This document shows, in pieces, positions 1-64,000 of a stretch of 64,000 nucleotides of DNA (its first letter is position 1; every line of letters starts with the position of its first letter). A model generated the notes under the pieces. The model was not told the origin of the DNA. It made no database searches and was given only the letters and a program-made list of their open reading frames with translations. The stretch covers positions 1-64,000 of the forward strand of contig PLUM01000053.1 of the NCBI GenBank assembly GCA_003165465.1, given 5' to 3'. Source of the stretch: Acidobacteriota bacterium (lineage in GTDB: Bacteria > Acidobacteriota > Terriglobia > Acidiferrales > UBA7541). Position numbers and translations under genes: made by a program.

Positions 1-74
1 ACCATTTCTCCCCGAGGCGTGGGTACGCCGAACCGCCTGAAAATTTCTTTCGCCTGATATTCGTGAATCTTCAT
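1..74 (-). CDS. sucC: Succinyl-CoA synthetase beta subunit, N-terminal fragment
   Basis: Only the first 24 codons lie in the window, reading leftwards from ATG at 74. The translation begins [20 protein letters not shown], which is the highly conserved start of the ADP-forming succinyl-CoA synthetase beta chain (an ATP-grasp protein). The enzyme couples succinyl-CoA cleavage to ATP formation in the TCA cycle, in the cytoplasm. It is divergent from trpD, with about 180 bp between the two starts that must hold both promoters. The rest of the gene, and probably sucD, lie outside the window. Confidence 0.9.
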
Positions 75-254
75 CGTCCGTCCATCAGTGCTAGAATTTA
101 AGTGCAGTCGAAACCATCAGTTTAAGTGAAAGCGTCCAAGCGGGCAAGGCGAAAGGAATCGTGTGCGTTCTAAAAGAATTCCCATTCAAAACAAAGCGGT
201 TGTATGCTCCTTGCCGCCAGTGGACCGCTGCCACGTCCTGAGGGCCGCCCCTAT

Positions 255-1277
255 ATGATGCACGCGCTAATCAAAAAGGTAGATGCTGGTACGGACCTCT
301 CGCGCGAGGAAGCCGAAGCCGCGATGGAGGAGATTCTCTCCGGCCACTCGGACGAGGAAACGATCGTCGCGCTGCTCGCGGCGCTGCGCGCAAAAGGCGA
401 AACGGTCGCGGAGTTGGTGGGCTTCGCGCGCGCGATGCGCCGCCATGTGACGCCAATTTTCAAGGACGGATTGCGCCCCGATGAACTGCTGGTGGATACG
501 TGCGGCACGGGCGGCGACTCCTCGGGGACATTCAACATCTCGACAGCGGCGGCGTTTGTCGCGACCGGCGCGGGCGCACGCATCGCCAAGCACGGCAACC
601 GCTCAATCTCGTCAAAGTGCGGCTCGGCCGATGTTCTCGAAGCGCTGGGAGTTTCGCTCGACGTTGCGCCCGAACGGGTCGGCGCGGCCATTCGCGAGAT
701 CGGAATCGGATTTCTCTTCGCGCCCGCGTTGCACACGGCCATGCGCCACGCCATGCCGGCGCGGCGCCGCCTGGGGCGCACGGCGTTCAACCTGCTCGGC
801 CCTCTGACCAATCCCGCGGGGGCGCGCGCGCAGGTGGTCGGCGTTTTTTCGGAAAAACTGGTGGAAGACCTTTCGCTCGCGCTCAGCGAACTGGGCGTCG
901 AGCGGGCGTTCGTCGTGCACGGCGCGGGCGGGCTGGATGAAATTTCACTGTCGGGCGAAACCACGATCGGCGACGTGCGCCGCGATGTGGTGCGAATCTA
1001 CCGTGTGACGCCCGAGGATTTCGGCCTCGATCGCGCGCCGCTGGAGGCGATCTCCGGCGGAGACGCGGCGCACAATGGCGGCATCATCCGCGCGATTTTT
1101 TCCGGCGAGGCCGGCCCGCGCCGAGACATCGTCATCGCCAACGCCTCCGCCGCGATCGTCGCATCGGGACGCGCCATCGATTTCCTCGAAGGCGCGCAAC
1201 TTGCCGCCCAGTCCATCGATTCGGGCGAAGCGCGCGGAAAACTCGATGCACTTGTTTCATTCATGCGCAGTGCCTAA
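255..1277 (+). CDS. trpD: Anthranilate phosphoribosyltransferase
   Basis: About 340 aa, the usual length. The enzyme joins anthranilate to PRPP, the second step of tryptophan synthesis. Family motifs visible are the glycine-rich PRPP loop GTGGD near residues 84-88, the KHGNR motif near 113 with SSKCGSAD after it, and the GPLTNPA segment. ATG codons occur at 204, 255 and 258. Start 255 (or 258) is preferred because a GAGGG ribosome site lies about 11 bp upstream and the family begins just before the ALIKK helix; the extra residues from 204 are not family-like. It stands alone here; trpE, trpC, trpB and trpA are not in the window. The only possible partner, the amidotransferase at 2118-2678, faces the other way. 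Confidence 0.95.
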   Translation: MMHALIKKVDAGTDLSREEAEAAMEEILSGHSDEETIVALLAALRAKGETVAELVGFARAMRRHVTPIFKDGLRPDELLVDTCGTGGDSSGTFNISTAAAFVATGAGARIAKHGNRSISSKCGSADVLEALGVSLDVAPERVGAAIREIGIGFLFAPALHTAMRHAMPARRRLGRTAFNLLGPLTNPAGARAQVVGVFSEKLVEDLSLALSELGVERAFVVHGAGGLDEISLSGETTIGDVRRDVVRIYRVTPEDFGLDRAPLEAISGGDAAHNGGIIRAIFSGEAGPRRDIVIANASAAIVASGRAIDFLEGAQLAAQSIDSGEARGKLDALVSFMRSA

Positions 1278-1373
1278 TGTCATACTCACACTTCCGCAAT
1301 AATTTCTGTTCCAATGGAATGAGAGACGCATTTGTTCCGTTCGAGCGGGAATTCGGAAAATCGGAGAAAGAAC

Positions 1374-2093
1374 ATGAAGAAAATCGGAATCGTCCTGGTT
1401 GTGGGACTCGTTTTCTTTTGCACGCCATTCCGTGCGGAGGAAATTCAGCTCAAGGACGGCAATAAAATCACGGGCAAAGTTATCGCCGTCACGGACGACT
1501 CGTTCCAAATCAAGACGGCATACGGAAACATTCAGGTTCCGCGCTCCGATATCGTATCGATCAGTTTTCCCGAAAATCAGCCAAAATCGAAAACAGGCGA
1601 CGACTCCGCGCCCGGCGCACCGGTTGTGGAATCGCTGATCGGAACCACCTACACGAACGACACGGCACACTTCCAATTGACCGTGCCTGCCGGTTGGATG
1701 ACGTCGGAGGCCCTGCGGAGCCAGGGCAAGGATATGGTCGCGGCCCTTACATCCCCGGACCAGACACTTTTCCTGCTGGTGACGCCGGAAAAATTCTCCG
1801 GAACATTCGCCACCTACCGCGTGCTTGCCGAAACGCAGTACCAGAGCAAGTTCAAGGATTATGAAAAGATCAGCGAGAACGATATTCGGCTGGATGGCAA
1901 AGCCGGGGTCCGCATCATCTGGCGCGGAAAAAATACAGCGGCCAACAACGCGCCGCTGAAATCGGCGGTCTATTTCGTGCCGTACGAGGGCCGCATGATT
2001 CGGCTGAGTTTCCTCACGCTCGAACCGCTGTTTGCGGAAGGGCTTCCCACTTTTGAAAAAATCGCCCTGTCCTACCGCTCCACCGCGCCATAG
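1374..2093 (+). CDS. Exported protein of unknown function with an SH3/LSm-like N-terminal region
   Basis: A protein of 239 aa. A GGAGAAAG ribosome site precedes the ATG at 1374. Residues 1-20 form a signal peptide (MKKIG start, hydrophobic core, cleavage near FRAEE). The mature N-terminus has the pattern IQLKDGNKITGKV followed by a short beta-rich stretch (to about residue 70), as in small beta-barrel 'LKDG...G.V' domains common in acidobacterial and planctomycete exported proteins. After a linker, the segment from about residue 95 (FQLTVPAGW) to the C-terminus resembles the PsbP/DUF1795-like fold. No catalytic motif is seen. It is 96 bp downstream of trpD and convergent with the amidotransferase gene. 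The function is unknown. Confidence 0.75.
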   Translation: MKKIGIVLVVGLVFFCTPFRAEEIQLKDGNKITGKVIAVTDDSFQIKTAYGNIQVPRSDIVSISFPENQPKSKTGDDSAPGAPVVESLIGTTYTNDTAHFQLTVPAGWMTSEALRSQGKDMVAALTSPDQTLFLLVTPEKFSGTFATYRVLAETQYQSKFKDYEKISENDIRLDGKAGVRIIWRGKNTAANNAPLKSAVYFVPYEGRMIRLSFLTLEPLFAEGLPTFEKIALSYRSTAP

Positions 2094-2117
2094 AACGGCG
2101 TATGCGCCAAGGAATTA

Positions 2118-2678
<561 letters not shown>

Positions 2679-2771
2679 CGTTTGTCGCTCATGTGCGGTT
2701 TCCCCGTGCCGGTCGCATCATCGCTGGAACCCGAACTCAAATTATATCCGAAATTTGGCGTGGGATTTACT

Positions 2772-2846
2772 GTAGCTCGCCTCTTCAGAGGCGAGGGTTT
2801 GCTGCCGGACGCTCGGAAAACTCTCGCCTCTGAAGAGGCGGGCTAC
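2772..2846. repeat. Family A palindromic element (two-armed)
   Basis: Inverted arms GTAGCTCGCCTCTTCAGAGG and CCTCTGAAGAGGCGGGCTAC enclose a loop of about 30 bp. Each arm is itself a small hairpin centred on TCTTCAGA. The same design recurs at 10828 and 28862, with single arms at 5956 and 63509. It lies between trpG (start 2678) and the exported-protein gene whose stop is at 2863. Confidence 0.9.
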
Positions 2847-2862
2847 AAAATAACAAGACCGA

Positions 2863-3429
2863 TCAGCGCGCATCCGCACGGATCGTATCCGGGTCGGGAT
2901 CTTCGTCGTTCTGCGCGCACTTCCGGCGGGTATCGGAGATATAGTCGTCGAGCTTGCCCTGGTCGCGCATGAGCACGATCTTGTCCAAGTAAGGCCAGCG
3001 CGCGTCCGGCTCGCGTTTGAGAATCGACTGATACGCCTTCAATGCGCCCAGCAAACCCGCGGTCGCCACGGCCTGTTCGTCCTTGGATTTATCCGCGTGC
3101 TCGATCATGAACGCGGCGCTGGAAACGATCATCTGATTCGAGATTTCCTGGGAATGCCCGCGATTCGAGCCGGGCAACTTGCCGAAATATTCGTCGCACA
3201 CGTTCACCGTGATATCCGGAATATCCACGATCCATTGAATCACCCAATCGCGATCGTCCTTGGCGTTCTTGCCTAGCGGGTCGTCCTCGAGTTCGTGCGC
3301 CACTTTCACGGCGCGGGCCCGCTCCGCGGGCGTTGACGGCCCGCGATGCTGCGCGCGCGCCGGCCACACAACACAAAATCCCAACAAGAATGCCGCAATG
3401 ACGATGGCTCGAATGGAGTGCGCCTTCAT
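2863..3429 (-). CDS. Exported protein of unknown function
   Basis: A protein of 188 aa read from ATG at 3429. Residues 1-26 form a signal peptide (MKAHSIRA, hydrophobic stretch, cleavage near ARAQ). The mature part is mainly helical and charged, with a central segment around NMIVSSAAFMIEHADKSKDEQA and a C-terminus rich in Asp and Arg. Two cysteines occur (in NVCDEYF and RRKCAQ). I do not recognise the family. It lies between two palindromic elements and shares its strand with trpG; no functional link can be read from context. Confidence 0.65.
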   Translation of the reverse strand: MKAHSIRAIVIAAFLLGFCVVWPARAQHRGPSTPAERARAVKVAHELEDDPLGKNAKDDRDWVIQWIVDIPDITVNVCDEYFGKLPGSNRGHSQEISNQMIVSSAAFMIEHADKSKDEQAVATAGLLGALKAYQSILKREPDARWPYLDKIVLMRDQGKLDDYISDTRRKCAQNDEDPDPDTIRADAR

Positions 3430-3511
3430 GTTTGTCCTCGCTGGCGATGGCCGCGCAATTCGCGCCAGCCCCCTGAAATCCAGCCGCACATAATAGTACA
3501 CGAAATCAGCA

Positions 3512-3583
3512 GTAGCGCAGGCATCAGCCTGCGGGGTCTCATTCTTGCAAGGACTAAACCCCGCAGGCTGATGCCCGCGCTAC
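3512..3583. repeat. Family B palindromic element (two-armed)
   Basis: Arms GTAGCGCAGGCATCAGCCTG and CAGGCTGATGCCCGCGCTAC surround a 30-bp loop. The inner part CCTGCGGGGTC/AACCCCGCAGG also pairs, so the element can form one long stem or two hairpins. It begins 82 bp upstream of the 3429 start and ends 12 bp beyond the stop of the gene at 3596-5215. Confidence 0.9.
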
Positions 3584-3595
3584 TGTGCATTTGTT

Positions 3596-5215
3596 TTATG
3601 CGGGAACCGGGGCGCTCTCCACGCGCGACATGCGATGGAAGCCCAGCAACACCGCGCCTGTCCCCCAGAGCAGAACCACCAGCCACACGAATCCTCCGAG
3701 CACGGGAATAACGCCCGCGACGTGAAGGATCAGCAGACCCAGCGCCAGTCGGCCAATCATCATGCTTGTGATGCTTGCGACGGGAGCCGCTTCGCCCAGA
3801 ATTTTATTTCCGAGCCATGCTCCGACAAACACTTGCGCGACATACAGAATCGGCGCGTAGAGCAGCACGCCCGCCAACAGCGCACCCACCCCGACAAACA
3901 ACATGAGCAATCCGAAAACCAGAAGAAACACACCCGCGATCAGCGCCAGCGCCCCAACTCCGATAGGCAGGCCAATGCCGGCAGCCTCGCGCAGCGCCGC
4001 CCGGAAAAAGCCGGGGAAGACGACGAGCAGCAGGATTCCCACCGCCAATGCCACTCCGTAACGGAATATGGCGCGGATCACGCCGCGTGTCTCCGTACGA
4101 CTGGCCCGCCGAACCTCCTGCGTAATTTTCGTTTGAATGGGGCTTGCCAGCTTCGCGCCCGACTCCACAACGGGCTGTTGCGATCCCTCGAACGCGGTCG
4201 TCCCGCGAATTTCCGCGGTGGACGCCACCGTCAGGCTTCCTCCGCGTATCCAAGCCTTCCCGCCGATCAGGCCATCTAGGCCGGTCCTGCCAATGATCCC
4301 GAGTAAATCGCGTTGCATCTTGCCGTCCAGATCGGCTTCGGCCGCGAGCACAATCATTCCGCCGCCCACGTTTGCCTGGGAGAGCAGATTGACCGAGTTC
4401 GCCAATGCCGTCGCGTTCTTGCCGACGGTCCCCTGCAGGATCGCGTTACGCGACGCGAGGCGCACATTTCCGTCCACGATTCCACCAATGACCGCGTCAC
4501 CGGCAATCGCGATCACGTCGCCCGTAACGTGCCCCGTCACCGTGAGGCTTTTCGTGAACGCGATCACGTCGCCTTCCACCGTGCCGTCGATCCGCACCGA
4601 AGAACCCGTGGCGATCAAGTCGTTATGAACCGTCTCGCTCGCGGGAACAAGAATGGATCGCCCGCGCCGCACCTCTGCCGCCGACGCCTGTCGAGGCTGC
4701 GCCAATGTGAATAGCATCGCCAATAGCACCGCGACAATCGCCACGGAACGGTTCAGTCGCCGCCGAATCCACACGAACGCCACAATCGCTCCCAAAAGTA
4801 ACGCCCCAATTTGCATCGCTTCCATCATGTCGCTCCATCCTTCCCAGAAAGCTCCGCTGAACACGATCATGCTAAATACCTCGGTTCCGCTGAAGCCCGC
4901 ATTGTTCAATTGATCGAACCACGGTCCGGCCTCGCCGGTCCAAAACCAGTACACGCCCGCCGCAAACACTCCGAATGCCAGCGTCCAGACCCAGGACGGC
5001 AAACCGCGGCCCTGCTCGCTGGCGAGGCGAGCGGGCATGGATTCGTTGTCCTCGGTCAAGGCGCTCGAAAGCAATGCCGTTTCGCGCTGGAGCGCGTGAA
5101 GCAGATCGCGGCAGGATGCGCAGTCTGCCATATGCGCGCCGAGTTCCCGCGCGCGCGCCGGATCGAGTTGCCCTTCGATGTAGAGCAGGCACGCCATTTC
5201 GTCAAAATGATTCAC
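3596..5215 (-). CDS. Membrane anti-sigma-like protein with bactofilin-like beta-solenoid
   Basis: A protein of 539 aa with GTG start at 5215, preceded by GGGAGG. Residues 1-40 carry a zinc-binding anti-sigma signature H28-x3-C32-x2-C35 (ZAS-like). Hydrophobic spans lie near 73-92, 134-150 and 158-172. Residues about 185-345 are a regular series of short beta repeats (GTVEGDVIAF, GHVTGDVIAIAGD, GIVDGNVRLASRN), the pattern of bactofilin/polymer-forming solenoids. From 385 to 525 there are about four further membrane spans. The GTG overlaps the sigma-factor stop by 4 bp (GTGA), so translation is coupled. Inference: it sequesters the ECF sigma factor at the membrane and may sense envelope state through the solenoid. 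No experimentally known protein with this exact layout is known to me. Confidence 0.85.
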   Translation of the reverse strand: MNHFDEMACLLYIEGQLDPARARELGAHMADCASCRDLLHALQRETALLSSALTEDNESMPARLASEQGRGLPSWVWTLAFGVFAAGVYWFWTGEAGPWFDQLNNAGFSGTEVFSMIVFSGAFWEGWSDMMEAMQIGALLLGAIVAFVWIRRRLNRSVAIVAVLLAMLFTLAQPRQASAAEVRRGRSILVPASETVHNDLIATGSSVRIDGTVEGDVIAFTKSLTVTGHVTGDVIAIAGDAVIGGIVDGNVRLASRNAILQGTVGKNATALANSVNLLSQANVGGGMIVLAAEADLDGKMQRDLLGIIGRTGLDGLIGGKAWIRGGSLTVASTAEIRGTTAFEGSQQPVVESGAKLASPIQTKITQEVRRASRTETRGVIRAIFRYGVALAVGILLLVVFPGFFRAALREAAGIGLPIGVGALALIAGVFLLVFGLLMLFVGVGALLAGVLLYAPILYVAQVFVGAWLGNKILGEAAPVASITSMMIGRLALGLLILHVAGVIPVLGGFVWLVVLLWGTGAVLLGFHRMSRVESAPVPA

Positions 5216-5829
5216 GTCGCGCCTCCCGCGGGAATGCTCGCGCCGCCCCGCCCTTCGAGAATTTCGCGCAACTGGTGGCGTGCGCGCAGCAGCACGACGC
5301 CCACGAACGTCCGGCGCACGCCCAGCGTTGCGGCAACATCGTCATAGCTCATGTCCGAGTAATAGCGCAGCACCAGCGCCATGCGCGAACGCGCAGGCAG
5401 CTTGTCGAGCGCGCGCCGCACTTCCTCGTTCGTTCGGCTCTCAATAATTTTTTCGAGCTGGCCGGGATCGGGATGCTCGAGCGGAAGGTTTTCGACTTCG
5501 CCCGTCTCCAGATCCTGCCGCAGTTTTCTGCGGCGCAAGAGGTCCCAGCAATGATTCGCGGCCACCGTATACAGCCAGGCGCTGAACGGGCGGCTCGCGT
5601 CATATTGCGAAAGCTTTTGCCGGACTTTGATGAAAATATCCATGGTGGCGTCTTCGGCGTCCTCGCGTGTCGGCATCGCACGGCGGCAGAAACGGAAAAT
5701 CGCGGGCGCGTGCTCGCCATAGAGCGCGCCCCAGGCTTCGGCGTTGCCGGCCTTGGCCAGGGCAATCCGCTCTTGCTTGGCGGCCTGTTCCGCGGGGTTC
5801 ATCCCTTCGGGATGTCTCCTCGCATCCAT
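5212..5829 (-). CDS. ECF-type RNA polymerase sigma factor
   Basis: A protein of 205 aa. Region 2 is recognisable at about residues 45-110 (AEDATMDIFIKVRQKL, then FSAWLYTVAANHCWDLLRRRK), and region 4 at about 140-190 with the helix-turn-helix YYSDMSYDDVAATLGV followed by LRARHQLRE. No sigma region 3 or 1.1 is present, as in the ECF group. ATG at 5829 is used here; ATG at 5802 is an alternative that would drop nine residues. The gene overlaps its anti-sigma-like partner by 4 bp. The target promoter and signal are unknown. Confidence 0.93.
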   Translation of the reverse strand: MDARRHPEGMNPAEQAAKQERIALAKAGNAEAWGALYGEHAPAIFRFCRRAMPTREDAEDATMDIFIKVRQKLSQYDASRPFSAWLYTVAANHCWDLLRRRKLRQDLETGEVENLPLEHPDPGQLEKIIESRTNEEVRRALDKLPARSRMALVLRYYSDMSYDDVAATLGVRRTFVGVVLLRARHQLREILEGRGGASIPAGGAT

Positions 5830-6271
5830 CTTGTACTACGCGGCGATGGGGTGAAATATTTCACGGTGGAAACCCTTCCGGGCCGAATATACGTAGAACC
5901 CGGATGTAGCTGAGAGCACTGTATCAGACTCGAACGCGTTGCATCACCTGGCGAAAACCCCCGCCTCTGAAGAGGCGGGCTACAACAATTCGCCCGCAAA
6001 TGCCGTAACGCGGGTCTCTCGTCCTGAGCGATGCGAAGCATCAGACCCGGGGCCTTTTCTTCGGCGTTCCAGATTCCCCCGATGGATTCGCGATTGGGTT
6101 GTGCAACCGCTTCCGAAGTTGTGCGTGGAAACGTCCTTCAGGTGTACACTTTCAGGCCGGGAATCACCGGCGGGAACCTGAAGATTCTGCAAAAAATGAA
6201 TTGGGTCCGCGGAGTTCTTCGCTCATTCGCATCCGGCCAGGTCTGGATGCGGACTCGAAACGGGAGGAACC
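5830..6271. other. Intergenic region between divergent sigma-factor and LVIVD genes, with one family A arm
   Basis: This 442-bp gap separates two divergent genes and must hold both promoters. It contains a single family A arm at 5956-5983 (CCCCCGCCTCTGAAGAGG then CGGGCTAC), preceded at 5938-5950 by GTTGCATCACCTG, which recurs next to the other single arm near 63488. A GGGAGG ribosome site lies at 6262-6267. I see no credible coding region. Confidence 0.7.
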
Positions 6272-7723
6272 ATGTTGGGTAAAACTCGCGTGCGAAATGC
6301 AAGGGCTGTCATTTTTGTGCTGGGTCTTTTTCTGGCGGGATATGCGGCCTTGTCCGCGCTTGCTCAGAATAAGCCCGAAGGCAAGAACATGGAGCTTGTT
6401 GGCTACAGCGATTTACAGGGGCGGAGCGCCTACCAGCCGGTGATCCACAAGCAGGGCAATCGCTGGATTGCGTATATCGGCCACCACGGCGGCTCGGCTG
6501 TGAACCCGCTGACCGGACAGACCGAGGACAACGGCACGTCCATCGTGGACGTGACCGATCCGAAGCAGCCTAAATATCTCGCGCACATTCCCGGCGATCC
6601 GCGCATTCCCGGCCCGGGCGAATCGGGCGGAGCGCAGATGGCGCGCGTGTGCGACGGCAGCGAACTGCCCCGCGCCGACAAGAAAAAAGTGTATCTGCTG
6701 CGCGCGCGCGGCACCGCCTCGCATGAACTTTGGGACGTAACCGATCCCGCGAAGCCGAATCGCGTGACCGTCGTCGAAACCGGCATGCGCGATACGCACA
6801 AAAGCTGGTGGGAGTGCGACACGGGCATGGCGTTCCTCGTTTCCGGCGTGCCCGGCTGGCGCGCGAAACGCATGGGGCAGGTCTACGACCTCAGCGATCC
6901 GTCCGAGCCGCAATTCATTCGCAATTACGGACTGCCCGGACAGGAGCCCGGCTCGACCGGCCCGCAGCCGTCCGACATGCACGGCGTGATCTCCACGGGC
7001 GCGAAGGGCAACCGCATTTACGCGGGCTACGGGACCACCAGGAGCGGTGTGATCGAAATTCTGGATCGCGACAAACTCATCCACGGCCCCAAGGAACCGA
7101 CCGCCGCGAACTTCGAGTATCCGATGATCGCGCGGCTCGATTTGCCGCCGGACGTGGGCGCGCACACGACGTTTCCGCTAATTGGAGTGGACGTGCCCAA
7201 CCTTGCGAAATTTGGTCCGGCCGTCAGCAAGCGGAACTTCATCGTCATCGTGGGCGAGACCACGGATAACGAGTGCCATGCCCCGCAGCAGATGATGCAC
7301 ATCTTCGACATCACGGATGAAACGAAAATCTTCGGCGTCTCGACCTGGTACGTGCCCGAGCCGAGCGGCAACTTCTGTAGCCGCGGCGGACGCTTCGGCA
7401 CGCACTCGACAAATGAAAGCATGACGCCGGTCTATTACAATCGCATCATTTTTGTAGCGGATTTCAACGCCGGCGTGCGCGCCATCGACGTGCGCGATCC
7501 GTTCAACCCCACGGAAATCGGCTATTACATTCCTGCGATCACCGACAAGACCGACAAGCGCTGCGTCGGCACCGGCGCTGACGAGAAATGCAAAATCGCC
7601 ATCCAAACCAACAACGTGGAAGTGGACGACCGCGGCTACATCTACATCGTCGACCGCGCCAACACCGGAATGCACATCCTGCAACTGACGGGCGATGCGA
7701 AGAAGGTGGCGAATCTGCCGTAG
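6272..7723 (+). CDS. Exported LVIVD-repeat beta-propeller-like protein
   Basis: A protein of 483 aa with GGGAGG 5 bp before ATG 6272. Residues 1-32 form a signal peptide (cleavage near ALAQN). The mature protein has at least five copies of the LVIVD-type pattern, for example IVDVTDPKQPKYLAHI, LWDVTDPAKPNRV, VYDLSDPSEPQFI, IFDITDETKIF and AIDVRDPFNPTEI, spaced as blades of a beta-propeller. Six to eight cysteines (CDGS, CDTG, CHAPQ, FCSRGG, RCVG, KCKI) suggest disulfides outside the cytoplasm. LVIVD proteins are secreted or surface-located and mostly uncharacterised. The TAG stop sits in a small hairpin (7719-7743). Confidence 0.85.
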   Translation: MLGKTRVRNARAVIFVLGLFLAGYAALSALAQNKPEGKNMELVGYSDLQGRSAYQPVIHKQGNRWIAYIGHHGGSAVNPLTGQTEDNGTSIVDVTDPKQPKYLAHIPGDPRIPGPGESGGAQMARVCDGSELPRADKKKVYLLRARGTASHELWDVTDPAKPNRVTVVETGMRDTHKSWWECDTGMAFLVSGVPGWRAKRMGQVYDLSDPSEPQFIRNYGLPGQEPGSTGPQPSDMHGVISTGAKGNRIYAGYGTTRSGVIEILDRDKLIHGPKEPTAANFEYPMIARLDLPPDVGAHTTFPLIGVDVPNLAKFGPAVSKRNFIVIVGETTDNECHAPQQMMHIFDITDETKIFGVSTWYVPEPSGNFCSRGGRFGTHSTNESMTPVYYNRIIFVADFNAGVRAIDVRDPFNPTEIGYYIPAITDKTDKRCVGTGADEKCKIAIQTNNVEVDDRGYIYIVDRANTGMHILQLTGDAKKVANLP

Positions 7724-7743
7724 CGGCTTGCGAAGAAAGCCGC
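7719..7743 (+). terminator. Small hairpin overlapping the LVIVD gene stop codon
   Basis: GCGGCTT (7723-7729) pairs perfectly with AAGCCGC (7737-7743). The stop codon TAG at 7721-7723 lies in the GTAGC that begins the hairpin, the same pentamer that bounds the larger palindromic elements of this window. There is no clear T-tract afterwards, so a role in termination is only suggested. Confidence 0.45.
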
Positions 7744-7764
7744 CCACATTCCGGCGTCCCAAAC

Positions 7765-7819
7765 GAAGCGAGGAATCTCTCCCACGCATTGATCCAATCG
7801 AGAGGTTCCTCGCCGCTTC
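7765..7819. repeat. Degenerate family E palindrome core
   Basis: GAAGCGAGGAATCTCTC (7765-7781) and GAGAGGTTCCTCGCCGCTTC (7800-7819) are imperfect inverse complements. They match the core arms of the complete family E elements at 51374 and 57072 with a few changes. The outer terminal repeats are missing. It occupies the place where the body of higB should be. Confidence 0.7.
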
Positions 7820-7859
7820 ACTCTCAAGAAAAACCGCGGGCAGCCTCGCCAGACCGTTA

Positions 7860-7895
7860 CGCTTGATGCAAGTGGAAATTGTCGATTATCACTAG
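7860..7895 (+). pseudogene. higB: Remnant of a HigB-type toxin gene (last codons only)
   Basis: The frame ending TAG at 7893-7895 reads RLMQVEIVDYH. The ending VEIVDYH is the characteristic C-terminus of HigB/RelE-like host-inhibition toxins. It ends 10 bp before the higA start, the normal spacing and order in higBA operons. Upstream of this tail no HigB-like sequence is seen in any frame; instead there is a degenerate palindrome. I conclude that the toxin was lost. The assignment rests on a short motif plus context. Confidence 0.7.
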
Positions 7896-7905
7896 GAGAA
7901 AAATC

Positions 7906-8208
7906 ATGGCCGTGACCGCAATTCATCCAGGCGAGCATATAGCCGAAGAACTCGATACGCTCGGAATGAGCGCGGCTGAACTGGCGCGCAAAATGCGCGT
8001 GCCCACCAACCGTGTGACTCAGATTCTGAACGGCGAGCGCTCCATTACAGGCGATACCGCGCTGCGCCTCGTCCACTTCTTTGGCACCAGCCCGGAATTC
8101 TGGCTTAACCTGCAAAACCTCTACGAACTGCGCCTCGCTCAGCAGAAAGCTGGAAAAGCGATCAAGGGCCTTCCCACGCTCAAGCAATCCGAACTGGTTC
8201 GAGCCTAG
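7906..8208 (+). CDS. higA: HigA-family antitoxin (XRE/helix-turn-helix), orphan
   Basis: A protein of 100 aa. TAGGAGAA lies 7 bp upstream of ATG 7906. It begins MAVTAIHPGEHIAEELDTLG, the standard HigA/VapI start, followed by a helix-turn-helix (SAAELARKMRVPTNRVTQILNGER, residues about 26-49) and the FGTSPEFWLNLQNLYELR segment conserved in the family. Length matches normal HigA. The matching toxin is missing: only its final codons remain immediately upstream. The protein could still bind DNA and act as a repressor. Confidence 0.92.
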   Translation: MAVTAIHPGEHIAEELDTLGMSAAELARKMRVPTNRVTQILNGERSITGDTALRLVHFFGTSPEFWLNLQNLYELRLAQQKAGKAIKGLPTLKQSELVRA

Positions 8209-8215
8209 TAGGCTA

Positions 8216-8485
8216 TCCCACGGAAAAATTCGACCACTGTAAATATTCGGTGTCCTGCCTTTGGTGATCGAAGTCCCGGAGGGACGCCACAACGTAGCCC
8301 ACCGTGGAAACGGTGGGGCGTACGGCGTGACGATGCAAAGCCCCGGAGGGGCGGCACACGGTTAACCATGTGCCGCCCCTCCGGGGCTTTGCAATATGCC
8401 TTTTCGCATACCCACCGCTCACGCGGTGGGCTACGTTATATCGTCCCTTACGGGACTAGCTATGACGATGAGAGCAATCTTTATG
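8216..8485. repeat. Family D long nested palindrome, copy 1
   Basis: About 270 bp. The central hairpin at 8336-8391 has arms GCCCCGGAGGGGCGGCACA and TGTGCCGCCCCTCCGGGGC. Outside it lie GTAGCCCACCGTGG...GGTGGGCTAC arms, then GTCCCGGAGGGACG and CGTCCCTTACGGGAC. The same nested order is seen at 23945-24224 and, half-truncated, at 18146-18295. Spurious ORFs with CRPSGA arise from it. It fills the space between higA (stop 8208) and the convergent small antitoxin (stop 8507). Confidence 0.92.
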
Positions 8486-8506
8486 TTCAGGGGGTCAGAT
8501 TCCTAG

Positions 8507-8683
8507 CTATCGGAATTTCGGCGATTTCCACTGATGCAGGAGCTTGCGAACTTCTTCGATGCGAGTGGTTCGCCCTGCTTCAGCGTCGCGGATGCCCTCG
8601 TCAATCGCGGCGAGGGTTTGATCGTCTTCATCCTCGATTACGGGTGCTGGCCTGTCGAGGTCGAATTCCTTTACCTTAGCCAT
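8507..8683 (-). CDS. Small antitoxin-like protein, orphan
   Basis: A protein of 58 aa from ATG 8683 (MAKVKEFDLDRPAP). The central stretch AAIDEGIRDAEAGRTTRIEEVRKLL matches the common pattern of small type II antitoxins that precede RelE/ParE-like toxins (AIDEGLRDAEAGRT...EEVR). A toxin gene would be expected directly downstream, but within a few bases of the stop a family D palindrome begins. No toxin-like frame is seen. It might bind DNA or a toxin encoded elsewhere. Family placement is by pattern only. Confidence 0.65.
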   Translation of the reverse strand: MAKVKEFDLDRPAPVIEDEDDQTLAAIDEGIRDAEAGRTTRIEEVRKLLHQWKSPKFR

Positions 8684-8809
8684 AATCCATCGTAGGGTAG
8701 CCCGCATTAGAGGCAGACGCAACGCTTCTGTTTCCCCTCCTGGTAGGCTACAATAGGGGCTTCCGAGCCTCCCGTTCAGGGTTCGCAGTGTCCCTCATGA
8801 TTGGAAACA

Positions 8810-10306
8810 ATGGCTGAAAAACTTCCTTCGGTAGTAATTGTTGGACGGCCCAATGTCGGCAAGTCCACGATTTTTAATCGTCTTACGGCTTCGCGCCGCT
8901 CGATTGTCACCAACGAGCCTGGCATTACCCGCGACCGCATCTACGGCACCGCGACGTGGCAGGAACGCACGTTCGAAGTCGTGGATACGGGCGGAATCGT
9001 GCCGGACGACAAGGCCGCCATCCCGCGCGAAATTCTTCGCCAGGCGCAAGTAGCCATCGAATCCGCCTCGCAGCTTTTGCTGGTTGTGGACGTGCGCGCC
9101 GGGCTGACGCCGCTCGATGCCGAACTGGCGCGCCTGCTGCGCCGCACGGGCAAGCCCGTGGCGATCCTTGCGAATAAGGTCGACACCCAAATGCAGGAAT
9201 CGCTGGCCGCGCCGTTCTACGCGCTTTCCAACGATGTGTTTCCGGTGTCGGCCGAGCACGGCTATGGCTTTGACAATCTGCTCGAAGCGATTACCGAGCG
9301 TCTTGGCGAGCCGAAGCCCGAGCAGGAAGAAGCGCCCGTCTCGGACAAGCAAGTGAATGTGGCGATCATCGGGCGACCCAACGTCGGGAAATCGACAATG
9401 CTCAATTGTCTCGCGGGCGTGGAGCGGTCCATCGTGTCGGACATTCCCGGGACGACGCGCGACGCCGTGGACACGGTCGTGCAGCACGGAGAGCGCACCT
9501 ACCGCTTCGTGGACACAGCCGGAATTCGCCGCAAGGGCAAAACAAATCTCGTCGCCGAAAAAATGAGCGTGATGATGGCGCGGCGCCACCTCGAACAGGC
9601 CGACGTCGCGCTGCTGATTGTCGATGCCAGCCTGGGAGTAACGGCGGGCGACGCCAACATCGCGGGATACGCGGAGGAGTCTGGCCGCTCGGTCATCATC
9701 GTGATGAACAAGTGGGACCTGGCGGTGGAAGCCGCCGCCGAGAAGGCCGCACGCGAACTGGAGCATCAGGAAACGAAGCCCCACGTGGCGGAAGCCCGCT
9801 CGCGCAAGCACACTTCCGTGGTGCGCAAGAAAGCGGTGACGGGAAGAGTGAATCCCGCGCAATTGATCGAGGACTACGAAAAGATCGTGCGCACGCGATT
9901 CAAGTTTCTCGATTATGCGCCGATCGTATTCGTCTCCGCAAAGACCGGCGAGCGCACCGAAAAACTATTCGACCTGATCGACCGCCTGGCCGACGCACGT
10001 CGCCGGCGCATCACGACTGGCGAGTTGAACCGCTGGGTCGCGGAAGTCGATCTCGACCGCGGCACTTCGCCCGCCGCGCGCCGGGTCAAGATTTATTACG
10101 TCACGCAGGCAGCCACATCCCCGCCGACGTTTATTCTATTCACCAACCAATCCAAGCGCCTGCATTTCAGCTACGAGCGGTTCCTCGAAAATTTGCTTCG
10201 CAAGAGTTTCGATTTTGTTGGCACGCCCATTCGATTTCTGCAGCGCCTGAAGGAAAAGCGCGAGCGGGGATCGCGCCCGTCCAGCCGCACAAGGACGGCG
10301 ACGTAA
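8810..10306 (+). CDS. der: Ribosome-assembly GTPase Der (EngA)
   Basis: A protein of 499 aa. Two tandem GTPase domains are visible, each with a P-loop GRPNVGKST (near residues 13 and 189), followed by a KH-like C-terminal domain. The protein acts in 50S subunit maturation in the cytoplasm. ATG 8810 is the first family-like start (the in-frame TTG at 8801 would add three residues). It is about 50 residues longer than typical Der: between NKWD and SAKTG of the second G domain there is a basic insertion of about 40 residues (KPHVAEARSRKHTSVVRKK and following). It is followed 64 bp later by a MerR gene. Confidence 0.95.
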   Translation: MAEKLPSVVIVGRPNVGKSTIFNRLTASRRSIVTNEPGITRDRIYGTATWQERTFEVVDTGGIVPDDKAAIPREILRQAQVAIESASQLLLVVDVRAGLTPLDAELARLLRRTGKPVAILANKVDTQMQESLAAPFYALSNDVFPVSAEHGYGFDNLLEAITERLGEPKPEQEEAPVSDKQVNVAIIGRPNVGKSTMLNCLAGVERSIVSDIPGTTRDAVDTVVQHGERTYRFVDTAGIRRKGKTNLVAEKMSVMMARRHLEQADVALLIVDASLGVTAGDANIAGYAEESGRSVIIVMNKWDLAVEAAAEKAARELEHQETKPHVAEARSRKHTSVVRKKAVTGRVNPAQLIEDYEKIVRTRFKFLDYAPIVFVSAKTGERTEKLFDLIDRLADARRRRITTGELNRWVAEVDLDRGTSPAARRVKIYYVTQAATSPPTFILFTNQSKRLHFSYERFLENLLRKSFDFVGTPIRFLQRLKEKRERGSRPSSRTRTAT

Positions 10307-10369
10307 AGCGTTGACACGCGCCGGAAACAGATTAGGATTAGGGCCTGATGCGGGTGCGTATCTAAGACC

Positions 10370-10801
10370 ATGAAAGGCAACGGACAATCCGAATCTGCCA
10401 TTCCGGCCAAGAGCCTGTTCCGGATCGGCGAAGCCAGCCGCCTGACTTCCACGAAGCCGTTTGTGCTTCGATATTGGGAAACGGAATTTCCGATGCTCCA
10501 GCCGGTCAAAAGCCCGAAGGGGCACCGGCTATATCGCCGCGAGGATATCGAGACGGTCTTTACCATCAAGCGGCTGCTGTACGACGAAGGTTTTACGATT
10601 GCGGGCGCTCGGCGGCACTTGCGCGATCAGGCGCCCGGGGCCAATGGCGGGAACGGCAACGCGGCCGCGGAGGCCAACGGGCGCAATGGGGAGTCCGCAC
10701 CGCCAGCTATGTCGGCGCAGGTTGCGGCGCTCAACCGCAAAACATTGCTCGACCTGCGCGATTCGCTTCGCTCCTTGTTGACGGTTCTCGAATCCGAGTG
10801 A
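10370..10801 (+). CDS. MerR-family transcriptional regulator
   Basis: A protein of 143 aa. Residues 14-85 hold the MerR winged helix-turn-helix (FRIGEASRLTSTKPFVLRYWETEF, then GHRLYRREDIETVFTIKRLLYDEGFTIAGARRHL). The RYWETEFP signature is that of the MerR group often found near ihfA and pheT in delta-proteobacteria and acidobacteria, which lacks metal-binding cysteines. A Gly/Asn/Ala-rich linker (GANGGNGNAAAEANGRNG) leads to a short coiled-coil tail. No cysteine is seen, so it is not a metal sensor of the classical type. The ligand is unknown. Confidence 0.88.
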   Translation: MKGNGQSESAIPAKSLFRIGEASRLTSTKPFVLRYWETEFPMLQPVKSPKGHRLYRREDIETVFTIKRLLYDEGFTIAGARRHLRDQAPGANGGNGNAAAEANGRNGESAPPAMSAQVAALNRKTLLDLRDSLRSLLTVLESE

Positions 10802-10827
10802 TACGCTGACAGTGTTGGAAAATTATT

Positions 10828-10901
10828 GTAGCCCGCCTCTTCAGAGGCGGGGGTTTTGCCCCAGTTGGAAGAAAATCCCCGCCTCTGAAGTGGCGGGCTA
10901 C
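10828..10901. repeat. Family A palindromic element (two-armed)
   Basis: GTAGCCCGCCTCTTCAGAGG on the left and CCTCTGAAGTGGCGGGCTAC on the right, with GGGGTTTT...AATCCCC inside. One mismatch (GTGG for GAGG) breaks the right-hand arm. It lies 27 bp after the MerR stop and 27 bp before tRNA-Pro. Confidence 0.92.
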
Positions 10902-10927
10902 AGTAAACGGTTTGCAACACAAACAGT

Positions 10928-11004
10928 CGGGACGTAGCGCAGCCTGGTAGCGCGCACGCTTGGGGTGCGTGAGGTCGCAGGTTCAAATCCTGTCGTCCCG
11001 ACCA
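10928..11004 (+). tRNA. tRNA-Pro (anticodon GGG)
   Basis: A full cloverleaf of 77 nt including encoded CCA. The acceptor stem CGGGACG pairs with CGTCCCG; the anticodon stem CACGC/GCGTG encloses loop TTGGGGT, giving anticodon GGG (reads CCC and CCU). The T arm GCAGG TTCAAAT CCTGT is standard. It stands alone between the MerR gene and surE. Confidence 0.97.
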
Positions 11005-11189
11005 TTTTTCTCCTTCACCACGCTCCAGGCATGGCAATCTGACATCGCATATTAGGAAACTATGCGCTCTCCGCACCTTGTTTGCGGGCTGCCACGGTTG
11101 CTAGACTAATTCAGTAAGGTGAAGCGCAGATTGTCCGGAACTTTTTCGAGCGCGCAAGGTCGCGCTCACCCTTCATCTGAAAACCATTC

Positions 11190-11987
11190 ATGGCACACAT
11201 ACTGGTAACGAACGACGACGGAATTCAAGCGGAGGGCTTGCGCGCGCTCGTCCAGGCCGTGCAGGGGCTGGGGACCATCAGCGTGGTCGCTCCGAGCCAT
11301 GAGCGCAGCGCCGCCGCGCAATCGCTGACCTTGCGACAGCCGATCTTCTGGGAGCAAGTGGCGGAGCGCGAATGGGCGGTCGAGGGCACGCCGGCCGATT
11401 CCGTGATTCTGGCGCTCAACAAACTGCTGCCCAATCGTCCGGACCTCGTGATTTCCGGCGTCAATCGCGGCGGAAATCTGGGCGAAAATATTTTCTATTC
11501 CGGCACGGTGGGCGCGGCGATGGAATCGGCCATCAATCACATCCCGTCGATTGCCGTTTCCGTGGCGCACAAGGGCCGGGGATTTCGTTTCGAGCACGCC
11601 GCGAAATTTGCCCGGGAATTGGCGCAACTGGTACTGGCCGAGGGCATGCCGCAGGGCGTTTTGCTTAACGTAAACTTGCCGCTGGTCTGGAACGGCGACG
11701 TGCGGTTCACGCGCCAGTCCAAGAAAGTGACGCGCAACGTGCTGCAGGAAGGCACCGACCCGCGCGGACGCGGCTTCTACTGGCTGCTCGAACAGGAGCA
11801 CATCGAAGGGCTCGATCCAGAAAGCGATTACGCCGCGATTCTCAATGGCGCGGCTTCCATTACGCCTCTCCAGCTCGACCGCACGCACGAAACTTCGCTG
11901 AATCATTTGTCGCACTGGGCTGCCAAACTGGGATCGCCCGCGGAGAGCGCCGAACCGCTTCCCGCGACGCGCCCCAACTCGAAGTAG
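11190..11987 (+). CDS. surE: 5'-/3'-nucleotidase SurE
   Basis: A protein of 265 aa, the normal length. The N-terminus MAHILVTNDDGIQAEGLRAL carries the two metal-binding aspartates; SHERSAAAQSLT and SGVNRGGNLGENIFYSGTVGAAMES are the other conserved blocks. The enzyme is a divalent-metal nucleoside monophosphate phosphatase linked to stationary-phase survival. No pcm gene follows. The stop TAG lies in GTAGCCGCGGCG. Confidence 0.95.
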   Translation: MAHILVTNDDGIQAEGLRALVQAVQGLGTISVVAPSHERSAAAQSLTLRQPIFWEQVAEREWAVEGTPADSVILALNKLLPNRPDLVISGVNRGGNLGENIFYSGTVGAAMESAINHIPSIAVSVAHKGRGFRFEHAAKFARELAQLVLAEGMPQGVLLNVNLPLVWNGDVRFTRQSKKVTRNVLQEGTDPRGRGFYWLLEQEHIEGLDPESDYAAILNGAASITPLQLDRTHETSLNHLSHWAAKLGSPAESAEPLPATRPNSK

Positions 11988-12061
11988 CCGCGGCGATTTC
12001 CACGCAACGCCGGATGTAACTCGGATGCTTTTCCGTTCACCTTTCATGCGAGTCATTGTGA

Positions 12062-12140
12062 GTAGCACAGGCTTCAGCCTGTGTGGTTTTATTTTTGGCG
12101 TGGCGGAAATCAAAAGAACACAGGCTAAAACCTGTGCTAC
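12062..12140. repeat. Family C palindromic element (two-armed)
   Basis: GTAGCACAGGCTTCAGCCTG and CAGGCTAAAACCTGTGCTAC flank a 39-bp loop that begins TGTGGTTTT and ends CAAAAGAACA. The same arms and loop ends are found at 21920 and 39063. It lies between surE and the glucosidase gene, which are in tandem. Confidence 0.92.
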
Positions 12141-12221
12141 CAGGAATTGCTGCGCTCAGGTCTACCACGAGCGCAGTTTTTCCCCTGGCTGAAAACACCT
12201 CAATGGCTACATGATTCTCCC

Positions 12222-14264
12222 ATGAAACTCCCAGCCGACCATTCCGCGTTGACATTTCCCGGCGTGGTCGATTTCGGCCCAGACATTTGCGGCGACCTGC
12301 GCGAGGCGGAATCGCGCGAGTGGCTGGCGACCAACGGCATCGGGGGATACGCCTTCGGCACGGTTGCGGGCCACCAGACGCGCTCCTACCACGGACTCCT
12401 CATCGCCGCGCTTCAACCGCCCCTCGGCCGCACCCTGCTCATCGAAAAACTGGACGAAACGGCCCGGTATGCGTCCAGGGAGTTTGCGCTTTTCACAAAC
12501 CGCTGGGCGGATGGAACCGTGTCGCCGGAAGGTTACCGCAACATCGAGCGATTCCATTTGGAGGGGACGACTCCCGTGTGGACGTTTGCACTGGCGGATG
12601 CGTTGCTCGAAAAACGCGTCTTCCTGCAGCAGGGCGCGAACACCACTTATATTTTGTACCGGCTGACGCGCGCCAACTCTTGCGTGGAATTGTCGATCAA
12701 GGTGCTGGCCAATGATTGCGAAGAACACTGCGTAACGCGAGGCAGGTTCCAATCCATGAATGTCACGCCAGTCGAGCGCGGATTGCAAGTGATAGCCTTC
12801 GAGGGCGCAACGCCGTTTTATATCTTGAGCGACGCGGCGACGGCAATCCCTGCCCAGGACTGGTACCGCAATTTCGATCTCGCAGCCGAAAGAGCGCGCG
12901 GGCTTCCCGATCGCGCCGACCACTTTTTCGCCGGAGAGCTTCGGACCACGCTCGCGCCGGGAGGTTCGCTCACGATTGTCGTGAGCACGGCGGCGACGCC
13001 TTCCCTCGACGGCGAGGCCGCTTTTGCCGAGCGGCAGGGCGAGACGCGCGCGCTGCTCGACCGATTTTCCGCGGCGAACATGGAAATTGCATCGGCGATT
13101 TCTCCGTCCGTCCAGCAACTTGCGCTCGCGGCGGATCAATTTATCGCCGCGCGCCCGCTGGACGGCGCGCCGGACGCGAAGACCATCCTGGCCGGATATC
13201 CCTGGTTCAACGACTGGGGCCGCGACACGATGATCGCCCTGCCGGGACTATGCCTCGCAACGGGGCGGCCATGGCTCGCGCGCAACATCCTGCGAACCTT
13301 CTCCCGCCTCGTCAGCGAAGGCATGATCCCCAATCAATTCCCGCACGCGGGCGCCGCGCCTGTGTACAACACGGCGGATGCGACGCTCTGGTACTTCGAG
13401 GCGTTGCGCCAGTATTTTTATGCCACCAGCGATATGGGATTCCTGCGCGAATTGTTCCCCGTGCTTGAGGACATCGTGGACGCGCATGTACGCGGCATGC
13501 GCTACCACATTCGCGTCGATCCCGCCGACGGGCTGCTCTTTGCCGGAGAACCGGGCGTGCAACTCACCTGGATGGATGCGAAGGTTGGCGACCGCGTCGT
13601 CACTCCGCGCATCGGGAAACCCGTCGAGGTAAACGCACTGTGGCTCAATGCCGCCGCGACCATGGCGCGATTCGCGCGCGCCCTGGGCGAACAAGCCACG
13701 CGATACGCGGAACTCGCCGAGCGCGCGCGAACCGGCTTCGCGCGATTCTGGAACCCTGAAAAACAGTTTTGCTTCGACGTGATTGATGCCCAAGGAAACC
13801 CCGATGGCAAAGACGCCGCGCTGCGGCCCAATCAAATCTTCGCCGTCTCGCTGCCCGAAACCGCTTTGTCCCTGGAACAGCAGCGCGCCGTCGTCGATGT
13901 GTGCGCGCGCGAACTTCTCACTCCGTTCGGACTTCGCAGCCTCGGCCGGAATGAGCCAAGCTACCGCGGACGCTACGCGGGCGGCCCTGAAGAGCGCGAC
14001 GACGCCTATCATCAGGGAACGGCGTGGGGCTGGCTTCTCGGCCCATTCGCGCTGGCTCATTTGCGCGTGTACGGAAATGCCAGAGAAGCGATGTCTTTTC
14101 TCGAACCGATGTTTGGCCACATCCAAGCCGCCGGGCTTGGCACTGCCGGGGAAATTTTCGACGGAGATCCGCCGTTCACTCCAAACGGCTGCATCGCGCA
14201 GGCGTGGACGGTCGGAGAAACTTTGCGGGCCTGGCGAGCCATCGCATCGGCGCGCGAAAAATAA
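12222..14264 (+). CDS. Glycogen debranching enzyme (amylo-alpha-1,6-glucosidase family)
   Basis: A protein of 680 aa from ATG 12222. The N-terminal half (about 20-290) is the beta-rich domain with SREWLATNGIGGYAFGTV, a hallmark of archaeal/bacterial-type debranching enzymes. The C-terminal (alpha/alpha)6 domain from about 310 holds WFNDWGRDTMIALPGL (near residue 327, catalytic acid candidate D of GRD), NQFPHAG, LTWMDAK and YHQGTAWGWLLGPF. The predicted reaction is hydrolysis of alpha-1,6-linked glucosyl branches in glycogen. No signal peptide is seen, so it is cytoplasmic. No other glycogen gene is adjacent. Confidence 0.9.
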   Translation: MKLPADHSALTFPGVVDFGPDICGDLREAESREWLATNGIGGYAFGTVAGHQTRSYHGLLIAALQPPLGRTLLIEKLDETARYASREFALFTNRWADGTVSPEGYRNIERFHLEGTTPVWTFALADALLEKRVFLQQGANTTYILYRLTRANSCVELSIKVLANDCEEHCVTRGRFQSMNVTPVERGLQVIAFEGATPFYILSDAATAIPAQDWYRNFDLAAERARGLPDRADHFFAGELRTTLAPGGSLTIVVSTAATPSLDGEAAFAERQGETRALLDRFSAANMEIASAISPSVQQLALAADQFIAARPLDGAPDAKTILAGYPWFNDWGRDTMIALPGLCLATGRPWLARNILRTFSRLVSEGMIPNQFPHAGAAPVYNTADATLWYFEALRQYFYATSDMGFLRELFPVLEDIVDAHVRGMRYHIRVDPADGLLFAGEPGVQLTWMDAKVGDRVVTPRIGKPVEVNALWLNAAATMARFARALGEQATRYAELAERARTGFARFWNPEKQFCFDVIDAQGNPDGKDAALRPNQIFAVSLPETALSLEQQRAVVDVCARELLTPFGLRSLGRNEPSYRGRYAGGPEERDDAYHQGTAWGWLLGPFALAHLRVYGNAREAMSFLEPMFGHIQAAGLGTAGEIFDGDPPFTPNGCIAQAWTVGETLRAWRAIASAREK

Positions 14265-14265
14265 A

Positions 14266-14336
14266 GTAGCGCGGGCTTCAGCCTGCGGGGTTTCGTCGAT
14301 CCGAAACCTACCCCCGCACGCTGAAGCCCGCGCTAC
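14266..14336. repeat. Family B palindromic element (two-armed)
   Basis: GTAGCGCGGGCTTCAGCCTG and CGCTGAAGCCCGCGCTAC with GCGGGGTTTCG inside. It starts 1 bp after the debranching enzyme's TAA and lies in the convergent gap to the gene ending at 14382, a position suited to a bidirectional terminator. Confidence 0.92.
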
Positions 14337-14381
14337 TAAAACGACAATCCTATTTCTAATTTTCCGCGCAGAAAATCCGTT

Positions 14382-15302
14382 CTACCGCCGATATCCGCCA
14401 AGCCCCCCGTAAAATCCAAACATGAAGGGCGCTGGATAAAAAGCGTACGGATACGGATACAAATAGGGAAAAGGATAATAAGGACGAGGCGCCCCCGGCC
14501 TCTCCATTCGCGGGCGGCTATGCGATGCGCGCGAATCGAAATCCGTCTGCGTCACGAGTTGAAACGCAAACTGGCTGTTCGCCGTCGAGATCGTGACGGG
14601 CGCCTGCAATCGAAACGAAAGAATTGTTTCGGGTGCGATGGTCGCCGGCTTGCGCGTGGACGTCACGCCGATAATCCCGGCGGTTGCGCCAATCCCAGCG
14701 CCGATTACCGCGCCGACGCCGCGATCCGCAATGGCCCCAATCAAGGCACCCACGCCGGTCGTCGTGGCAACGGTGGCGGCGTCACGGCCGCGCGTGGACG
14801 GGGCCGAAGCCTGCGACAGTTGCGTCTGAATCGGCATTTGCTGTCCGTCAACCAACGTCAACTCGGGCAGATCGACCGCCAACAGCGAAGTTCCTACATG
14901 CCTGGCGTTCTTCACCTGGGAGACTTGGCCGGTTTCCGCCTGGCCGCGGCGCGCCACCACCCATCCGTCCACAACGATCGGCTGATCAAGAACGACGCTG
15001 AAGCTATCGCCAGCCAGGTTTTGATCGCTCGAAAGCCATTCGTCAACTCGCACTCGAACAACGGTCCCGGCCGGCAAGGTCAAGGTCTCGGGAAGCGCCG
15101 CCTGAGTGTCTGGCTGCGTTTGGGCCTGGGAATCGGGCGGCGCGGAAGCCTGGCCCTCGCCAGACGGATTCTGTCGAGCGATGGAGGGCAAAGCGCCCAT
15201 GAAAAATACCAGCCCCAGCCCTGCTATTTGCAGGGACTTGGAAAAAGTCCGGCTCTGCTTGTTGCCTGAGATATTGCGGCGAATCGCATTTCTCGCTTCC
15301 AT
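14382..15302 (-). CDS. Exported glycine-zipper protein with TrbI-like fold
   Basis: A protein of 306 aa from ATG 15302, with GAGGAG upstream. A cationic N-terminus and hydrophobic segment (about 28-48, ending SIARQ) form a signal peptide or anchor. Next comes a Gln/Pro-rich linker, then a domain starting LPAGTVVRVRVDEWLSSDQNLAGDSFSV, the pattern of VirB10/TrbI-like beta domains. A glycine-zipper stretch follows (GVGALIGAIADRGVGAVIG). The C-terminus is rich in Pro, Tyr and Phe (PYYPFPYLYPYPYAFYP). It resembles the proteins at 47725 and 48965. It probably acts in the cell envelope; the function is unknown. Confidence 0.75.
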   Translation of the reverse strand: MEARNAIRRNISGNKQSRTFSKSLQIAGLGLVFFMGALPSIARQNPSGEGQASAPPDSQAQTQPDTQAALPETLTLPAGTVVRVRVDEWLSSDQNLAGDSFSVVLDQPIVVDGWVVARRGQAETGQVSQVKNARHVGTSLLAVDLPELTLVDGQQMPIQTQLSQASAPSTRGRDAATVATTTGVGALIGAIADRGVGAVIGAGIGATAGIIGVTSTRKPATIAPETILSFRLQAPVTISTANSQFAFQLVTQTDFDSRASHSRPRMERPGAPRPYYPFPYLYPYPYAFYPAPFMFGFYGGLGGYRR

Positions 15303-15626
15303 GTTTTGCTCCTCATCGGGACGTATCAGGCCCAGCCCGCCATCCCCGGATCGCTCCGGGCAAGTAAGCCATACACGGGCGTTTACGATCAATTTGATGA
15401 TCGTGCATTGCGGTGGAGTTGTCTGGGGGAAAAGAGTGGGTTTCCCACGAGGAAACATGCAGCGATCGGCCCCATTGCTCACGGGTTCCGCGCACGTGGG
15501 ATACGAAATTGCAGGCGGGACATTCACGGCACAAAATAGAAAACCCTCCCTCGCGAATCGCCAAGGATCGGACGATCGAAAACTCATCTCGAGCGGAAAG
15601 GCCGGGCCGATTGGCCCACGCAATAA

Positions 15627-15740
15627 CTACTTTTTCCCCGCCGGTTCCCGGGAGATGCGTGGCATGGCAACGACTACTTGTTCAAGTTTTGCTTTCTTCG
15701 GTTTTTTCTTTTCGCGCTTTGGTGCGTTTTTGTTTCCCAT
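15627..15740 (-). CDS. Very small basic protein of unknown function
   Basis: An ORF of 37 codons, ATG 15740 to TAG 15627, reading MGNKNAPKREKKKPKK at its start and ending REPAGKK. The lysine-rich start resembles tiny basic proteins (NAPKREKKKPKK type) that I recall from several bacterial phyla, but I cannot name the family. There is no strong ribosome site. The codon content is lysine-heavy compared with its neighbours. It lies alone between the 14382 gene and the VWFA gene. It could be a nucleic-acid- or ribosome-associated peptide; that is inference. Confidence 0.55.
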   Translation of the reverse strand: MGNKNAPKREKKKPKKAKLEQVVVAMPRISREPAGKK

Positions 15741-15913
15741 GCTTACAGGATGCCATGGATTGCCGCGCTTTGCCAGAGCAGTTGGTTGTCACACCGCGCT
15801 ATCGCCAGGGGACATCAGCGGAATCGTAGCCGGAGTCATAGCCTTTGATCGTCCATGTCGGGTAAGATTGCCTCTCCAGTTCCATCGCAGGTGTTCATCG
15901 AAACCGAGGTCCT

Positions 15914-18145
15914 ATGCACGCCAGGTGGTCATTTACAATTGTTGCGCTGTGCCTGTTTTCGGCTGCGTTTATCGCCACGCGGGCCGCGTCCCAATCCGCT
16001 CCCGCCGCTCCGTCCACGCAGCCGGCCGGCGCACAGCAACCGGGAGCCGGGCAGTCCGGCTATGTGTTGAAGGTAACCACGCGGCTCGTGACGCTCGATC
16101 TCATCGCGACGGACTCGCACGGCAATCCCGTGCGCGACCTCAAGCCGGAAGATTTGCAAATTTTCGAAGAGCACAAGGCCCGGCAAAAGATCGAACACTT
16201 TGAATTATTCGAAAAGCGGGCGGACGCCGGCCCACCGAATGCTTCCGCTCCCGCCATTCGCAAACCGGCGAACGTGCGCTCCAATCAATTGCCGCTCGAT
16301 CGGCTGAAGATCCCGCCGACGGTTTTGTTAATGGATGTTCTGAACACTCAAACGACAAACCAAGTGCAGGGGCGGGCCCACATGCTCCAATTGTTGCGAA
16401 CACTCCCGCCAGACACTCCGGTTGCCGTTTTTCTCCTGGGAAGCTCTTTGAGAATTTTGCAGGGATTTACCAGCGACGGAACACTTCTCCGGGCCGCGCT
16501 GGATCAGACGGTAATAGGGACCGTGATTGAAGGGAATCCGCACGACGACCGCAGCAACACCGCTAATTTTATCCTGGACACGACCGCCGGTATGGACGCG
16601 ACCCTTGGATTAAACAGCGCGCTCGGGGAGATACAGGATTTTGCGAAGGAAGAACGCGCCATGACCGTCGATCTACGGGCGAAGGAAACTCTCGGCGCAC
16701 TGGCCCAGATCGGACAATACCTCAGCGGGATTCCCGGCCGCAAGAATCTGATCTGGGTTTCGGAATCGTTTCCGATTTCCATCGCGCCCGATCCGGACAT
16801 GGGCAACAATCCATTTTCCGGAATACGGGATTACGCCGATCAAGTCAAGCTCGTGGCGAACGCCCTTACCGACGCCCAGGTGGCCGTATATCCGCTGGAT
16901 GTTCGCGGGCTTCTCGCGCAGCAGTCTTTTTCGGCTTCCCAGAATTTAAACCGCTCCCAGTCGCTGATGACGGGGCCGGATTATGCCTCCCAATTAAGCC
17001 GGGAAGACATCGATCTTCAGGAATCTCAGGGAACGATGGAAGAAATTGCCCAGGATACGGGCGGCAAGGCGTGCAAGAACCGCAACGACCTGTCCAGCTG
17101 CATTACCACGGCGCTGAACGACAGTTCCTCCTATTACGAAATGTCGTTCTACCCGCAAAACGTCAAATGGGACGGGATGTTTCACAAGATTGTCGTGAAA
17201 ACGTCGCGGCCGGGAGTGAAACTCTCCTATCGCCGCGGTTACTATGCGCTGGATGCGTCGTCGCTCGCGAAAAAACAGCCGCCGGAAGATCGTCTGCGGC
17301 AAGCCTGCACCGATCTTTTGCCTTCGACGACCATTCCCTTGACCGTGCAGAGCGCTCCTCCGGGACAATCCGGAAATCCGCAAGGCGGCCTCCAGTATCT
17401 GCTTCTGATTTCGGCTTCAGGACTGTCTTCCACTCAGGAGGGCGATTCGTACAGCTTGAATGTCCGCGTGGCCGACTGCGAGTTCGCGCAAAAAACCACC
17501 ACGTTTCGATTCAATGAGCGGGCATTAACGAAATCGGTTTCCGGAGAATTATTCCGCACCTGGCAATCGACGGGAATTCCCTATCACGTGGCCCTGATGC
17601 CATCGGCGGAGACGCGGAGAATCCGCCTCGTGGCTCTCGATGTCTCCTCGGGCCTGACCGGCGCCATCGACATTCCCGTGCTGCCTTCGGACATCGCCCG
17701 GGCCGCTCCCGTTGCGCCTCCGGCTCCTGTCGCGGCGACGCCCTATTTGGAATTGCCGGACAAAGTGAAAGGCTCGTCCGCGCCCAAGCTGGTGGAATCC
17801 GTGACGTTCCATTTGGATTCCGGCGCATCGGGCACGCTCGATTGGAGCGGCGACGCCCTGCTCTATCGTCCGGCGGGAGACATGCCTCTGGACCAGTCCG
17901 CAAACGGTTTTTTCAGCTATGCATTTGGAAACAGGTTTCATTGCCTGGATGGGCATTTCATTCCCGTGGATCCGGCGGATAGCCCGCCGGCAATGCGGTT
18001 CGCGTTTCACAATCATACTGGGAAAATAGTCGTCGTGGATTTGAAGGGGGAGGAGCCTGTCTATATCGGCGATCTTCCGGTCGATCCCAGCGCGCAACCG
18101 CTCTTCGATCTAGTCTGGAAATCTAGCCACTGCCAGGAACAATAA
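15914..18145 (+). CDS. Exported protein with VWFA-related acidobacterial domain
   Basis: A protein of 743 aa. Residues 1-27 form a signal peptide. At about 50-100 lies the lead-in VTTRLVTLDLIATDSHGNPVRDL followed by LKPEDLQIFEEH, the typical opening of the VWFA-related domain (TIGR03436 type) that is greatly expanded in Acidobacteriota. A von Willebrand A-like region follows (VLLMDVLNTQT, where the usual DxSxS metal site is altered, and VAVFLLGSSLRILQGFTSD), reaching about residue 420 with YYEMSFYPQNVKWDGMFHKIVV. The C-terminal 300 residues are beta-rich and unassigned. It is likely periplasmic or surface-exposed; the role is unknown. Confidence 0.88.
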   Translation: MHARWSFTIVALCLFSAAFIATRAASQSAPAAPSTQPAGAQQPGAGQSGYVLKVTTRLVTLDLIATDSHGNPVRDLKPEDLQIFEEHKARQKIEHFELFEKRADAGPPNASAPAIRKPANVRSNQLPLDRLKIPPTVLLMDVLNTQTTNQVQGRAHMLQLLRTLPPDTPVAVFLLGSSLRILQGFTSDGTLLRAALDQTVIGTVIEGNPHDDRSNTANFILDTTAGMDATLGLNSALGEIQDFAKEERAMTVDLRAKETLGALAQIGQYLSGIPGRKNLIWVSESFPISIAPDPDMGNNPFSGIRDYADQVKLVANALTDAQVAVYPLDVRGLLAQQSFSASQNLNRSQSLMTGPDYASQLSREDIDLQESQGTMEEIAQDTGGKACKNRNDLSSCITTALNDSSSYYEMSFYPQNVKWDGMFHKIVVKTSRPGVKLSYRRGYYALDASSLAKKQPPEDRLRQACTDLLPSTTIPLTVQSAPPGQSGNPQGGLQYLLLISASGLSSTQEGDSYSLNVRVADCEFAQKTTTFRFNERALTKSVSGELFRTWQSTGIPYHVALMPSAETRRIRLVALDVSSGLTGAIDIPVLPSDIARAAPVAPPAPVAATPYLELPDKVKGSSAPKLVESVTFHLDSGASGTLDWSGDALLYRPAGDMPLDQSANGFFSYAFGNRFHCLDGHFIPVDPADSPPAMRFAFHNHTGKIVVVDLKGEEPVYIGDLPVDPSAQPLFDLVWKSSHCQEQ

Positions 18146-18295
18146 CGAAGAATCGCTCTTATCATCTTGGCCAGTCCCGTAAGGGACGAAAGAACGTAGC
18201 CCACCACTTGAGCGGTCGGTGCATGTAAAAGCAAAAGCCAAGCCCCAGAGGGGCGGCACACGGCCAACCGTGTGCCGCCCCTCTGGGACTTCGAG
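18146..18295. repeat. Family D long nested palindrome, truncated copy 2
   Basis: It starts at the VWFA stop codon with CGAAGAATCGCTCTTATC, the inverse complement of the right end of copy 3, so it lies in the opposite orientation. It includes CAGTCCCGTAAGGGACG, AACGTAGCCCACCACTTGAG and the central hairpin (18240-18293). The remaining outer half is missing or too diverged to see. It fills the convergent gap before ribE. Confidence 0.85.
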
Positions 18296-18354
18296 CAAAA
18301 CAAACGCAGACCGCAAATTTCCCGCGGGACCGGCGCTCGATCCTAAAAATAATC

Positions 18355-18999
18355 CTAAAACCATTCCTCGATCAGGCGCGCGACGCTGAGTCGCGATGCG
18401 GGCGCTTTTCCCCGCGATTCCATCAGGCGCTCGACATATTTTGCGAGGATGTCGCACTCGACGTTCACGGCATCGCCCACTTTCAGTGAAGATAAATTCG
18501 TGTGCTCATACGTGTAGGGAATGATGGCGGTTTCGACGATATTTCCCTGCTGGGTGGCGACCGTCAGGCTGATGCCGTCGAGCGCCACCGAGCCTTTCAT
18601 CGCGACGTAGCGCGCGAGATCCCCCGGCACTTCGACGCCAAGCCACCAGTTTGCGCCTTCCGCATCGAGGCGCGTGACGCGCCCGATTCCATCCACGTGC
18701 CCCTGCACGAAGTGGCCGCCAAGTTCCTTCATCGCGGTCAGAGGACGCTCAAGATTGACGCGCGCGCCCGGCTTCATTTCGCCGAGGCTCGTGCGGCGCA
18801 GCGTTTCGCCCGAAAGATCGGCGACGAAACTTTTTCCGGCAAGTTCCACCGCCGTCAGGCAGCAGCCATTGACGGAGATGCTGCCCGATTTCTCGAGGCC
18901 GCTTGCGAGCGGACCGGCATTCACGCGGATGCGCGCGCCGCCCTCAATGCGCTCGAACGATTCGATGGTGCCGACGTGCTCAACGAGTCCGGTAAACAT
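18355..18999 (-). CDS. ribE: Riboflavin synthase, alpha chain
   Basis: A protein of 214 aa from ATG 18999, beginning MFTGLVEHVGTIESFE as the family does. It has two internal lumazine-binding repeats (each about 95 aa; the second begins near GHFVQGHVDGIG). The enzyme dismutates two 6,7-dimethyl-8-ribityllumazine molecules to riboflavin. It overlaps the end of ribD by 20 bp, so the two are co-translated. Neither ribBA nor ribH is in the window, and no FMN riboswitch is visible upstream of the operon. Confidence 0.95.
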   Translation of the reverse strand: MFTGLVEHVGTIESFERIEGGARIRVNAGPLASGLEKSGSISVNGCCLTAVELAGKSFVADLSGETLRRTSLGEMKPGARVNLERPLTAMKELGGHFVQGHVDGIGRVTRLDAEGANWWLGVEVPGDLARYVAMKGSVALDGISLTVATQQGNIVETAIIPYTYEHTNLSSLKVGDAVNVECDILAKYVERLMESRGKAPASRLSVARLIEEWF

Positions 19000-20161
19000 C
19001 GCGGAGATACCCCTCGATTGCGAAATCCGGTCCAAATCTTTCCATCGTGACGCCGTGCAATTCCCTCGCCGCGGGAATGCGCTTCGGCGCGGAAGCCGCT
19101 CCCGTCTTTTTTCCCGCAGCTCCGGCGATCCTGGGCGCAAGGAACACACGCATTTTATCCACAATTCCGGCATCGAGCGCGGCGGAATTCAACGTTTCTC
19201 CCGCTTCGAGCAGCACGCTCAGCATCTCGCGGCGGCCCAGATCGGCAATCGCCGCGAGCAGATCGGGTTTCGTGGCGCGTCCGGCAAGATGCACGACCTC
19301 GACTCCGGCGCGGCGCAGCGCGCTCGCTTTCGGCGAATCCCTTTTCGCGCGCGTAAAAACAAGCACGTCGCCATCCGCCGAACGCACGAGCCGCGAGCGC
19401 AAGGGCAAACGCAGACGCGAATCCAGCACGACGCGCAGCAGCTTGCGGCGGCGCGGAAGCCCCGTGCGGTCGGTGAGCAGCGGGTCGTCCACCAGCACCG
19501 TTCCAATGCCCGTGAGCAGCGCGTCGGACGTGTGACGCATGATCTGCACTTCGGCGCGCGACTCGGGCGATGAAATCCAGCGGTCGTTTTCAGAAATGCG
19601 TCTGTTTTTGTGCGCTCCGCTTTGCGTATCGGGCAGCACCAGCCGGCCGTCCAGCGTGCGCGCGGATTTCAGCGTCACGAGAGGCTTGCGGGAAACAATC
19701 CATCGCGCGAACGCTTCATTCAGTCGCCGCGCTTCCGCCTCCCGCAGGCCGGAAACGACTTCGATCCCCGCCGCGCGCAATTCCCTGAAACCGCGCCCGG
19801 CCACTGCGGGATTCGGGTCCGCCATCGCCACCACAACGCGCGCAACGCCCGCTGCGATCAACGCTTGCGTGCAGGGTCCGGTGCGGCCCGTGTGGCAGCA
19901 AGGCTCCAGGTTGATGTAGAGCGCTGCGCCGCGCGCGGATTCGCGCGCGGCATCAAGCGCCACGATCTCGGCGTGACGCACGCCGTCATACGTGTGAAAT
20001 CCCTCGCCCACGACGCGCCCATCGCGCACGAGAAGCGCGCCAACGAGCGGATTGGGGCTGGCAAGCGCGACGCCGCGCGCGGCCAGTTCCAAGGCGCGGT
20101 CCATGAAAACGGTGTCAGCCGAAACCGTAGAGGCGCTGGTCGAGGATGCAGATGCATTCAT
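18980..20161 (-). CDS. ribD: Bifunctional diaminohydroxyphosphoribosylaminopyrimidine deaminase / 5-amino-6-(5-phosphoribosylamino)uracil reductase
   Basis: About 393 aa. The N-terminal deaminase domain has the zinc site HAEIVAL and PCCHTGRTGPC (residues about 70-105); the C-terminal reductase domain begins near RKPLVTLKSARTLDG. It catalyses the second and third steps of riboflavin synthesis. Three in-frame ATGs are possible (20239, 20161 and 20104); 20161 is chosen as a compromise because the family starts shortly before MDRALELA. A start at 20239 would lie 9 bp after the ftsY stop and suggest coupling with it. A Lys/Ala-rich insertion (GAAGKKTGAASAPK) occurs near the C-terminus. Confidence 0.93.
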   Translation of the reverse strand: MNASASSTSASTVSADTVFMDRALELAARGVALASPNPLVGALLVRDGRVVGEGFHTYDGVRHAEIVALDAARESARGAALYINLEPCCHTGRTGPCTQALIAAGVARVVVAMADPNPAVAGRGFRELRAAGIEVVSGLREAEARRLNEAFARWIVSRKPLVTLKSARTLDGRLVLPDTQSGAHKNRRISENDRWISSPESRAEVQIMRHTSDALLTGIGTVLVDDPLLTDRTGLPRRRKLLRVVLDSRLRLPLRSRLVRSADGDVLVFTRAKRDSPKASALRRAGVEVVHLAGRATKPDLLAAIADLGRREMLSVLLEAGETLNSAALDAGIVDKMRVFLAPRIAGAAGKKTGAASAPKRIPAARELHGVTMERFGPDFAIEGYLRDVYRTR

Positions 20162-20248
20162 AAGATTCAGGCGGGCTTCCCTTCCGGATTCAGTGCAAAC
20201 GAGCACAGCCCGGCGCGCGTTCCATTCGACGGGTTCCATTTGACGCGT

Positions 20249-21232
20249 TTAATCAAAAAGAGAAGAAACGAATATTTCCGCGTCAAACGGCACCAGGTCT
20301 TCCATCGATTCACCCGTGCCGACATACTGCACAGGCACGCCGAGTTCGCGCGTGATGGCCACGACGATGCCGCCCTTGGCCGTTCCGTCGAGCTTGGTCA
20401 GCGCGATGCCCGTGACGCCGGCGGTGGCGGTGAATTCCCGCGCCTGGGAAAGCCCATTCTGGCCGGTCGTCGCATCCATCACGAGCAGAACCTCGTGCGG
20501 CGCGCCGGGAATGATTTTTGCGGCGGTGCGTTTCATCTTATCGAGTTCGGCCATCAGGTTGGATTTCGTGTGCAGGCGTCCCGCCGTATCCACGATCACG
20601 ACGTCGGCATTTCGCGCGCGCGCCGAAGACAGCGCGTCATAGACGACCGCCGCCGGATCGCCGCCCGATTTTGTCTTGACGATTTCCGAGCCGGTGCGCG
20701 CGGCCCACACGCCCAACTGCTCGATGGCGGCAGCGCGAAACGTATCGCCCGCGGCGAGCACCACGTTCTTGCCGCTCTGCCGCAGACGGTGCGCGAGCTT
20801 GCCGATAGTCGTCGTTTTTCCCGTGCCATTTACGCCGACAACAAAAATGACGCGTGGGCGAGGCTCCTCGGCGGCCGACGGCGTTCCGTCCGATGATGGC
20901 AAAGTGCGCAGGACATGCAGGAGCTGGTTTTTCAGTTCCGCCTTAAGGTCCGTTGCGCTGCCGAGGGCGTGCCTTTCGAGTTTCTGCCGCACGGCCTCCA
21001 GAATCTGGTGAGTCGTGCGAGGCCCGAGATCGGCGGCCAGCAGCACATTCTCCAGCTTCGTGAGCAGCTCAGGATCGATTTTCTTTTCGCCCGAAATCAG
21101 GTCCTCGACCTTGGTCGTGATCTGCGCGCGAGTTTTGGAAATGGATTGCTTCAGGCGGTCGAGCAGCGACCCGCTCTCCACGCCCTCCGGGCGTTCCTTG
21201 CGTTCGTCCTTTTTACTGAAGATCGAAAACAT
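20249..21232 (-). CDS. ftsY: Signal recognition particle receptor FtsY
   Basis: A protein of 327 aa from ATG 21232 ([17 protein letters not shown]). The N-domain helices are followed by the SRP-type GTPase: P-loop [15 protein letters not shown] near residue 130, [16 protein letters not shown] and [10 protein letters not shown]. The acidic A-domain of E. coli FtsY is absent, leaving a short basic N-terminus, as usual outside the gamma-proteobacteria. It delivers ribosome-SRP complexes to the membrane. It is the first gene of the ftsY-ribD-ribE run. Confidence 0.96.
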
Positions 21233-21417
21233 AATGGTTTCGCGGCAATGCGCAGCGATCGCCATATTCTAGCAGAAGAGTATCTCCTTACACGCTTCGC
21301 CCGTTGCAGAGCGCACCACCGGGAGCAAACTCGATCCGGTTGTTGTATGATGGCGGCAATTTGGCGGGCGCGGGCCGAAGCAGCCCCGATTGCCAATCCA
21401 CATTACAGGAGAACGCG

Positions 21418-21891
21418 ATGACTTCGATTCGTTGGAAAGCCGCTCTGGTCGTTTTTGGATTTCTCTGCGCATCCGCCTCAAATTCCCGGGCGCAGGCGCC
21501 ACCGAACAAGGACGCGGACACTGCCGCCATCAAACAAACCGTCGCCGCGTTTGCCGACGCCTGGAACAGCCACGACGCGCACGCCGTGGCGATGCGTTAT
21601 GTGGAGGATGGCGACTTTTCCAGCGTCAAGGGAGAACCCAGCCACGGACGAAAGGAACTGGAAGCCCATTACGTGACTATTTTCAGCACATTTCTCAAGA
21701 ACGCGCACACAACCGATACGGTGCGAAGCATCCGCTTTCTCGCTCCGGACATTGCGTCCGTGGACTGCGACTGGCTGGTGACGGAACCGAATGCCCCGGG
21801 CGGCGTTCTCCGCAAGGGACTGCTCACCTGGATCGTGACAAAGCATGACGGCCAGTGGATGATCACGATTTACCACGAGTCCGCATTTTAA
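21418..21891 (+). CDS. Exported SnoaL-like (SgcJ/EcaC family) protein
   Basis: A protein of 157 aa. ACAGGAGAA lies upstream of ATG 21418. A signal peptide covers residues 1-25 (cleavage near SRAQA). The mature part is a single NTF2-like fold of the DUF4440/SgcJ type: IKQTVAAFADAWNSHDAHAVAMRYVEDGDF, then GRKELEAHY, and ending WMITIYHESAF. Such proteins are often enzymes or binding proteins of unknown substrate, and this one is exported. It is divergent from ftsY and convergent with the HD-GYP gene. Confidence 0.8.
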   Translation: MTSIRWKAALVVFGFLCASASNSRAQAPPNKDADTAAIKQTVAAFADAWNSHDAHAVAMRYVEDGDFSSVKGEPSHGRKELEAHYVTIFSTFLKNAHTTDTVRSIRFLAPDIASVDCDWLVTEPNAPGGVLRKGLLTWIVTKHDGQWMITIYHESAF

Positions 21892-21919
21892 TTTTTTCGC
21901 GGATTCGGAGCGGGTCTTG

Positions 21920-22004
21920 GTAGCACAGACTTCAGCCTGTGTGGTTTTGATTTGTGGCAGGCTAAAGTCAAAGTCAAAAGAACACAGGCTGAAGCCTGTG
22001 CTAC
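21920..22004. repeat. Family C palindromic element (two-armed)
   Basis: GTAGCACAGACTTCAGCCTG and CAGGCTGAAGCCTGTGCTAC; the loop begins TGTGGTTTTG and ends AAAAGAACA. The loop also holds a short partial copy (GGCAGGCTAAAGTC). It lies in the convergent gap between the SnoaL-like gene and the HD-GYP gene. Confidence 0.93.
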
Positions 22005-22053
22005 TGGCCATGTTTTAGCAGAAACACGGATTTAGATTTTGGATGGAATTGGA

Positions 22054-23829
22054 TTAATCGGCGCCAACTTCGACAAGCGTGGGGCTCACGCGCAGTTTTC
22101 CGTCGCGGATCACCTTGTTGAGCGCATCCACAACCACTGGGTCGAACTTCTTGTTGGCCAGGCCCAAAATAAGGTTTAAGGCAAATTCCAGTTCCATCGC
22201 GGTCTGATAGGGACGGTTGGTGGTCATGGCGTCGAGCGTATCGGCGACGGCAATGATGCGGGCCATCAGCGGTATATCGGGGCCGCGCAAACCGTGCGGA
22301 TAGCCTCCGCCGTCGACATGCTCATGATGCAGTTCGATGCCCGGCAACATTTCCTTGAGCTGCGCGACCGGACGCATGATGTTCGCGCCTTTCAGGGGAT
22401 GCTGCTTCATTAATGCAAACTCTTCCGCTGTAAGCGCGCCGGGCTTTTTCAGCACGCGATCGTCCACTCCGATTTTTCCCACGTCGTGCAGCAGCGCCGA
22501 AATCCTGATCTTTTCGAGTTCTTCCGAGTGCAGCCCGAGTTCCTGCGCGATGAGGAGGGAATACTTCGCCACGCGCCCGGAATGGCCGCGCGTGTATGGA
22601 TCTTTTTCGTCGATGGCCGCCGCAAGCATGCGGATCGATCCGAGGAACAGCTCGTGATTCTCGTCCGCGGCCTTCCTGAGCTGGACAACGAATTCCTCGA
22701 TGTCCCCGGCCATGTGGTTGAAGATTTCCGCCAGTTCGCTGATTTCCGCCGCGCCCTTCACGGGAGTGCGCTGGTGAAATTCACCGCGGCTGATGGCGAG
22801 CGTGGATGCGGCAAGCGCCCGAATCGGCGTGCTGATGCCCACGGCGAATAAATAGCCGAGGATCAGCGCCGCAAACGTGACGACCACCACGAACTTGAGC
22901 GCCTGAGCATTCAGCTCCGTTACGCCCGCGTCCTCACGCGCCTTGTCCAGGCCGCGCTGCGCGACCACGGCCCAATTCAGGTCCGGGATCGTACTGTAGG
23001 TTCCGATCATTTCCGTTTTATTTCCATTGTCCGTCGATTCGTAGCGGCGAAGCGTTTCGGTCGTGCGCAAGCCCTTTGGCAGCGCGGCGACCTGAACGAC
23101 AACGGACGAACTGAGTCTCGCATCCGAACCGGGCACGAACTTCCGCATGTCCGGGTGCGCCACGATGTGTCCGCTATGATCCACGACGAACACCACACGG
23201 CCTCGCACGCTGGTTTCCTGCAGCCTTCGCAGAACGCCATCCAGCGATACCACTGCAGCCAGCATTCCCGAAAATTGATCGTTTACTTCCAGGGGCACCG
23301 CCATGACGAACGCGGGGCGGTTCTCCGGGCCAATCGCCAGCGGGTCGCTGCGGAATACCAAGGATTGCAGCGTGGTGGTAAACGCGCGTTGCAAGGCCTT
23401 GGCCACAAACGGATCCTGATTCGCCTGAATATCGCCGGCCCCGGCACCCTTGGCTTCCTTGCCCACGGCGGTCAGATACAAAATGTTTGGATTGCTGGCC
23501 ACAAAATTTTCGAGCACTCGCGTCACTTGCGGCGTGCTTTGGGCGGAGTCGACCTTATCGATCAGTCCCGTGAGAGCCAGGATTTGCCGTTCGCTGATGA
23601 GCTGCTGGTAGAGGTTGGTGTCGAAGAGCTGAATCTCTTCCGCCAAGGACCGTGTCACTTCGGTCTGCTGGACGCTCTCCGTATCGGTCAGCTTTGCCTG
23701 GCTAAGTTGCAGAACCTGGCGGTGATAGAGCGCAAGGGGCAGCACGCTGACCAGCAGCATGGCTCCCAACACCAGCCAGAGAATCCTTGGCCGGCGGGAA
23801 AATAGCGATTTGAAACCTGTGAGGTTCAC
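22054..23829 (-). CDS. Membrane sensor with dCACHE, HAMP and HD-GYP domains (predicted c-di-GMP phosphodiesterase)
   Basis: A protein of 591 aa from GTG 23829, with GAGAG upstream. An open frame continues further upstream only because it crosses the family D repeat. A transmembrane helix at about 15-36 is followed by a periplasmic dCACHE-like sensor (about 40-290), a second helix (about 305-327) and a HAMP segment (ALAASTLAISRGEFHQRTP). The HD-GYP domain from about 385 has HDVGKIGVDD and HHEHVDGGGYP, both key motifs intact, so c-di-GMP hydrolysis is likely. It probably responds to an extracytoplasmic small molecule. No GGDEF protein is adjacent. Confidence 0.9.
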   Translation of the reverse strand: MNLTGFKSLFSRRPRILWLVLGAMLLVSVLPLALYHRQVLQLSQAKLTDTESVQQTEVTRSLAEEIQLFDTNLYQQLISERQILALTGLIDKVDSAQSTPQVTRVLENFVASNPNILYLTAVGKEAKGAGAGDIQANQDPFVAKALQRAFTTTLQSLVFRSDPLAIGPENRPAFVMAVPLEVNDQFSGMLAAVVSLDGVLRRLQETSVRGRVVFVVDHSGHIVAHPDMRKFVPGSDARLSSSVVVQVAALPKGLRTTETLRRYESTDNGNKTEMIGTYSTIPDLNWAVVAQRGLDKAREDAGVTELNAQALKFVVVVTFAALILGYLFAVGISTPIRALAASTLAISRGEFHQRTPVKGAAEISELAEIFNHMAGDIEEFVVQLRKAADENHELFLGSIRMLAAAIDEKDPYTRGHSGRVAKYSLLIAQELGLHSEELEKIRISALLHDVGKIGVDDRVLKKPGALTAEEFALMKQHPLKGANIMRPVAQLKEMLPGIELHHEHVDGGGYPHGLRGPDIPLMARIIAVADTLDAMTTNRPYQTAMELEFALNLILGLANKKFDPVVVDALNKVIRDGKLRVSPTLVEVGAD

Positions 23830-23920
23830 GTTGGCGCTCTCTCTACGAACTATAATTTTACGACCCTGGCGGCCAGGACAAAAGGGCGGAAAAAAGCGAT
23901 GCTGCGAATCAGCTAAGGGG

Positions 23921-23950
23921 GGTAGGAGGAGGTAGGAGGAGGTAGGAGCC
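23921..23950. repeat. Three tandem 10-bp units upstream of the HD-GYP gene
   Basis: The unit GGTAGGAGGA occurs at 23921 and 23931, with a third copy at 23941 ending GGAGCC. It lies about 90 bp upstream of the HD-GYP start and abuts the left end of family D copy 3. Confidence 0.9.
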
Positions 23951-24224
23951 TGTCCCGCGGAACAGTTCGAACATTGCAAATCTGCGGTGCCCTGCTCTTG
24001 TGACGGTCGGAGTCCCGGAGGGACGGCATAACGTAGCCCACCGCTTGAGCGGTGGGTATGCGAAGAATGATGATTCCAAGCCCCGGAGGGGCGGCACATG
24101 GCTACCGTGTGCCGCCCCTCCGGGGCTTGGTTTTTGCTATCGCACATACCCAGCGCTCAAGCTGTGGGCGACGTTATTTCGTCCCTAACGGGGCTGGCTA
24201 AGGCGATAAGAGCGATTCTTCGTC
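23945..24224. repeat. Family D long nested palindrome, copy 3 (most complete)
   Basis: About 280 bp. From outside inwards: GTCCCGGAGGGACGG, GTAGCCCACCGCTTGAGCGG, and the central hairpin at 24078-24130 (GCCCCGGAGGGGCGGCACA and its complement). On the right come ACCCAGCGCTCAAGCTGTGG and CGTCCCTAACGGGGC, ending GATAAGAGCGATTCTTCG. The gap from 23830 to 24250 between the HD-GYP and gpsA genes is essentially this element. Confidence 0.93.
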
Positions 24225-24250
24225 GTGTGAGGCAGACATGGCGAGGCAGG

Positions 24251-25255
24251 CTACTCTTGCTTGAGGCGGCGCTCCATAAGCTCGCGGATGGCATCGCGAG
24301 TGACATGCCCTGCGGTCAGGACCGCGTACACCTGTTCCGTTATGGGCATCTCCACGCCTGTACGCCCAGCCAAATCGAGCGCGGCGGCCGTGCTCCCGAC
24401 GCCCTCGGCAACCCGGCGGGTCGAGCCGAGGATATGGCCCAGATCGCGCCCCTTGCCAAGTTCGATCCCGACGGAGCGGTTCCGGCTTAGCTCGCCTGTG
24501 GCGGTGAGGATGAGATCGCCCACTCCGGCAAGGCCGGAAAGCGTTTCGCGCCGCCCGCCCAGAGCGACGGCAAGGCGCGTCATTTCCGCCAACCCTCGCG
24601 TAACGAGCGCCGCCACCGCGTTCGTGCCCAATTCCAGGCCCGTACAGATTCCCGCGGCAATCGCGATCACATTTTTCACCGCGCCAGCGATTTCCGTGCC
24701 GATGACGTCATCGTTCGTGTACAGGCGGAATCGCGGGCCGGAAAATTCCGCCTGAACTTCCGAGGCGAGATTCGGGTCCGCCGAGGCCAGAACCACGACC
24801 GTGGGGTCGCCGGCGGCGACTTCCCGGGCAAAGCTCGGTCCGGATAGAACGGCAATGCGCGAATCCGAGTGCGGGCCAAATTCCTCGGCGATCACCTGGC
24901 TCATGCGCGCGTGGGTCTCCGGCTCAAGCCCCTTAGTCGCGCTGACGAAGATGGCGCCCGGCTCTGTAAAAGGGCGCATCGCGTGATACATGCCGCGCGC
25001 ATGGGCCGAGGGCATCACGCCCAGCACGATGTCGGCGCCGGCGAGAGCCTCTCCGAGGTTCCCCGTGACCTCCACGCCAGCGGGCAATGCAAACCCGGAA
25101 AGATAGATCTCGTTGACTCGCCGCGTGCTGAGCGCCTCGACGACGTCGGCGCTGTGCGCCCACAGCGTCAGCCGGTGCGGGCGCGAGGACTGCGCCAGCG
25201 CAATGGCCAACGCCGTGCCCCATGAGCCTCCGCCGATAATCGCGATTTTCTTCAT
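24251..25255 (-). CDS. gpsA: Glycerol-3-phosphate dehydrogenase, NAD(P)-dependent
   Basis: A protein of 334 aa. The NAD(P)-binding GGGSWGTALAIAL lies at residues 8-20. The catalytic lysine lies in AVKNVIAIAAGICTGLELG and the substrate site in RGLAEM. It reduces dihydroxyacetone phosphate to sn-glycerol-3-phosphate for phospholipid synthesis. Its ATG overlaps the plsY stop by 4 bp (ATGA). PlsY acylates the product of GpsA, so the pair forms one metabolic unit. Confidence 0.96.
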   Translation of the reverse strand: MKKIAIIGGGSWGTALAIALAQSSRPHRLTLWAHSADVVEALSTRRVNEIYLSGFALPAGVEVTGNLGEALAGADIVLGVMPSAHARGMYHAMRPFTEPGAIFVSATKGLEPETHARMSQVIAEEFGPHSDSRIAVLSGPSFAREVAAGDPTVVVLASADPNLASEVQAEFSGPRFRLYTNDDVIGTEIAGAVKNVIAIAAGICTGLELGTNAVAALVTRGLAEMTRLAVALGGRRETLSGLAGVGDLILTATGELSRNRSVGIELGKGRDLGHILGSTRRVAEGVGSTAAALDLAGRTGVEMPITEQVYAVLTAGHVTRDAIRELMERRLKQE

Positions 25256-25896
25256 GATTCTTTACGGCCCATTTCGAAGCGCGGCTCCGTGCCGGCTAGG
25301 AGCCGCTCGATATTCCCGCGATGCTTTGCGATCACCGCAACCGCCGCGAGCAGCGTGCAGGCCGAAACCGCCGTGGGCGGCGCATGGCCGGGTGCGTAGA
25401 GCAGATAAACGAGTAGCGGGAGAGCCGCCGCCGCCGAAATCGAAGCGAGGGACACGTATCTCCAGAACAGGGCCACGAGCAGAAATAGAAATACGCTTGC
25501 GGCGACGGCCGACCAGCAAATCGCCAGGAAAACGCCCGCCGTCGTGGCCACGCCCTTGCCGCCCTCAAACCGCAGCCATGCCGGGAACATATGGCCCAGA
25601 ATCGCGGCCAATCCCGCGTACATCATGAAGCGAATAATTCCACCCGAGAAATGCCCCGTAAGCCAGACAGCCAGAAAACCTTTTGCCGCGTCCAGAATCA
25701 GCGTGGCGACGCCAACAGCCCAGCCCGAGGTTCGCGCCACGTTCGTCGCGCCAATGTTTCCGCTGCCCTTGAAGCGAATGTCGCCGCCACCCGTCGCACG
25801 CACGAGCAAGTATCCGAACGGGATCGAGCCCAGGATGTATCCCAGGACAACCAATCCCCAAAGACTCTCCACGCCCGTTGCCATTTCCAGATTCAC
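25252..25896 (-). CDS. plsY: Acyl-phosphate:glycerol-3-phosphate acyltransferase
   Basis: A protein of 214 aa with GTG start at 25896 (ATG at 25884 is an alternative). It is an integral membrane protein with about five spans. The PlsY motifs are present: GSIPFGYLL, the SGNIGATN stretch (residues about 41-50) and FEGGKGVATTAG near 110. It transfers the acyl group of acyl-phosphate to glycerol-3-phosphate. The GTG overlaps the thpR stop by 4 bp (GTGA), so thpR, plsY and gpsA are translationally coupled. Confidence 0.95.
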   Translation of the reverse strand: MNLEMATGVESLWGLVVLGYILGSIPFGYLLVRATGGGDIRFKGSGNIGATNVARTSGWAVGVATLILDAAKGFLAVWLTGHFSGGIIRFMMYAGLAAILGHMFPAWLRFEGGKGVATTAGVFLAICWSAVAASVFLFLLVALFWRYVSLASISAAAALPLLVYLLYAPGHAPPTAVSACTLLAAVAVIAKHRGNIERLLAGTEPRFEMGRKES

Positions 25897-26495
25897 CCGA
25901 ATTTTCTCCCCGCCAACGTGAAAGTCGCCAAACGAGTATATTCCGCTCCGCCGGGTTTCAGAACGCTTTGATACAGATAAAATTCCTTCGCCGTCGCACC
26001 GCCGAATTCGAAGGGCGCGGCCTTCTCGATGGCGGAATGCAGCGCATTCAGTCCGCGCGGCGTGTCGAATCGGGCGAGCGTAAGATGAGGAGAGAACACA
26101 CGCTCCTCGCGCGGCTCGCCAGGCGGCGCGGGCTGTGTGTCGGGCGCCGTACCCAGCGCATTATCGACCGCTCTCGCAACCGCGTCGGCAAGCGCGGCAA
26201 GCTCCGGCCCCGCCTCGACCCCGGCCCAGAGCACGCGTGGGCGGCGCCTGTCCGGAAAAAATCCCAAGCCGCGAAATGCTAATAAAATGGGATCGCGTGA
26301 AGGAATAGCCGCCAGCGCCGCCTCGATCGCCGCTACTTTTTCCGGCAAAGTTTCGCCGATAAATTTCAGCGTGACGTGAAGGCCTTCGATTCGCGGCCAC
26401 CGCGCGTTTCGGCAAGCGGGGCGCAGCTTGGCGGTGAGTCCACGGATGGCGGAGCGCACATCTTCGGGAATATCCATTGCGACAAAAAGCCGCAT
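25893..26495 (-). CDS. thpR: RNA 2',3'-cyclic phosphodiesterase
   Basis: A protein of 200 aa. Two HxTL motifs, HVTLKFIGE near residue 45 and HLTLARFD near 140, form the 2H phosphoesterase site. The start RLFVAMDIPEDVRSAI is typical of the ThpR/LigT family. It opens 2',3'-cyclic phosphates on RNA ends; in vitro relatives also ligate 2'-5' halves. It lies 34 bp downstream of the cinA stop, at the head of the coupled trio with plsY and gpsA. Confidence 0.92.
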   Translation of the reverse strand: MRLFVAMDIPEDVRSAIRGLTAKLRPACRNARWPRIEGLHVTLKFIGETLPEKVAAIEAALAAIPSRDPILLAFRGLGFFPDRRRPRVLWAGVEAGPELAALADAVARAVDNALGTAPDTQPAPPGEPREERVFSPHLTLARFDTPRGLNALHSAIEKAAPFEFGGATAKEFYLYQSVLKPGGAEYTRLATFTLAGRKFG

Positions 26496-26517
26496 GATTC
26501 AAATCCACGTTTCTTAC

Positions 26518-26545
26518 GTAGCGCGGGCTTCATCCTACGGATTTT
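26518..26545. repeat. Degenerate single family B arm spanning the cinA stop
   Basis: GTAGCGCGGGCTTCATCCTA then CGGATTTT resembles the left arm of family B (GCTTCAGCCTGCGGGGTTT) with changes. The cinA stop codon TGA is read on the minus strand from 26532 to 26530, inside this arm. Confidence 0.55.
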
Positions 26546-27789
26546 GGTTGCGCCGCGTACAGATAATATCGCCGCACGAGGTCCAGCGCCGTCTGCGAGG
26601 CTTGCCAGCGGATGCGATCGCGCTCTCCGGGATAGCGCACCATCCGCTCCTTGCTCCCCGAGGCGTCGGCAATCGCCACATGCACAGTGCCAACGGGTTT
26701 TTCCGGAGTACCGCCGTTGGGTCCGGCGATGCCCGTGATTCCAAGGCCCAGCGTTGCGCCGGTGCGGCGGCGAATTCCGTCGGCGAGCGCGATGGCGACT
26801 TCGGCGCTCACGGCGCCGCGCGATTCGATGATTTCCGCGGGCACATCCACCCACGCGGACTTCAGCGCGTTGCTGTAGCAAACGACGCCGCCCAGAAAAT
26901 ATGCGGAGCTTCCCGAGATGCGCGTGAGCCGCTCGGCGAGCAGGCCGCCCGTGCAGCTCTCCGCCGTGGCAATGGTCGCGTGATGGAGCGTGAGTTCCCG
27001 GGCGACCACGTCTTCCATCGATTCGCCCTTGGTGGTGAACACGGCTTCGCCCAGCGCAAGCACGATGCTTTCCTGAATGTCCTGAAGCTGGCGCTCGGCG
27101 GCCGGCGTGTCCGCGGACCAGGCGCGAAGGTGAATTTGAATTTCCCCGGGCGCGGTGAGGATCGTCGTTTGCACGTCTTCGTGGCGCGTATAAATCGGCG
27201 CGATGCGCTGATCGACGTCCGATTCGCCCATCCCCGCAACGCGAAGCTCGCGCGCCACGAGCCGCACGCCTGTCGCAATGCGTGCGAGGCGCGGCTCCGC
27301 CTGCGCGGCATACATCGCCTTCAATTCGTGCGGCGGGCCGGGAAGCAGAATCACGATGCGGCCACCCGATTCCATCCACAGGCCGGGCGCGGTGCCGCGA
27401 TCGTTATCCAGAACCGTGGCGCCCTCGGGCACGAGCGCCTGGCGCGCATTCACCTCGGACATCGTGCGGCCAAGCTGGCGGAAGCGCGCTTCGATCTTGC
27501 TCATCACGGCGGGATCGCGCGCGAGTTTTCGCCCAAAGAGATCGGCCACGGCGTCGCGCGTGCGGTCGTCTTCCGTGGGGCCGAGTCCTCCGCTGGCAAT
27601 CACGAGTTCGACGCGCTTGACCGCGTCGTCGAACGCCGCGCGCAGCGGCCCTAGATCGTCGCCGACGACCGTCTTGCGCGTGACTTCGATGCCCAGCCGG
27701 TTCAGCTGCGCCGTGAGAAATAGAGAATTGGTATCAACCCGGTCCGGGGTAAGCAGTTCCGATCCGACGGCAATGATTTCAGCTTTCAT
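26530..27789 (-). CDS. cinA: CinA-family protein: competence/damage-inducible domain plus NMN amidohydrolase domain
   Basis: A protein of 419 aa, full two-domain length. The N-terminal MoaB/MogA-like domain (1-170) starts MKAEIIAVGSELLTPDRVDTNS and includes GGLGPTEDDRT. The C-terminal PncC domain (about 255-415) has TAESCTGGLLAERLTRISG and VVCYSNALKS, giving the Ser and Lys of the NMN deamidase site. Predicted activities are ADP-ribose pyrophosphatase and NMN deamidase, i.e. NAD salvage. The last codons and stop lie in a degenerate repeat arm. Confidence 0.94.
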   Translation of the reverse strand: MKAEIIAVGSELLTPDRVDTNSLFLTAQLNRLGIEVTRKTVVGDDLGPLRAAFDDAVKRVELVIASGGLGPTEDDRTRDAVADLFGRKLARDPAVMSKIEARFRQLGRTMSEVNARQALVPEGATVLDNDRGTAPGLWMESGGRIVILLPGPPHELKAMYAAQAEPRLARIATGVRLVARELRVAGMGESDVDQRIAPIYTRHEDVQTTILTAPGEIQIHLRAWSADTPAAERQLQDIQESIVLALGEAVFTTKGESMEDVVARELTLHHATIATAESCTGGLLAERLTRISGSSAYFLGGVVCYSNALKSAWVDVPAEIIESRGAVSAEVAIALADGIRRRTGATLGLGITGIAGPNGGTPEKPVGTVHVAIADASGSKERMVRYPGERDRIRWQASQTALDLVRRYYLYAAQPKSVG

Positions 27790-27795
27790 TTTGTT

Positions 27796-28821
27796 TTAGC
27801 GTGGAAGCGGAAGGCCTTCCATTTCCCAATCGAGGCTGAACAGAGCCGTGGTCGTGGCCAGAATCACGCGGTGGCCGGGCAGAAGCGAAAGGCCCACGAG
27901 TCCGCTGCCTCCGATAACCAGTTCGGCGCTCGCGTCCGAAGCGATTCGCACGATGCCCCGGCGGCCCCGGTAGGACGCCGCCACGTACAGATTTCCCTTG
28001 CGGTCGAATGCGAGGCCCTGCGGCCGGCCAAGCCCGCGGAAGAAGGTGCTGACTTCGCCCTTCTGGTTGATGCGCAGCACGCGGTCGAAACTCGAAGTGG
28101 TCGGCCCGGTAACGAACAATTCGCCGGTGGGACTGAACGCCAGGTGATACGCCGCGACGGACGGCTCGATGGTGGCAAACACGAAAATCTGCCGGTCGGG
28201 ATTGATCTTGAAAATCGTGCCGCTGCGGTCTCCTACAAAAAGATTGCCGATGGTATCGAACGCGATTCCCGTCGCCACGCCCATGCCCTCGACCCAAAGC
28301 TGCGAGCGGCCATCCGGCGTGACTCGATGTATGGTTCCGTCGTTGCGGCAGGAGACGTACAGATATCCTTCGCGGTCGAGCGCCAGCCCCGTGGGATTCT
28401 CGAGTTCGGTGACGAAGGGCTTCACTTCATAATTGGGCGTCACCTTGTAGAGTGAGACGGCGACTTTTTCCCCACGGCGGCCGCTATACGTAACGTAGAT
28501 GTTTCCCTCGACATCCACCGCCGGATTGGACACGGGGTGAAGACTGTCGGCAATCTGCACGCCCAGGTGAAACATGAACGGCTGGCTGGACGCCCGCGAA
28601 GTTTCCACGCTCACGATGCTGCCCGAAGCGCCTTCCGGCACGCGGGCGATCACATAATTTTGGGTGGCAATCAACAGGCTGGCCTCGGCCTCGCCGAAGC
28701 GCACGCACGGCCGCGAATTGGGACGCGGAACAAAACCCGAGCCGTAAATCGTGACGTCGCCGCCGGGGATGCCTGCACTCGGCTGGATGCGGTCAATGCG
28801 CGGTATGCCGTTGGTTTCCAA
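27796..28821 (-). CDS. IPT/TIG-domain and NHL/SMP-30-like beta-propeller protein
   Basis: A protein of 341 aa with TTG start at 28821 (no ATG or GTG fits before the first domain). Residues about 7-80 form an IPT/TIG immunoglobulin-like domain (PRIDRIQPSAGIPGGDVTIYGSGF). From 90 to 330 runs a propeller with repeated NHL-like blades (NIYVTYSGRRG, GLALDREGYLYVSCRN, GIAFDTIGNLFVGDR, LAFSPTGELFVTG, GLAFDRKGNLYVAAS). No signal peptide is seen with this start. It ends 6 bp before cinA begins and is likely co-transcribed with it. The function is unknown; the fold suggests binding or a lactonase-like role. Confidence 0.8.
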   Translation of the reverse strand: METNGIPRIDRIQPSAGIPGGDVTIYGSGFVPRPNSRPCVRFGEAEASLLIATQNYVIARVPEGASGSIVSVETSRASSQPFMFHLGVQIADSLHPVSNPAVDVEGNIYVTYSGRRGEKVAVSLYKVTPNYEVKPFVTELENPTGLALDREGYLYVSCRNDGTIHRVTPDGRSQLWVEGMGVATGIAFDTIGNLFVGDRSGTIFKINPDRQIFVFATIEPSVAAYHLAFSPTGELFVTGPTTSSFDRVLRINQKGEVSTFFRGLGRPQGLAFDRKGNLYVAASYRGRRGIVRIASDASAELVIGGSGLVGLSLLPGHRVILATTTALFSLDWEMEGLPLPR

Positions 28822-28825
28822 ATTT

Positions 28826-28858
28826 AATCTCGAACCGGAAATTCAATCTCGAACCGGA
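28826..28858. repeat. Short direct repeat at the start of the IPT/NHL gene
   Basis: AATCTCGAACCGGA occurs at 28826-28839 and again at 28845-28858, between the TTG start and the family A element at 28862. It covers the region where the ribosome site should be. Confidence 0.85.
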
Positions 28859-28861
28859 TTT

Positions 28862-28936
28862 GTAGCCCGCCTCTTCAGAGGCGGGGTCCTTTTCTCGCTC
28901 GGGCAAAAAACCCCCGCCTCTGAAGAGGCGGGCTAC
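28862..28936. repeat. Family A palindromic element (two-armed)
   Basis: GTAGCCCGCCTCTTCAGAGG and CCTCTGAAGAGGCGGGCTAC, perfect in both arms, with CGGGGTCCTTTT and AAAAAACCCCCG inside. It lies 47 bp beyond the pgpA stop, between pgpA and the IPT/NHL gene. Confidence 0.95.
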
Positions 28937-28983
28937 AATCATTGCGATGAAGTCACAATGTATTCGGCCGCATCGGCAAAATT

Positions 28984-29586
28984 CTAAAGCCCCAGCGCCC
29001 GCGCGATCCACAATCCCAGGGCCGCATAAATTCCCGCCACCCAATCATCGGCCATAATTCCCAAGCCGCCGGGAAGCGATTCGGCCTGCCGAGCGGGAAA
29101 TGGCTTCCAAATATCGAAGACTCGAAAAAGTATAAAGCCCAGCAAGAAACTTTTCCAGTTTAACAGCGTGAACGGCGAGAAATAGGCGATCATCTGGCCG
29201 GACACTTCGTCAATCACCACAAACTGCGGATCTTTTTTGCCTGCGAACTTAGCCGCTCGGCTCGCGACGATCACGCCCAGCAACGCCACGAGGACAACGA
29301 TCACATATATTGCATATGCAGGCGGCCCTAAACCCACCGTCCAGAAGTTGGCGTTTCTTTCCATGTTCGCGTATTGAAGGGTCTTGCGCGAAAACAACCA
29401 GGTCATCCCGATAGAAATCGCGACGCCACCGAGAGACCCAAAAGTGCCCGGCGCTTTAGGGAGGTAGCCGAGGCCAAACGCAGTGGCGATTGCGAGCGAG
29501 ATGCGGGGCTTGCGCTGAACGGGCCCGGGCGAGGGCGCGGCGCTATTCGTCGTCGTTGTCGGAAGATTCGGTATAGTCTCGCTCAT
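28984..29586 (-). CDS. pgpA: Phosphatidylglycerophosphatase A
   Basis: A protein of 200 aa. A Ser/Thr/Pro-rich N-terminus (about 30 aa) precedes the family core: FGLGYLPKAPGTFGSLGG, IDEVSGQMIAYF, and MADDWVAGIYAALGLW at the C-terminus. It has about four membrane spans. It removes the phosphate from phosphatidylglycerophosphate to give phosphatidylglycerol. Its ATG lies 44 bp inside yacG, an unusually long overlap; a later start is possible but no ATG occurs before the core. Confidence 0.9.
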   Translation of the reverse strand: MSETIPNLPTTTTNSAAPSPGPVQRKPRISLAIATAFGLGYLPKAPGTFGSLGGVAISIGMTWLFSRKTLQYANMERNANFWTVGLGPPAYAIYVIVVLVALLGVIVASRAAKFAGKKDPQFVVIDEVSGQMIAYFSPFTLLNWKSFLLGFILFRVFDIWKPFPARQAESLPGGLGIMADDWVAGIYAALGLWIARALGL

Positions 29587-29758
29587 TTGCTTCGATTTCT
29601 TCCGGTTCCGATTCGTCCATCATGGGCACGGCTATTTTGTATTTTCCGGTGGCCCAGTTGCCCAGGTCGCGCTCGCGGCAGTGCGCACTGCAGAACGGAA
29701 ACTCCTCGGTCGTTTCCGAACTGACGGGCTGCTTGCAAATGGGGCATTTTAGTTTCAT
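29543..29758 (-). CDS. yacG: DNA gyrase inhibitor YacG-like zinc protein
   Basis: A protein of 71 aa. The zinc site is formed by CPICKQPV (residues 4-7) and FCSAHCRERDLGNWATGKYKI, the YacG signature. The C-terminus is strongly acidic (EPEEIEANERDYTESSDNDDE). In E. coli YacG binds GyrB and blocks DNA binding. It precedes pgpA, with overlapping ends. Confidence 0.92.
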   Translation of the reverse strand: MKLKCPICKQPVSSETTEEFPFCSAHCRERDLGNWATGKYKIAVPMMDESEPEEIEANERDYTESSDNDDE

Positions 29759-29787
29759 GGCAGAATCCCAAGTTGGATGCGATTCGA

Positions 29788-29813
29788 GTGGCGTGGGCTT
29801 CAGCCTGCGCTAC
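29788..29813. repeat. Short family B hairpin next to rimO
   Basis: GTGGCGTGGGCTTCAGCCTG then CGCTAC: one compact hairpin instead of two arms. Its last base is directly before the rimO stop codon (TAA, 29816-29814 on the minus strand). It separates rimO from yacG. Confidence 0.75.
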
Positions 29814-31256
29814 TTAAGCCAAAATCCGCAACGCCGCGCCTGTCAATACGCGCTGCACGGGCGCGCTCGCCGATACTTGCTCTGCCACCGGGCGCGGGAC
29901 ATCCAGAATCTCCACGACGCGGCCAACCATGTCGTACTCGTGCGTCTCGGTAATTTCCGCGGTGATCACATCGCCGAGACGCGCGGAGATCGTGCTCCCC
30001 GCGACTTCGATGTCGTTCAGGTAAAGCTTGCCGTCGATTTCCGGCGCCATGCCCTCGATGCGCGCTTCCCACACGAGCGGCGTATCCTTGGACGGCCCTT
30101 CGACGAGCGCCGTCACGCGCCGGCCCTGAAAACGCCGCAACTTGCGCGCCGAAATCTTTTGCTGAATCGCCATCAGGCGGCGCTGGCGTTCCGCGATCGT
30201 CTCTTCTTCCACTTTGAGGTCGAGCGCGAAGCTCGACGCGTTGTCCACGTCCGAATACGGAAAAACGCCCATCCAGTCGAATTCCGCGGCCTTCACGAAA
30301 TCGCACAACTCACGGAAGTCCGCTTCGGTTTCGCCGGGAAATCCGACGATGAACGAAGTCCGCAGCGCCACGCCGGGAATCGTCCGGCGAATGCGGCCGA
30401 GCAATTGCAGAAAGGCGTCGCCATTCGATCCGCGCTTCATGCGCGCAAGGACGTTGCGGCTGGCGTGTTGCAGCGGCATGTCCATGTATTTTGCGATGCG
30501 CGGGTGCGCGGCAATCGTATCGAGCAGGCGCTGCGTCACGCGGTTCGGATAACAGTACAGGGAGCGCACCCATTGCAGGCCCTCGACGCCCGCCAGGCGT
30601 TCGAGCAGCAGCGCAAGGCCGTCGCGCAAGCCGAGGTCTTCGCCGTAGGAAGTCGTGTCCTGCCCGATGAGGGTCACTTCGCGGACGCCGGCCGCCGCAA
30701 AATTTTCCGCTTCGCGCACGACGGATTCAAAACGCCGGCTGCGGAATTTTCCGCGCAACTGGGGAATGATGCAGAACGTGCAGGGATGATCGCAGCCTTC
30801 GGCAATTTTGATGTACGCGGCATGCTTCGGCGTCGAGAGAATCCGCGGCGTGAGATCGTGATAGAGATACGACGGAAGCGCCGCCGCGCCCGCCGCATCC
30901 GTCCGCAATTCGCCCTCGACCGCGGCCAGAATGTTTTCAATCTCGCCCGTCCCGACCACCGCATCGACCTCGGGAATCTGCGCGAGAATCTGATCGCGGA
31001 AGCGTTCCACCAGGCATCCGGCCACGATCAATCGTTTCGCCACGCCGAATTTTTTATATTCGGCCATTTCGAGAATCGTGTCGATCGATTCCTTTTGCGC
31101 CGGGGCGATAAAACTGCACGTATTGACGACGAGGACGTCGGCCTCCTCGGCGTTCGGCGTAAATTCATAGCCGCTGCGCGCGAGGACACCCATCATCACC
31201 TCGCTATCCACAAGGTTTTTCGGGCAACCCAGGCTGATAAATCCGGCTTTTGGCAT
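29814..31256 (-). CDS. rimO: Ribosomal protein S12 methylthiotransferase RimO
   Basis: A protein of 480 aa from ATG 31256 (MPKAGFISLGCPKNLVDSE). The N-terminal MTTase domain carries three Fe-S cysteines (C10, then in NTCSF and GCLVERF). The radical SAM site is CDHPCTFCIIP near residue 150, and a TRAM domain follows at about 385-450. It adds a methylthio group to an aspartate of ribosomal protein S12. It is about 40 residues longer than E. coli RimO because of a hydrophobic C-terminal tail. Confidence 0.95.
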   Translation of the reverse strand: MPKAGFISLGCPKNLVDSEVMMGVLARSGYEFTPNAEEADVLVVNTCSFIAPAQKESIDTILEMAEYKKFGVAKRLIVAGCLVERFRDQILAQIPEVDAVVGTGEIENILAAVEGELRTDAAGAAALPSYLYHDLTPRILSTPKHAAYIKIAEGCDHPCTFCIIPQLRGKFRSRRFESVVREAENFAAAGVREVTLIGQDTTSYGEDLGLRDGLALLLERLAGVEGLQWVRSLYCYPNRVTQRLLDTIAAHPRIAKYMDMPLQHASRNVLARMKRGSNGDAFLQLLGRIRRTIPGVALRTSFIVGFPGETEADFRELCDFVKAAEFDWMGVFPYSDVDNASSFALDLKVEEETIAERQRRLMAIQQKISARKLRRFQGRRVTALVEGPSKDTPLVWEARIEGMAPEIDGKLYLNDIEVAGSTISARLGDVITAEITETHEYDMVGRVVEILDVPRPVAEQVSASAPVQRVLTGAALRILA

Positions 31257-31334
31257 AAAAAACCGCGCCCCGCAACGGCGAGGCGCTTCGACCATTCTAG
31301 CATGGTGGGAAGTCTCTCGCTCGCCGGCGGCCGC

Positions 31335-33614
31335 TCAGCGCGAGCGAAGAAAATTGTGAATGCGATCGATCAATGAGGAAGCGTGCTGCGGGTCCGCGGG
31401 CTTGCCTCCGTAGCGAGCCGCCTGATAGATGGAGGTCATTTCGAACACGGGCGCGGCCAGATTTCCATCCGGCAGCGACGAGGCAAATTCCATGGGCGTC
31501 TGGTGGGGCGTTTTTCGAATGCCGCCTCGCGCCAGCACACGCAACATCTCCCGGTATTGGAGCGTCGCCAGGTGCGGCGTCATCACGCGATCGGGTAGCA
31601 CCCGAGTGCGCCACAGGACCGCGAGCCGCCTGCGAACTTCCGGGCGCAACAACAGCACGGCGACGGCCACTACCCCGAAAATCACGAAGACTCCCGTTCG
31701 GTCCGACGAACTGTGAGACAACTCGAGTTGCCAGAGTTTCAAGCGGTCGGTTGCGCGGCGACGCGCGCTGGAAAATTCAGTTCGAATGCGCTCGGCCCAG
31801 TCGCGCGAGGCACGGCCCAGATTTTGCGCAACGGCGATCTGGTGCATGAAATCGTAGTTGATCACCCACTCGCTCCATTGCAGTTCAAACCAATCCACGT
31901 AATGCGAAAGCAGCGAGAACATTCCGGCCGGCTTACTTTCCCCTGCCGGAGTAGGATCGAACGTCAGCCATCCGAATCCGGGAAAATAGGCTTCCACCCA
32001 GCTATGCGCGTCGCTGGCGCGCACGACCAGGTCGCCGGCAACGTCGTTGTACTCGCCAGTCTGGAATCCGTTGATGTACCGCGCCGGAATCCCAAGCGTC
32101 CGCAGCATGATCGTCATGGCCGAAGCGAAATATTCGCAATGTCCCGCGCGTCTTTGAAAGAGGAAGTAGGCCAGCGGGTCCGACGGCAGCGTTCCGCCGA
32201 GGTCCAGCGTATAGCCGTAGTGAGAGCGCAGGTATTCTTCCATGGCTCGCGCCTGGTCATAGGGATTCTCTTTGCGCGCCACGATTTGCCTGGCCAGTTC
32301 CGGGATACGTGCATCGAGCGTGGGCACCTGCAAATACGATTCGCGAATCGCGTCCGGGTAATTCGAACCGGCTTTGCGAACGGCGGCGGGCGGCGCAATC
32401 GGCATGAGCGAGTTCGCTTCATACTCCATCCGCGCATAGCTATGGTATGGATTGAACAGGGATCCGGTGAAATCCTTCAAAAGATACGTGCGCCGCTGGC
32501 GAAATGCCGTACCCCCGGACTCGCCGTTGAATCGCCCGCGCACGCTCTCCACTTCATCCGCAAAGAACAAAACCGTGCTTCCGATCGGCTCGAGCAGCAC
32601 CTTGTAATGCATTGGCAGCCCGGGCTTCGGCGCATCATCGTTCCTGGAATTGATGTTGAACCATTCTCCCGCTTCCGAGGCATTGAGAGTTGCCTGTTCA
32701 TGCGGGTCATTGAACCAGCGCTTGCCATCGAACTGGGTCAAGGCCACGCCGCGCCAATGCACGCCGTGCGTGATCGGGAGACCGCCATCGACCGTGACAC
32801 GCATGACCACCGCGCTGCTCTGCTTGATTTGGCCGATCTCGCCAATTTCCACATCGTCGCTGAAACCGGAAACCAGCGTCGGCTGCAGGTTGAACCCGGA
32901 CATGTAGCCGCCGCTGACACGCGGCAGGATGAGAAAGATCACCGCTCCAACCACCAGCGATCCAAGCGCGATGCCGGCGGACGTGATGCTCAGCGCGCCA
33001 TGCAGGCGGCGCGCGGCGCTCGTGCCGGTTTCCACGGGCCGGGTGACGGCTCCCTGCGCGCTCCACCACATCTCCAGGCCCACAAAGGTCGAAACCGCCA
33101 GCCCCATAAAAACAAAAAAGAAGGCGAGAAACATCGTGTCGACGGTCAGAATCGCGGCGGCCAACATGGACGCGAAGGCCATCAAGGTCAGGAACAGATA
33201 ATCCCGCGTCGTCGTGGCGCTGAATAACCGCACGAGGATGGCGAACAGCATCAGATGAACCGCCGCAATCAACGCTCCGTAAAGAGCCGGATTCTGCGCG
33301 CCCGCCACCAGCATGCGTGAAACGATCCACAGATCGAACGGGAAGAAAATCAGATAAGCAATGGTCAGCCTGGTCGCGAGGCGGTTTGAAATTTCCGGGC
33401 CCTTCCCGCGCCACCACCGATATCCCTTGAACAGCATGGCGAACGGAAGCAGCAGAATGGAAATCAGATCCAACTTCCCGGTGCAGACAAGTGTTAACAC
33501 CCCGGTCAGAAGCAGAAAATAAAGGGAGATTTCGAAATGACGCCGGATAGCGGAAAGATGCGGCGGTATCACTTCAGCGGAAATTGGGCCGGCGGAGTCC
33601 ATGGCACGAATCAT
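31335..33614 (-). CDS. TgpA-type membrane transglutaminase-like protein
   Basis: A protein of 759 aa. The N-terminal part (about 30-235) has multiple membrane spans (DUF3488 type). A periplasmic transglutaminase-like domain at about 400-560 has the triad in RRAGHCEYFASAMTIMLRTLG (Cys), ASDAHSWVEAYF (His) and FDPTPAGES (Asp). A last membrane span near 640-660 precedes a cytoplasmic DUF4129-like tail. It belongs with moxR and DUF58 genes, as in many genomes, but here mutY and a family B element lie between. The substrate is unknown. ATG 33602 is an alternative start. Confidence 0.9.
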   Translation of the reverse strand: MIRAMDSAGPISAEVIPPHLSAIRRHFEISLYFLLLTGVLTLVCTGKLDLISILLLPFAMLFKGYRWWRGKGPEISNRLATRLTIAYLIFFPFDLWIVSRMLVAGAQNPALYGALIAAVHLMLFAILVRLFSATTTRDYLFLTLMAFASMLAAAILTVDTMFLAFFFVFMGLAVSTFVGLEMWWSAQGAVTRPVETGTSAARRLHGALSITSAGIALGSLVVGAVIFLILPRVSGGYMSGFNLQPTLVSGFSDDVEIGEIGQIKQSSAVVMRVTVDGGLPITHGVHWRGVALTQFDGKRWFNDPHEQATLNASEAGEWFNINSRNDDAPKPGLPMHYKVLLEPIGSTVLFFADEVESVRGRFNGESGGTAFRQRRTYLLKDFTGSLFNPYHSYARMEYEANSLMPIAPPAAVRKAGSNYPDAIRESYLQVPTLDARIPELARQIVARKENPYDQARAMEEYLRSHYGYTLDLGGTLPSDPLAYFLFQRRAGHCEYFASAMTIMLRTLGIPARYINGFQTGEYNDVAGDLVVRASDAHSWVEAYFPGFGWLTFDPTPAGESKPAGMFSLLSHYVDWFELQWSEWVINYDFMHQIAVAQNLGRASRDWAERIRTEFSSARRRATDRLKLWQLELSHSSSDRTGVFVIFGVVAVAVLLLRPEVRRRLAVLWRTRVLPDRVMTPHLATLQYREMLRVLARGGIRKTPHQTPMEFASSLPDGNLAAPVFEMTSIYQAARYGGKPADPQHASSLIDRIHNFLRSR

Positions 33615-33672
33615 AAGTTTAACATCCCGCGAGCCGTGAAAATCCGCATGAAGCCTATCGGATAATGGCTTG

Positions 33673-33744
33673 GTAGCGCGGGCTTCAGCCTGCGGGGTTT
33701 AGTGCTTGCAAGGTCTAACCCCCGCAGGCTGAAGCCCGCGCTAC
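33673..33744. repeat. Family B palindromic element supplying the mutY stop codon
   Basis: GTAGCGCGGGCTTCAGCCTG and CAGGCTGAAGCCCGCGCTAC, perfect arms, loop about 32 bp containing CTTGCAAGG. On the minus strand its first bases GTAG give the TAG (33743-33741) that ends mutY. Confidence 0.95.
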
Positions 33745-34868
33745 GAAATACTTTTTCCACGCGCGCCGCTGACCGGCTTCTCTTCGTGGGCGATTGCGGC
33801 AGTGGCGATTTTTTGCGTGGCGTTAGAGACGGACATGCGTCGCAATTGCCCGAGCGGAACGACGCGCGCGCCCTTCGTGCACGGCAATCGCGCGACGCGA
33901 ACCAGAAATGGTTCCAGGCGGATATTGCGAAACGTGACCGCGTGGCGAGCGGTTGCCAGTGGCGTGAAGCTGGCATTCAACGCCACGCCGAATTTTTCAT
34001 GCATGTGCCCGGCAAGGGCCGCGCCCGCATCCACTCCCGTGGTTTCGAGAGCCGGGAATTGCCACAAGCGTGAAAACAGAACGCCCTCCTCGCCACGCGG
34101 GCGCATGAGCATGGTGCGCCCGCGTGGATCGAGCAGCACGGCCGCGGCAAGCGTTACCTTGACCGTCGCGCGCTTTTTCCGCGCCGACGGCAATTCCCCG
34201 GCGATTCCCAGTTCAAGAGCGCGGCACGATTTCGCAACCGGACATTCCCCGCAACGCGGCGATTTGGGCGTGCACACGGTCGCGCCCAGCTCCATCATGG
34301 CCTGGTTCCAATCGCCCGGAGCGTTTCGGACGAGCAAATTCTGCGCCGTGGCCTCGAGTTTCCGCCACGTCGCGGGCGCGCGTAATTCCCCGTGCAACGC
34401 ACCCAATCGCGCCAGGACACGCGCAACGTTTCCATCCAGCACCGCGTGCGGCGCGCCATACGCAATGCTCAAGACCGCCGCCGACGTATAGCGGCCAATG
34501 CCCGGAAGCGCCAGTGCGGCTTCGTACTCGCGCGGAAAATCGCCCTCGTGCCGCGCGACGATTTCCTTTGCCGCGCGCTGCAAATTTCTGGCGCGGCTGT
34601 AATACCCGAGGCCTGACCAGCTCGCAAGCACGCGATCGATGTTCGCGCGCGCCAGCGCCCGCACGTCCGGAAAGTTCTCAAGAAATCGCTCGTAGTATGG
34701 AATTACGGCGGCGACGCGTGTCTGTTGCAGCATGATTTCCGACAGCCAGATATGGTACGGGTCCCGCGTGCGTCGCCAGGGAAGATCGCGCCGGCGTTTC
34801 GCAAACCAGGAAAGCATGCGCCGCCTGAATTTTGGAATTTCCGCCGCGGGAATGTTCAGCAAACTCAC
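33741..34868 (-). CDS. mutY: Adenine DNA glycosylase MutY
   Basis: A protein of 375 aa, GTG start at 34868. It removes adenine opposite 8-oxoguanine. Catalytic Glu lies in SEIMLQQTRV (about residue 44) and Asp in LDGNVARVLARL (about 145). The helix-hairpin-helix LPGIGRYTSAA and the 4Fe-4S loop C-x6-C-x2-C-x5-C (CTPKSPRCGECPVAKSC) are intact. The C-terminal NUDIX-like domain (about 230-360) is degenerate, as in the family. The final codon before the stop abuts a family B element. It sits between DUF58 and tgpA. Confidence 0.95.
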   Translation of the reverse strand: MSLLNIPAAEIPKFRRRMLSWFAKRRRDLPWRRTRDPYHIWLSEIMLQQTRVAAVIPYYERFLENFPDVRALARANIDRVLASWSGLGYYSRARNLQRAAKEIVARHEGDFPREYEAALALPGIGRYTSAAVLSIAYGAPHAVLDGNVARVLARLGALHGELRAPATWRKLEATAQNLLVRNAPGDWNQAMMELGATVCTPKSPRCGECPVAKSCRALELGIAGELPSARKKRATVKVTLAAAVLLDPRGRTMLMRPRGEEGVLFSRLWQFPALETTGVDAGAALAGHMHEKFGVALNASFTPLATARHAVTFRNIRLEPFLVRVARLPCTKGARVVPLGQLRRMSVSNATQKIATAAIAHEEKPVSGARGKSIS

Positions 34869-34960
34869 GCGCCGGATTTTCGCACATTGGCGGATCGAAC
34901 GGAACTTTTAGCGAAACGGATCGCGCGCATCGGGCGCAAGACCCATAGCCGGGTTGAGGC

Positions 34961-36367
34961 TTACAGCGAAGATACGAACACAAAATGCGCGCTGTTCCAC
35001 AGGTGCGTGGGAATCGAGCCGCGCGGGTGGCTGGTCAAAACGATCTTGAAAATATCCGGGGCATCGCTGAGCGTTTCCAGAAAATTCACGCCCGGCGACT
35101 GCTTCAAGGGCTCCACGCTCGCCAGATGGCGCAGGATGTCGTGGATCACGTCACTGGCGCTCATGCGCGGCGTGGCGAAACCCGCGGAGCGGAATTCGAT
35201 CACGGAATTGATTTCATAAAAGTGCCAGGCAAGGCCGGCGCAAAGCGTCACGGCGCGCTCGAACATCTCCGCGGCCTCTCCGTCCGTCCCCTGTGAACTG
35301 ACATAGGGATCCAACACCAGCATGACTCGCCGCTCGTCTTCCCGCGCGAATTCCTTCACCTGCAAGGCGCCGATTCGGGCGGAAGCTTTCCAGTCGACGT
35401 GGCGGGCGCTGTCATTAAATTGGTAGTCGCGGATCGCATAGAGGTCATTGCCGCGCCCGCGCTGGTAGCTTTCGAGTTCTCCGGTCACAAGCGGAAGAAC
35501 CTCGTAAAACTGTTCCGTTGGCTGGATACGCGGATACACAACCACTTCGATGGGAGAGTCCACGCGCCGCGTTTTTTGGAGAAAGCCGAATGGAAATTTC
35601 GTTCGCAACCCAAGCGTGTCCTGCCGGTAGACTCCGCGTCGGGGAAATGTCAGGGCCACATTTTGCCGCACCGTCTGGCGGCACGGAATATGAGGAAAAT
35701 AAACCGGGCGATCCAGGATTTGAGGCGCGGCACTCACGGGCGCGTTTTTTTTTGTCCTTGACGAGGCGTCGCTCACCAGCGAAATGGAGAAGGACGGCAT
35801 GATCCGCTTCCAATTCTGAAGTTCGGCGACGGCCAGCACCGTGCGTCCGGCGAAAATGTGCTCGGGCATTTCGAGCCGCACATCGATGCCGCCGAGCACA
35901 ATCCGCGAAAGCAGCCCCGAAACCAACAGTCCGGCCAGCATGCACGCCAGAATCATGAACAACAGATTATTTCCCGTGTTGAGAGCGGCAATCGCGATCA
36001 CAAAAATTCCCACGATGTACACGACGCCCTCGCGCGTCACGTTGTAATCGATCTGATAGGAGAGCCACATCAGCGACGATCGCCGCGCGAGCGCCGGCAC
36101 AATGGTCAGCGCAACCCATCCGGCAAGCGCCAGGGCCGCCAGCGCCAACAATCCCGCGATCAGAAGGTGCCCGTTCTCGGCGACCGCGCCGGAATAGAGC
36201 GCCAGAAAAAGCGCCGACGCCAGAGCGCCCATGGCAATGGCGAAATTGCGCCAGCTGGGACTATCCAGGGTTTTTCGTAACCGGTTCCATTGGGCCACGC
36301 GCATCATTCCCACCGCCTTGCGTAAAAGCGGAGGGCCGACGCGGCGTTCGACAAATTCGGGATTCAT
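34961..36367 (-). CDS. DUF58-domain membrane protein
   Basis: A protein of 468 aa. Membrane spans lie at about 42-62 and 66-88, with a further hydrophobic pair at 112-155. The DUF58 core at about 315-345 has YQRGRGNDLYAIRDYQ then SARHVDWKASARIGALQVKEF. A von Willebrand A-like domain follows (VMLVLDPYVSSQG near 355). DUF58 proteins act with MoxR ATPases, often as chaperone-like pairs in envelope or metal insertion functions. Its ATG shares one base with the moxR stop (TGATG), so the two are coupled. Confidence 0.9.
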   Translation of the reverse strand: MNPEFVERRVGPPLLRKAVGMMRVAQWNRLRKTLDSPSWRNFAIAMGALASALFLALYSGAVAENGHLLIAGLLALAALALAGWVALTIVPALARRSSLMWLSYQIDYNVTREGVVYIVGIFVIAIAALNTGNNLLFMILACMLAGLLVSGLLSRIVLGGIDVRLEMPEHIFAGRTVLAVAELQNWKRIMPSFSISLVSDASSRTKKNAPVSAAPQILDRPVYFPHIPCRQTVRQNVALTFPRRGVYRQDTLGLRTKFPFGFLQKTRRVDSPIEVVVYPRIQPTEQFYEVLPLVTGELESYQRGRGNDLYAIRDYQFNDSARHVDWKASARIGALQVKEFAREDERRVMLVLDPYVSSQGTDGEAAEMFERAVTLCAGLAWHFYEINSVIEFRSAGFATPRMSASDVIHDILRHLASVEPLKQSPGVNFLETLSDAPDIFKIVLTSHPRGSIPTHLWNSAHFVFVSSL

Positions 36368-37317
36368 CAGAGGGGGACGGAGGTGGATTCCATGATTTCG
36401 CGCAGAATGATTTCCGCCTGCACCGATTTTTTTTGCGTGGCCGCGTAGCGCGCATTGACCACCACGCGGTGCGCGAACACCGGCAGAACGAGCTGCTTGA
36501 AATCGTCGGGCGTGCAGTAGTCGCGGTCTTCGAGGAACGCCCGCGCCTGCGCCGCGCGCTGCAGCATCAGCAGCCCGCGCGGGCTTACGCCCAGCGTGAG
36601 CTGCTCGGAAGTGCGCGTTCGTTCCACGATGTCGAGTGCGTAATCCCGAAGGCTGTCGTCCACGCGCACTTTTTCCACGGCGCGCTGCATCCGTTCCACA
36701 TCGGCCGCTTCCATCACGGGCGTGACTTCGGCCGCGGCGTTGTGTCCGTTGGAATGCCTCTGCATGATCTCGCGCTCGCTGTCGCGCGACGGGTATCCCA
36801 TGCCAATGCGCAGCAAAAACCGGTCCAGCTGCGATTCCGGAAGCGGATACGTTCCATGATGTTCGACGGGGTTTTGCGTGGCCAGCACCATGAACGGCTG
36901 CGGAAGCTTGTGCGTGTAGTTGTCCACCGTCACCTGCGCTTCGTTCATGGCTTCGAGCAGCGACGACTGCGTCTTCGGCGTGGTGCGGTTGATTTCGTCC
37001 GCCAGAATAATGTTGGCGAAAATCGGACCGGGCTTGAAATCGAACCGCTGCTCGACCTGGTTGAATACGCTCGTGCCCACCACGTCCGAGGGAAGCAGGT
37101 CCGATGTAAATTGGATTCGCTGGAACGAACAGTGGAAGGAATTCGCAAGCGCCTGCGCGAGGGTTGTCTTCCCGACTCCGGGGACATCCTCGATCAGCAA
37201 GTGGCCTTTGGCCAGCAGCGCCACGAGCGCAAGGCGGATCACTTCGTCCTTGCCGCGAATCACTCGCGCGATCGACGCCTGTAACTGAACAATTTGTTTA
37301 TCCGTTGCCGTGGTCAT
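36367..37317 (-). CDS. MoxR-family AAA+ ATPase
   Basis: A protein of 316 aa. Walker A is EDVPGVGKTTLAQAL (about residue 38-52), Walker B is ADEINRTTPKTQSSLLEAM (about 107-125), and the sensor ATQNPVEHHGTYPLPESQLDRFLL is conserved. The C-terminal lid ends in RVVVNARYAATQKKS. MoxR proteins act as chaperones for protein complex maturation. It is the first gene of the moxR-DUF58 pair; tRNA-Val is divergent 48 bp upstream. Confidence 0.94.
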   Translation of the reverse strand: MTTATDKQIVQLQASIARVIRGKDEVIRLALVALLAKGHLLIEDVPGVGKTTLAQALANSFHCSFQRIQFTSDLLPSDVVGTSVFNQVEQRFDFKPGPIFANIILADEINRTTPKTQSSLLEAMNEAQVTVDNYTHKLPQPFMVLATQNPVEHHGTYPLPESQLDRFLLRIGMGYPSRDSEREIMQRHSNGHNAAAEVTPVMEAADVERMQRAVEKVRVDDSLRDYALDIVERTRTSEQLTLGVSPRGLLMLQRAAQARAFLEDRDYCTPDDFKQLVLPVFAHRVVVNARYAATQKKSVQAEIILREIMESTSVPL

Positions 37318-37365
37318 TTGGTTGAAAATCCCCAGCGCTTCTGCTACAAACAGTGAGTGCCTTGT

Positions 37366-37441
37366 GGGCGATTAGCTCAGTGGTTAGAGCGCTCCCCTCA
37401 CACGGGAGAGGTCCAAGGTTCAAGTCCTTGATCGCCCACCA
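37366..37441 (+). tRNA. tRNA-Val (anticodon CAC)
   Basis: 76 nt including encoded CCA. The acceptor GGGCGAT pairs with ATCGCCC. The anticodon stem CTCCC/GGGAG encloses loop CTCACAC, so the anticodon is CAC. The T arm AAGGTTCAAGTCCTT is standard. It is divergent from moxR. Confidence 0.97.
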
Positions 37442-37560
37442 CTCGCCACACCTCTTATGTTGCCATTGTTTTCCCCTTTGCCTTAGCGTTTGCCTCACGC
37501 GTTGTGCCTAAAAAGTTTTCAGCCGAGTGGCCCGAAAAGCGGCTGGATCGTTTGGTTTTG

Positions 37561-37632
37561 GTAGCGACGGCGTCTCGCCGGTTCTGGTGCCCTTCCAGGG
37601 CTCGAACATAGCCGGCAAGATGCCGGCGCTAC
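37561..37632. repeat. Family F palindromic element
   Basis: GTAGCGACGGCGTCTCGCCG on the left and GCCGGCAAGATGCCGGCGCTAC (37611-37632) on the right; inside, TTCTGGTGCCC and CCAGGG also pair partly. The right arm is a clean hairpin around CAAGATG. It is the only copy here, but it shares the GTAGCG...CGCTAC ends with family B. Confidence 0.8.
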
Positions 37633-37786
37633 TAAAACAATCGCGAACCTCTAACCGGGGCATTACCGGAAAAGCACTCGCCGTTCGTGCTGTGATACTC
37701 TGTGCTGCGGGCTGGAAGCTCCGGTGTTGCGTTGTATCGGGGCCGGGCGTTTCATTTCATTCAGCGCGAAAGCAAAGGAAACCAAC

Positions 37787-38260
37787 GTGACCGCGACACT
37801 GCGATTTCTTCAGTTTTTCTCATTGGGCTGCTGGCTGGGCGGAATCCTGTTCTTCAGCTTTGTGGTCGCGCAGGGCGCATTCAGCATCCTGCCGAACAAG
37901 GACCTGGCTGGGGCGCTGGTGGGATATTCGCTGGCGCGGCTGCACATTCTGGGCATCGTGGCCGGCTGCGTGTATTTGATCGCCACCGCCGTGCTGGAAA
38001 AATCCATGAGTGCGCTGGCGCGTCCCGCCGCGCTGCTCGTGTTCGCGATGGTCGTCTGCACCATGCTCTCGCAATATGGGGTCATTGCGCGCATGGACGT
38101 GCTGCGCGCGCAGATGGGCTCGGTCGCCGCAACGCCCGCCGAAAACCCGCTCCGCTCGTCGTTCGATCGCCTGCACCAATATTCGGTATGGCTGGAGAGC
38201 ATCGTGCTCCTTTCCGGCCTCACGGCCTTGTTTCTCACGGCACGCCAGAAATTTTCCTGA
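37787..38260 (+). CDS. DUF4149-like membrane protein
   Basis: A protein of 157 aa from GTG 37787, with AAGGAAA 7 bp upstream. Four membrane helices are predicted (about 5-28, 48-68, 76-98 and 132-150). The first begins FLQFFSLGCWLGGILFFSFVV, a pattern of DUF4149/TMEM205-like proteins. A charged stretch (RMDVLRAQMGSVAATP) lies between helices 3 and 4. The function is unknown. It is followed 81 bp later by the CADD-type gene. Confidence 0.75.
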   Translation: MTATLRFLQFFSLGCWLGGILFFSFVVAQGAFSILPNKDLAGALVGYSLARLHILGIVAGCVYLIATAVLEKSMSALARPAALLVFAMVVCTMLSQYGVIARMDVLRAQMGSVAATPAENPLRSSFDRLHQYSVWLESIVLLSGLTALFLTARQKFS

Positions 38261-38341
38261 GCGCCAATAGAAATCGCTTTTCGTCATTGAAATGAAATCG
38301 GCGTGACCTTAAAATTCATACTCCCGAGGGGGGAACTCAAA

Positions 38342-39052
38342 ATGGAAATTTCCGCATTCTGGCAAAAGGCCGGCCAGGAAATCGAAAAATACAATTTACT
38401 GAAGCACCCATTCTATCAAGCGTGGACCGCGGGCGAGTTGACGAAGGAAGACTTGCAATTTTACGCCGAGCAGTATTACCACCAGGTTTCCCAGTTCCCC
38501 ACTTATCTTACGGCGCTCCATTCCCGCTTGCCGGAGGGGGCAATGCGCCGGGACGTACTTGCGAACGCGTACGAGGAAGAGTGCGACGGGTTGGCGCATT
38601 CCGACCTTTGGCTGCGATTTATCGAGGGCATGGGCGGCGCGGGATCGAATCCCGACAAGGAAACGCCGATCCCGGAAATGAGCGAGCTGGTGAAGACGTT
38701 CCGCGCGCTGGCGCAGGAATCGTCCGTGGCGGCCGCCTTCGGTGCACTGTTTGCCTACGAGTCTCAGGTGCCCCAGATCGCCGCTGAAAAACGGAATGGG
38801 TTGAAGAAACATTACGGCGCGGACGACCGCACGTGCAGCTACTTCACCTTGCACCGGACGACAGATGTCCATCATTCGAATGTGTGGAGCAAAATTATTT
38901 CCGCGCTCATCGAGCAGGATGACCGCCTCGCGGCGGAGGCGTTGCAAGGAATTTCCCGCGCCGCACAAGCCCTGTGGACAGCCCTCGACGGCATTGAACG
39001 CGAGCGCCCGAATCGCAAGGCCGGGAACTGCGCCGGAACCACAACGAATTAG
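38342..39052 (+). CDS. CADD-type heme-oxygenase-fold diiron protein (candidate pABA synthase)
   Basis: A protein of 236 aa from ATG 38342 (GGGGGAAC upstream). It is all-helical and resembles CADD of Chlamydia, a diiron enzyme that makes p-aminobenzoate from its own residues. Candidate metal ligands, in CADD-like spacing, are E79, H86, E140, H171, D175 and H178 (YEEECDGLAHSD, YES, HRTTDVHH). Residues matching the CADD donors Y27 and K152 are Y25 and K150, offset by two as are the first three ligands. Known chemistry: the tyrosine gives the ring and the lysine the amino group, so each enzyme turns over once. A conventional pabA-type subunit (2118-2678) is also present. Activity here is inferred. 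Confidence 0.85.
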   Translation: MEISAFWQKAGQEIEKYNLLKHPFYQAWTAGELTKEDLQFYAEQYYHQVSQFPTYLTALHSRLPEGAMRRDVLANAYEEECDGLAHSDLWLRFIEGMGGAGSNPDKETPIPEMSELVKTFRALAQESSVAAAFGALFAYESQVPQIAAEKRNGLKKHYGADDRTCSYFTLHRTTDVHHSNVWSKIISALIEQDDRLAAEALQGISRAAQALWTALDGIERERPNRKAGNCAGTTTN

Positions 39053-39062
39053 CGCGAATCGA

Positions 39063-39137
39063 GTAGCACACGCTTCAGCCTGTGTGGGTTTGATTTTCGT
39101 TGGTTCGAGAAGGAACACAGGCTGAAGCCTGTGCTAC
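39063..39137. repeat. Family C palindromic element (two-armed)
   Basis: GTAGCACACGCTTCAGCCTG and CAGGCTGAAGCCTGTGCTAC; the loop starts TGTGGGTTTG and ends GAAGGAACA. It starts 11 bp after the CADD stop and ends 10 bp from the stop of the convergent glycosylase gene. Confidence 0.93.
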
Positions 39138-39146
39138 TGAGGTCCG

Positions 39147-39857
39147 TCATCTCGCTGCGGACTTTTTCTTAACTTTTATTTTGCGTGGCGATTGCGACGC
39201 TCTCTTGCGTTCCGGTTTTCCTTTTTTCTCGTCCACGGCGCGCCACAAATACCAGCTTGCGATTGACCGGTACGGCCGCCAGCGCTCGCCATGTTCAAGG
39301 ATGGCCTGCGGCTTTGGCGTATCCGCAAGTCCGTAGACATGCTGGAAACCCTTGCGAATTCCGTAGTCGTGAATGGGCAGCACGTCGGGCCGCCCCAGCT
39401 GAAACATCAGAAACATGTGCACGGACCACTCGCCAATTCCCCGCACACTCGTAAGCCGCTCCAGAATTTCTTCCTCGCTCATGCGCCGAATCGTGGCCAG
39501 CGGAGGCACCGTCCCGTCGATAGTTTTCCGCGCAAGATCCTTGGCCGCCGCTATCTTCTGGCGCGAGAGCCCTGCGCGGCGCAATTTCGCCGTGGTGGCG
39601 CGCAGAATTTCATGCGGCGCCGGGCATTTGCCGCCAGTCCCCAGCGCTTTCACGCGCCCGAAAATCGTTGCTGCAGCGGCGCCCGCGAGCTGCTGATACA
39701 CGATAGTCTCCAGCAGGCTTTCGAATGGAGGCTCCGGTTTGAGCTTCTTGGTTGGGAAGCAGCCGACCGTGCGGATCACGCGCGCCAGACTCTTGTCCGC
39801 GCGCGAAAGCTCGCGCATCACTTGCTCGACGTCAACGGGATAGTGAGTTCTTGCCAT
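39147..39857 (-). CDS. DNA-3-methyladenine glycosylase II (AlkA-like)
   Basis: A protein of 236 aa from ATG 39857 (MARTHYPVDVEQ). The HhH-GPD core is visible: PFESLLETIVYQQLAGAAA near 60-80, the hairpin LTSVRGIGEWSVHMFLMF near 150-170, and the catalytic Asp in LPIHDYGIRKG near 180. It lacks the N-terminal TBP-like domain of E. coli AlkA. The C-terminus is a lysine/arginine tail (KKGKPERKRASQSPRKIKVKKK). It excises alkylated purines. An in-frame upstream extension to 39986 exists but is not family-like. Confidence 0.9.
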   Translation of the reverse strand: MARTHYPVDVEQVMRELSRADKSLARVIRTVGCFPTKKLKPEPPFESLLETIVYQQLAGAAAATIFGRVKALGTGGKCPAPHEILRATTAKLRRAGLSRQKIAAAKDLARKTIDGTVPPLATIRRMSEEEILERLTSVRGIGEWSVHMFLMFQLGRPDVLPIHDYGIRKGFQHVYGLADTPKPQAILEHGERWRPYRSIASWYLWRAVDEKKGKPERKRASQSPRKIKVKKKSAAR

Positions 39858-40009
39858 GGTGAGACACGAAGCATAGAAACGCATTGCAAGCCCGTCAAGG
39901 AAAACCTGCACACCGACAACGTATTGCCCGAAACATTGCGCGCACGGCAAACCAAAACCCACTGCCGAACAAAGCGTTCCGCGCATGGGTATGCTACGAT
40001 TCTAAACCT

Positions 40010-41086
40010 ATGCAAACAGGGATCATTGGGCTACCGCAGGTTGGCAAGACCACGCTGTTCAAGATATTGACGCGCGCGCAACTCGACGAGAAGGCGGCGC
40101 GCACCGCGACGCACGTGGGCGTCGCGCGCGTGCCGGAGCCGCGCCTCGAACAGCTGGCCAAGCTCTACGCCCCGAAGAAGATCACGTACGCGACCGTCGA
40201 GTATGTCGATGTCGGCGGCATGGTAAAAGACCGGGCGAAGGATTCCGCCGTGCTCGCGCCGCTGCGCGAAGTGGACGCGCTCGCGCATGTGCTGCGCGTC
40301 TTCGACGATCCCGCCGTGCCCCACTCCGCAGGATCGATCGATCCGCTGCGCGACGCCGAAGTGATGGACCTCGAACTGATGTTCTCCGACCTCGATCAGA
40401 TCACCCGCCGCATCGAGCGCGTGGAAAAAGACCTGAAGAAAAAGAAGGAGCCGGTTCTCGAACAGGAACTGGTCCTGCTGAACCGCTGCAAGACGGCCAT
40501 CGAATCGGAAAAGCCGCTGCGCGAACTGGAATTCAACGCGGAAGAGCGCAAGACGATCCACGGCTACAAATTCCTTTCGCAGCGGCCCATGCTGTACGTT
40601 TTGAATCTCGGCGACAGCGAAGTCGCCGATCTGGATACGGCTGTCGAGCGCCACAAACTATCGAAGCTCGTGGGCCGACCGAACACCGTGGTCCTCTCGA
40701 TTTGCGGGCGCATCGAGGCCGAACTGGCCGAACTCGATCCGGCCGAAGCCGCCGAGATGCTCACGGCCTACGGCCTCAAATCCTCCGGCCTTGCCCGGAT
40801 CATTCAGGCGACCTACCAGCTTCTCGGCCTGACTTCATTTTTCACGGCGGGCGAGCCGGAAGTGCGCGCCTGGACCATCAAGCGCGGCATGAACGCGCAA
40901 AAGGCCGCGGGCGCGATCCACTCGGACATCGAGCGCGGCTTCATTCGCGCCGAAGTCGTGCGCTGCGAGGACCTGCTGGCCGCCGGAAGCCTGCCGATCG
41001 CGCGCGAACGCGCACAGGTGCGCCTCGAAGGAAAGGAATACATCGTGCAGGAAGGCGACGTCATTCTGTTCCGCCATAGCGGCTAA
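40010..41086 (+). CDS. ychF: Ribosome-associated ATPase YchF (Obg-like)
   Basis: A protein of 358 aa from ATG 40010 (MQTGIIGLPQVGKTTLFKIL). The P-loop is GLPQVGKTT. The NKxD motif of GTPases is replaced by VLNLGDSE, as in YchF, which prefers ATP. The coiled-coil insertion (RRIERVEKDLKKKKEP) and C-terminal TGS domain (GAIHSDIERGFIRAEVV, ending DVILFRHSG) are present. It is 2 bp upstream of the ZIP gene, so they are probably one transcript. Confidence 0.96.
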   Translation: MQTGIIGLPQVGKTTLFKILTRAQLDEKAARTATHVGVARVPEPRLEQLAKLYAPKKITYATVEYVDVGGMVKDRAKDSAVLAPLREVDALAHVLRVFDDPAVPHSAGSIDPLRDAEVMDLELMFSDLDQITRRIERVEKDLKKKKEPVLEQELVLLNRCKTAIESEKPLRELEFNAEERKTIHGYKFLSQRPMLYVLNLGDSEVADLDTAVERHKLSKLVGRPNTVVLSICGRIEAELAELDPAEAAEMLTAYGLKSSGLARIIQATYQLLGLTSFFTAGEPEVRAWTIKRGMNAQKAAGAIHSDIERGFIRAEVVRCEDLLAAGSLPIARERAQVRLEGKEYIVQEGDVILFRHSG

Positions 41087-41088
41087 CG

Positions 41089-41847
41089 ATGCTCGCAACG
41101 CCACCTATTTCGGTTCCCGCGTCGCGCATGATTCTGGCGCTGCTGCTCGGCCTGACGGCCGCGGCGGCCAACATTCTCGGCGGACTTTTTATCCTGCACC
41201 GCGAATGGTCGCGCCAGTACCTGAAATATTTTCTCGCGCTCGGCGCGGGCTTCATGCTGGCCGCCGCCATTCTCGAAATTCTTCCCGAATCCGTGGCTCT
41301 GACGGGCAAGGACGCGTACTTCCTCGTGCTGGTCGGATATTTCATCGTGCACTTTTTCGAACACACGCTCGCGCCGCATTTCCATTTCGGAGAGGAAACG
41401 CACGTCGAGCATTTCGTGCCGAACCACGCCGGAATTTCCGCGCTGCTCGGACTTTCCATTCACACCTTCTTTGACGGCGTGGCGATTGCCTCCGGGTTCC
41501 TGGTTTCCGGCTGGCTGGGCGGCGTGATTTTTCTGGCGATTGCGCTGCACAAAATACCGGAAGGGTTCACGGTCGCCTCGCTCATGCTCGCCAGCGGACA
41601 GAGCCGCCGCACGGCGCTCCTGGCCGCAATCTGGCTGGGCGTGGCGACGGTTGCCGGCGTCCTGCTGATGGGGTTGCTGCATTCGCAGGTGGGTTACGCG
41701 CTGCCGATTTCGGCGGGAGTCACGCTGTACGTCGCCGCAACCGATCTGATCCCCGAAGTAAACCGCGAGCCGGACACGCGCATGGCGCTGCTCGTTTTCC
41801 TCGGCGTCTCAATGATGCTGCTGCTCGCCAAACTTTTTCACGCGTAA
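41089..41847 (+). CDS. ZIP-family divalent metal transporter
   Basis: A protein of 252 aa with about eight membrane spans. Span IV has SIHTFFDGVAIASGF and span V has ALHKIPEGFTVASL, the paired metal-site motifs of ZIP proteins. A His-rich loop HFHFGEETHVEHFVPNH lies between spans III and IV. It probably imports zinc or another divalent metal into the cytoplasm. It begins 2 bp after ychF. Confidence 0.92.
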   Translation: MLATPPISVPASRMILALLLGLTAAAANILGGLFILHREWSRQYLKYFLALGAGFMLAAAILEILPESVALTGKDAYFLVLVGYFIVHFFEHTLAPHFHFGEETHVEHFVPNHAGISALLGLSIHTFFDGVAIASGFLVSGWLGGVIFLAIALHKIPEGFTVASLMLASGQSRRTALLAAIWLGVATVAGVLLMGLLHSQVGYALPISAGVTLYVAATDLIPEVNREPDTRMALLVFLGVSMMLLLAKLFHA

Positions 41848-41858
41848 ATTCGATTTTG

Positions 41859-41884
41859 GTAGCGCGGGCTTCAGCCTGCGCTAC
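41859..41884. repeat. Short family B hairpin after the ZIP gene
   Basis: GTAGCGCGGGCTTCAGCCTG then CGCTAC. It starts 11 bp after the ZIP stop, a likely end-of-transcript hairpin. Confidence 0.8.
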
Positions 41885-41999
41885 ACCATCACAAGTCCGA
41901 TGAGTAGCTACCCGAGAAAGTGAAAGATTGTATGAGCTTCCGCGCGCGTGCTAAGATTTCCCCCGCTTAGGGTGGAAAGACCCCCCACAGGAGTGACAT

Positions 42000-42749
42000 A
42001 TGAAATCGATTGTTCGTATTCTTGCGTGCGTTGCCATGCTCTCGTTCGCGGCGGGCGCTCATGCACAGACGGCACGGCCGGTTCAGACGTTCGATACATC
42101 AGCCGGGCCGGTGAAGATTACGCCGGTATTCCACGCATCGCTCGCGATTGAAGCCGGAGGCAAGGTCATCGTCATCGACCCCGCCAAGCCGGCGAATTTT
42201 GCCGGGCTTCCGCAAGCGGACTTGATCTTGATTACGGATATTCACCCCGATCACTTGGACACAAACCTGATCCAGGCCGAAAGCAAGGCGGGCACGGAGA
42301 TCATCGCTCCAGCCGCGGTTGCGAAGACCGTGACAACCGCCAAGGTCATCGGCAACGGCGAAAAGACCACCTGGGGAGCCTGGACAATTGAAGCCATTCC
42401 CATGTACAACACGACCGCGTCGCGCGGCCCCGCACCCGGAAAACTGTTTCACGATAAAGGGCGCGGCAACGGCTACGTGCTCACCTACGGCGGCAAGCGC
42501 TTCTACTTTTCGGGCGACACCGAAGGCATTCCTGAAATGGTCGCTCTCAAGAACATCGATGTCGCTTTCATTTGCATGAACCTGCCCTACACCATGACGC
42601 CGGAAGAAGCGGCCGTTGCGGTCAAGGCGTTTCATCCGAAGATCGCGATTCCGTATCACTACCGCGGACAGGACATCACCGTGTTCAAGAAGGCTCTCGA
42701 AGGCACGGGAATCGAAGTGCGCCTGCTCGAATGGTACCCGGCAGCCTAA
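42000..42749 (+). CDS. Exported metallo-beta-lactamase-fold hydrolase (UlaG-like)
   Basis: A protein of 249 aa. CAGGAG lies 7 bp before ATG 42000. A signal peptide covers residues 1-22 (cleavage AHAQT). The metal motif TDIHPDHLD (about 80-88) is the HxHxDH variant of UlaG-like proteins. Other candidate ligands are the Asp in YFSGDTEG and the His in IPYHYRG. The substrate is unknown; the periplasmic location differs from UlaG itself. The gene ends 30 bp before a perfect hairpin. Confidence 0.85.
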   Translation: MKSIVRILACVAMLSFAAGAHAQTARPVQTFDTSAGPVKITPVFHASLAIEAGGKVIVIDPAKPANFAGLPQADLILITDIHPDHLDTNLIQAESKAGTEIIAPAAVAKTVTTAKVIGNGEKTTWGAWTIEAIPMYNTTASRGPAPGKLFHDKGRGNGYVLTYGGKRFYFSGDTEGIPEMVALKNIDVAFICMNLPYTMTPEEAAVAVKAFHPKIAIPYHYRGQDITVFKKALEGTGIEVRLLEWYPAA

Positions 42750-42778
42750 GACTGGCTAAGAATAGTTGATGGTTTTAA

Positions 42779-42804
42779 GTAGCGCGGGCTTCCGCCCGCG
42801 CTAC
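42779..42804 (+). terminator. Perfect hairpin between convergent genes, family B derived
   Basis: GTAGCGCGGGC and GCCCGCGCTAC form an 11-bp perfect stem with a TTCC loop, followed by TTTTTATTTCATTTATTT on the + strand. This is a classical intrinsic terminator for the metallo-hydrolase gene and could also end the convergent DUF4340 operon. Confidence 0.85.
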
Positions 42805-42816
42805 TTTTTATTTCAT

Positions 42817-44154
42817 TTATTTCTTGGCGGGAGGAACTTCAGCCGGCTTCATTTCGCTAGCGGTCTTTCGCATATCCTCGATGGCTTTGGCATCTAATTC
42901 AAACAGGGCCGTCCCGTCCGCTCTCTTTGCGAGGTAGACAGCGCCGCTCTTTGCCATGTCCACTTTTTCGACGCGCTTGCCATCCTTCGAAGTCACAACG
43001 AGCGCCAGCTCCGGGCTCGCAAATCCGGATGCCGCAAATTTCGTGGCCGTCAGCGAGCGGATCGTTCGCAGGAATTCCTGAACGCTCAGCGCATCCATCT
43101 TTTTCCCGTCTTCCCACCAGTCCTCGCCGCTGCGCGTCAGGTAATATGCCTTTTGCCCATCGTGAAATTCGACTTTGTCGCCCGCGTCGTCCGCGAGATC
43201 GAACACTCTCTTCTCGCGAAACTCTTCCGCGTCCTTGTTGAGCGCATCGCCCAACTCGTTTGGCACCTTGTAGGCCCCGTCCATCGCGGTGGTTTTCGCG
43301 TAATAGCCGCCGCTGGTCTTGCGGATTTGCAGCTCTTGCGGACCATCCGCATCGGTCGCCTTCAGCGTCGCGATCGGCGCGCCCGAGGCATACAGCCCGG
43401 CGGCCTTCTTCTTATCCGCATCCGGCATCCCAGGGTCCATGGTTGCCGTGCGCAGCTTTTCGACAATCGTTTCCATCTTGGACGTATCTCCGCGCAGATT
43501 CGCGGGGCTGCGAACGGTCCACTTTCCGTCGTCCGAGCCGAACGTCAGATGCAATTTCGCGCCGCCGATTTCCACGCTCGCCAGCTTGTCGAAATCGATC
43601 GGCAGCAGGCGCTTGTCGCGCAGGTCCGTCAGGCCCTTCGCCAAATTCGCCTTTATATTCTTGGGAATCGAATACACTTTGGAATCGCCCGAAAGCATGG
43701 CGTACGCGGATTCGCCCGTGGGCGTCTCGTCGCCCAGCAGAACGGTTTGCGTCTTTCCATCTTTTCCGGTGGCGGAGACCTGGGCGTCGGGCTCGGCGAG
43801 GCCGAATTGCTTCAGATCGGCGGCCTTTTCGTCGATAAGCGCCGCGTTGTCCATGGGCGACAAATCGTACAGCATCGTCGAAACTACGCCCTCATCGGCG
43901 ATCAGGGATTGGGGGGAAGTAATTTTCCATTTCGTGGGACCGACCCGTCTGAGAACGATGTCATCGCCGCCCTTTTTCCTGACTTCCAGCTTGGAAATGT
44001 CGTCTTGATTCAGGGAAATGACCTTGACGCCCACCGGGTTTGATCCCAGTGCCGCGTTGTCGCTCGCAATCTTGCGGCGATTGGACCAATAAAGAGTTCC
44101 GGCAAGCGCCGCCAGGACAGCCGTCGCCACGATGAGTTGTCGCATGTGCTTCAT
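42817..44154 (-). CDS. DUF4340-domain protein
   Basis: A protein of 445 aa. One N-terminal transmembrane anchor (about 7-24) is followed by a large extracytoplasmic region. DUF4340-type repeats begin LEVRKKGGDDIVLRRVGPTKWKI, with later VEFHDGQKAYYLTRSGEDWWEDGKK. The C-terminus is Lys/Pro/Glu-rich. DUF4340 proteins are regularly encoded next to Gld-like ABC transporters and are thought to act with the GldG-like subunit. It is the last gene of the four-gene operon. Confidence 0.88.
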   Translation of the reverse strand: MKHMRQLIVATAVLAALAGTLYWSNRRKIASDNAALGSNPVGVKVISLNQDDISKLEVRKKGGDDIVLRRVGPTKWKITSPQSLIADEGVVSTMLYDLSPMDNAALIDEKAADLKQFGLAEPDAQVSATGKDGKTQTVLLGDETPTGESAYAMLSGDSKVYSIPKNIKANLAKGLTDLRDKRLLPIDFDKLASVEIGGAKLHLTFGSDDGKWTVRSPANLRGDTSKMETIVEKLRTATMDPGMPDADKKKAAGLYASGAPIATLKATDADGPQELQIRKTSGGYYAKTTAMDGAYKVPNELGDALNKDAEEFREKRVFDLADDAGDKVEFHDGQKAYYLTRSGEDWWEDGKKMDALSVQEFLRTIRSLTATKFAASGFASPELALVVTSKDGKRVEKVDMAKSGAVYLAKRADGTALFELDAKAIEDMRKTASEMKPAEVPPAKK

Positions 44155-44193
44155 ATGTTTGTCTCGCGGTACATTACGAATTCGAAGCCGCCG

Positions 44194-45567
44194 CTATCGC
44201 CTCCGCCACCACACGGAGAGACCTGCCAGCAAGATCGCTCCCGGAAAGAGGAACTGGCTGCTGAAGCGGACCCAGTTAAATTGCGCGGCGGTCATGTTGA
44301 CCTTGCGATTTTCCTGCGGTTTCGGCCGAATCGAAATCAGGTCTTCGTCCGAGGAAAGCCAATTCATCGCGTTCAGCGCGAGGTCGCCATTTCCGTTGAA
44401 CGAGATAAAAGAGTTCGCAACCCACGAGGAACTGCCAACGACCACGAATCGTCCCTGCGAATTCTCCTTGCCGGTTTTGTACGTGCCGGCGGCGGCGATT
44501 GTCAGCGGGCCCGTTTTGTTGCTCGGATCCTTCGGGTTCACGTTGGGCGTATCCAGTTTGTTTGTCGCCAGACTGGAAGGGGACGACTCAAACAATTTTT
44601 GAACGTCCGTCTTGTCCGTGCTCTTGATCGTCAGCGAGCGGGTCAGCGGAAATCCCGTGGCCGTGCCCTTCATTTCGTTCACGATCGGATGCGGATCGTA
44701 GCTGGAGACCAGCGCGATCGTCGGACCAACTCCCAATAACTGGCCCACGGGACTCAAGTCCAGGAGTAGATTTTTTTCCGCGCTGACGCCCCAGCCCTGC
44801 AGAACGCCGTTCAGCGCGTCGTTATCCGCCGTGGGACGCCCAATCTTCAACGGCGGGTCCAGCAGGAACATGGCGCGCCCGCCGCCCTCCACATATTTCT
44901 TGAGCGCATCGACTTCCGATTGCTGGTAGTCGCTCTTGGGGCCGCCGACGACGACCACCGTGCAGTTCGCGGAAACCTCCGGCTTTTCGAGCAGGTTGAT
45001 GGACTGGGTCGTATATTCGTCCTTGCCCAGGAGCTCCTTGAATTTCGCAAAGCCAGGGCGGTCGTTGTCGTCAATCTGCCGTTCGCCGCTTCCCGTGGTA
45101 AAGCATACGGTGCGTGTGCTGCTCTTCAGATCCCGGATAATCGCGCCCGTTACGGCTTCTTCCGTCATGCTCTTGGCTTCGTCTTTTTTCGCGCCAATCT
45201 GCACGATCGTCGTGCCGTACTTGGCGATGCCCGCGGCGCGCGCCAAGTTGGGATTTTTATCGGGATCGACGAAATCGAGATGGACCCGGGGCGAAAGCGT
45301 CGTATACCGGTCCAGCAAATCCTTGGCGCCCTGGAAGCCGCTGGTCTTGTCGAAATATGTGATCGATACGGGCTGCGTCACGCCCTTCACGATCTTGGCC
45401 GTCTGGTCGGAAAGGCTGTACCGTTTGTTCGACGTCGAGTCGTAGGACTTGTTGTAACGGTTGGCAAGAACGTTGGCCACCGTAGCGATGCACAGGATTA
45501 CGAGCACATAGAGCGTCACGTAGGCCGCGTACTTGGTTTGTCGTGCTTCGATCCAGTTACGATTCAC
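44194..45567 (-). CDS. GldG-like ABC transport system substrate-binding/auxiliary protein
   Basis: A protein of 457 aa, GTG start at 45567, with GGAGG upstream. It has N-terminal (about 15-36) and C-terminal (about 432-452) membrane helices with a large periplasmic region between. The domain around 50-310 (RYSLSDQTAKIVKGVTQPVSITYF, then TVVVVGGPKSDYQQSEVDALKKYVEGGGRAMFLLDP) is the pattern of GldG/IFT52-like proteins. The GTG abuts the permease stop directly. The cargo is unknown. Confidence 0.88.
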   Translation of the reverse strand: MNRNWIEARQTKYAAYVTLYVLVILCIATVANVLANRYNKSYDSTSNKRYSLSDQTAKIVKGVTQPVSITYFDKTSGFQGAKDLLDRYTTLSPRVHLDFVDPDKNPNLARAAGIAKYGTTIVQIGAKKDEAKSMTEEAVTGAIIRDLKSSTRTVCFTTGSGERQIDDNDRPGFAKFKELLGKDEYTTQSINLLEKPEVSANCTVVVVGGPKSDYQQSEVDALKKYVEGGGRAMFLLDPPLKIGRPTADNDALNGVLQGWGVSAEKNLLLDLSPVGQLLGVGPTIALVSSYDPHPIVNEMKGTATGFPLTRSLTIKSTDKTDVQKLFESSPSSLATNKLDTPNVNPKDPSNKTGPLTIAAAGTYKTGKENSQGRFVVVGSSSWVANSFISFNGNGDLALNAMNWLSSDEDLISIRPKPQENRKVNMTAAQFNWVRFSSQFLFPGAILLAGLSVWWRRR

Positions 45568-46335
45568 TTACGACCTCCACCGCATGGATTCCATCGAACG
45601 CGCCGTAAAAAACAATCCCAGGAAAATAACCGTCAGATCGAAAATGACGTCTTTCGAATCGAGCACCCCTTTGGCGAACGATTCAAAGTGCGTAATCACG
45701 CACATGTAGGCCAGCACCTGCGCCCATAGGGAGCTTTCATACTGGCTGACCCAGCCCAGCACCCACAGCATCAGGCAAACGCCGAACGTCACGGCGCCGG
45801 CGATGATCTGGTTTCGCGTCAGCGTCGAAATAAACGTTCCAATCGCGATCAACCCGCCCGCCTGCAACAGCAGTCCCAGGTATCCGACAACCAGCGGCTT
45901 CCAATCGGGATTGCCGTACCGGAACAGAAACAACAGATCGATCACCGTCGAGAGCAGCATCAGCGCGTACATGATCAGCGCGGCAAGCCACTTTCCGATA
46001 ATCACCTGCAAATCGGTAATGGGCGATGTGGTGAGCAGCTCGATCGTGCCGCTGCGCTTCTCCTCCGCAAACAGGCGCATGGTGATCAAGGGAATGAAAA
46101 ACAGCCCGATCACATTGATGTTCGCGAGGAGCGGCCGCACAACCTGCTCGCCAACGTTCATCGCGAATTGCTCGCCTTCCATGGTGGCTTCCATGGCCAG
46201 GTTCACGAAATAGCCGAGGGAATTCCAAAAAAAGAAACCGAAAATCAGCGCGAACATCACCAGCAAAATGTAGGCGACCGGAGACACGAAATAGCTGCGC
46301 AGCTCCTTGCGGCAAATAATCCAGATGTTTCTCAT
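45568..46335 (-). CDS. GldF-like ABC-2 permease
   Basis: A protein of 255 aa with six predicted membrane spans. It begins MRNIWIICRKELRSYFVSPVAYI, typical of ABC-2/GldF permeases, and has the EEKRSGTIELLTTSPITD motif (about 90-107) of the coupling region. Its ATG overlaps the ATPase stop by 4 bp (ATGA). Confidence 0.92.
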   Translation of the reverse strand: MRNIWIICRKELRSYFVSPVAYILLVMFALIFGFFFWNSLGYFVNLAMEATMEGEQFAMNVGEQVVRPLLANINVIGLFFIPLITMRLFAEEKRSGTIELLTTSPITDLQVIIGKWLAALIMYALMLLSTVIDLLFLFRYGNPDWKPLVVGYLGLLLQAGGLIAIGTFISTLTRNQIIAGAVTFGVCLMLWVLGWVSQYESSLWAQVLAYMCVITHFESFAKGVLDSKDVIFDLTVIFLGLFFTARSMESMRWRS

Positions 46336-47324
46336 TGATTCCCTCCCCCTGCTGCCACGGCTTCTATTTCCGCGTGCGCTTCCGATCCCGTCAGTTGGAG
46401 GAAGATTTCTTCCAGGCTCAGCGCGGTGGGCCGAAGCTCGTTCAAATCCCAGCCCGATTCGACCACGGCGCGAGCCACGTCGCCCCGCACGGCGCGGCCC
46501 TTGGCGGCCTCGACTTCAAAAATGACGCGCTTCTGGCCGTCCGCCTTGGCCAACACGCGGCTCACTCCGGCGATCTGCTCGAGCTTGCGTTGAACGGCCG
46601 AGGCATCCAGGCTTCCGCCGCGGCCCGCCACTTCGACCAGCACGGATTCTCCCGAACTTGCGCGCTGCTGGAGATTGCTCACCGAATCGGTCGCCACGAT
46701 CTTGCCCCTATTGATGATGATTACTCGCTCGCACGTCTGGCTGACTTCCGGAAGGATGTGCGTGCTCAGAATAATCGTGTGATCGCCCGCGAGGCTCTTG
46801 ATCAGGTCGCGCGTCTCGTTGATCTGCTTGGGATCGAGGCCGGCGGTTGGCTCGTCGAGAATCAACACATCGGGATTGTGGATGATGGCCTGCGCGAGAC
46901 CCACGCGCTGCCGGTAGCCTTTCGATAGTTTGCCGATAATTTTGTTTCGCACGTCCGCAACCGCGCAGCGCTCGCAGGCGTAGTCGACGCGGGAGCGCAA
47001 GTTCGCCCCAGACAACCCCTTGATCTGGCCGACGAACGACAGGTACTCGCCGATTCGCATCTCGGGATAAACTGGCGGCGTCTCGGGAAGGTAGCCGATG
47101 CGCTTCTTCACTTCGAGCGGCTGTTCGAGGATGTCGAACCCGGCCACCGTGGCCGTGCCGCCCGTTGGCGTCAGAAAACAGGTGAGCATGCGCATGGTCG
47201 TCGTTTTTCCAGCGCCGTTCGGCCCGAGGAAGCCGACAATCTGGCCGCGCTGAACTTCAAACGAGATATGGTCCACCGCCGTCGTGCGTGCATACCTTTT
47301 CGTAAGTCCGTTGACTGTGATCAT
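46332..47324 (-). CDS. GldA-like ABC transporter ATP-binding protein
   Basis: A protein of 330 aa. Walker A is GPNGAGKTTTMRM (about 35-47), signature LSKGYRQRVGLAQAI (about 134), Walker B VLILDEPTAGLD (about 155). The C-terminal 100 residues form the extra domain of NatA/GldA-type proteins. It heads the operon gldA-gldF-gldG-DUF4340. In Bacteroidota GldA/F/G are linked to gliding; here they more likely serve export or envelope functions. Confidence 0.93.
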   Translation of the reverse strand: MITVNGLTKRYARTTAVDHISFEVQRGQIVGFLGPNGAGKTTTMRMLTCFLTPTGGTATVAGFDILEQPLEVKKRIGYLPETPPVYPEMRIGEYLSFVGQIKGLSGANLRSRVDYACERCAVADVRNKIIGKLSKGYRQRVGLAQAIIHNPDVLILDEPTAGLDPKQINETRDLIKSLAGDHTIILSTHILPEVSQTCERVIIINRGKIVATDSVSNLQQRASSGESVLVEVAGRGGSLDASAVQRKLEQIAGVSRVLAKADGQKRVIFEVEAAKGRAVRGDVARAVVESGWDLNELRPTALSLEEIFLQLTGSEAHAEIEAVAAGGGNQ

Positions 47325-47724
47325 AGGGATTCTCTTTGAGACAGACGCATACGAAACAAAAAAGTTTTCACCGCAGCAGATTTACATTGCGAGGCTTCAT
47401 CTTAAGAATCTTGCCACCCTCATGTCAATCCTCAACATTAGGGAGCGGAGGAATAGTGTATGGCAGGGGAGCAACGTTTGCCTGCTTGCCCGCATCATCC
47501 GCTGGCTGGAATGGAGCCTTTCTTGCTCCTCTCCCGCCGTTTGCACTAAGGCGGTTCCCTGAATCGTCCACGACACAGGCGCAGAACCGGGCGCGCACAT
47601 CGGCCCGCATCCGCACCCATGCAATTAATTCACAAATCAGCTACATATAGATAAATGAAACTTTAATTTCCGGCAAACGTCTTTCTATTGTGGACAAGCG
47701 AAGCAACGATTCGAGGTGATTGCC
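47325..47724. other. Intergenic region between divergent operons
   Basis: 400 bp between the gldA start (minus) and the exported protein gene (plus). It must hold both promoters. An AT-rich stretch near 47630-47695 (CTACATATAGATAAATG) is a candidate promoter region for the plus-strand gene, and GAGGTGAT at 47713-47720 is its ribosome site. Short open frames occur on both strands, but none has a recognisable product. I see no palindromic element here. Confidence 0.6.
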
Positions 47725-48873
47725 ATGCGAAGGCTCGCACCAGCAATCTTTTTCACCGCCCTGGCCTGCGCCGCTCAAACGGCCCCTCCGCGGCCCAGCA
47801 GCGACACCGCGAAATCGAAGATTGTAATTCCCCCGGGGACCACGATTTTACTGGCGCTGACGCGCCCCGTGCGGACCAAGACCGCGAAGGAGAGGGACAG
47901 CGTTTATGCGGAAACCGTTTTCCCTGTGGCGGTGAACGATCAAACTGCGATTCCTCCGGGGACCTATGTCGAGGGCCAGATCGACACTCTGACGCGGCCC
48001 GGCCGGCCGTCACCCGACGCCCATTTTCAGATTCACTTCACGAAGCTCATCTTCTCGGATGGTTATGTTGTCCAATTCCCCGCCTTCCCGAGCCTGGAAA
48101 CCGCGCCGCAGCCCACTCAAACAATTTCCGCCGCAACGGAAAAACTCACCCCACGCGCCCAGGATGTGATCGCGGCGGTCGCCAACACGTACGTGGAAGT
48201 CAGCTCCAGGAGCGACGTTCTTCTCGACAACGGTTCGCGGATCGAGATGATTCTCCAAATTCCTCTCCGATTAAACGCAGACGATGTCGCGGACGCCGTG
48301 CGCCGGTCCAACCATGCGCCGCTGCCGCAATTCAAGTCCGCGACCCAATGCCAGCCAACTCCCGGCACGCCTGGCACTTCCGGGACTTCCGACACCGTCA
48401 TACCAGGCACGTCGGGTACACCGGATATCGTCATTCCAGGAGCGCCAGGCACACCGGATACCGTCATTCCAGGAACACCAGCCACACCAGACACGGTGAT
48501 ACCCGGCATGTCCGGAACATCAGGCACACCGGGCACAGTGTGTCCCGGTCCTCCCGTTGTGGCATCCGACCCGAAGGCTCAGAAATACAAGGAATCGTTC
48601 CAGATGGCCACTCCATTCCAGGTTTCCGGAAAACCGCTGCCTGCCGGAACCTATCAGGTAACTTGGCAAGGATTGGGTCCATCGGTCTTGGTCGACATAT
48701 TTCAGAACGGAAAAGTTTTAATCAGCGCGCAAGCCTCGGTCGTCCTGTTGAGCGTGAAATCACCCGCTGACACACCGGGCACTCGCGCCAATCCCGACGG
48801 CCCGGTTTCCTTGCAGTCGCTCAGGTTCGCGGGCCAGACGTTCGCGCTCTACTTTGCCAAGGGTACGGCCTGA
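47725..48873 (+). CDS. Exported TrbI-like-fold protein with collagen-like tandem repeats
   Basis: A protein of 382 aa. A signal peptide lies at 1-18. Residues about 30-200 match the TrbI-like pattern (VIPPGTTILLALTRPVRTKTAKERDSVYAET, PPGTYVEGQIDTLTRP). At about 222-265 lie four copies of an 11-aa unit PDTVIPGTxGT, flanked by Gly/Thr/Pro. After that, a C-terminal domain (about 285-382) has FQVSGKPLPAGTYQVTWQGLG, a beta-sandwich-like pattern. The start has GAGGTGAT about 5 bp upstream. It resembles the next gene in its N-terminal part. It is probably surface-located; the function is unknown. Confidence 0.75.
   Translation: MRRLAPAIFFTALACAAQTAPPRPSSDTAKSKIVIPPGTTILLALTRPVRTKTAKERDSVYAETVFPVAVNDQTAIPPGTYVEGQIDTLTRPGRPSPDAHFQIHFTKLIFSDGYVVQFPAFPSLETAPQPTQTISAATEKLTPRAQDVIAAVANTYVEVSSRSDVLLDNGSRIEMILQIPLRLNADDVADAVRRSNHAPLPQFKSATQCQPTPGTPGTSGTSDTVIPGTSGTPDIVIPGAPGTPDTVIPGTPATPDTVIPGMSGTSGTPGTVCPGPPVVASDPKAQKYKESFQMATPFQVSGKPLPAGTYQVTWQGLGPSVLVDIFQNGKVLISAQASVVLLSVKSPADTPGTRANPDGPVSLQSLRFAGQTFALYFAKGTA
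48388..48519 (+). repeat. Four 33-bp tandem units within the coding sequence
   Basis: Units at 48388, 48421, 48454 and 48487, each coding for 11 residues of the form PDTVIPGxxGT (first unit SDTVIPGTSGT). Units 2 and 3 are nearly identical in DNA, so the copy number could change by slippage without breaking the frame. Confidence 0.92.
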
Positions 48874-48964
48874 ATCATTTCAAGGAACATCGAACCGGCG
48901 CGGATCGCGTCTTTCGGAATATACGGAATATGGCGGCTTCACTTCAGCAAAATGGAGAGACACA

Positions 48965-49702
48965 ATGACGAAAAGACTTTTTCTTGTTGCGCTCCTGATT
49001 GCCTCGACATGCACGGCACAAGAACCGGCGCCAAACCCGCAACAATCGATCCCCTCTGCCCAGACTGCCGCACCAGCCGATAGCCTGAATCAGATGATCG
49101 TTATTCCGGCAGGAACTCGAATTCCGCTGACGCTCTCCAGCCCCATCGCGGCTAAATCCGCGCAGCCCGGATACACGGTGCGCGCAGCAACTGCATTTCC
49201 AGTGACCGTGGGCACGCAGATGGCGATTCCCGTGGGCTCCTACGTGGAAGGCGTGATCGACAAAGTGACGAAAGGAGGCCACTCGGGCAGTACCTTGCAG
49301 ATACGCTTCACGCGCCTCATCTTCTCCAATGGCTATAGCGTGCGCATTGACGGCGCCAATCTGCAGGCCAGAACCGGCAGGCCGGAGCCGAATTCTCCGG
49401 AGACGGCCCCATACTCGATGTCGGGCTTCGGCATGGGCGAACCACGCTTTCTGCTCGCCGCGCTGCAAGCGCCGAATCTCCCCACTCTGCCACACGTCGG
49501 ACCGCCTGTTGCACTTGTAGTGGGGCTGGCGGTTGGTATACCGGTAATCGTGATCATTGGCGTCATTTTTTTCGGCCACCATCATGGAGTCAGTGGCGTG
49601 CTTTATGACACCGGATGGCAATTCGATATGGTCCTGAACAGCCCGGTCTCCATCGATGCGGCGAGCATTGCCACCGCAATTGCTCCGTCAAACGCGCAGT
49701 AA
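48965..49702 (+). CDS. Exported TrbI-like-fold protein
   Basis: A protein of 245 aa. The start at ATG 48965 lies just downstream of GGAGAGACAC. A signal peptide lies at 1-18 (ending TCTAQ). The domain at about 40-130 has VIPAGTRIPLTLSSPIAAKSAQPGYTV and IPVGSYVEGVIDKVTKGG, closely parallel to the previous gene. A single hydrophobic stretch (ALVVGLAVGIPVIVIIGVIFFG) near 185-206 is followed by HHHG. The C-terminus is FDMVLNSPVSIDAASI. It lies 91 bp after its paralogue and likely arose by duplication. Confidence 0.75.
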   Translation: MTKRLFLVALLIASTCTAQEPAPNPQQSIPSAQTAAPADSLNQMIVIPAGTRIPLTLSSPIAAKSAQPGYTVRAATAFPVTVGTQMAIPVGSYVEGVIDKVTKGGHSGSTLQIRFTRLIFSNGYSVRIDGANLQARTGRPEPNSPETAPYSMSGFGMGEPRFLLAALQAPNLPTLPHVGPPVALVVGLAVGIPVIVIIGVIFFGHHHGVSGVLYDTGWQFDMVLNSPVSIDAASIATAIAPSNAQ

Positions 49703-50087
49703 TGCACGATTGCGCCGGGCGGGTTTCAAGGTTGGCTCCACTTAGGCCCGTGAGGTGAGGTTTCCGACTACCTGGCAGCTTTTGTAACCGATCAGATGTG
49801 GAACGTCAAGGTGGGAACAGCAGCGGCGGACAATACATTCTGATAATCAGATAATTAAGGACTGACCGACGGGCAGATCTCGTTCGGGGATAACTTCCGA
49901 GTAGACGATTCGCCCGTAATGTGGCAAACGCATACGGAAATTCTATACAAGATCTTGTGCTAATATCAAAGCGCGGACCGACCCCGGCAGCATCCTAAAA
50001 ACAGATTTTGACATTTGGTCCGCATCATTTTACTGATGGATTGGCAGTTGGGCTCAGATTGCAAAGTTTGCAAATTGGAATGTTCCT
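49703..50087. other. Intergenic region with no recognised feature
   Basis: 385 bp between two plus-strand genes. The middle is AT-richer (CTGATAATCAGATAATTAAGG near 49840) than the surrounding sequence. I see no palindrome of the GTAGC type, no tRNA and no credible coding frame. It may hold the promoter of the PilZ-like gene. Confidence 0.55.
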
Positions 50088-50795
50088 ATGCCCCATGAAA
50101 AACAATCTTCTGAGCCGCAAGTCGCCGCGGAGGGGCGACGAAGAAGCTGGCGTGGTCCCGTGGTCGTTCCCATAACAGTCCGGTGGGAAGAGCCGGGCGG
50201 CAAAGCCATGAAAGCGGAAGCGCAAGCCAAGGAGGTCAACATCCACGGAGGGCTGCTCCAGTTCTTCGACCCCAAAGAGTTTCCAGTCGTCGGCGCCGAA
50301 ATGATATTGACGAATTTGCTTTCCGGCGCGGAGGCTCGGGCGCGCACCGCGGCGATCCGCCGATCCAAAGACGGTGCCGTGCTTGGAGTAGCCGTCGAAC
50401 TGCTTGTCCCGAGTGAGGCTTTCTGGGGCTTGACATTCCGCATGAGAAAAACGACTGTAGAATTACAGAGACTAGACCAAGAGATGAGGTCCGGAAATAT
50501 TGACCCGCGTGTTTTACACGAGTTCCGCGACTCTGTGGACTATGTTCGCACAACTGCATGGGCTGTTCAGGAATGGCAGGAGCGTCAAGCGCAACACCAC
50601 GACACTGCCACGGTCCTTCCGTTACTCGTCATGGAGCGCGTTCGCCGAGCCACTCAACTGTGCGCTGCAATCGTCAAGGATCTTAAGGAAAGCGAAATCA
50701 CTTCTGAGACGGCAGGGGCCAAACAATTGCTCCGGGTCACAGAGCAACTATCCCGGGACTTGGCGGAGCTGTTTGTTCCGGGCCCTGACAATTAA
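50088..50795 (+). CDS. PilZ-like domain protein with helical C-terminal domain
   Basis: A protein of 235 aa. At about 18-110 lies a PilZ-like barrel: arginines in RRRSWRGPVVVP, then EVNIHGGLL in place of the usual (D/N)xSxxG motif, so c-di-GMP binding is uncertain. From about 125 to 230 the protein is helical (RLDQEMRSGNIDPRVLHEFRD, VDYVRTTAWAVQEWQERQ). It has no signal peptide. This is a known combination of domains in acidobacteria by my recollection, without assigned function. Confidence 0.65.
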   Translation: MPHEKQSSEPQVAAEGRRRSWRGPVVVPITVRWEEPGGKAMKAEAQAKEVNIHGGLLQFFDPKEFPVVGAEMILTNLLSGAEARARTAAIRRSKDGAVLGVAVELLVPSEAFWGLTFRMRKTTVELQRLDQEMRSGNIDPRVLHEFRDSVDYVRTTAWAVQEWQERQAQHHDTATVLPLLVMERVRRATQLCAAIVKDLKESEITSETAGAKQLLRVTEQLSRDLAELFVPGPDN

Positions 50796-51198
50796 AATAA
50801 AACGCAGCTGTCCCGTTTGACACCGCCCAATCAGTTAATTCTTCTCGGGATCTATCTACGCGCCTGAGAGCAACAAGATGGATCTCACCTCTGCACCCGG
50901 ACTTCACTCACTGCCTCGGCTCATGCCGAAGGCGCGCCCAATCATATGCAGCGAATGTCCGGCCTTCCAGCGGCTCCACATGTCGGTTCGCTGCGGCGCC
51001 GACAGCCTTCCCTGAAGTGAATCCCTTCTGATGGCAATCTTGGCTCAGGCACTAACTACATTCTAGTAAAACACGCGCTCCGAGACGCAGGATTGGTGCT
51101 GGCAGGGATTCTCGAAATGTAGCCCCCAGTATCGGAGGCATGAGTTCTAATCCGCCTAAAGTTTTTTTCAAGTGATCGAATGCAAAGCACGGAAAAAA
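50796..51198. other. Intergenic region before tRNA-Arg
   Basis: 403 bp. A small plus-strand frame of 45 codons (50878-51015) has three cysteines but no recognised family and is not accepted as a gene. A run GTTTTTTTC at about 51162 follows. No palindromic element is seen. The base composition is lower in G+C than in the coding regions around it. Confidence 0.5.
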
Positions 51199-51275
51199 TG
51201 GCGCGCCCGGAGGGAATCGAACCCCCGACATTCTGCTTAGAAGGCAGATGCTCTATCCGACTGAGCTACGGGCGC
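51199..51275 (-). tRNA. tRNA-Arg (anticodon TCT)
   Basis: 77 nt on the minus strand, with encoded CCA. The acceptor GCGCCCG pairs with CGGGCGC. The anticodon stem TCTGC/GCAGA encloses CTTCTAA, giving anticodon TCT. The T arm GGGGGTTCGATTCCCTC is standard. Confidence 0.97.
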
Positions 51276-51373
51276 GCGGTGAGCTACTCGAATCCTATCA
51301 TTGTGCCGGACATCTTGTGAAGAAATGAGAAATTGCAGGTGAGCAGCCGATTATCCCCCGGCAGGATGGACGC

Positions 51374-51506
51374 GTTGCGGAAAAAGTCCCCAATTCTGTC
51401 ATTCCGAGCGAAGCGAGGAATCTCTCTTCGATTTATACCCAGGAAAAGAAGGAGAGATTCCTCGCTTCGCTCGGAATGACAAAAGGTTAGGAGACATTTC
51501 CGCAAC
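51374..51506. repeat. Family E MITE-like element, copy 1
   Basis: 133 bp bounded by GTTGCGGAAAAAGTC and, at the right end, a diverged GACATTTCCGCAAC. The inner arms are TGTCATTCCGAGCGAAGCGA continuing GGAATCTCTC, and their complement. It lies 12 bp beyond the ComEA-like stop, between that gene and tRNA-Arg. Confidence 0.93.
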
Positions 51507-51518
51507 TTGTGGAGCGCG

Positions 51519-51875
51519 CTACTGGGCGGGCGCTTTCTTGGGTGGTTGGCTGCTTTTCGGCGCGGCAGGCGACGGAGAGGGCGGCGCGGAAACTGTGACG
51601 TACGGGCGCAAGGCGTCGAGTCTTCTTTGGCTGATACCGCGAATGACTAGCAAATCTTCGACGCGGTGAAAACGGCCGCTCTTCTGCCGCATCTCGATAA
51701 TTCTTTGCGCCGTGACCCGGCCGACGCCGGGCAATTCCTGCAATTCTTTTGCGTTCGCGACATTCAGATCGACGGGTTTCGCGGGAGGATGTTTCCCGGC
51801 CTGCGCGGCTACTCCAAAAACGAGCAGCGCAAGGCTGAAAAGCAGCGCGCCGGTCATCGGACGTTTCGTTCGCAT
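51519..51875 (-). CDS. ComEA-like exported helix-hairpin-helix protein
   Basis: A protein of 118 aa. A signal peptide lies at 1-26. The DNA-binding double helix-hairpin-helix follows at about 35-95: VDLNVANAKELQELPGVGRVTAQRIIEMRQ and VEDLLVIRGISQRRLDALRPYV. The tail is Pro/Ser/Lys-rich. ComEA proteins bind incoming DNA during transformation, and short forms like this are widespread. No comEC is adjacent. The TAG stop lies in GTAGCGCGC. Confidence 0.88.
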   Translation of the reverse strand: MRTKRPMTGALLFSLALLVFGVAAQAGKHPPAKPVDLNVANAKELQELPGVGRVTAQRIIEMRQKSGRFHRVEDLLVIRGISQRRLDALRPYVTVSAPPSPSPAAPKSSQPPKKAPAQ

Positions 51876-51892
51876 AGAGCAAATGTCCTTGG

Positions 51893-52145
51893 CGGAACAG
51901 GCTTCAGAGCCTGCGTGGCAACTCGGCTTCGAAGGAGCCAGCGGCTAAAGCCGCATTGATATTGCACATTTTACGGCACGGCTGAAGCCGTGCCCTACAA
52001 AGATTGGGCCGTTGCCACACAGGCTCTTCCGTGCCGTGTGTGGCAACAGGAAGCCGGTCATTGCAGGTCTCGCCTTCGTAGCGCTCGCCTTCAGGCGAGC
52101 ATCCGCTTGTCGAATCCGCAATGCTCGCCTGAAACCGGGCCCTAC
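51893..52145. repeat. Cluster of palindromes (family G and others)
   Basis: At least three hairpins: GGCACGGCTGAAGCCGTGCC (51975-51994, continuing CTAC); GTTGCCACAC at 52011 pairing with GTGTGTGGCAAC ending at 52046; and GTAGCGCTCGCCTTCAGGCG (from 52078) with an opposing arm ATGCTCGCCTGAAACC that ends GGGCCCTAC at 52145. Remnants such as GGCTTCAGAGCC (51900-51911) suggest nested insertions. The last element overlaps the stop codon of the M16 gene at 52142. Confidence 0.85.
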
Positions 52146-53518
52146 TCGCAGCGATTCCCTTGCGCGTCATAGAACTCGGGCGTTCCAAACTGCGCGGCCT
52201 GCGATTCGATCTGCGCGCGGTCGCCGACGATCACAATTTGCGCGTGCGCCGAATCGAAATATTTCCGTGCCGCGTCCAGCACGTCGGCCGGCGTGAGCTT
52301 CAGGACGCGCTCGCGGTACGTTTCCAGGTAATCCTCTGGCAGCCGTTCGAGCGTGGACGTCGCAAGCTGCCCGGCAAGACCGTCCTGCGTCGCAAGGCCC
52401 AGCGAAAATACTCCGGTCAGGTAGTTGCGCGCGTCGTCCAGTTCTTCCTCGCCGACGGGCGTCGAGCGCATGAGGTCGATCTCGTAAAACATTTCGGTGA
52501 GCGTTGCGGCGACCACGTCGTTGCGGACCGCCGCTCCGACGCTGAAATAGCCGTGCTGGCGCAGCGGATGCGCGGCGCTGCGCGGGCTGTACGTATAGCC
52601 CTTCTGCTCGCGAATGTTCATCACCAGCCGCGAATTGAACGCGCCGCCGTAAATCGAATTCGCAAGCGTGAGGCGCAGCCAGTCCGGATGCTTCCGCGTG
52701 ATCGCCCGATTGCCGAGAACAATCTGCGTTTGCACCGATCCCGGGAGATGCACGAGGTACACGTGGCGCTCCCGCGCTTCGGGCAGCGCCGGATTCGGCG
52801 CATCCTCCACCGGACCAGGAGCCCACGAACCAAACGCCTGTTCAATTTGCGCCAGCATCTCGGACGGCGCAAAATCGCCCACCATTACGAGCAACGCGTT
52901 TCCGGGGCGGTAGTAATGCTCGTAGTATTCCTTGAGCTGCTCGATGCGGTAGCCCATCACCTGCGCTTCGGTCGGCGAAATCGTGCCGTACGGGTGCGCG
53001 CCAAACAGGACCCGCCTCAGGCGTTCGCTGGCCAGAAAGCCTGGAGTAGTGCGCCCGATGCGCAAGCCCTCCACCAACTGGCGGCGCTCGCGTTCGAATT
53101 CATCCGCGGGAAAAGAAGCCTTTTGCGCCAGTTCCGAGACCAGCTTCAACAAATCGTTCGAAAAATCCACGAGGCCGGCGAACGAAATCGCGCTGGTATC
53201 GGCGCCCGCTCCGGACGAGAGGTCGGCGCCCATGCGACGCAGGTCTTCCTCGATTTGGCGGCTGGTGCGCGCCGTGGTGCCCGTGCGGACCATCGTGGCC
53301 GTCATATCGCCCAGGCCCGGCGTCTTCGCGGCCGCCACGGCGTTGCCGCTGCGAAAGAAAAGCTCGCCGGTAAATTTCGGAATCGTGTGCGATTCCACGA
53401 GAACCACTTCGAGGCCGTTCGAAAGCGTTCGATGCACGCGCAGCGGCCAGATCACGGGTCGCGCGGCGGTGAGCGGCGGAACCGACGAATGTGTTTCCGA
53501 ATGAGGCAAGGAAGCCAT
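52142..53518 (-). CDS. M16-family peptidase-like subunit without zinc site
   Basis: A protein of 458 aa. It has the M16 two-lobe fold pattern, with VVLVESHTIPKFTGELFFRSGNA at the start and RPGNALLVMVGDF near 240. Where the active partner has HxxEH, it reads PGLGDMTATMVRTG, so it should be inactive alone. It forms a coupled pair with the upstream gene (TGATG at 53518) and probably a heterodimer, as in other bacterial M16B pairs. The TAG stop lies in the CCCTAC end of a palindrome. Confidence 0.9.
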   Translation of the reverse strand: MASLPHSETHSSVPPLTAARPVIWPLRVHRTLSNGLEVVLVESHTIPKFTGELFFRSGNAVAAAKTPGLGDMTATMVRTGTTARTSRQIEEDLRRMGADLSSGAGADTSAISFAGLVDFSNDLLKLVSELAQKASFPADEFERERRQLVEGLRIGRTTPGFLASERLRRVLFGAHPYGTISPTEAQVMGYRIEQLKEYYEHYYRPGNALLVMVGDFAPSEMLAQIEQAFGSWAPGPVEDAPNPALPEARERHVYLVHLPGSVQTQIVLGNRAITRKHPDWLRLTLANSIYGGAFNSRLVMNIREQKGYTYSPRSAAHPLRQHGYFSVGAAVRNDVVAATLTEMFYEIDLMRSTPVGEEELDDARNYLTGVFSLGLATQDGLAGQLATSTLERLPEDYLETYRERVLKLTPADVLDAARKYFDSAHAQIVIVGDRAQIESQAAQFGTPEFYDAQGNRCE

Positions 53519-54834
53519 CAGGCCGCCCCTTTCTTCGCCGGCTGGCGAATGGCGATCGAGCGGTTGTGGCGCACCATGATTTTTTGCGCGACGGACTGCA
53601 CAGCCCCGGGAGTAACCTCCATGAATCCATCGAGGATCGTGTTTACGAGGTGCGGATCGTTGTCAAACAGCGAGAAACACGCGAGCAGGTGCATCAGACC
53701 GTATCGCGGGATATGCGCGCCGTGCCCGCCCTCGATCATGGAAAAATAATTCGACCGGAACTTCACCTTGATCGGCTCCAGTTCCTCGGCTGCAATTCCC
53801 TTCTCTTTCATCTCGTCGATCACCTGATCGTAGGCGGCGATGGTCTGGTCCGTGGAATATTCGGGCTTGTGCAATATGCGCGTCACCATGAGCGTCGGGC
53901 CGTTGTAATCGAACAGGTCGCCGACGGGATAGTGGATGCCGCCCTCGGCGTCGACGGCGATCTGTTGCTCGAGCACCAGTTGGCGATAGACGCGCCCGGC
54001 GCGGCCGCCGTGCAGCGCCTGATCCAGCATGGCTGCGGCGTGCCACTCGGGCGTGCGGCGGCGGGGCGCCTGGTAACCGATGGCGATTCCGGGAAGCGTG
54101 CCGAATTTTTCCTCGACGACGCCGCGCCGCTCCTCGATCTGCGGCGGCTCATCGATGTCGGCGGGCGTTGGCTGTGGCCCCGATGGAATCGACGCAAAAT
54201 GGCGTTCGGCGAGCTTGATCCCTTCGTCCGGATCGACGTCTCCGACGATCAGCAGAACGGCATTCGAGGGCGCGTAATATGTTTTGAAGAATTTCTGGAC
54301 GTCCTCGAGAGTCGCGGCGTCCAGATCCTCGAAATCTCCGTAAAAATTGTGAGCATTCGCCCAGTTGCGATAGGCAATGGGAGGAAGATCGAGCCAAGGA
54401 AAACCGCCGTAGGGCTGATTGAGAACGTTGACGCGCACTTCCTCTTTCACCACGTCGCGCTGGTTGCGCAAATTTTCGTCGTCCACCTTGAGCGCGCGCA
54501 TGCGATCCGCCTCGAGCCACAACACGCGTTCGAGCGCATTCGACGGCACCGACTCGTAATAGTTCGTGACGTCATAGTGCGTCGAGCCATTCAGCACTCC
54601 GCCGGAAGAATTGACCAGCTTGATGTGCACCATCTTGCCGGCGTTCGCCGAGCCCTGAAACATCATGTGTTCGAACAGATGGGCGAAACCGCTGCGGCCG
54701 CGCGGCTCGATGCGGAACCCGATATTGTAATAAACACCGACGGTAGCCACCGGGGCCGTGCGGTCCGGAGAAATGACCACACGCAGGCCGTTGGGCAGCG
54801 TCGTAGTCTCGATTGGAATGTCCCGTTGCGTCAA
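53518..54834 (-). CDS. M16-family zinc metallopeptidase (catalytic subunit)
   Basis: A protein of 438 aa, TTG start at 54834. The inverted zinc motif H52-x-x-E55-H56 in GFAHLFEHMMF is intact, and downstream glutamates lie in RNQRDVVKEEVR. There is no signal peptide with this start, so the protein may be cytoplasmic or the start may be further upstream. It is coupled to the following inactive partner. The substrate is unknown. Confidence 0.9.
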   Translation of the reverse strand: MTQRDIPIETTTLPNGLRVVISPDRTAPVATVGVYYNIGFRIEPRGRSGFAHLFEHMMFQGSANAGKMVHIKLVNSSGGVLNGSTHYDVTNYYESVPSNALERVLWLEADRMRALKVDDENLRNQRDVVKEEVRVNVLNQPYGGFPWLDLPPIAYRNWANAHNFYGDFEDLDAATLEDVQKFFKTYYAPSNAVLLIVGDVDPDEGIKLAERHFASIPSGPQPTPADIDEPPQIEERRGVVEEKFGTLPGIAIGYQAPRRRTPEWHAAAMLDQALHGGRAGRVYRQLVLEQQIAVDAEGGIHYPVGDLFDYNGPTLMVTRILHKPEYSTDQTIAAYDQVIDEMKEKGIAAEELEPIKVKFRSNYFSMIEGGHGAHIPRYGLMHLLACFSLFDNDPHLVNTILDGFMEVTPGAVQSVAQKIMVRHNRSIAIRQPAKKGAA

Positions 54835-54936
54835 AAGGCCCCCTGTATAACCAATCTGTGTTTTTGCGTCGCACGACGAATTCTGGCTGCCCCTGGGTTC
54901 TCACGACAGGTTGCGGCGAATACCAACCTTGCACCC

Positions 54937-55821
54937 CTACTTCTTCTTTTTCGAAACCGTAGCCGCGCCGAATATCCGGTCAAGCTGATTCAACATGGCG
55001 CCAGGCTGCGCGGCAAACTCTTCCGCCGTCAGGCGCGCGAGCGGCTTGTACGCCGCCAGATATTCCGGATTCAAATCGGCCAGCGCCTTTACGTGCCGCT
55101 CGATCGTCGAAAAATCTCCCCTCGCCAGCGGACCGGTCCAGGCCGCGAGAGGGCCGATGCGTTCGAAATTGTTGAGCGTCTGCCGCGCCAGCGGCAGCAG
55201 GGCGCGCATCGCCTGGCGGCGCTTGAATCCCTGCGCCATGAGCAGGCGCGTGGCCGTTTCGATCAGCACGAGCACATACACGCAGGCAAACGACCCAGCC
55301 GCATGATACGCCGCCTTGTTTGCTCCCGACAAGCGCACGGCCACTCCGCCCATCTGATGAATCATTTTTCGCGCCGCCTTCAACGCCGTCGGACAGCCGT
55401 CGATGCCGAAAATACATTGCGCGAGGTCCGGAATATTCTGGTTGGAAAACGTCTGCATCGGGTGCATCGATCCGGTCGCCGCGCCCAGTTCGGCTAGCGG
55501 CCGAAGCACGCTGAAATCGAGCGCACCGCTCGTGTGCAGCGCGACTTTCCCGCGCCATTCTTTTCCGCCGATCTGCGCGAGTTTTTCCGCCACGCCTTCG
55601 ATGGCGCCGTCCGGAGCGGTGATTAACACAAATCGCGAATTCAGAATCTCATGCGTTAGCCCATCCAGGGCATGTCCCTCGCCAATCGCGCGCACGGCCG
55701 CGCGCGCCGTGGCCATGGACTGGGCCGTGACGCCGCCCACGCGCCAGCCAAGCTCGTGCAATCGGCGCCCCAGCGCGCGCCCCACGCGCCCCGCTCCGAC
55801 GATCGATACGGCCTGCGACAT
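54937..55821 (-). CDS. DUF2520-type Rossmann protein
   Basis: A protein of 294 aa from ATG 55821 (ATG 55851 is also possible and would overlap the divergent gene). The N-terminal NAD(P)-binding motif is SIVGAGRVGRALGRRL. In the middle is ALHTSGALDFSVLRPL and GSMHPMQTF, the DUF2520 signature. The C-terminal helical domain is like 6-phosphogluconate or ketopantoate reductase dimerisation domains. The substrate is unknown; it may act in coenzyme A or amino acid metabolism by analogy. Confidence 0.88.
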   Translation of the reverse strand: MSQAVSIVGAGRVGRALGRRLHELGWRVGGVTAQSMATARAAVRAIGEGHALDGLTHEILNSRFVLITAPDGAIEGVAEKLAQIGGKEWRGKVALHTSGALDFSVLRPLAELGAATGSMHPMQTFSNQNIPDLAQCIFGIDGCPTALKAARKMIHQMGGVAVRLSGANKAAYHAAGSFACVYVLVLIETATRLLMAQGFKRRQAMRALLPLARQTLNNFERIGPLAAWTGPLARGDFSTIERHVKALADLNPEYLAAYKPLARLTAEEFAAQPGAMLNQLDRIFGAATVSKKKK

Positions 55822-55826
55822 CCGCT

Positions 55827-57035
55827 GTGTTAGCATTCCATTGGCTGCCATTTCATGGAGTGGATGCGGACAACTTTCCCTTGCACACGTTCTGGATTTT
55901 AATATTTAGTGTAATCGCTTTCCTGTGGATCGCTCAGGGCATTCGGGCCGGCATTGGCATGTCGCGCCTGCCGTGGCTTTCCGATGTTACCCCAATCGCC
56001 TCCGAGGGTGCGCCCCTCGTTTCCATTATTTTTGCCGCGCGCGATGAAGCCGAAAAACTGCCCGCCGCCATCCAAACGCTGCTGGCCCAGGATTATCCCC
56101 GGTTTGAGGTCGTTGCCGTCAACGACCGCTCCACGGATCGAACTCCCGTAATCCTACACGAAATCGAGCAATCCAGCCGCAATCTAATTGTCACCGATAT
56201 TGCCACTTTGCCCGCGGGCTGGCTGGGAAAGCCGCACGCGCTGGTGGCCGGCTTCCATCAATCGCACGGCGAATGGCTCGTCTTCACGGACGCGGATGTT
56301 CATTTCGAGCCGGACGTCTTGCGCCGCGCCATCGCGCTGGCAGCCGAACGCAAGTGGGATCATTTGACGCTGCTTGCTTCGGTCACCATGCGCGGCTTCT
56401 GGGAAATCACGGCGATTTCGTATTTCGGTCTCGGCTTCGTTTTTGGCAATGAGCCCTGGCTGGCTTCCGATCCGCGCTCGGCGCGATATGTGGGAGTCGG
56501 TGCCTTCCAACTCGTGCGGCGCTCGTCCTACGAAAAAAGCGGCGGGCACGCGCGCCTTCGCATGGACGTGATCGAGGACATGAAACTTGGCAAGCTGATG
56601 AAGATGGCCGGATTCCGCTCGGGCGTGGCCGTCGCGGAGGACATCGTCCGCGTGCGCTGGCACAGCGGCCTCCGCGACGTCATTCGCGGCGTGACGAAAA
56701 ACATGTTTGCCGCCGTCCACTACAACCCATTCTTTGCCGCCGCCTTGATGCTGCTTTCCGTGACCATGAGCGTGCTGCCATTTTTCGGCGTCGCATTCGC
56801 CTCAGGCTGGGCGCGCGTGTTCGCCGGGATCGCGGCGGGCGCCGCCGTCCTGATTCACGGGGCGATGATCTGGTCGACCGACGCTTCTCCGCTCTACGGC
56901 CTCACGCACCCGCTCGGCGCGCTGCTATTTTGCTGGATGGTGGCGCGCTCGGCCATCGCCACGCTGTGGCGTGGCGGCGTTATCTGGCGCGACACGTTCT
57001 ATCCTCTGAAGGAACTGCGCAAGGGATTAGTCTGA
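55827..57035 (+). CDS. Membrane glycosyltransferase, family 2 (HpnB/CruC-like)
   Basis: About 402 aa from GTG 55827; GTG 55860 is an alternative. An N-terminal helix at about 20-40 precedes the GT-A domain (52-290): SIIFAARDEAEKLPAAI, VNDRSTDRT, FTDADVHFEPD (DxD), and RVRWHSG in the acceptor part. Then come three membrane helices at about 300-380. Its start is only 5 bp from the divergent DUF2520 start, so promoters overlap coding sequence. Related proteins glycosylate hopanoids or carotenoids; the acceptor here is unknown. Confidence 0.88.
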   Translation: MLAFHWLPFHGVDADNFPLHTFWILIFSVIAFLWIAQGIRAGIGMSRLPWLSDVTPIASEGAPLVSIIFAARDEAEKLPAAIQTLLAQDYPRFEVVAVNDRSTDRTPVILHEIEQSSRNLIVTDIATLPAGWLGKPHALVAGFHQSHGEWLVFTDADVHFEPDVLRRAIALAAERKWDHLTLLASVTMRGFWEITAISYFGLGFVFGNEPWLASDPRSARYVGVGAFQLVRRSSYEKSGGHARLRMDVIEDMKLGKLMKMAGFRSGVAVAEDIVRVRWHSGLRDVIRGVTKNMFAAVHYNPFFAAALMLLSVTMSVLPFFGVAFASGWARVFAGIAAGAAVLIHGAMIWSTDASPLYGLTHPLGALLFCWMVARSAIATLWRGGVIWRDTFYPLKELRKGLV

Positions 57036-57071
57036 TAGTTTGCGCTCTATAAACCATACGCCGGCTTCCAC

Positions 57072-57210
57072 AGGTTGCGGAAAAAGTCTTCCAGACCTTT
57101 TGTCATTCCGAGCGAAGCGAGGAATCTCTCTTTCTTTTCTTGGGCCTGGATCGAAGAGAGATTCCTCGCTTCGCTCGGAATGACAAAATTAGGGACTTTT
57201 TCCGCAACCT
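57072..57210. repeat. Family E MITE-like element, copy 2 (complete ends)
   Basis: 139 bp with 17-bp perfect terminal inverted repeats AGGTTGCGGAAAAAGTC and GACTTTTTCCGCAACCT. Inside are long arms TTTTGTCATTCCGAGCGAAG onward and the complement. It lies in the 304-bp gap between the glycosyltransferase and the next operon. Confidence 0.95.
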
Positions 57211-57339
57211 GTTCCAGCCGCAAACCGGCAAGCTGACGCCGAATCCATATCGTTCATGTAACGTTCAGGTTTATTTGATATTTTGTTTACATTCAGGCCA
57301 TCTTCTTCCGGCAATTAAGACAACTAGGGAGGGAAACCA

Positions 57340-58272
57340 ATGGCGACTGCCGCTCATCCGCAATGGCGTGTTTGGCTGGTTCTCATGGTGGTGGTGATTG
57401 CCGCCGGGAGCTTGGGTATCCCGGCGGTAAGAAGCGTGGCATTGAAGTCTCTTCAATCGCTGCGCATTCAAAAAGCTCAAACGGTCAACGCAAATTTTTC
57501 CCCTTTTGTTGACGCAAATGCGAACCCCACGCTCCATCAGATGGTCACGCAAATGATTTCCGACAAGGTTCAGGTCGAGGTAAACGAAGACAATCGCCCG
57601 GTTGAAGATGTTGCGGGCGCGCGCCAATTGGCGGGATTTGCCGTGCAATTACTCGGTGCGCGAAAAGATGCGCCGAAACTCGTAGTCGGCGGCGCACACA
57701 AAATCGAGGTAATTGTGGATCGCTCGCGCCTGCAAGCGATCGCCACCGAAGCAGGTCACCCGGAGCTGGTGTTGCCGCAGTCCCTCGACGGAGCGACCGT
57801 CGGAGTGCTGGTTCCGCGATCGGTGCAAGTCCAATATGGAACTTGCCCCGGCCCGGCGGATGCCAGCAAGGTAATCGCGGACAACATTACCGGACCTTCG
57901 CCGACAACTACCCAATATAGCGACTGCGTTCGCCTGCGCGAGGGCCCGGCTCCCATCGTCAACGTGCCGGCGGGGCTCGACGTTGGCGGGCTTGCGCAAA
58001 TTGGGCTGGAGACTGCGGGAATGACTCCGAGTCAGGCGAGCGATTTCCTCCATACGATCGACTGGAAGGCGACACTGACGCTATCGGTCCCTCGCTCCTT
58101 GCGTTCGTATGAAGTGGTAAAGGTAAACGGCACGAGTGGCACTCTCCTCAGCATGGCCGGAAGGCGCGGCCCTGGATATGCCCTTATCTGGACGAACAAT
58201 GGACTTGTTTATTCCCTCACCGGATTCGGAGATTCCAGCCAAGCCGTGGTTTTGGCCGATTCGCTGAAATGA
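57340..58272 (+). CDS. Membrane-anchored protein of unknown function, first gene of an ABC operon
   Basis: A protein of 310 aa with AGGGAGGGAAA before ATG 57340. It has an N-terminal anchor (about 10-30). The region 70-230 has two cysteines (YGTCPGPAD, SDCVRLR). The C-terminal 60 residues (VKVNGTSGTLLSMAGRRGPGY then ALIWTNNGLVYSLTGFGDSS) resemble a DUF4367-like domain, often found in anti-sigma and lipoprotein-like sensors. It is 13 bp upstream of the ABC ATPase, with which it is likely co-transcribed. Confidence 0.7.
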   Translation: MATAAHPQWRVWLVLMVVVIAAGSLGIPAVRSVALKSLQSLRIQKAQTVNANFSPFVDANANPTLHQMVTQMISDKVQVEVNEDNRPVEDVAGARQLAGFAVQLLGARKDAPKLVVGGAHKIEVIVDRSRLQAIATEAGHPELVLPQSLDGATVGVLVPRSVQVQYGTCPGPADASKVIADNITGPSPTTTQYSDCVRLREGPAPIVNVPAGLDVGGLAQIGLETAGMTPSQASDFLHTIDWKATLTLSVPRSLRSYEVVKVNGTSGTLLSMAGRRGPGYALIWTNNGLVYSLTGFGDSSQAVVLADSLK

Positions 58273-58285
58273 ACAGGAGCTAACG

Positions 58286-59212
58286 GTGTCCCACGAGGAT
58301 GACTGCGCGATTCGGACACAAAATTTGCGCAAAGTTTTTGGCGACAAAGTCGCGGTGCGCGACCTCACCTTAACCGTGCGCCAGGGCGAAATATTTGGCT
58401 TCCTCGGCCCAAACGGCGCGGGCAAAAGCACTTCGATCAAAATGCTACTCGGCCTCGCCAAACCCACAAGCGGGGAGGCATGGGTGCTGGGCGCGCCTTC
58501 CGGCGACGTCGAAATCCGGCGAAGAATCGGATTCCTGCCGGAAAATTTCCGCTTTTACGAATGGCTCACGCCCGCCGAACTTTTGCACCTGCACGGCCGC
58601 CTCTCCGGCGTTTCCGCAAGCAAGCTATCGGAGCGTGTTCCGGCGCTCATCGATATGGTCGGACTCACGCCCCATATTGATAAACGATTGCAAAACTTCT
58701 CGAAGGGCATGTTGCAGCGCATTGGGCTCGCGCAGGCGCTGATTCACGAGCCCGACGTGATCTTTCTCGACGAGCCGACCTCGGGACTCGATCCGCTGGG
58801 CCGCCGAATGGTGCGGGATATTATTCGCGTACAGCGCGACCGGGGAGCCACGGTATTTTTGAATTCGCACATCCTCAGTGAAATCGAAATCACCTGCGAC
58901 CAGGTCGTGTTCATCCGCGAAGGCGAGGTCGTAACCAGCCGTGACATGCGAGCGCAGCAGGAAGAAGCGGTGCGCGTCGAGGTGCGTGCGCGAAAGATTT
59001 CTCCGGAATGCGTCTCGGGCCTTGCACGCTGGAGCGCGTCCGTGCAGGTGGACGAGGAGCGACTGACATTCACGACGGAATCCAGGGAGGCACTTCCCGA
59101 CATATTGCGCCATCTGATCGCCGCGGGCGCCGATGTCTACCAGTTCACGCCGCAACGGATGTCGCTCGAAGAGCTGTTCATGAACGTCATGGGCGAGGAT
59201 CGAGGACTTTGA
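58286..59212 (+). CDS. ABC transporter ATP-binding protein
   Basis: A protein of 308 aa from GTG 58286, with CAGGAG 8 bp upstream. Walker A is GPNGAGKSTSIKM (about 40-52), signature FSKGMLQRIGLAQAL (about 138), and Walker B VIFLDEPTSGLD (about 158). The C-terminal extension (about 225-308) is of the NatA/CcmA-type. It shares one base with the permease start (TGATG). Confidence 0.94.
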   Translation: MSHEDDCAIRTQNLRKVFGDKVAVRDLTLTVRQGEIFGFLGPNGAGKSTSIKMLLGLAKPTSGEAWVLGAPSGDVEIRRRIGFLPENFRFYEWLTPAELLHLHGRLSGVSASKLSERVPALIDMVGLTPHIDKRLQNFSKGMLQRIGLAQALIHEPDVIFLDEPTSGLDPLGRRMVRDIIRVQRDRGATVFLNSHILSEIEITCDQVVFIREGEVVTSRDMRAQQEEAVRVEVRARKISPECVSGLARWSASVQVDEERLTFTTESREALPDILRHLIAAGADVYQFTPQRMSLEELFMNVMGEDRGL

Positions 59213-60042
59213 TGGGCGTTTGGATCATGGCGAGCATCACGTTTCGGGAAGCGGCGCGCAAGAAGATTTTGTGGACCGCGCTCCTTGCCGGCGCGGCGTT
59301 TCTTCTGGTGTTTGGCATCGGATTGCACTTTCAGTCCGGGGATTTCCGAAACTCCAGTGTGCCTCCATTTTTGAGGTACCAGGTCGTGAGCGCCATGCTC
59401 ATGATCGGCCTATATACCGTAGACCTCCTCGCCGTGGTCATGACCACACTCACATCCGTGGATACGATTTCAGGAGAAATTACATCGGGCACGATCCACG
59501 CCATCGCCACTAAACCACTTGCCCGCTGGCAAATCCTGATTGGCAAATGGCTGGGCTTCGTAGCGATGGCCGGCGTGTATGTGGCCATCATGTTCTCGGG
59601 TACAATTGCCGAGGGATTTTTCATTGGCGGAGTGATGGCACAGCACCCGATGCGTGGCGCGCTCCTGGTTTTTCTGGAATGCATCGTCGCGTTGTCGGTT
59701 ACGTTCATGTTCGGCACCTGGTTTTCGACCCTTACCAGTGGCGTCATCACTCTTGGACTGCTCGGAGTCGCGTTTCTAGGCGGCTGGCTCGAACAAATGA
59801 GCGGGTTCACGGAAGGCTCGCGGCTGGCGATGGTCGGCATCGTCTCAAGCCTCATCATGCCGAGTGAAGCCGTCTGGCGCCGCGCCGCCTTCGAAATGGA
59901 GTCGCCGCTCGCCGGATCCCTGCAATTCTCGCCCTTCGCGGATATTTCCATTCCCAGCCTTGCGATGATCGTCTATGCGAGCGTGTATCTGCTCATTGCG
60001 CTGGCCATCGCCGTCTACCATTTTCGTGAGCGCGATCTCTGA
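59212..60042 (+). CDS. ABC-2 type permease
   Basis: A protein of 276 aa with six predicted membrane spans. Start MGVWIMASITFREAARKKILW is typical of NosY/NatB-like ABC-2 permeases. The motif DTISGEITSGTIHAIATKPLAR (about 85-105) is the coupling region. It is coupled to the ATPase gene by a one-base overlap. The substrate is not deducible; with the membrane protein at 57340 it may form an export or resistance system. Confidence 0.9.
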   Translation: MGVWIMASITFREAARKKILWTALLAGAAFLLVFGIGLHFQSGDFRNSSVPPFLRYQVVSAMLMIGLYTVDLLAVVMTTLTSVDTISGEITSGTIHAIATKPLARWQILIGKWLGFVAMAGVYVAIMFSGTIAEGFFIGGVMAQHPMRGALLVFLECIVALSVTFMFGTWFSTLTSGVITLGLLGVAFLGGWLEQMSGFTEGSRLAMVGIVSSLIMPSEAVWRRAAFEMESPLAGSLQFSPFADISIPSLAMIVYASVYLLIALAIAVYHFRERDL

Positions 60043-60063
60043 AGTATTTGGCGGAATAAACGC

Positions 60064-60087
60064 TTTCAGTAGCGCGGGCTACTGAAA
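60064..60087. terminator. Perfect hairpin in the convergent gap
   Basis: TTTCAGTAGC and GCTACTGAAA form a 10-bp perfect stem with a GCGG loop. The arms again carry GTAGC/GCTAC. It lies 21 bp after the permease stop and 72 bp before the end of the convergent uvrB gene. Confidence 0.7.
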
Positions 60088-60159
60088 CCCTTCATCCCCA
60101 GAATTCCATTGCGGCACAATCATTTACTTTGGAAAACTAATCATTGTGAGAAATGCAGG

Positions 60160-62202
60160 CTAAGGCGTGGACGTTGGATCCATTGGAGTGGGTTCGGCTG
60201 CGGCGGAGAAAAAACCGGAGAGGTCGCGCTGTTTTAGCGTGCGGATGCGGTCGCGCAGGGCGGCGGCGCGCTCGAACTCGAATTTTTTTGCGGCATCGCG
60301 CATTTGCACGTCGAGCTGCGCGAGGACTTCGCCCAGCTTCGCTTCGCTGGTGATGTCCACATCGTCAAAATCCTCGGCGGGTATGGTGACGTAATCGGCT
60401 TCCACGATTGCCGCGAGTTTCATATCCACGGACTTGATGATGGACATGGGCGTGATGCCGTTCGCTTCGTTGTAAGCGACCTGCTTGGCGCGGCGGCGGC
60501 TGGTTTCCTCGATGGCCTGCGCCATCGAGCCGGTCATGCGGTCGGCATAGAGAATCGCGCGGCCTTCCACGTGCCTCGCGCAACGGCCCATCGTCTGAAT
60601 GAGCGCGGTCGCGCTGCGCAGATACCCTTCCTTGTCCGCATCGAGAATCGCGACGAGCGAAACTTCCGGCAGGTCGAGCCCTTCGCGCAACAGGTTAATG
60701 CCAATTAAAACGTCGAATTCCCCGCGCCGCAGGTCGCGCAGGATGCGCACGCGCTCGAGCGTATCGATTTCCGAGTGCATGTAGCGGCAGCGCACGCCGG
60801 TCTCCGTAAAATATTCGGCAAGATCCTCCGACATGCGCTTGGTCAGCGTGGTGACGAGGACGCGCTCATTGCGCTCGGCGCGCTTGCGAATTTCCTCGAG
60901 CAGATCGTCCACCTGCCCCTTCACCGGGCGAACCTCGATTTGCGGGTCCACCAGGCCCGTCGGGCGAATCACCTGCTCGACCACCACGCCCGCCGAGTGC
61001 GTCAGCTCGTACGGCCCCGGCGTGGCCGAAACGTAGAGCACTTGCCCGGTGCGGTGCTCGAATTCCTCGAAATTCAGCGGGCGGTTGTCGAGCGCCGAGG
61101 GCATGCGAAAACCGTAATTCACAAGCGTCTGCTTGCGCGAACGGTCGCCGTGATACATCGCATGGAGCTGCGGAATGGTCTGGTGCGATTCGTCGATGAA
61201 CAGCAGATAATCCTGCGGAAAATAATCCAAGAGTGTGGGCGGCGCTTCGCCCGGCAGGCGGCCGGACATATGCCGCGAATAATTTTCGATGCCGTGGCAA
61301 TAGCCGATCGTGCGCATCATCTCGATATCGAACATCGTGCGCTGCCAAACGCGCTGCGCCTCCGCGTACTTGCCCTGCTTTTCGAGTTCCGGCTTCCACC
61401 AGTCCAGCTCTTCGAGAATCGTTTTGATTGCGCGTTCCCTGTGCGCGGCGGGCATCACGTAGTGCGACTTCGGATAAATCGTCAGCTTCGGCAAATCGTT
61501 CTGCCCGGAACGCACGGCTCCCGTCAGCGGATCGATCTGGCGGATGGACTCGACCTGCGCGCCCCAAAGCTCTATGGCGTAGCCGTTGTCTTCGTACGGC
61601 GGATAAATTTCGAGGCGGTCTCCGCGCACGCGGAACGTGCCGCGCCGCAAGTCCTCCGAGCGCTGGTACTGCATGTCCACGAGTTTCCGGAGCAGCGCTT
61701 CGCGCGCCGTGCCCTGCCCCTTCTCGACCGCGAGGGTCATGCCGAAATACGCTTCGGGCGAACCGATACCGTAGATGCACGAGACGGAAGCGATCACGAT
61801 GACGTCGCGCCGCTCGAAGAGCGAGCGCGTCGCGCTCATGCGCAGCTTGTCCAGCTCGTCGTTGATCGTCGATTCCTTTTCGATGTAGGTGTCCGAAGCC
61901 GGGATGTAGGCTTCGGGCTGGTAAAAATCGTAGTAGCTGACGAAGTATTCGACCGCGTTCTGCGGAAAGAAGTTCTTGAATTCGCTGTAGAGCTGCGCGG
62001 CAAGCGTCTTATTGTGCGCGAGCACGAGCACGGGACGGTTCGCCCGCTCGATCACCTTCGCAGCGGTAAACGTTTTTCCCGAGCCCGTCACGCCGAGCAG
62101 GACTTGATGCTTTTCGCCCGCCTCGATGCCGCGCGTCAGCTGCTCGATGGCCTGCGGCTGATCGCCGCGAGGCTCGTAATCGCTCATGAGTTTGAAATTC
62201 AT
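60160..62202 (-). CDS. uvrB: Excinuclease ABC subunit B
   Basis: A protein of 680 aa. Walker A is [15 protein letters not shown] (about 38-52). The beta-hairpin [17 protein letters not shown] is near 90-107, helicase motifs [11 protein letters not shown] and [10 protein letters not shown] follow, and the C-terminal UVR motif has [16 protein letters not shown] (about 640-655). It is the damage-verification subunit of nucleotide excision repair. Start ATG 62202. Confidence 0.97.
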
Positions 62203-62369
62203 CGCGTTTGGGAAACACAGCGCCTGTCACGGGGCTGCGCAAAACAGCTCATTATAGCGCAGCCGATGGAACCGCGCGGAGGGTTCATGCCAGGCATGGC
62301 GGGAGGCACGGTGCGCGGCGGGAGGCTTCCGGAGAAGCCTTCCCGCCCGCTTCGCATTCAAACGCTCCG

Positions 62370-63338
62370 TCAGGGAATCAGCAGCAATTTCCCCGTCGTC
62401 TTTCTTCCTTCCAGATCCCTGTGGGCCTTCTGCGCGTCCTTCAGGGGATAAATGTATTCGATGCGGAGTTTCAATTTGCCGGATGCGATCGAATTCAGCA
62501 CATCGCTGGCGCGCTGCTGCAGCTCTTCGCTCGTGGCAATGTGGTGCACCAGTGTGGGACGCGTGATAAACAAGGATCCCTTGGTCGCCAGCTTGCCCAG
62601 GTCAAACGGCGGCACGGGCCCGCTCGATGCGCCGAACAGCACAAGATAGCCGCGCGGACGGAGAACGTTCAGGTCCTTCTCGAAGGTGGTCTGTCCAACG
62701 CCGTCATAAATCACGTGGACGCCTTTTCCATCGGTAAGGCGCTTGGTCTCGGCCTCGAAATCCTGCGTCGTATAGAAAATCACTTCATCCGCGCCCGCTT
62801 CGCGCGCCAGCTTGGCCTTTTCCTCGGTGCTTACCGTGGCGATGACGCGCGCCCCGATATTTTTCGACATCTGCACGAGAAGCAGCCCGACGCCGCCCGC
62901 AGCCGCGTGAATCAGCGCGGTCTCGCCCTTTTTCAGCGGATACGTGCTATGCGTCAGGTATTGCGCCGTCATGCCTTGCAGCATCGCGGCGGCCGCCTGA
63001 CGGTCCGTAATGCCTACGGGGACGCGCACGAGCCGGTTCGCGGGTATCGCCTGGTATTCCGCATACGCGCCCGTAACTCCCGTATATGCGACGCGGTCTC
63101 CCACCTTGAAATCCTTCACGTCGCTGCCCACTTCGCTGATCACTCCGCTGCCTTCCTGCCCCAGAATGAATGGCGGATTGACCGGGTAGCGGCCCTCGCG
63201 AAAATAAACATCGATAAAATTAACTCCCGCCGCGGCAATCTTGACGACCGCTTCATTCGGCTTTGCCTGCGGTACGGGAATATCCACGAGGGTGAGGACT
63301 TCCACCCCTCCGGTTTTCGGAACTTGAATTGCTTTCAT
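62370..63338 (-). CDS. NADPH:quinone oxidoreductase, zeta-crystallin-like
   Basis: A protein of 322 aa from ATG 63338, with AGAGGAGA 5 bp upstream. It has the GroES-like N-terminal domain (VDIPVPQAKPNEAVVKIAAAGVNFIDVY) and Rossmann domain with AAAGGVGLLLVQMSKNIGARVI near 145-165. It lacks the zinc-binding cysteines of alcohol dehydrogenases. It probably reduces quinones with NADPH in the cytoplasm. Confidence 0.93.
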   Translation of the reverse strand: MKAIQVPKTGGVEVLTLVDIPVPQAKPNEAVVKIAAAGVNFIDVYFREGRYPVNPPFILGQEGSGVISEVGSDVKDFKVGDRVAYTGVTGAYAEYQAIPANRLVRVPVGITDRQAAAAMLQGMTAQYLTHSTYPLKKGETALIHAAAGGVGLLLVQMSKNIGARVIATVSTEEKAKLAREAGADEVIFYTTQDFEAETKRLTDGKGVHVIYDGVGQTTFEKDLNVLRPRGYLVLFGASSGPVPPFDLGKLATKGSLFITRPTLVHHIATSEELQQRASDVLNSIASGKLKLRIEYIYPLKDAQKAHRDLEGRKTTGKLLLIP

Positions 63339-63487
63339 CTTGTCTCCTCTTGAAGTTGCTCTCACTACATTCTGAACTGATTTGAGCGCGGTTATTATAT
63401 TCCATACGGTCCGCGCGAAGGGGAGGAACCTATGGATTCCCGCTGGCGAACCGCTCCGTTAAAAAACTTGGGAAATCGCTGGAATGT

Positions 63488-63534
63488 GTTGCATGACCTG
63501 AGGGAAAGGCCCCGCCTCTGAAGAGGCGGGCTAC
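63488..63534. repeat. Single family A arm with conserved flank
   Basis: The arm CCCCGCCTCTGAAGAGGC then GGGCTAC (63510-63534) is preceded at 63488-63500 by GTTGCATGACCTG, matching the flank of the single arm at 5938-5983. It lies in the 350-bp gap (63339-63688) between the quinone oxidoreductase start and the edge gene's stop. No gene is seen in that gap. Confidence 0.85.
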
Positions 63535-63688
63535 AGCAACCTACGACCGCGTCGCCGATACTGTTGCCGGGGTCTTCAGGCCCGAGGATTTTCCGCGGCG
63601 CTCGCGAATCTCCTGCCTGAAGAACCCATCACACTTCCGCAATGAATTACCGGAAATCCCGGGACAAAATACATGTTAGATTGACATG

Positions 63689-64000
63689 CTAGATGATGCT
63701 CCGCCGATTTCGAATCTTCACCAGGTGCTCACGCAGCTTGCCGATGATCTCTTCCCGCCGGACGCCATCTAAATCCTTGCGAAGCTCCTCGAGCGCGATG
63801 TGCACCACGTCGTGGTGGTGGAGTTCCTCGGGCGCCACTTCGCTGCTGAGTTTGAGCCAGATGCCGTGGAGCAGATCGATTTCCTTGGTTGTCAGCCGTG
63901 GGGCGTGAGGACCAAGGTAGAAAACTTTTTCCTGGCCATCTGGCGAATAAATTTCGAGAGTTAAATTCGGCCTCGGGTCAGGCAGCGCCTCCCAGGCCAA
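63689..64000 (-). CDS. Protein of unknown function, N-terminally truncated by the window edge
   Basis: The frame is open at the right edge of the window; 103 aa are visible, with no clear start (TTG at the very edge). It includes LTLEIYSPDGQEKVFYLGPHAPRLT, then a helical part (EIDLLHGIWLKLSSEV, HHHDVVHIALEELRKDL) and a basic end (KIRNRRSII). The HHHDVVHIAL segment is notable. I do not recognise the family. Confidence 0.65.
   Translation of the reverse strand: MAWEALPDPRPNLTLEIYSPDGQEKVFYLGPHAPRLTTKEIDLLHGIWLKLSSEVAPEELHHHDVVHIALEELRKDLDGVRREEIIGKLREHLVKIRNRRSII

Follow-up and report, generated by a model that had tools for sequence, protein, structure and literature searches.

An ECF sigma factor paired with a zinc anti-sigma factor fused to a predicted extracytoplasmic bactofilin-fold module in Acidobacteriota

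The window, a 64,000-nucleotide stretch of a contig from a soil acidobacterium, carries an ECF sigma factor gene that overlaps by 4 bp with the gene of a 539-aa protein in which a zinc anti-sigma domain, a bactofilin-fold solenoid and a membrane domain are fused. We favour, with fair confidence, the view that this protein is a class I zinc anti-sigma factor to which an extracytoplasmic envelope module has been joined, the module serving either as a gauge of the switch or as its output. This view builds on the computed pairing, architecture and fold, a single fused clade, split and LytTR-coupled forms of the module, and a promoter shared among the sigma genes.

The gene pair and its conservation

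The coupling of an ECF sigma factor to an anti-sigma-like partner, as described by the sequence-only reading, is confirmed: both open reading frames occupy the positions given in Table 1, and their Pfam domains agree. That reading had also recognized in the partner an N-terminal zinc motif, three membrane spans and a bactofilin-like solenoid, which are upheld by the zf-HC2 match, hydropathy and the solenoid model, respectively. Its four further spans survive as a membrane domain following the solenoid, with probably five spans in place of four, to which the hydropathy of a split relative (L059) and low-confidence helices of the full-length model point.

The N-terminal domain matches zf-HC2 at 24.7 bits (Pfam cut-off 22.2) and contains the H-x3-C-x2-C zinc motif of class I anti-sigma factors, a group that varies in membrane anchoring and zinc binding according to the available text of PMC7406223. 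By homology, it would be the class I anti-sigma domain of the adjoining sigma factor, with sigma binding presumed on the same ground. Spans 1 and 2 are joined by a conserved Trp/Gly loop in which W124, G126 and W127 are invariant across the 30 aligned rows.

Relatives of the window protein occur in 74/89 genomes of its family, including 45 of the 50 good ones, which excludes a chance open reading frame; in genus g7 of the same family (five genomes), a full-length relative was not found. Searching other acidobacteria for the pair, as had been suggested from the sequence, recovered it as a retained unit, with the sigma gene directly upstream on the same strand in 34/34 examined loci (~31 distinct). 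These comprise the best 30 matches of the 74 matching genomes together with four named contigs, of which three duplicate other loci. The same arrangement was found in 14/14 further fused loci at the class and order levels (L087–L096, L100, L101, L104 and L105), one with its sigma gene cut by the contig end. Alignment A1 consists of 30 rows, the near-copies L032 and L035–L037 having been left out; the 30-row profile matched 77/95 genomes of the order, 52 of the 200 class genomes sampled and 47 of the 396 phylum genomes sampled, each search with its own E-value limit.

A conserved third gene was not found. The downstream 212-aa gene recurred in 0/52 loci, most of them with only ~1.5 kb of flank, and the divergent 483-aa gene was seen in three loci, all of the same genus. 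In genus g11 of the same family (L102, L103 and L106), a solenoid gene is followed by a single-domain receiver gene, with no adjoining sigma pair. Two palindromic families are also dispersed through the window: the REP/REPIN-like repeat CGCCTCTGAAGAGGCGGGCTACAAC, with eight copies and three inverted pairs ~56 bases apart, and GCAGGCATCAGCCTGCGGGG, with three inverted pairs ~42 bases apart, one of which lies just past the anti-sigma stop codon.

Table 1 Positions of the gene pair, of the parts of the fused protein and of nearby elements in the window
Feature	Position	Strand	Basis or remark
ECF sigma factor gene	5212..5829	-	205 aa as called; Sigma70_r2 and Sigma70_r4_2 above cut-off
Fused anti-sigma/solenoid/membrane protein, 539 aa	3596..5215	-	GTG start
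Zinc anti-sigma domain, residues 1-66, predicted cytoplasmic	5018..5215	-	zf-HC2 above cut-off
H28-x3-C32-x2-C35 motif	5111-5134	-	ligands invariant in 30/30 aligned rows
Spans 1 and 2 (residues ~74-92 and ~132-150)	4766..4996	-	hydropathy and charge; borders set by hand
Basic loop, residues 151-157, predicted cytoplasmic	4745..4765	-	Lys/Arg mean 4.2, minimum 3, per 7 residues (30 rows)
Span 3, residues 158-176, read as former signal peptide	4688..4744	-	corresponds in position to the signal peptide at the N-terminus of split relatives
A-x-A site, residues 177-179; signal peptidase may cut after A179	4679..4687	-	conservation
Bactofilin-fold right-handed beta-helix, residues 181-366, predicted extracytoplasmic	4118..4675	-	model, Pfam in relatives, charge
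C-terminal membrane domain, residues ~383-527, probably five spans	3635..4069	-	hydropathy, low-confidence model
Putative sigma-dependent operon promoter TGAAATATTTCACCCCATCGCCGCGTA	5837..5863	-	dyad shared upstream of sigma genes
CGCCTCTGAAGAGGCGGGCTACAAC repeat sites	2769-2849, 5962-5986, 10825-10904, 28859-28939, 63513-63537		
GCAGGCATCAGCCTGCGGGG pairs	3517-3578, 14271-14331, 33678-33739		

Fold and predicted location of the solenoid

Modelled alone, the solenoid forms a right-handed beta-helix of about ten coils with long strands 17 residues apart (mean pLDDT 96.7, pTM 0.90). The full-length model is confident in the solenoid only, with its membrane parts poorly resolved, and returned only noise in Foldseek. 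With the isolated solenoid, Foldseek matched the Thermus bactofilin filament subunit 6rib_A (probability 0.99, target TM 0.77, rmsd 2.5 Å) at an E of only 0.56 and rank 16, and the 193 residues modelled exceed the bactofilin core represented by this 101-residue target. VIA ranks other right-handed beta-helices first, with two-partner-secretion beta-helices on top (Z 17–18) and bactofilin absent from the 50 matches it lists.

At the sequence level, the Bactofilin match of the window protein (20.4 bits) falls below the Pfam cut-off of 27.9 and reaches 29.9 bits when the whole-genome search sums the frame; the cut-off is passed by 4/4 fused or split relatives scanned (29.4–37.5 bits). PDB sequence searches gave weak bactofilin matches only (E 0.0037 and 0.062), and the one protein found in a plasmid search, a polymer-forming protein of Peptoclostridium, has no sigma neighbor. 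Three separate, ordinary bactofilins were located elsewhere in the same genome by whole-genome search.

Topology was assigned segment by segment from charge and hydropathy, with span borders set by hand. The loop preceding span 3 holds 3–5 Lys/Arg per 7 residues in 30/30 rows; under the positive-inside rule, span 3 would therefore run outward and leave the solenoid outside. Split relatives begin with N-terminal signal peptides ahead of the solenoid. A typical bactofilin attaches to the inner face of the cytoplasmic membrane, as the accessible part of PMC12448750 describes. In place of that position on the inner face, the charge pattern and the signal-peptide relatives lead us to predict a solenoid outside the cytoplasm.

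A signal peptide is composed of a basic loop, a hydrophobic stretch and an A-x-A motif. After span 3, Ala179 is present in 30/30 and Ala177 in 27/30 aligned rows, and A177-x-A179 is the best strict A/V-x-A position within residues 72–535 (28/30 rows; the next reaches 17). Among 16 distant fused relatives inspected by eye, the matching -1 residue is Ala in 13, Ser in one and Thr in one, with one unalignable. This conservation suggests a signal peptidase cut after span 3.

Split operons and exchange of regulators

In two other lineages, the parts of the fused protein are encoded by separate genes. Operons L059/L107 and L062/L108 run from a sigma gene through a short zinc anti-sigma gene, whose product has two or three hydrophobic peaks, to a gene for a signal-peptide/solenoid/membrane protein. 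When the class of G154 was searched for split relatives, one more locus was recovered, L167, which resembles these operons and represents a weak third lineage (solenoid match 22.7 bits, without a Pfam match); the order of G195 holds only G195 itself and added none. Many relatives beyond the order start exactly at the point corresponding to span 3 of the fused protein.

In the tree, a single branch sets 29/29 fused rows apart (support 99/95.9), and this single clade makes a single fusion likely; a group uniting fused and split forms lacks support (73/17.8). Owing to its long branch, L167 was excluded from the careful tree but kept in a quick one. On these sequence comparisons, the likeliest origin of the window protein is a single event that fused the second gene of a split operon to the third, with span 3 most likely being the old signal peptide of the third gene.

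Outside the order, 29 loci were examined, drawn as best matches in the phylum sample from 46 matching non-own genomes. Five are sigma-coupled (three fused, two split), and in 20 the gene immediately upstream, in the same orientation, encodes a LytTR response regulator (in L081 only a short match shows it), preceded in 18/20 by a LytS-type histidine kinase gene. The other four show neither sigma nor LytTR upstream, L075 with just 231 bases visible. Overall, 25/29 solenoid genes follow a sigma/anti-sigma or LytTR regulator gene. Pfam scans identified receiver and LytTR domains in 2/2 regulators and, in the single kinase scanned, a histidine kinase domain. Ten of the LytTR-coupled genomes hold 22 LytTR domains in total; in 10/10, one of these adjoins the solenoid gene, and in five it is the sole LytTR domain.

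Neither regulator lies upstream of the solenoid gene in L097–L099 and L162–L166. At L112 (G095, 767–6991), the solenoid gene is flanked by a SpoIIE-type phosphatase/histidine kinase/LytTR regulator group and by an ABC transporter pair.

Since a regulator gene precedes the solenoid gene in most loci outside the order, the module is likely tied to a switch, and its position beside a different switch in distant relatives makes it probably a sensor or a regulated envelope part. Judged by gene order, the solenoid module swaps regulators.

Promoter and proposed mechanism

The best dyad shared by the regions ahead of the sigma genes is TGAAA-N18-CGTA, present in 23/48 regions against a shuffled maximum of 4. 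A looser form (TGAAAT-N17-CGTA type) precedes 39/48 sigma genes (null mean 0.47, maximum 4), with 29/31 in the family set and 10/17 in the distant set, leaving 9/48 without it. We take this promoter to resemble the sigma-W type. In the window, 7 bases separate the end of the CGTA from the called sigma ATG (5802–5863); the true start may therefore be the recurring Met10 (base 5802), or the message may be nearly leaderless.

The strict pattern matched 21 sites in six genomes of the genus and none in the reversed control. Seven of the 21 are sigma promoters (all six genomes; twice in G086), and the others lie mostly inside genes or before genes unrepeated between genomes, with no second gene clearly and repeatedly behind the strict promoter in these six genomes. 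A wider pattern gave 28 matches in the window's own genome versus 5 in the control, mostly within open frames. The clearest other candidate there is the gene at L118, which follows a strict site and presumably belongs to the GlcG/HbpS family; in two relatives, strict matches precede what we assume to be secreted propeller-like genes (L121 and L128). These three matches could be extra targets or chance. A promoter shared by the sigma genes, with no other clear gene behind it in the genus, suggests autoregulation with a small regulon, although the pattern would miss weaker sites.

In the favoured reading, an older extracytoplasmic module (the bactofilin-fold beta-helix with about five spans) would have been joined to a membrane-bound class I zinc anti-sigma factor, whose cytoplasmic N-terminal domain would hold the ECF sigma factor, with the solenoid on the far side of the inner membrane. 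The module would then be a sensor of envelope condition, or a protein whose amount or state the switch controls. Because the sigma factor apparently drives mainly its own operon, a feedback loop is favoured, in which the solenoid protein would be both main product and gauge, and a change in the solenoid or in its ligand would loosen the anti-sigma domain. The A-x-A after span 3 suggests a two-part cut, as in relatives with separate genes: signal peptidase would divide the chain into a zinc-domain/three-span part and a solenoid/five-span part that stay together.

More tentatively, these elements may be joined at the level of the phylum, as a regulator-coupled envelope module of Acidobacteriota, formed by extracytoplasmic bactofilin-fold proteins with a five-span membrane domain, that different lineages place under LytTR, ECF sigma or perhaps lone receiver switches. 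In Terriglobia, the anti-sigma factor would be made fused to its own output and the chain recut by signal peptidase, and an inhibitor made together with an outer scaffold would let the cell read how much of that scaffold there is, or its state.

Somewhat unlikely, to our judgment, is that the solenoid-membrane part is only a regulated output, such as an envelope or transport protein, the fusion keeping one copy per anti-sigma domain while another signal releases the sigma factor. The module does follow two unrelated regulator types, one of them with a dedicated sensor kinase, and the sigma sites are found mainly at its own operon; yet fusion to an inhibitor, kept over several families and one branch of the phylum, would be odd for a pure output.

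Polymerization of the solenoid outside the inner membrane, with sigma release reading the polymer state, would be an envelope form of the idea in the sequence-only reading and is unlikely: its fold matches that of a filament-forming bactofilin, but the helix has about double the length and is tethered by spans at both ends, and other, monomeric beta-helices fit equally well or better.

We hold it a little less probable still that the A-x-A is a regulated site-1 cut that responds to a signal and starts proteolytic release of the sigma factor. The site is conserved, and the available portions of PMC6066255 and PMC8844934 report that signal peptidase cuts RsiV and RsiP, respectively, as the first release step. 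The window anti-sigma shares with these two a signal-peptidase-like site. Unlike an RsiV-type site directly after the span that bears the anti-sigma domain, the window site follows the third span, which leaves the zinc domain on a three-span anchor, and the matching cut in split relatives is that of an ordinary signal peptide.

A redox-sensing zinc domain of the ChrR or RsrA type, with the remainder of the protein as a membrane anchor, appears very improbable. Its ligands are invariant and NCBIfam gives weak ChrR and RsrA family matches, but these are far below cut-off, the solenoid is conserved too, and the motif is carried by about half of membrane-bound class I anti-sigmas and is probably structural, according to the text available from PMC7406223. 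Hardly credible, and rejected on predicted topology, is the idea of the sequence-only reading as usually understood, in which a cytoplasmic solenoid joins a bactofilin cytoskeleton: the domain matches the bactofilin family, but the charge of the loop before span 3, the conserved A-x-A and the signal-peptide relatives place it outside, and the genome already has its separate bactofilins.

Compared with known systems, the window protein shares with RsiW, the partner of sigma-W, the H-x3-C-x2-C motif, a gene directly after that of an ECF sigma factor and a membrane anchor, to which a sigma-W-like promoter can presumably be added; unlike RsiW, it has some eight spans and includes a fused solenoid of bactofilin fold that brings a membrane domain of its own. 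With BacA and the Thermus bactofilin (6rib), it has in common the right-handed beta-helix and, in relatives, the Pfam family, whereas its solenoid is predicted to be extracytoplasmic, is about twice as long, has spans on both sides and is tied to regulators. In other acidobacteria, a signal-peptide/solenoid/membrane gene directly follows the regulator of a LytS/LytTR two-component system, in contrast to the ECF sigma and anti-sigma factors used by the window lineage. To our knowledge, there is little work on acidobacterial envelope stress systems.

A literature search of partial coverage found no title or abstract joining bactofilin with an anti-sigma factor or a LytTR system, in agreement with the sequence-only reading, to which no sigma regulation of this design was known. 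The split sigma/anti-sigma/solenoid operons, the LytTR-coupled solenoid genes and the shared sigma-gene promoter are additions of the present analysis. If the favoured reading is true, a protein of bactofilin fold acts beyond the cytoplasm as part of a transcription switch, and one envelope module would have come under unrelated regulator types in a rare natural swap. It would then become testable, in acidobacteria, what is sensed by the module and whether a bactofilin fold can serve as an envelope gauge.

Follow-up and report, generated by a model that had tools for sequence, protein, structure and literature searches.

Does the gene at positions 38,342–39,052 (+ strand; 236 aa) of the window, as we call the whole 64,000-nucleotide stretch analyzed here, encode a protein that makes p-aminobenzoate (pABA) by sacrificing its own side chains, and is it how this bacterium obtains a folate precursor that is normally made by PabB? 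The assembly that holds the window is 4.6 Mb in size and 89% complete, and the named relatives of the protein belong to the Terriglobia (Acidobacteriota). We assigned the gene to the CADD/PabS family from profile matches, sequence alignment, and an AlphaFold model. Its product scored 213.8 bits against TIGR04305, the NCBIfam model for CADD, where the cut-off is 200, and the closest solved sequences were those of Nitrosomonas europaea 4-aminobenzoate synthase (PabS; 1.8e-38) and then Chlamydia trachomatis CADD. These matches, with the alignment to both proteins, bear out a preliminary description of the gene as CADD-type with a complete set of self-sacrifice residues. The start codon is preceded by gaggggggaactcaaa, a Shine-Dalgarno-like and good ribosome-binding sequence. 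A sigma-70-like promoter match (TTGAAA-17-TAAAAT; 38,287–38,315, + strand) just 5' of the start is a consensus match only, and one such match was found where 0.6 would be expected.

The AlphaFold model of the protein (mean pLDDT 94.4) matched the crystal structure of C. trachomatis CADD (1rcw) best, with a Z score of 30.6 and a deviation of 1.5 Å over 213 residues; every other family in the fold ranking had a Z score of 26.5 or less. By alignment with C. trachomatis CADD and N. europaea PabS, six dimetal ligands, three histidines and three carboxylates (Glu79, His86, Glu140, His171, Asp175, and His178), are all present, as are the sacrificial pair Tyr25/Lys150 and Tyr41, which is essential; these three align with Tyr25, Lys159, and Tyr41 of the N. 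europaea enzyme. Tyr41, Tyr45, Trp90, Tyr139, and Tyr167 occupy positions of the radical path or of metal selection, the residue roles being those described for the known enzymes (PMC11965152). Across 34 aligned sequences, Tyr25, Tyr41, Tyr45, Trp90, and all six ligands were invariant, and Lys150 was kept in at least 90%. The preliminary description had these residues aligning with constant offsets, which is nearly right: relative to C. trachomatis CADD the offset is +2 through Lys150 and, after one indel, +3 from His171 on.

By analogy with C. trachomatis CADD and N. europaea PabS, whose self-sacrifice chemistry has been described (PMC11965152; PMC13108848), we consider it highly probable that the gene product is a pABA synthase that works on itself. 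In such a mechanism, the dimetal center would activate O2, and an oxidizing equivalent would pass through Tyr167/Tyr139, Tyr45, Tyr41, and Trp90 to Tyr25. The Tyr25 side chain would then be cut between Cα and Cβ, leaving glycine behind; the carboxylate oxygens of pABA would come from O2 and the amino group from Lys150, and the released pABA would go to FolP, with each protein molecule turning over once. We favor this reading because of the residues and fold described above, the genomic context of related genes, the failure to find PabB in profile searches of the genome, and the erosion of the active site in relatives that have PabB.

As in all the absences reported here, that of PabB rests on profile searches. 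TrpE was the sole chorismate-utilizing enzyme found in the genome, and it passed the TrpE equivalog cut-off (593.6 versus 517.7) and failed the PabB models. No PabB scored above its cut-off in this 89%-complete assembly or in five genomes of the same genus, those 94–97% complete agreeing; one genome of the genus (G003) has extra partial TrpE-type matches. A TrpG/PabA-type glutamine amidotransferase subunit gene does lie in the window, as had been noted (2,118–2,678, – strand; TIGR00566, 240 bits), and its product also gets good scores from the subunit models for aminodeoxychorismate synthase. With TrpE present and PabB not found, this subunit most likely pairs with TrpE. The earlier suggestion of two routes to pABA thus loses its support and is rejected as stated, since neither this genome nor the five others of the genus yielded PabB. 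FolP is present, and CADD is the only recognized route to pABA that we found in the genome. The status of PabC, which was to be checked together with PabB, is ambiguous: the class-IV aminotransferases are IlvE and one other protein that falls below every curated cut-off.

That second aminotransferase is part of the alternative that survives best, in which TrpE and TrpG, with a PabC- or D-amino-acid-transaminase-like class-IV aminotransferase, make aminodeoxychorismate and pABA in the family of this bacterium (f1), leaving CADD to supply pABA in a secondary or conditional role. We regard this as a possibility to be taken seriously, although an unlikely one. Many f1 genomes with FolP have TrpE only and no CADD, each of the 24 f1 genomes tested, with CADD or without it, has a further class-IV aminotransferase in addition to IlvE, and the good scores of the window trpG product against aminodeoxychorismate synthase models fit as well. 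Against it stand the failure of TrpE in the PabB models, CADD-bearing genomes of family f11 that have no second class-IV aminotransferase, and the erosion of CADD sites where a true PabB is present.

The distribution of the two genes bears on both readings. Among 151 genomes, comprising that of the window and 150 relatives, 49 have a full-length CADD (at least 160 bits) and 23 have PabB above the cut-off, with split or partial PabB in two more (G051 and G069). CADD and PabB never co-occur in this set outside one related genus, g4, and only 1 of 40 named CADD-bearing genomes has PabB above the cut-off. In family f11, three genomes that are 99–100% complete (G110, G141, and G146) have CADD and FolP but neither PabB nor PabC; in two of their relatives, G117 and G129, CADD is missing and PabB is fused to PabC. 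Roughly half of the 151 genomes lack both CADD and PabB, and FolP and TrpE are present in the majority of that half; one such genome (G002; 97% complete) belongs to the same genus as the window genome. Near-complete Terriglobia genomes of this kind include G002, G006, G007, G009, G014, G016, and G019, among others. Another source of pABA must therefore exist in the family, TrpE promiscuity or uptake for example, and it could operate in this bacterium too, so a genome's lack of PabB is no proof that its pABA comes from CADD. In the library that we searched, no paper was found that deals with PabB, or with auxotrophy for pABA, in Acidobacteria.

Genus g4 offers what looks like a natural experiment. 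It comprises 20 genomes, nine with PabB and 11 without, with PabB fused to PabC in some species. In the nine with PabB, we found five CADD copies with lesions in the active site, two intact copies, and two genomes without CADD; in the 11 without PabB, nine copies were intact and two incomplete assemblies had no CADD. The lesions are H171Y and H178N (G047), H178N (G069), H171R and H178R (G067), H86R (G030), and Y25H, Y45C, and K150Q (G008). Among CADD-bearing g4 genomes, lesions thus occur in 5 of 7 with PabB versus 0 of 9 without it (Fisher, 0.005). They represent four independent events in PabB-bearing genomes, and the lesioned tips are longer (Mann-Whitney, 0.007). Branches amounting to 7% of the tree carry four of six lesion events, for which chance would be about 0.0004, a rough figure that varies with branch assignment; a strict test by phylogenetically independent pairs had too few pairs for significance. 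PabB coexists with an intact-looking CADD site in G020, G065, and the genome of locus L187. The association between PabB and the lesions favors the view that CADD has been selected for making pABA.

The lesioned copies (L070–L073 and L075) nevertheless remain open, with dN/dS values of about 0.12–0.2 that indicate purifying selection. Because these values are low, the copies are not drifting freely, and we find no support for treating them as plain pseudogenes; the values hint at a second, non-pABA role that they may have retained. Retention of Tyr25 and Lys150 by descent only, in a dimetal oxygenase that acts mainly on some other substrate or in a protein with a non-catalytic role, would account for this selection. 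It would also fit five g4 genomes (G035, G045, G055, G057, and G061) in which CADD is intact and FolP was not found, the pterin-binding matches being only MetH-like or truncated large frames, so that pABA there would be without its usual partner enzyme. Precedents exist in the moonlighting of C. trachomatis CADD and in the alternate function raised by the authors for the N. europaea enzyme (PMC11965152). We nonetheless judge this explanation improbable for the gene in the window, given that Tyr25 is invariant and Lys150 nearly so over the 34 sequences, that CADD adjoins folK or folP in relatives, and that CADD lesions are linked to PabB.

In the genus of this bacterium, gene order around CADD is conserved as MutY-DUF58-MoxR-DUF4149-CADD-AlkA, with YchF after AlkA in the window and in G005; the upstream neighbor in the window, a DUF4149 membrane protein gene conserved across the genus, lies on the same strand (37,724–38,260, +). 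None of the annotated genes surrounding this CADD is a folate gene. In five other loci of the same branch of the tree (L122, L123, L130, L133, and L154), folK lies directly upstream of CADD, and in another (L115, 586–2,964) CADD, folP, and folK form a cluster. The L115 contig is labelled Actinobacteria, and its CADD lies at the base of the Acidobacteriota branch, which makes it either a mislabelled bin or a transfer. The tree places the CADD proteins of the genus together with copies from Acidobacteriaceae and Korobacteraceae-type lineages (99% support) and apart from those of other genera of the same family, a pattern that implies transfer or differential loss. Three divergent sequences were also seen. 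One, on a long branch (L189, 9,719–10,708), has arginine for Lys150 with the other residues intact, in a genome with only fragmentary chorismate-enzyme matches. The other two (L081, 5,649–6,410, and L082, 3,927–4,664) are CADD-like and keep all dimetal ligands but have phenylalanine at the Tyr25 position and isoleucine at that of Lys150; by sequence, they are probably another enzyme of the superfamily.

The residues also suggest which metals are used. C. trachomatis CADD has a Mn/Fe cofactor and Tyr141/Tyr170, N. europaea PabS has Fe/Fe and Phe148/Phe177, a Phe-to-Tyr change switches the metal, and the authors suggested host iron restriction as a reason for Mn/Fe (PMC11965152). The protein from the window has the pair linked to Mn/Fe (Tyr139/Tyr167), from which we infer that it would prefer Mn/Fe over Fe/Fe. 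Nearly all Terriglobia copies have the Tyr/Tyr pair as well, the full residue string being common to 122 rows. If sequence is a guide to metal choice, its occurrence in soil bacteria argues against reading Mn/Fe as a sign of host iron restriction and questions the published link to intracellular iron limitation. With cultured relatives that are not pathogens, how metal choice relates to lifestyle becomes testable. A broader proposal is more doubtful still than the TrpE-based alternative, and we offer it as speculation: that CADD commonly replaces PabB and PabC in the Terriglobia, that its Tyr/Tyr (Mn/Fe-type) site in free-living bacteria would mean that Mn/Fe is no adaptation to host iron, and that beside a PabB-PabC fusion catalysis has been lost yet CADD is kept by purifying selection for a second, non-catalytic function.

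It is rare for an enzyme to act once and destroy itself in making a vitamin precursor that the cell cannot do without; such chemistry has been characterized in only two proteins in the literature that we searched. We now place an intact version in soil bacteria that form a large clade and include cultured members (Edaphobacter and Paracidobacterium). Earlier work had described the family and its use by free-living bacteria. What we add is how widely it is spread across Terriglobia, the Tyr/Tyr pair of the soil-bacterial copies, and the erosion linked to PabB; the library searched yielded no paper on these three points.

The known systems most like this one share some features with it and differ in others. 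PqqC, BesC, and UndA, heme-oxygenase-like dimetal or cofactor-free oxidases, share its fold, but no sacrificial Tyr/Lys pair is known in them. That PqqC, TenA, or a BesC-like enzyme of this superfamily has been misread as CADD has practically no probability, for despite weak matches to their models only the CADD model scored above its cut-off (37.3 versus a cut-off of 240 for PqqC, with BesC likewise far below), C. trachomatis CADD stood clear in the fold ranking, and the genome has its own, separate PqqC gene in a pqq cluster. In the same genome, a pqqB-like and pqqC pair lies with a radical-SAM (pqqE-like) gene at locus L001 (G000:C106). C. trachomatis CADD (CT610; PDB 1rcw, 8va9, and 8vag) is the best fold match, with the same ligands, with Tyr27 and Lys152 at the positions of Tyr25 and Lys150, and with a Tyr141/Tyr170 pair like that of the protein from the window; it is only about 35% identical, however, comes from an obligate intracellular host, and is encoded inside a folate gene cluster, unlike the gene in the window. 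N. europaea PabS (NE1434; PDB 9pj4) is the best sequence match among solved structures, with the sacrificial Tyr25 and lysine and the ligands in common, but has phenylalanines in place of Tyr139 and Tyr167 and a loop insertion that is missing from our protein in the alignment. This enzyme sacrifices Tyr25 and Lys159 and complements E. coli ΔpabABC (PMC11965152), and its source is free-living, like the bacterium studied here, so that free-living use of such an enzyme, called notable in the preliminary description, is not new.
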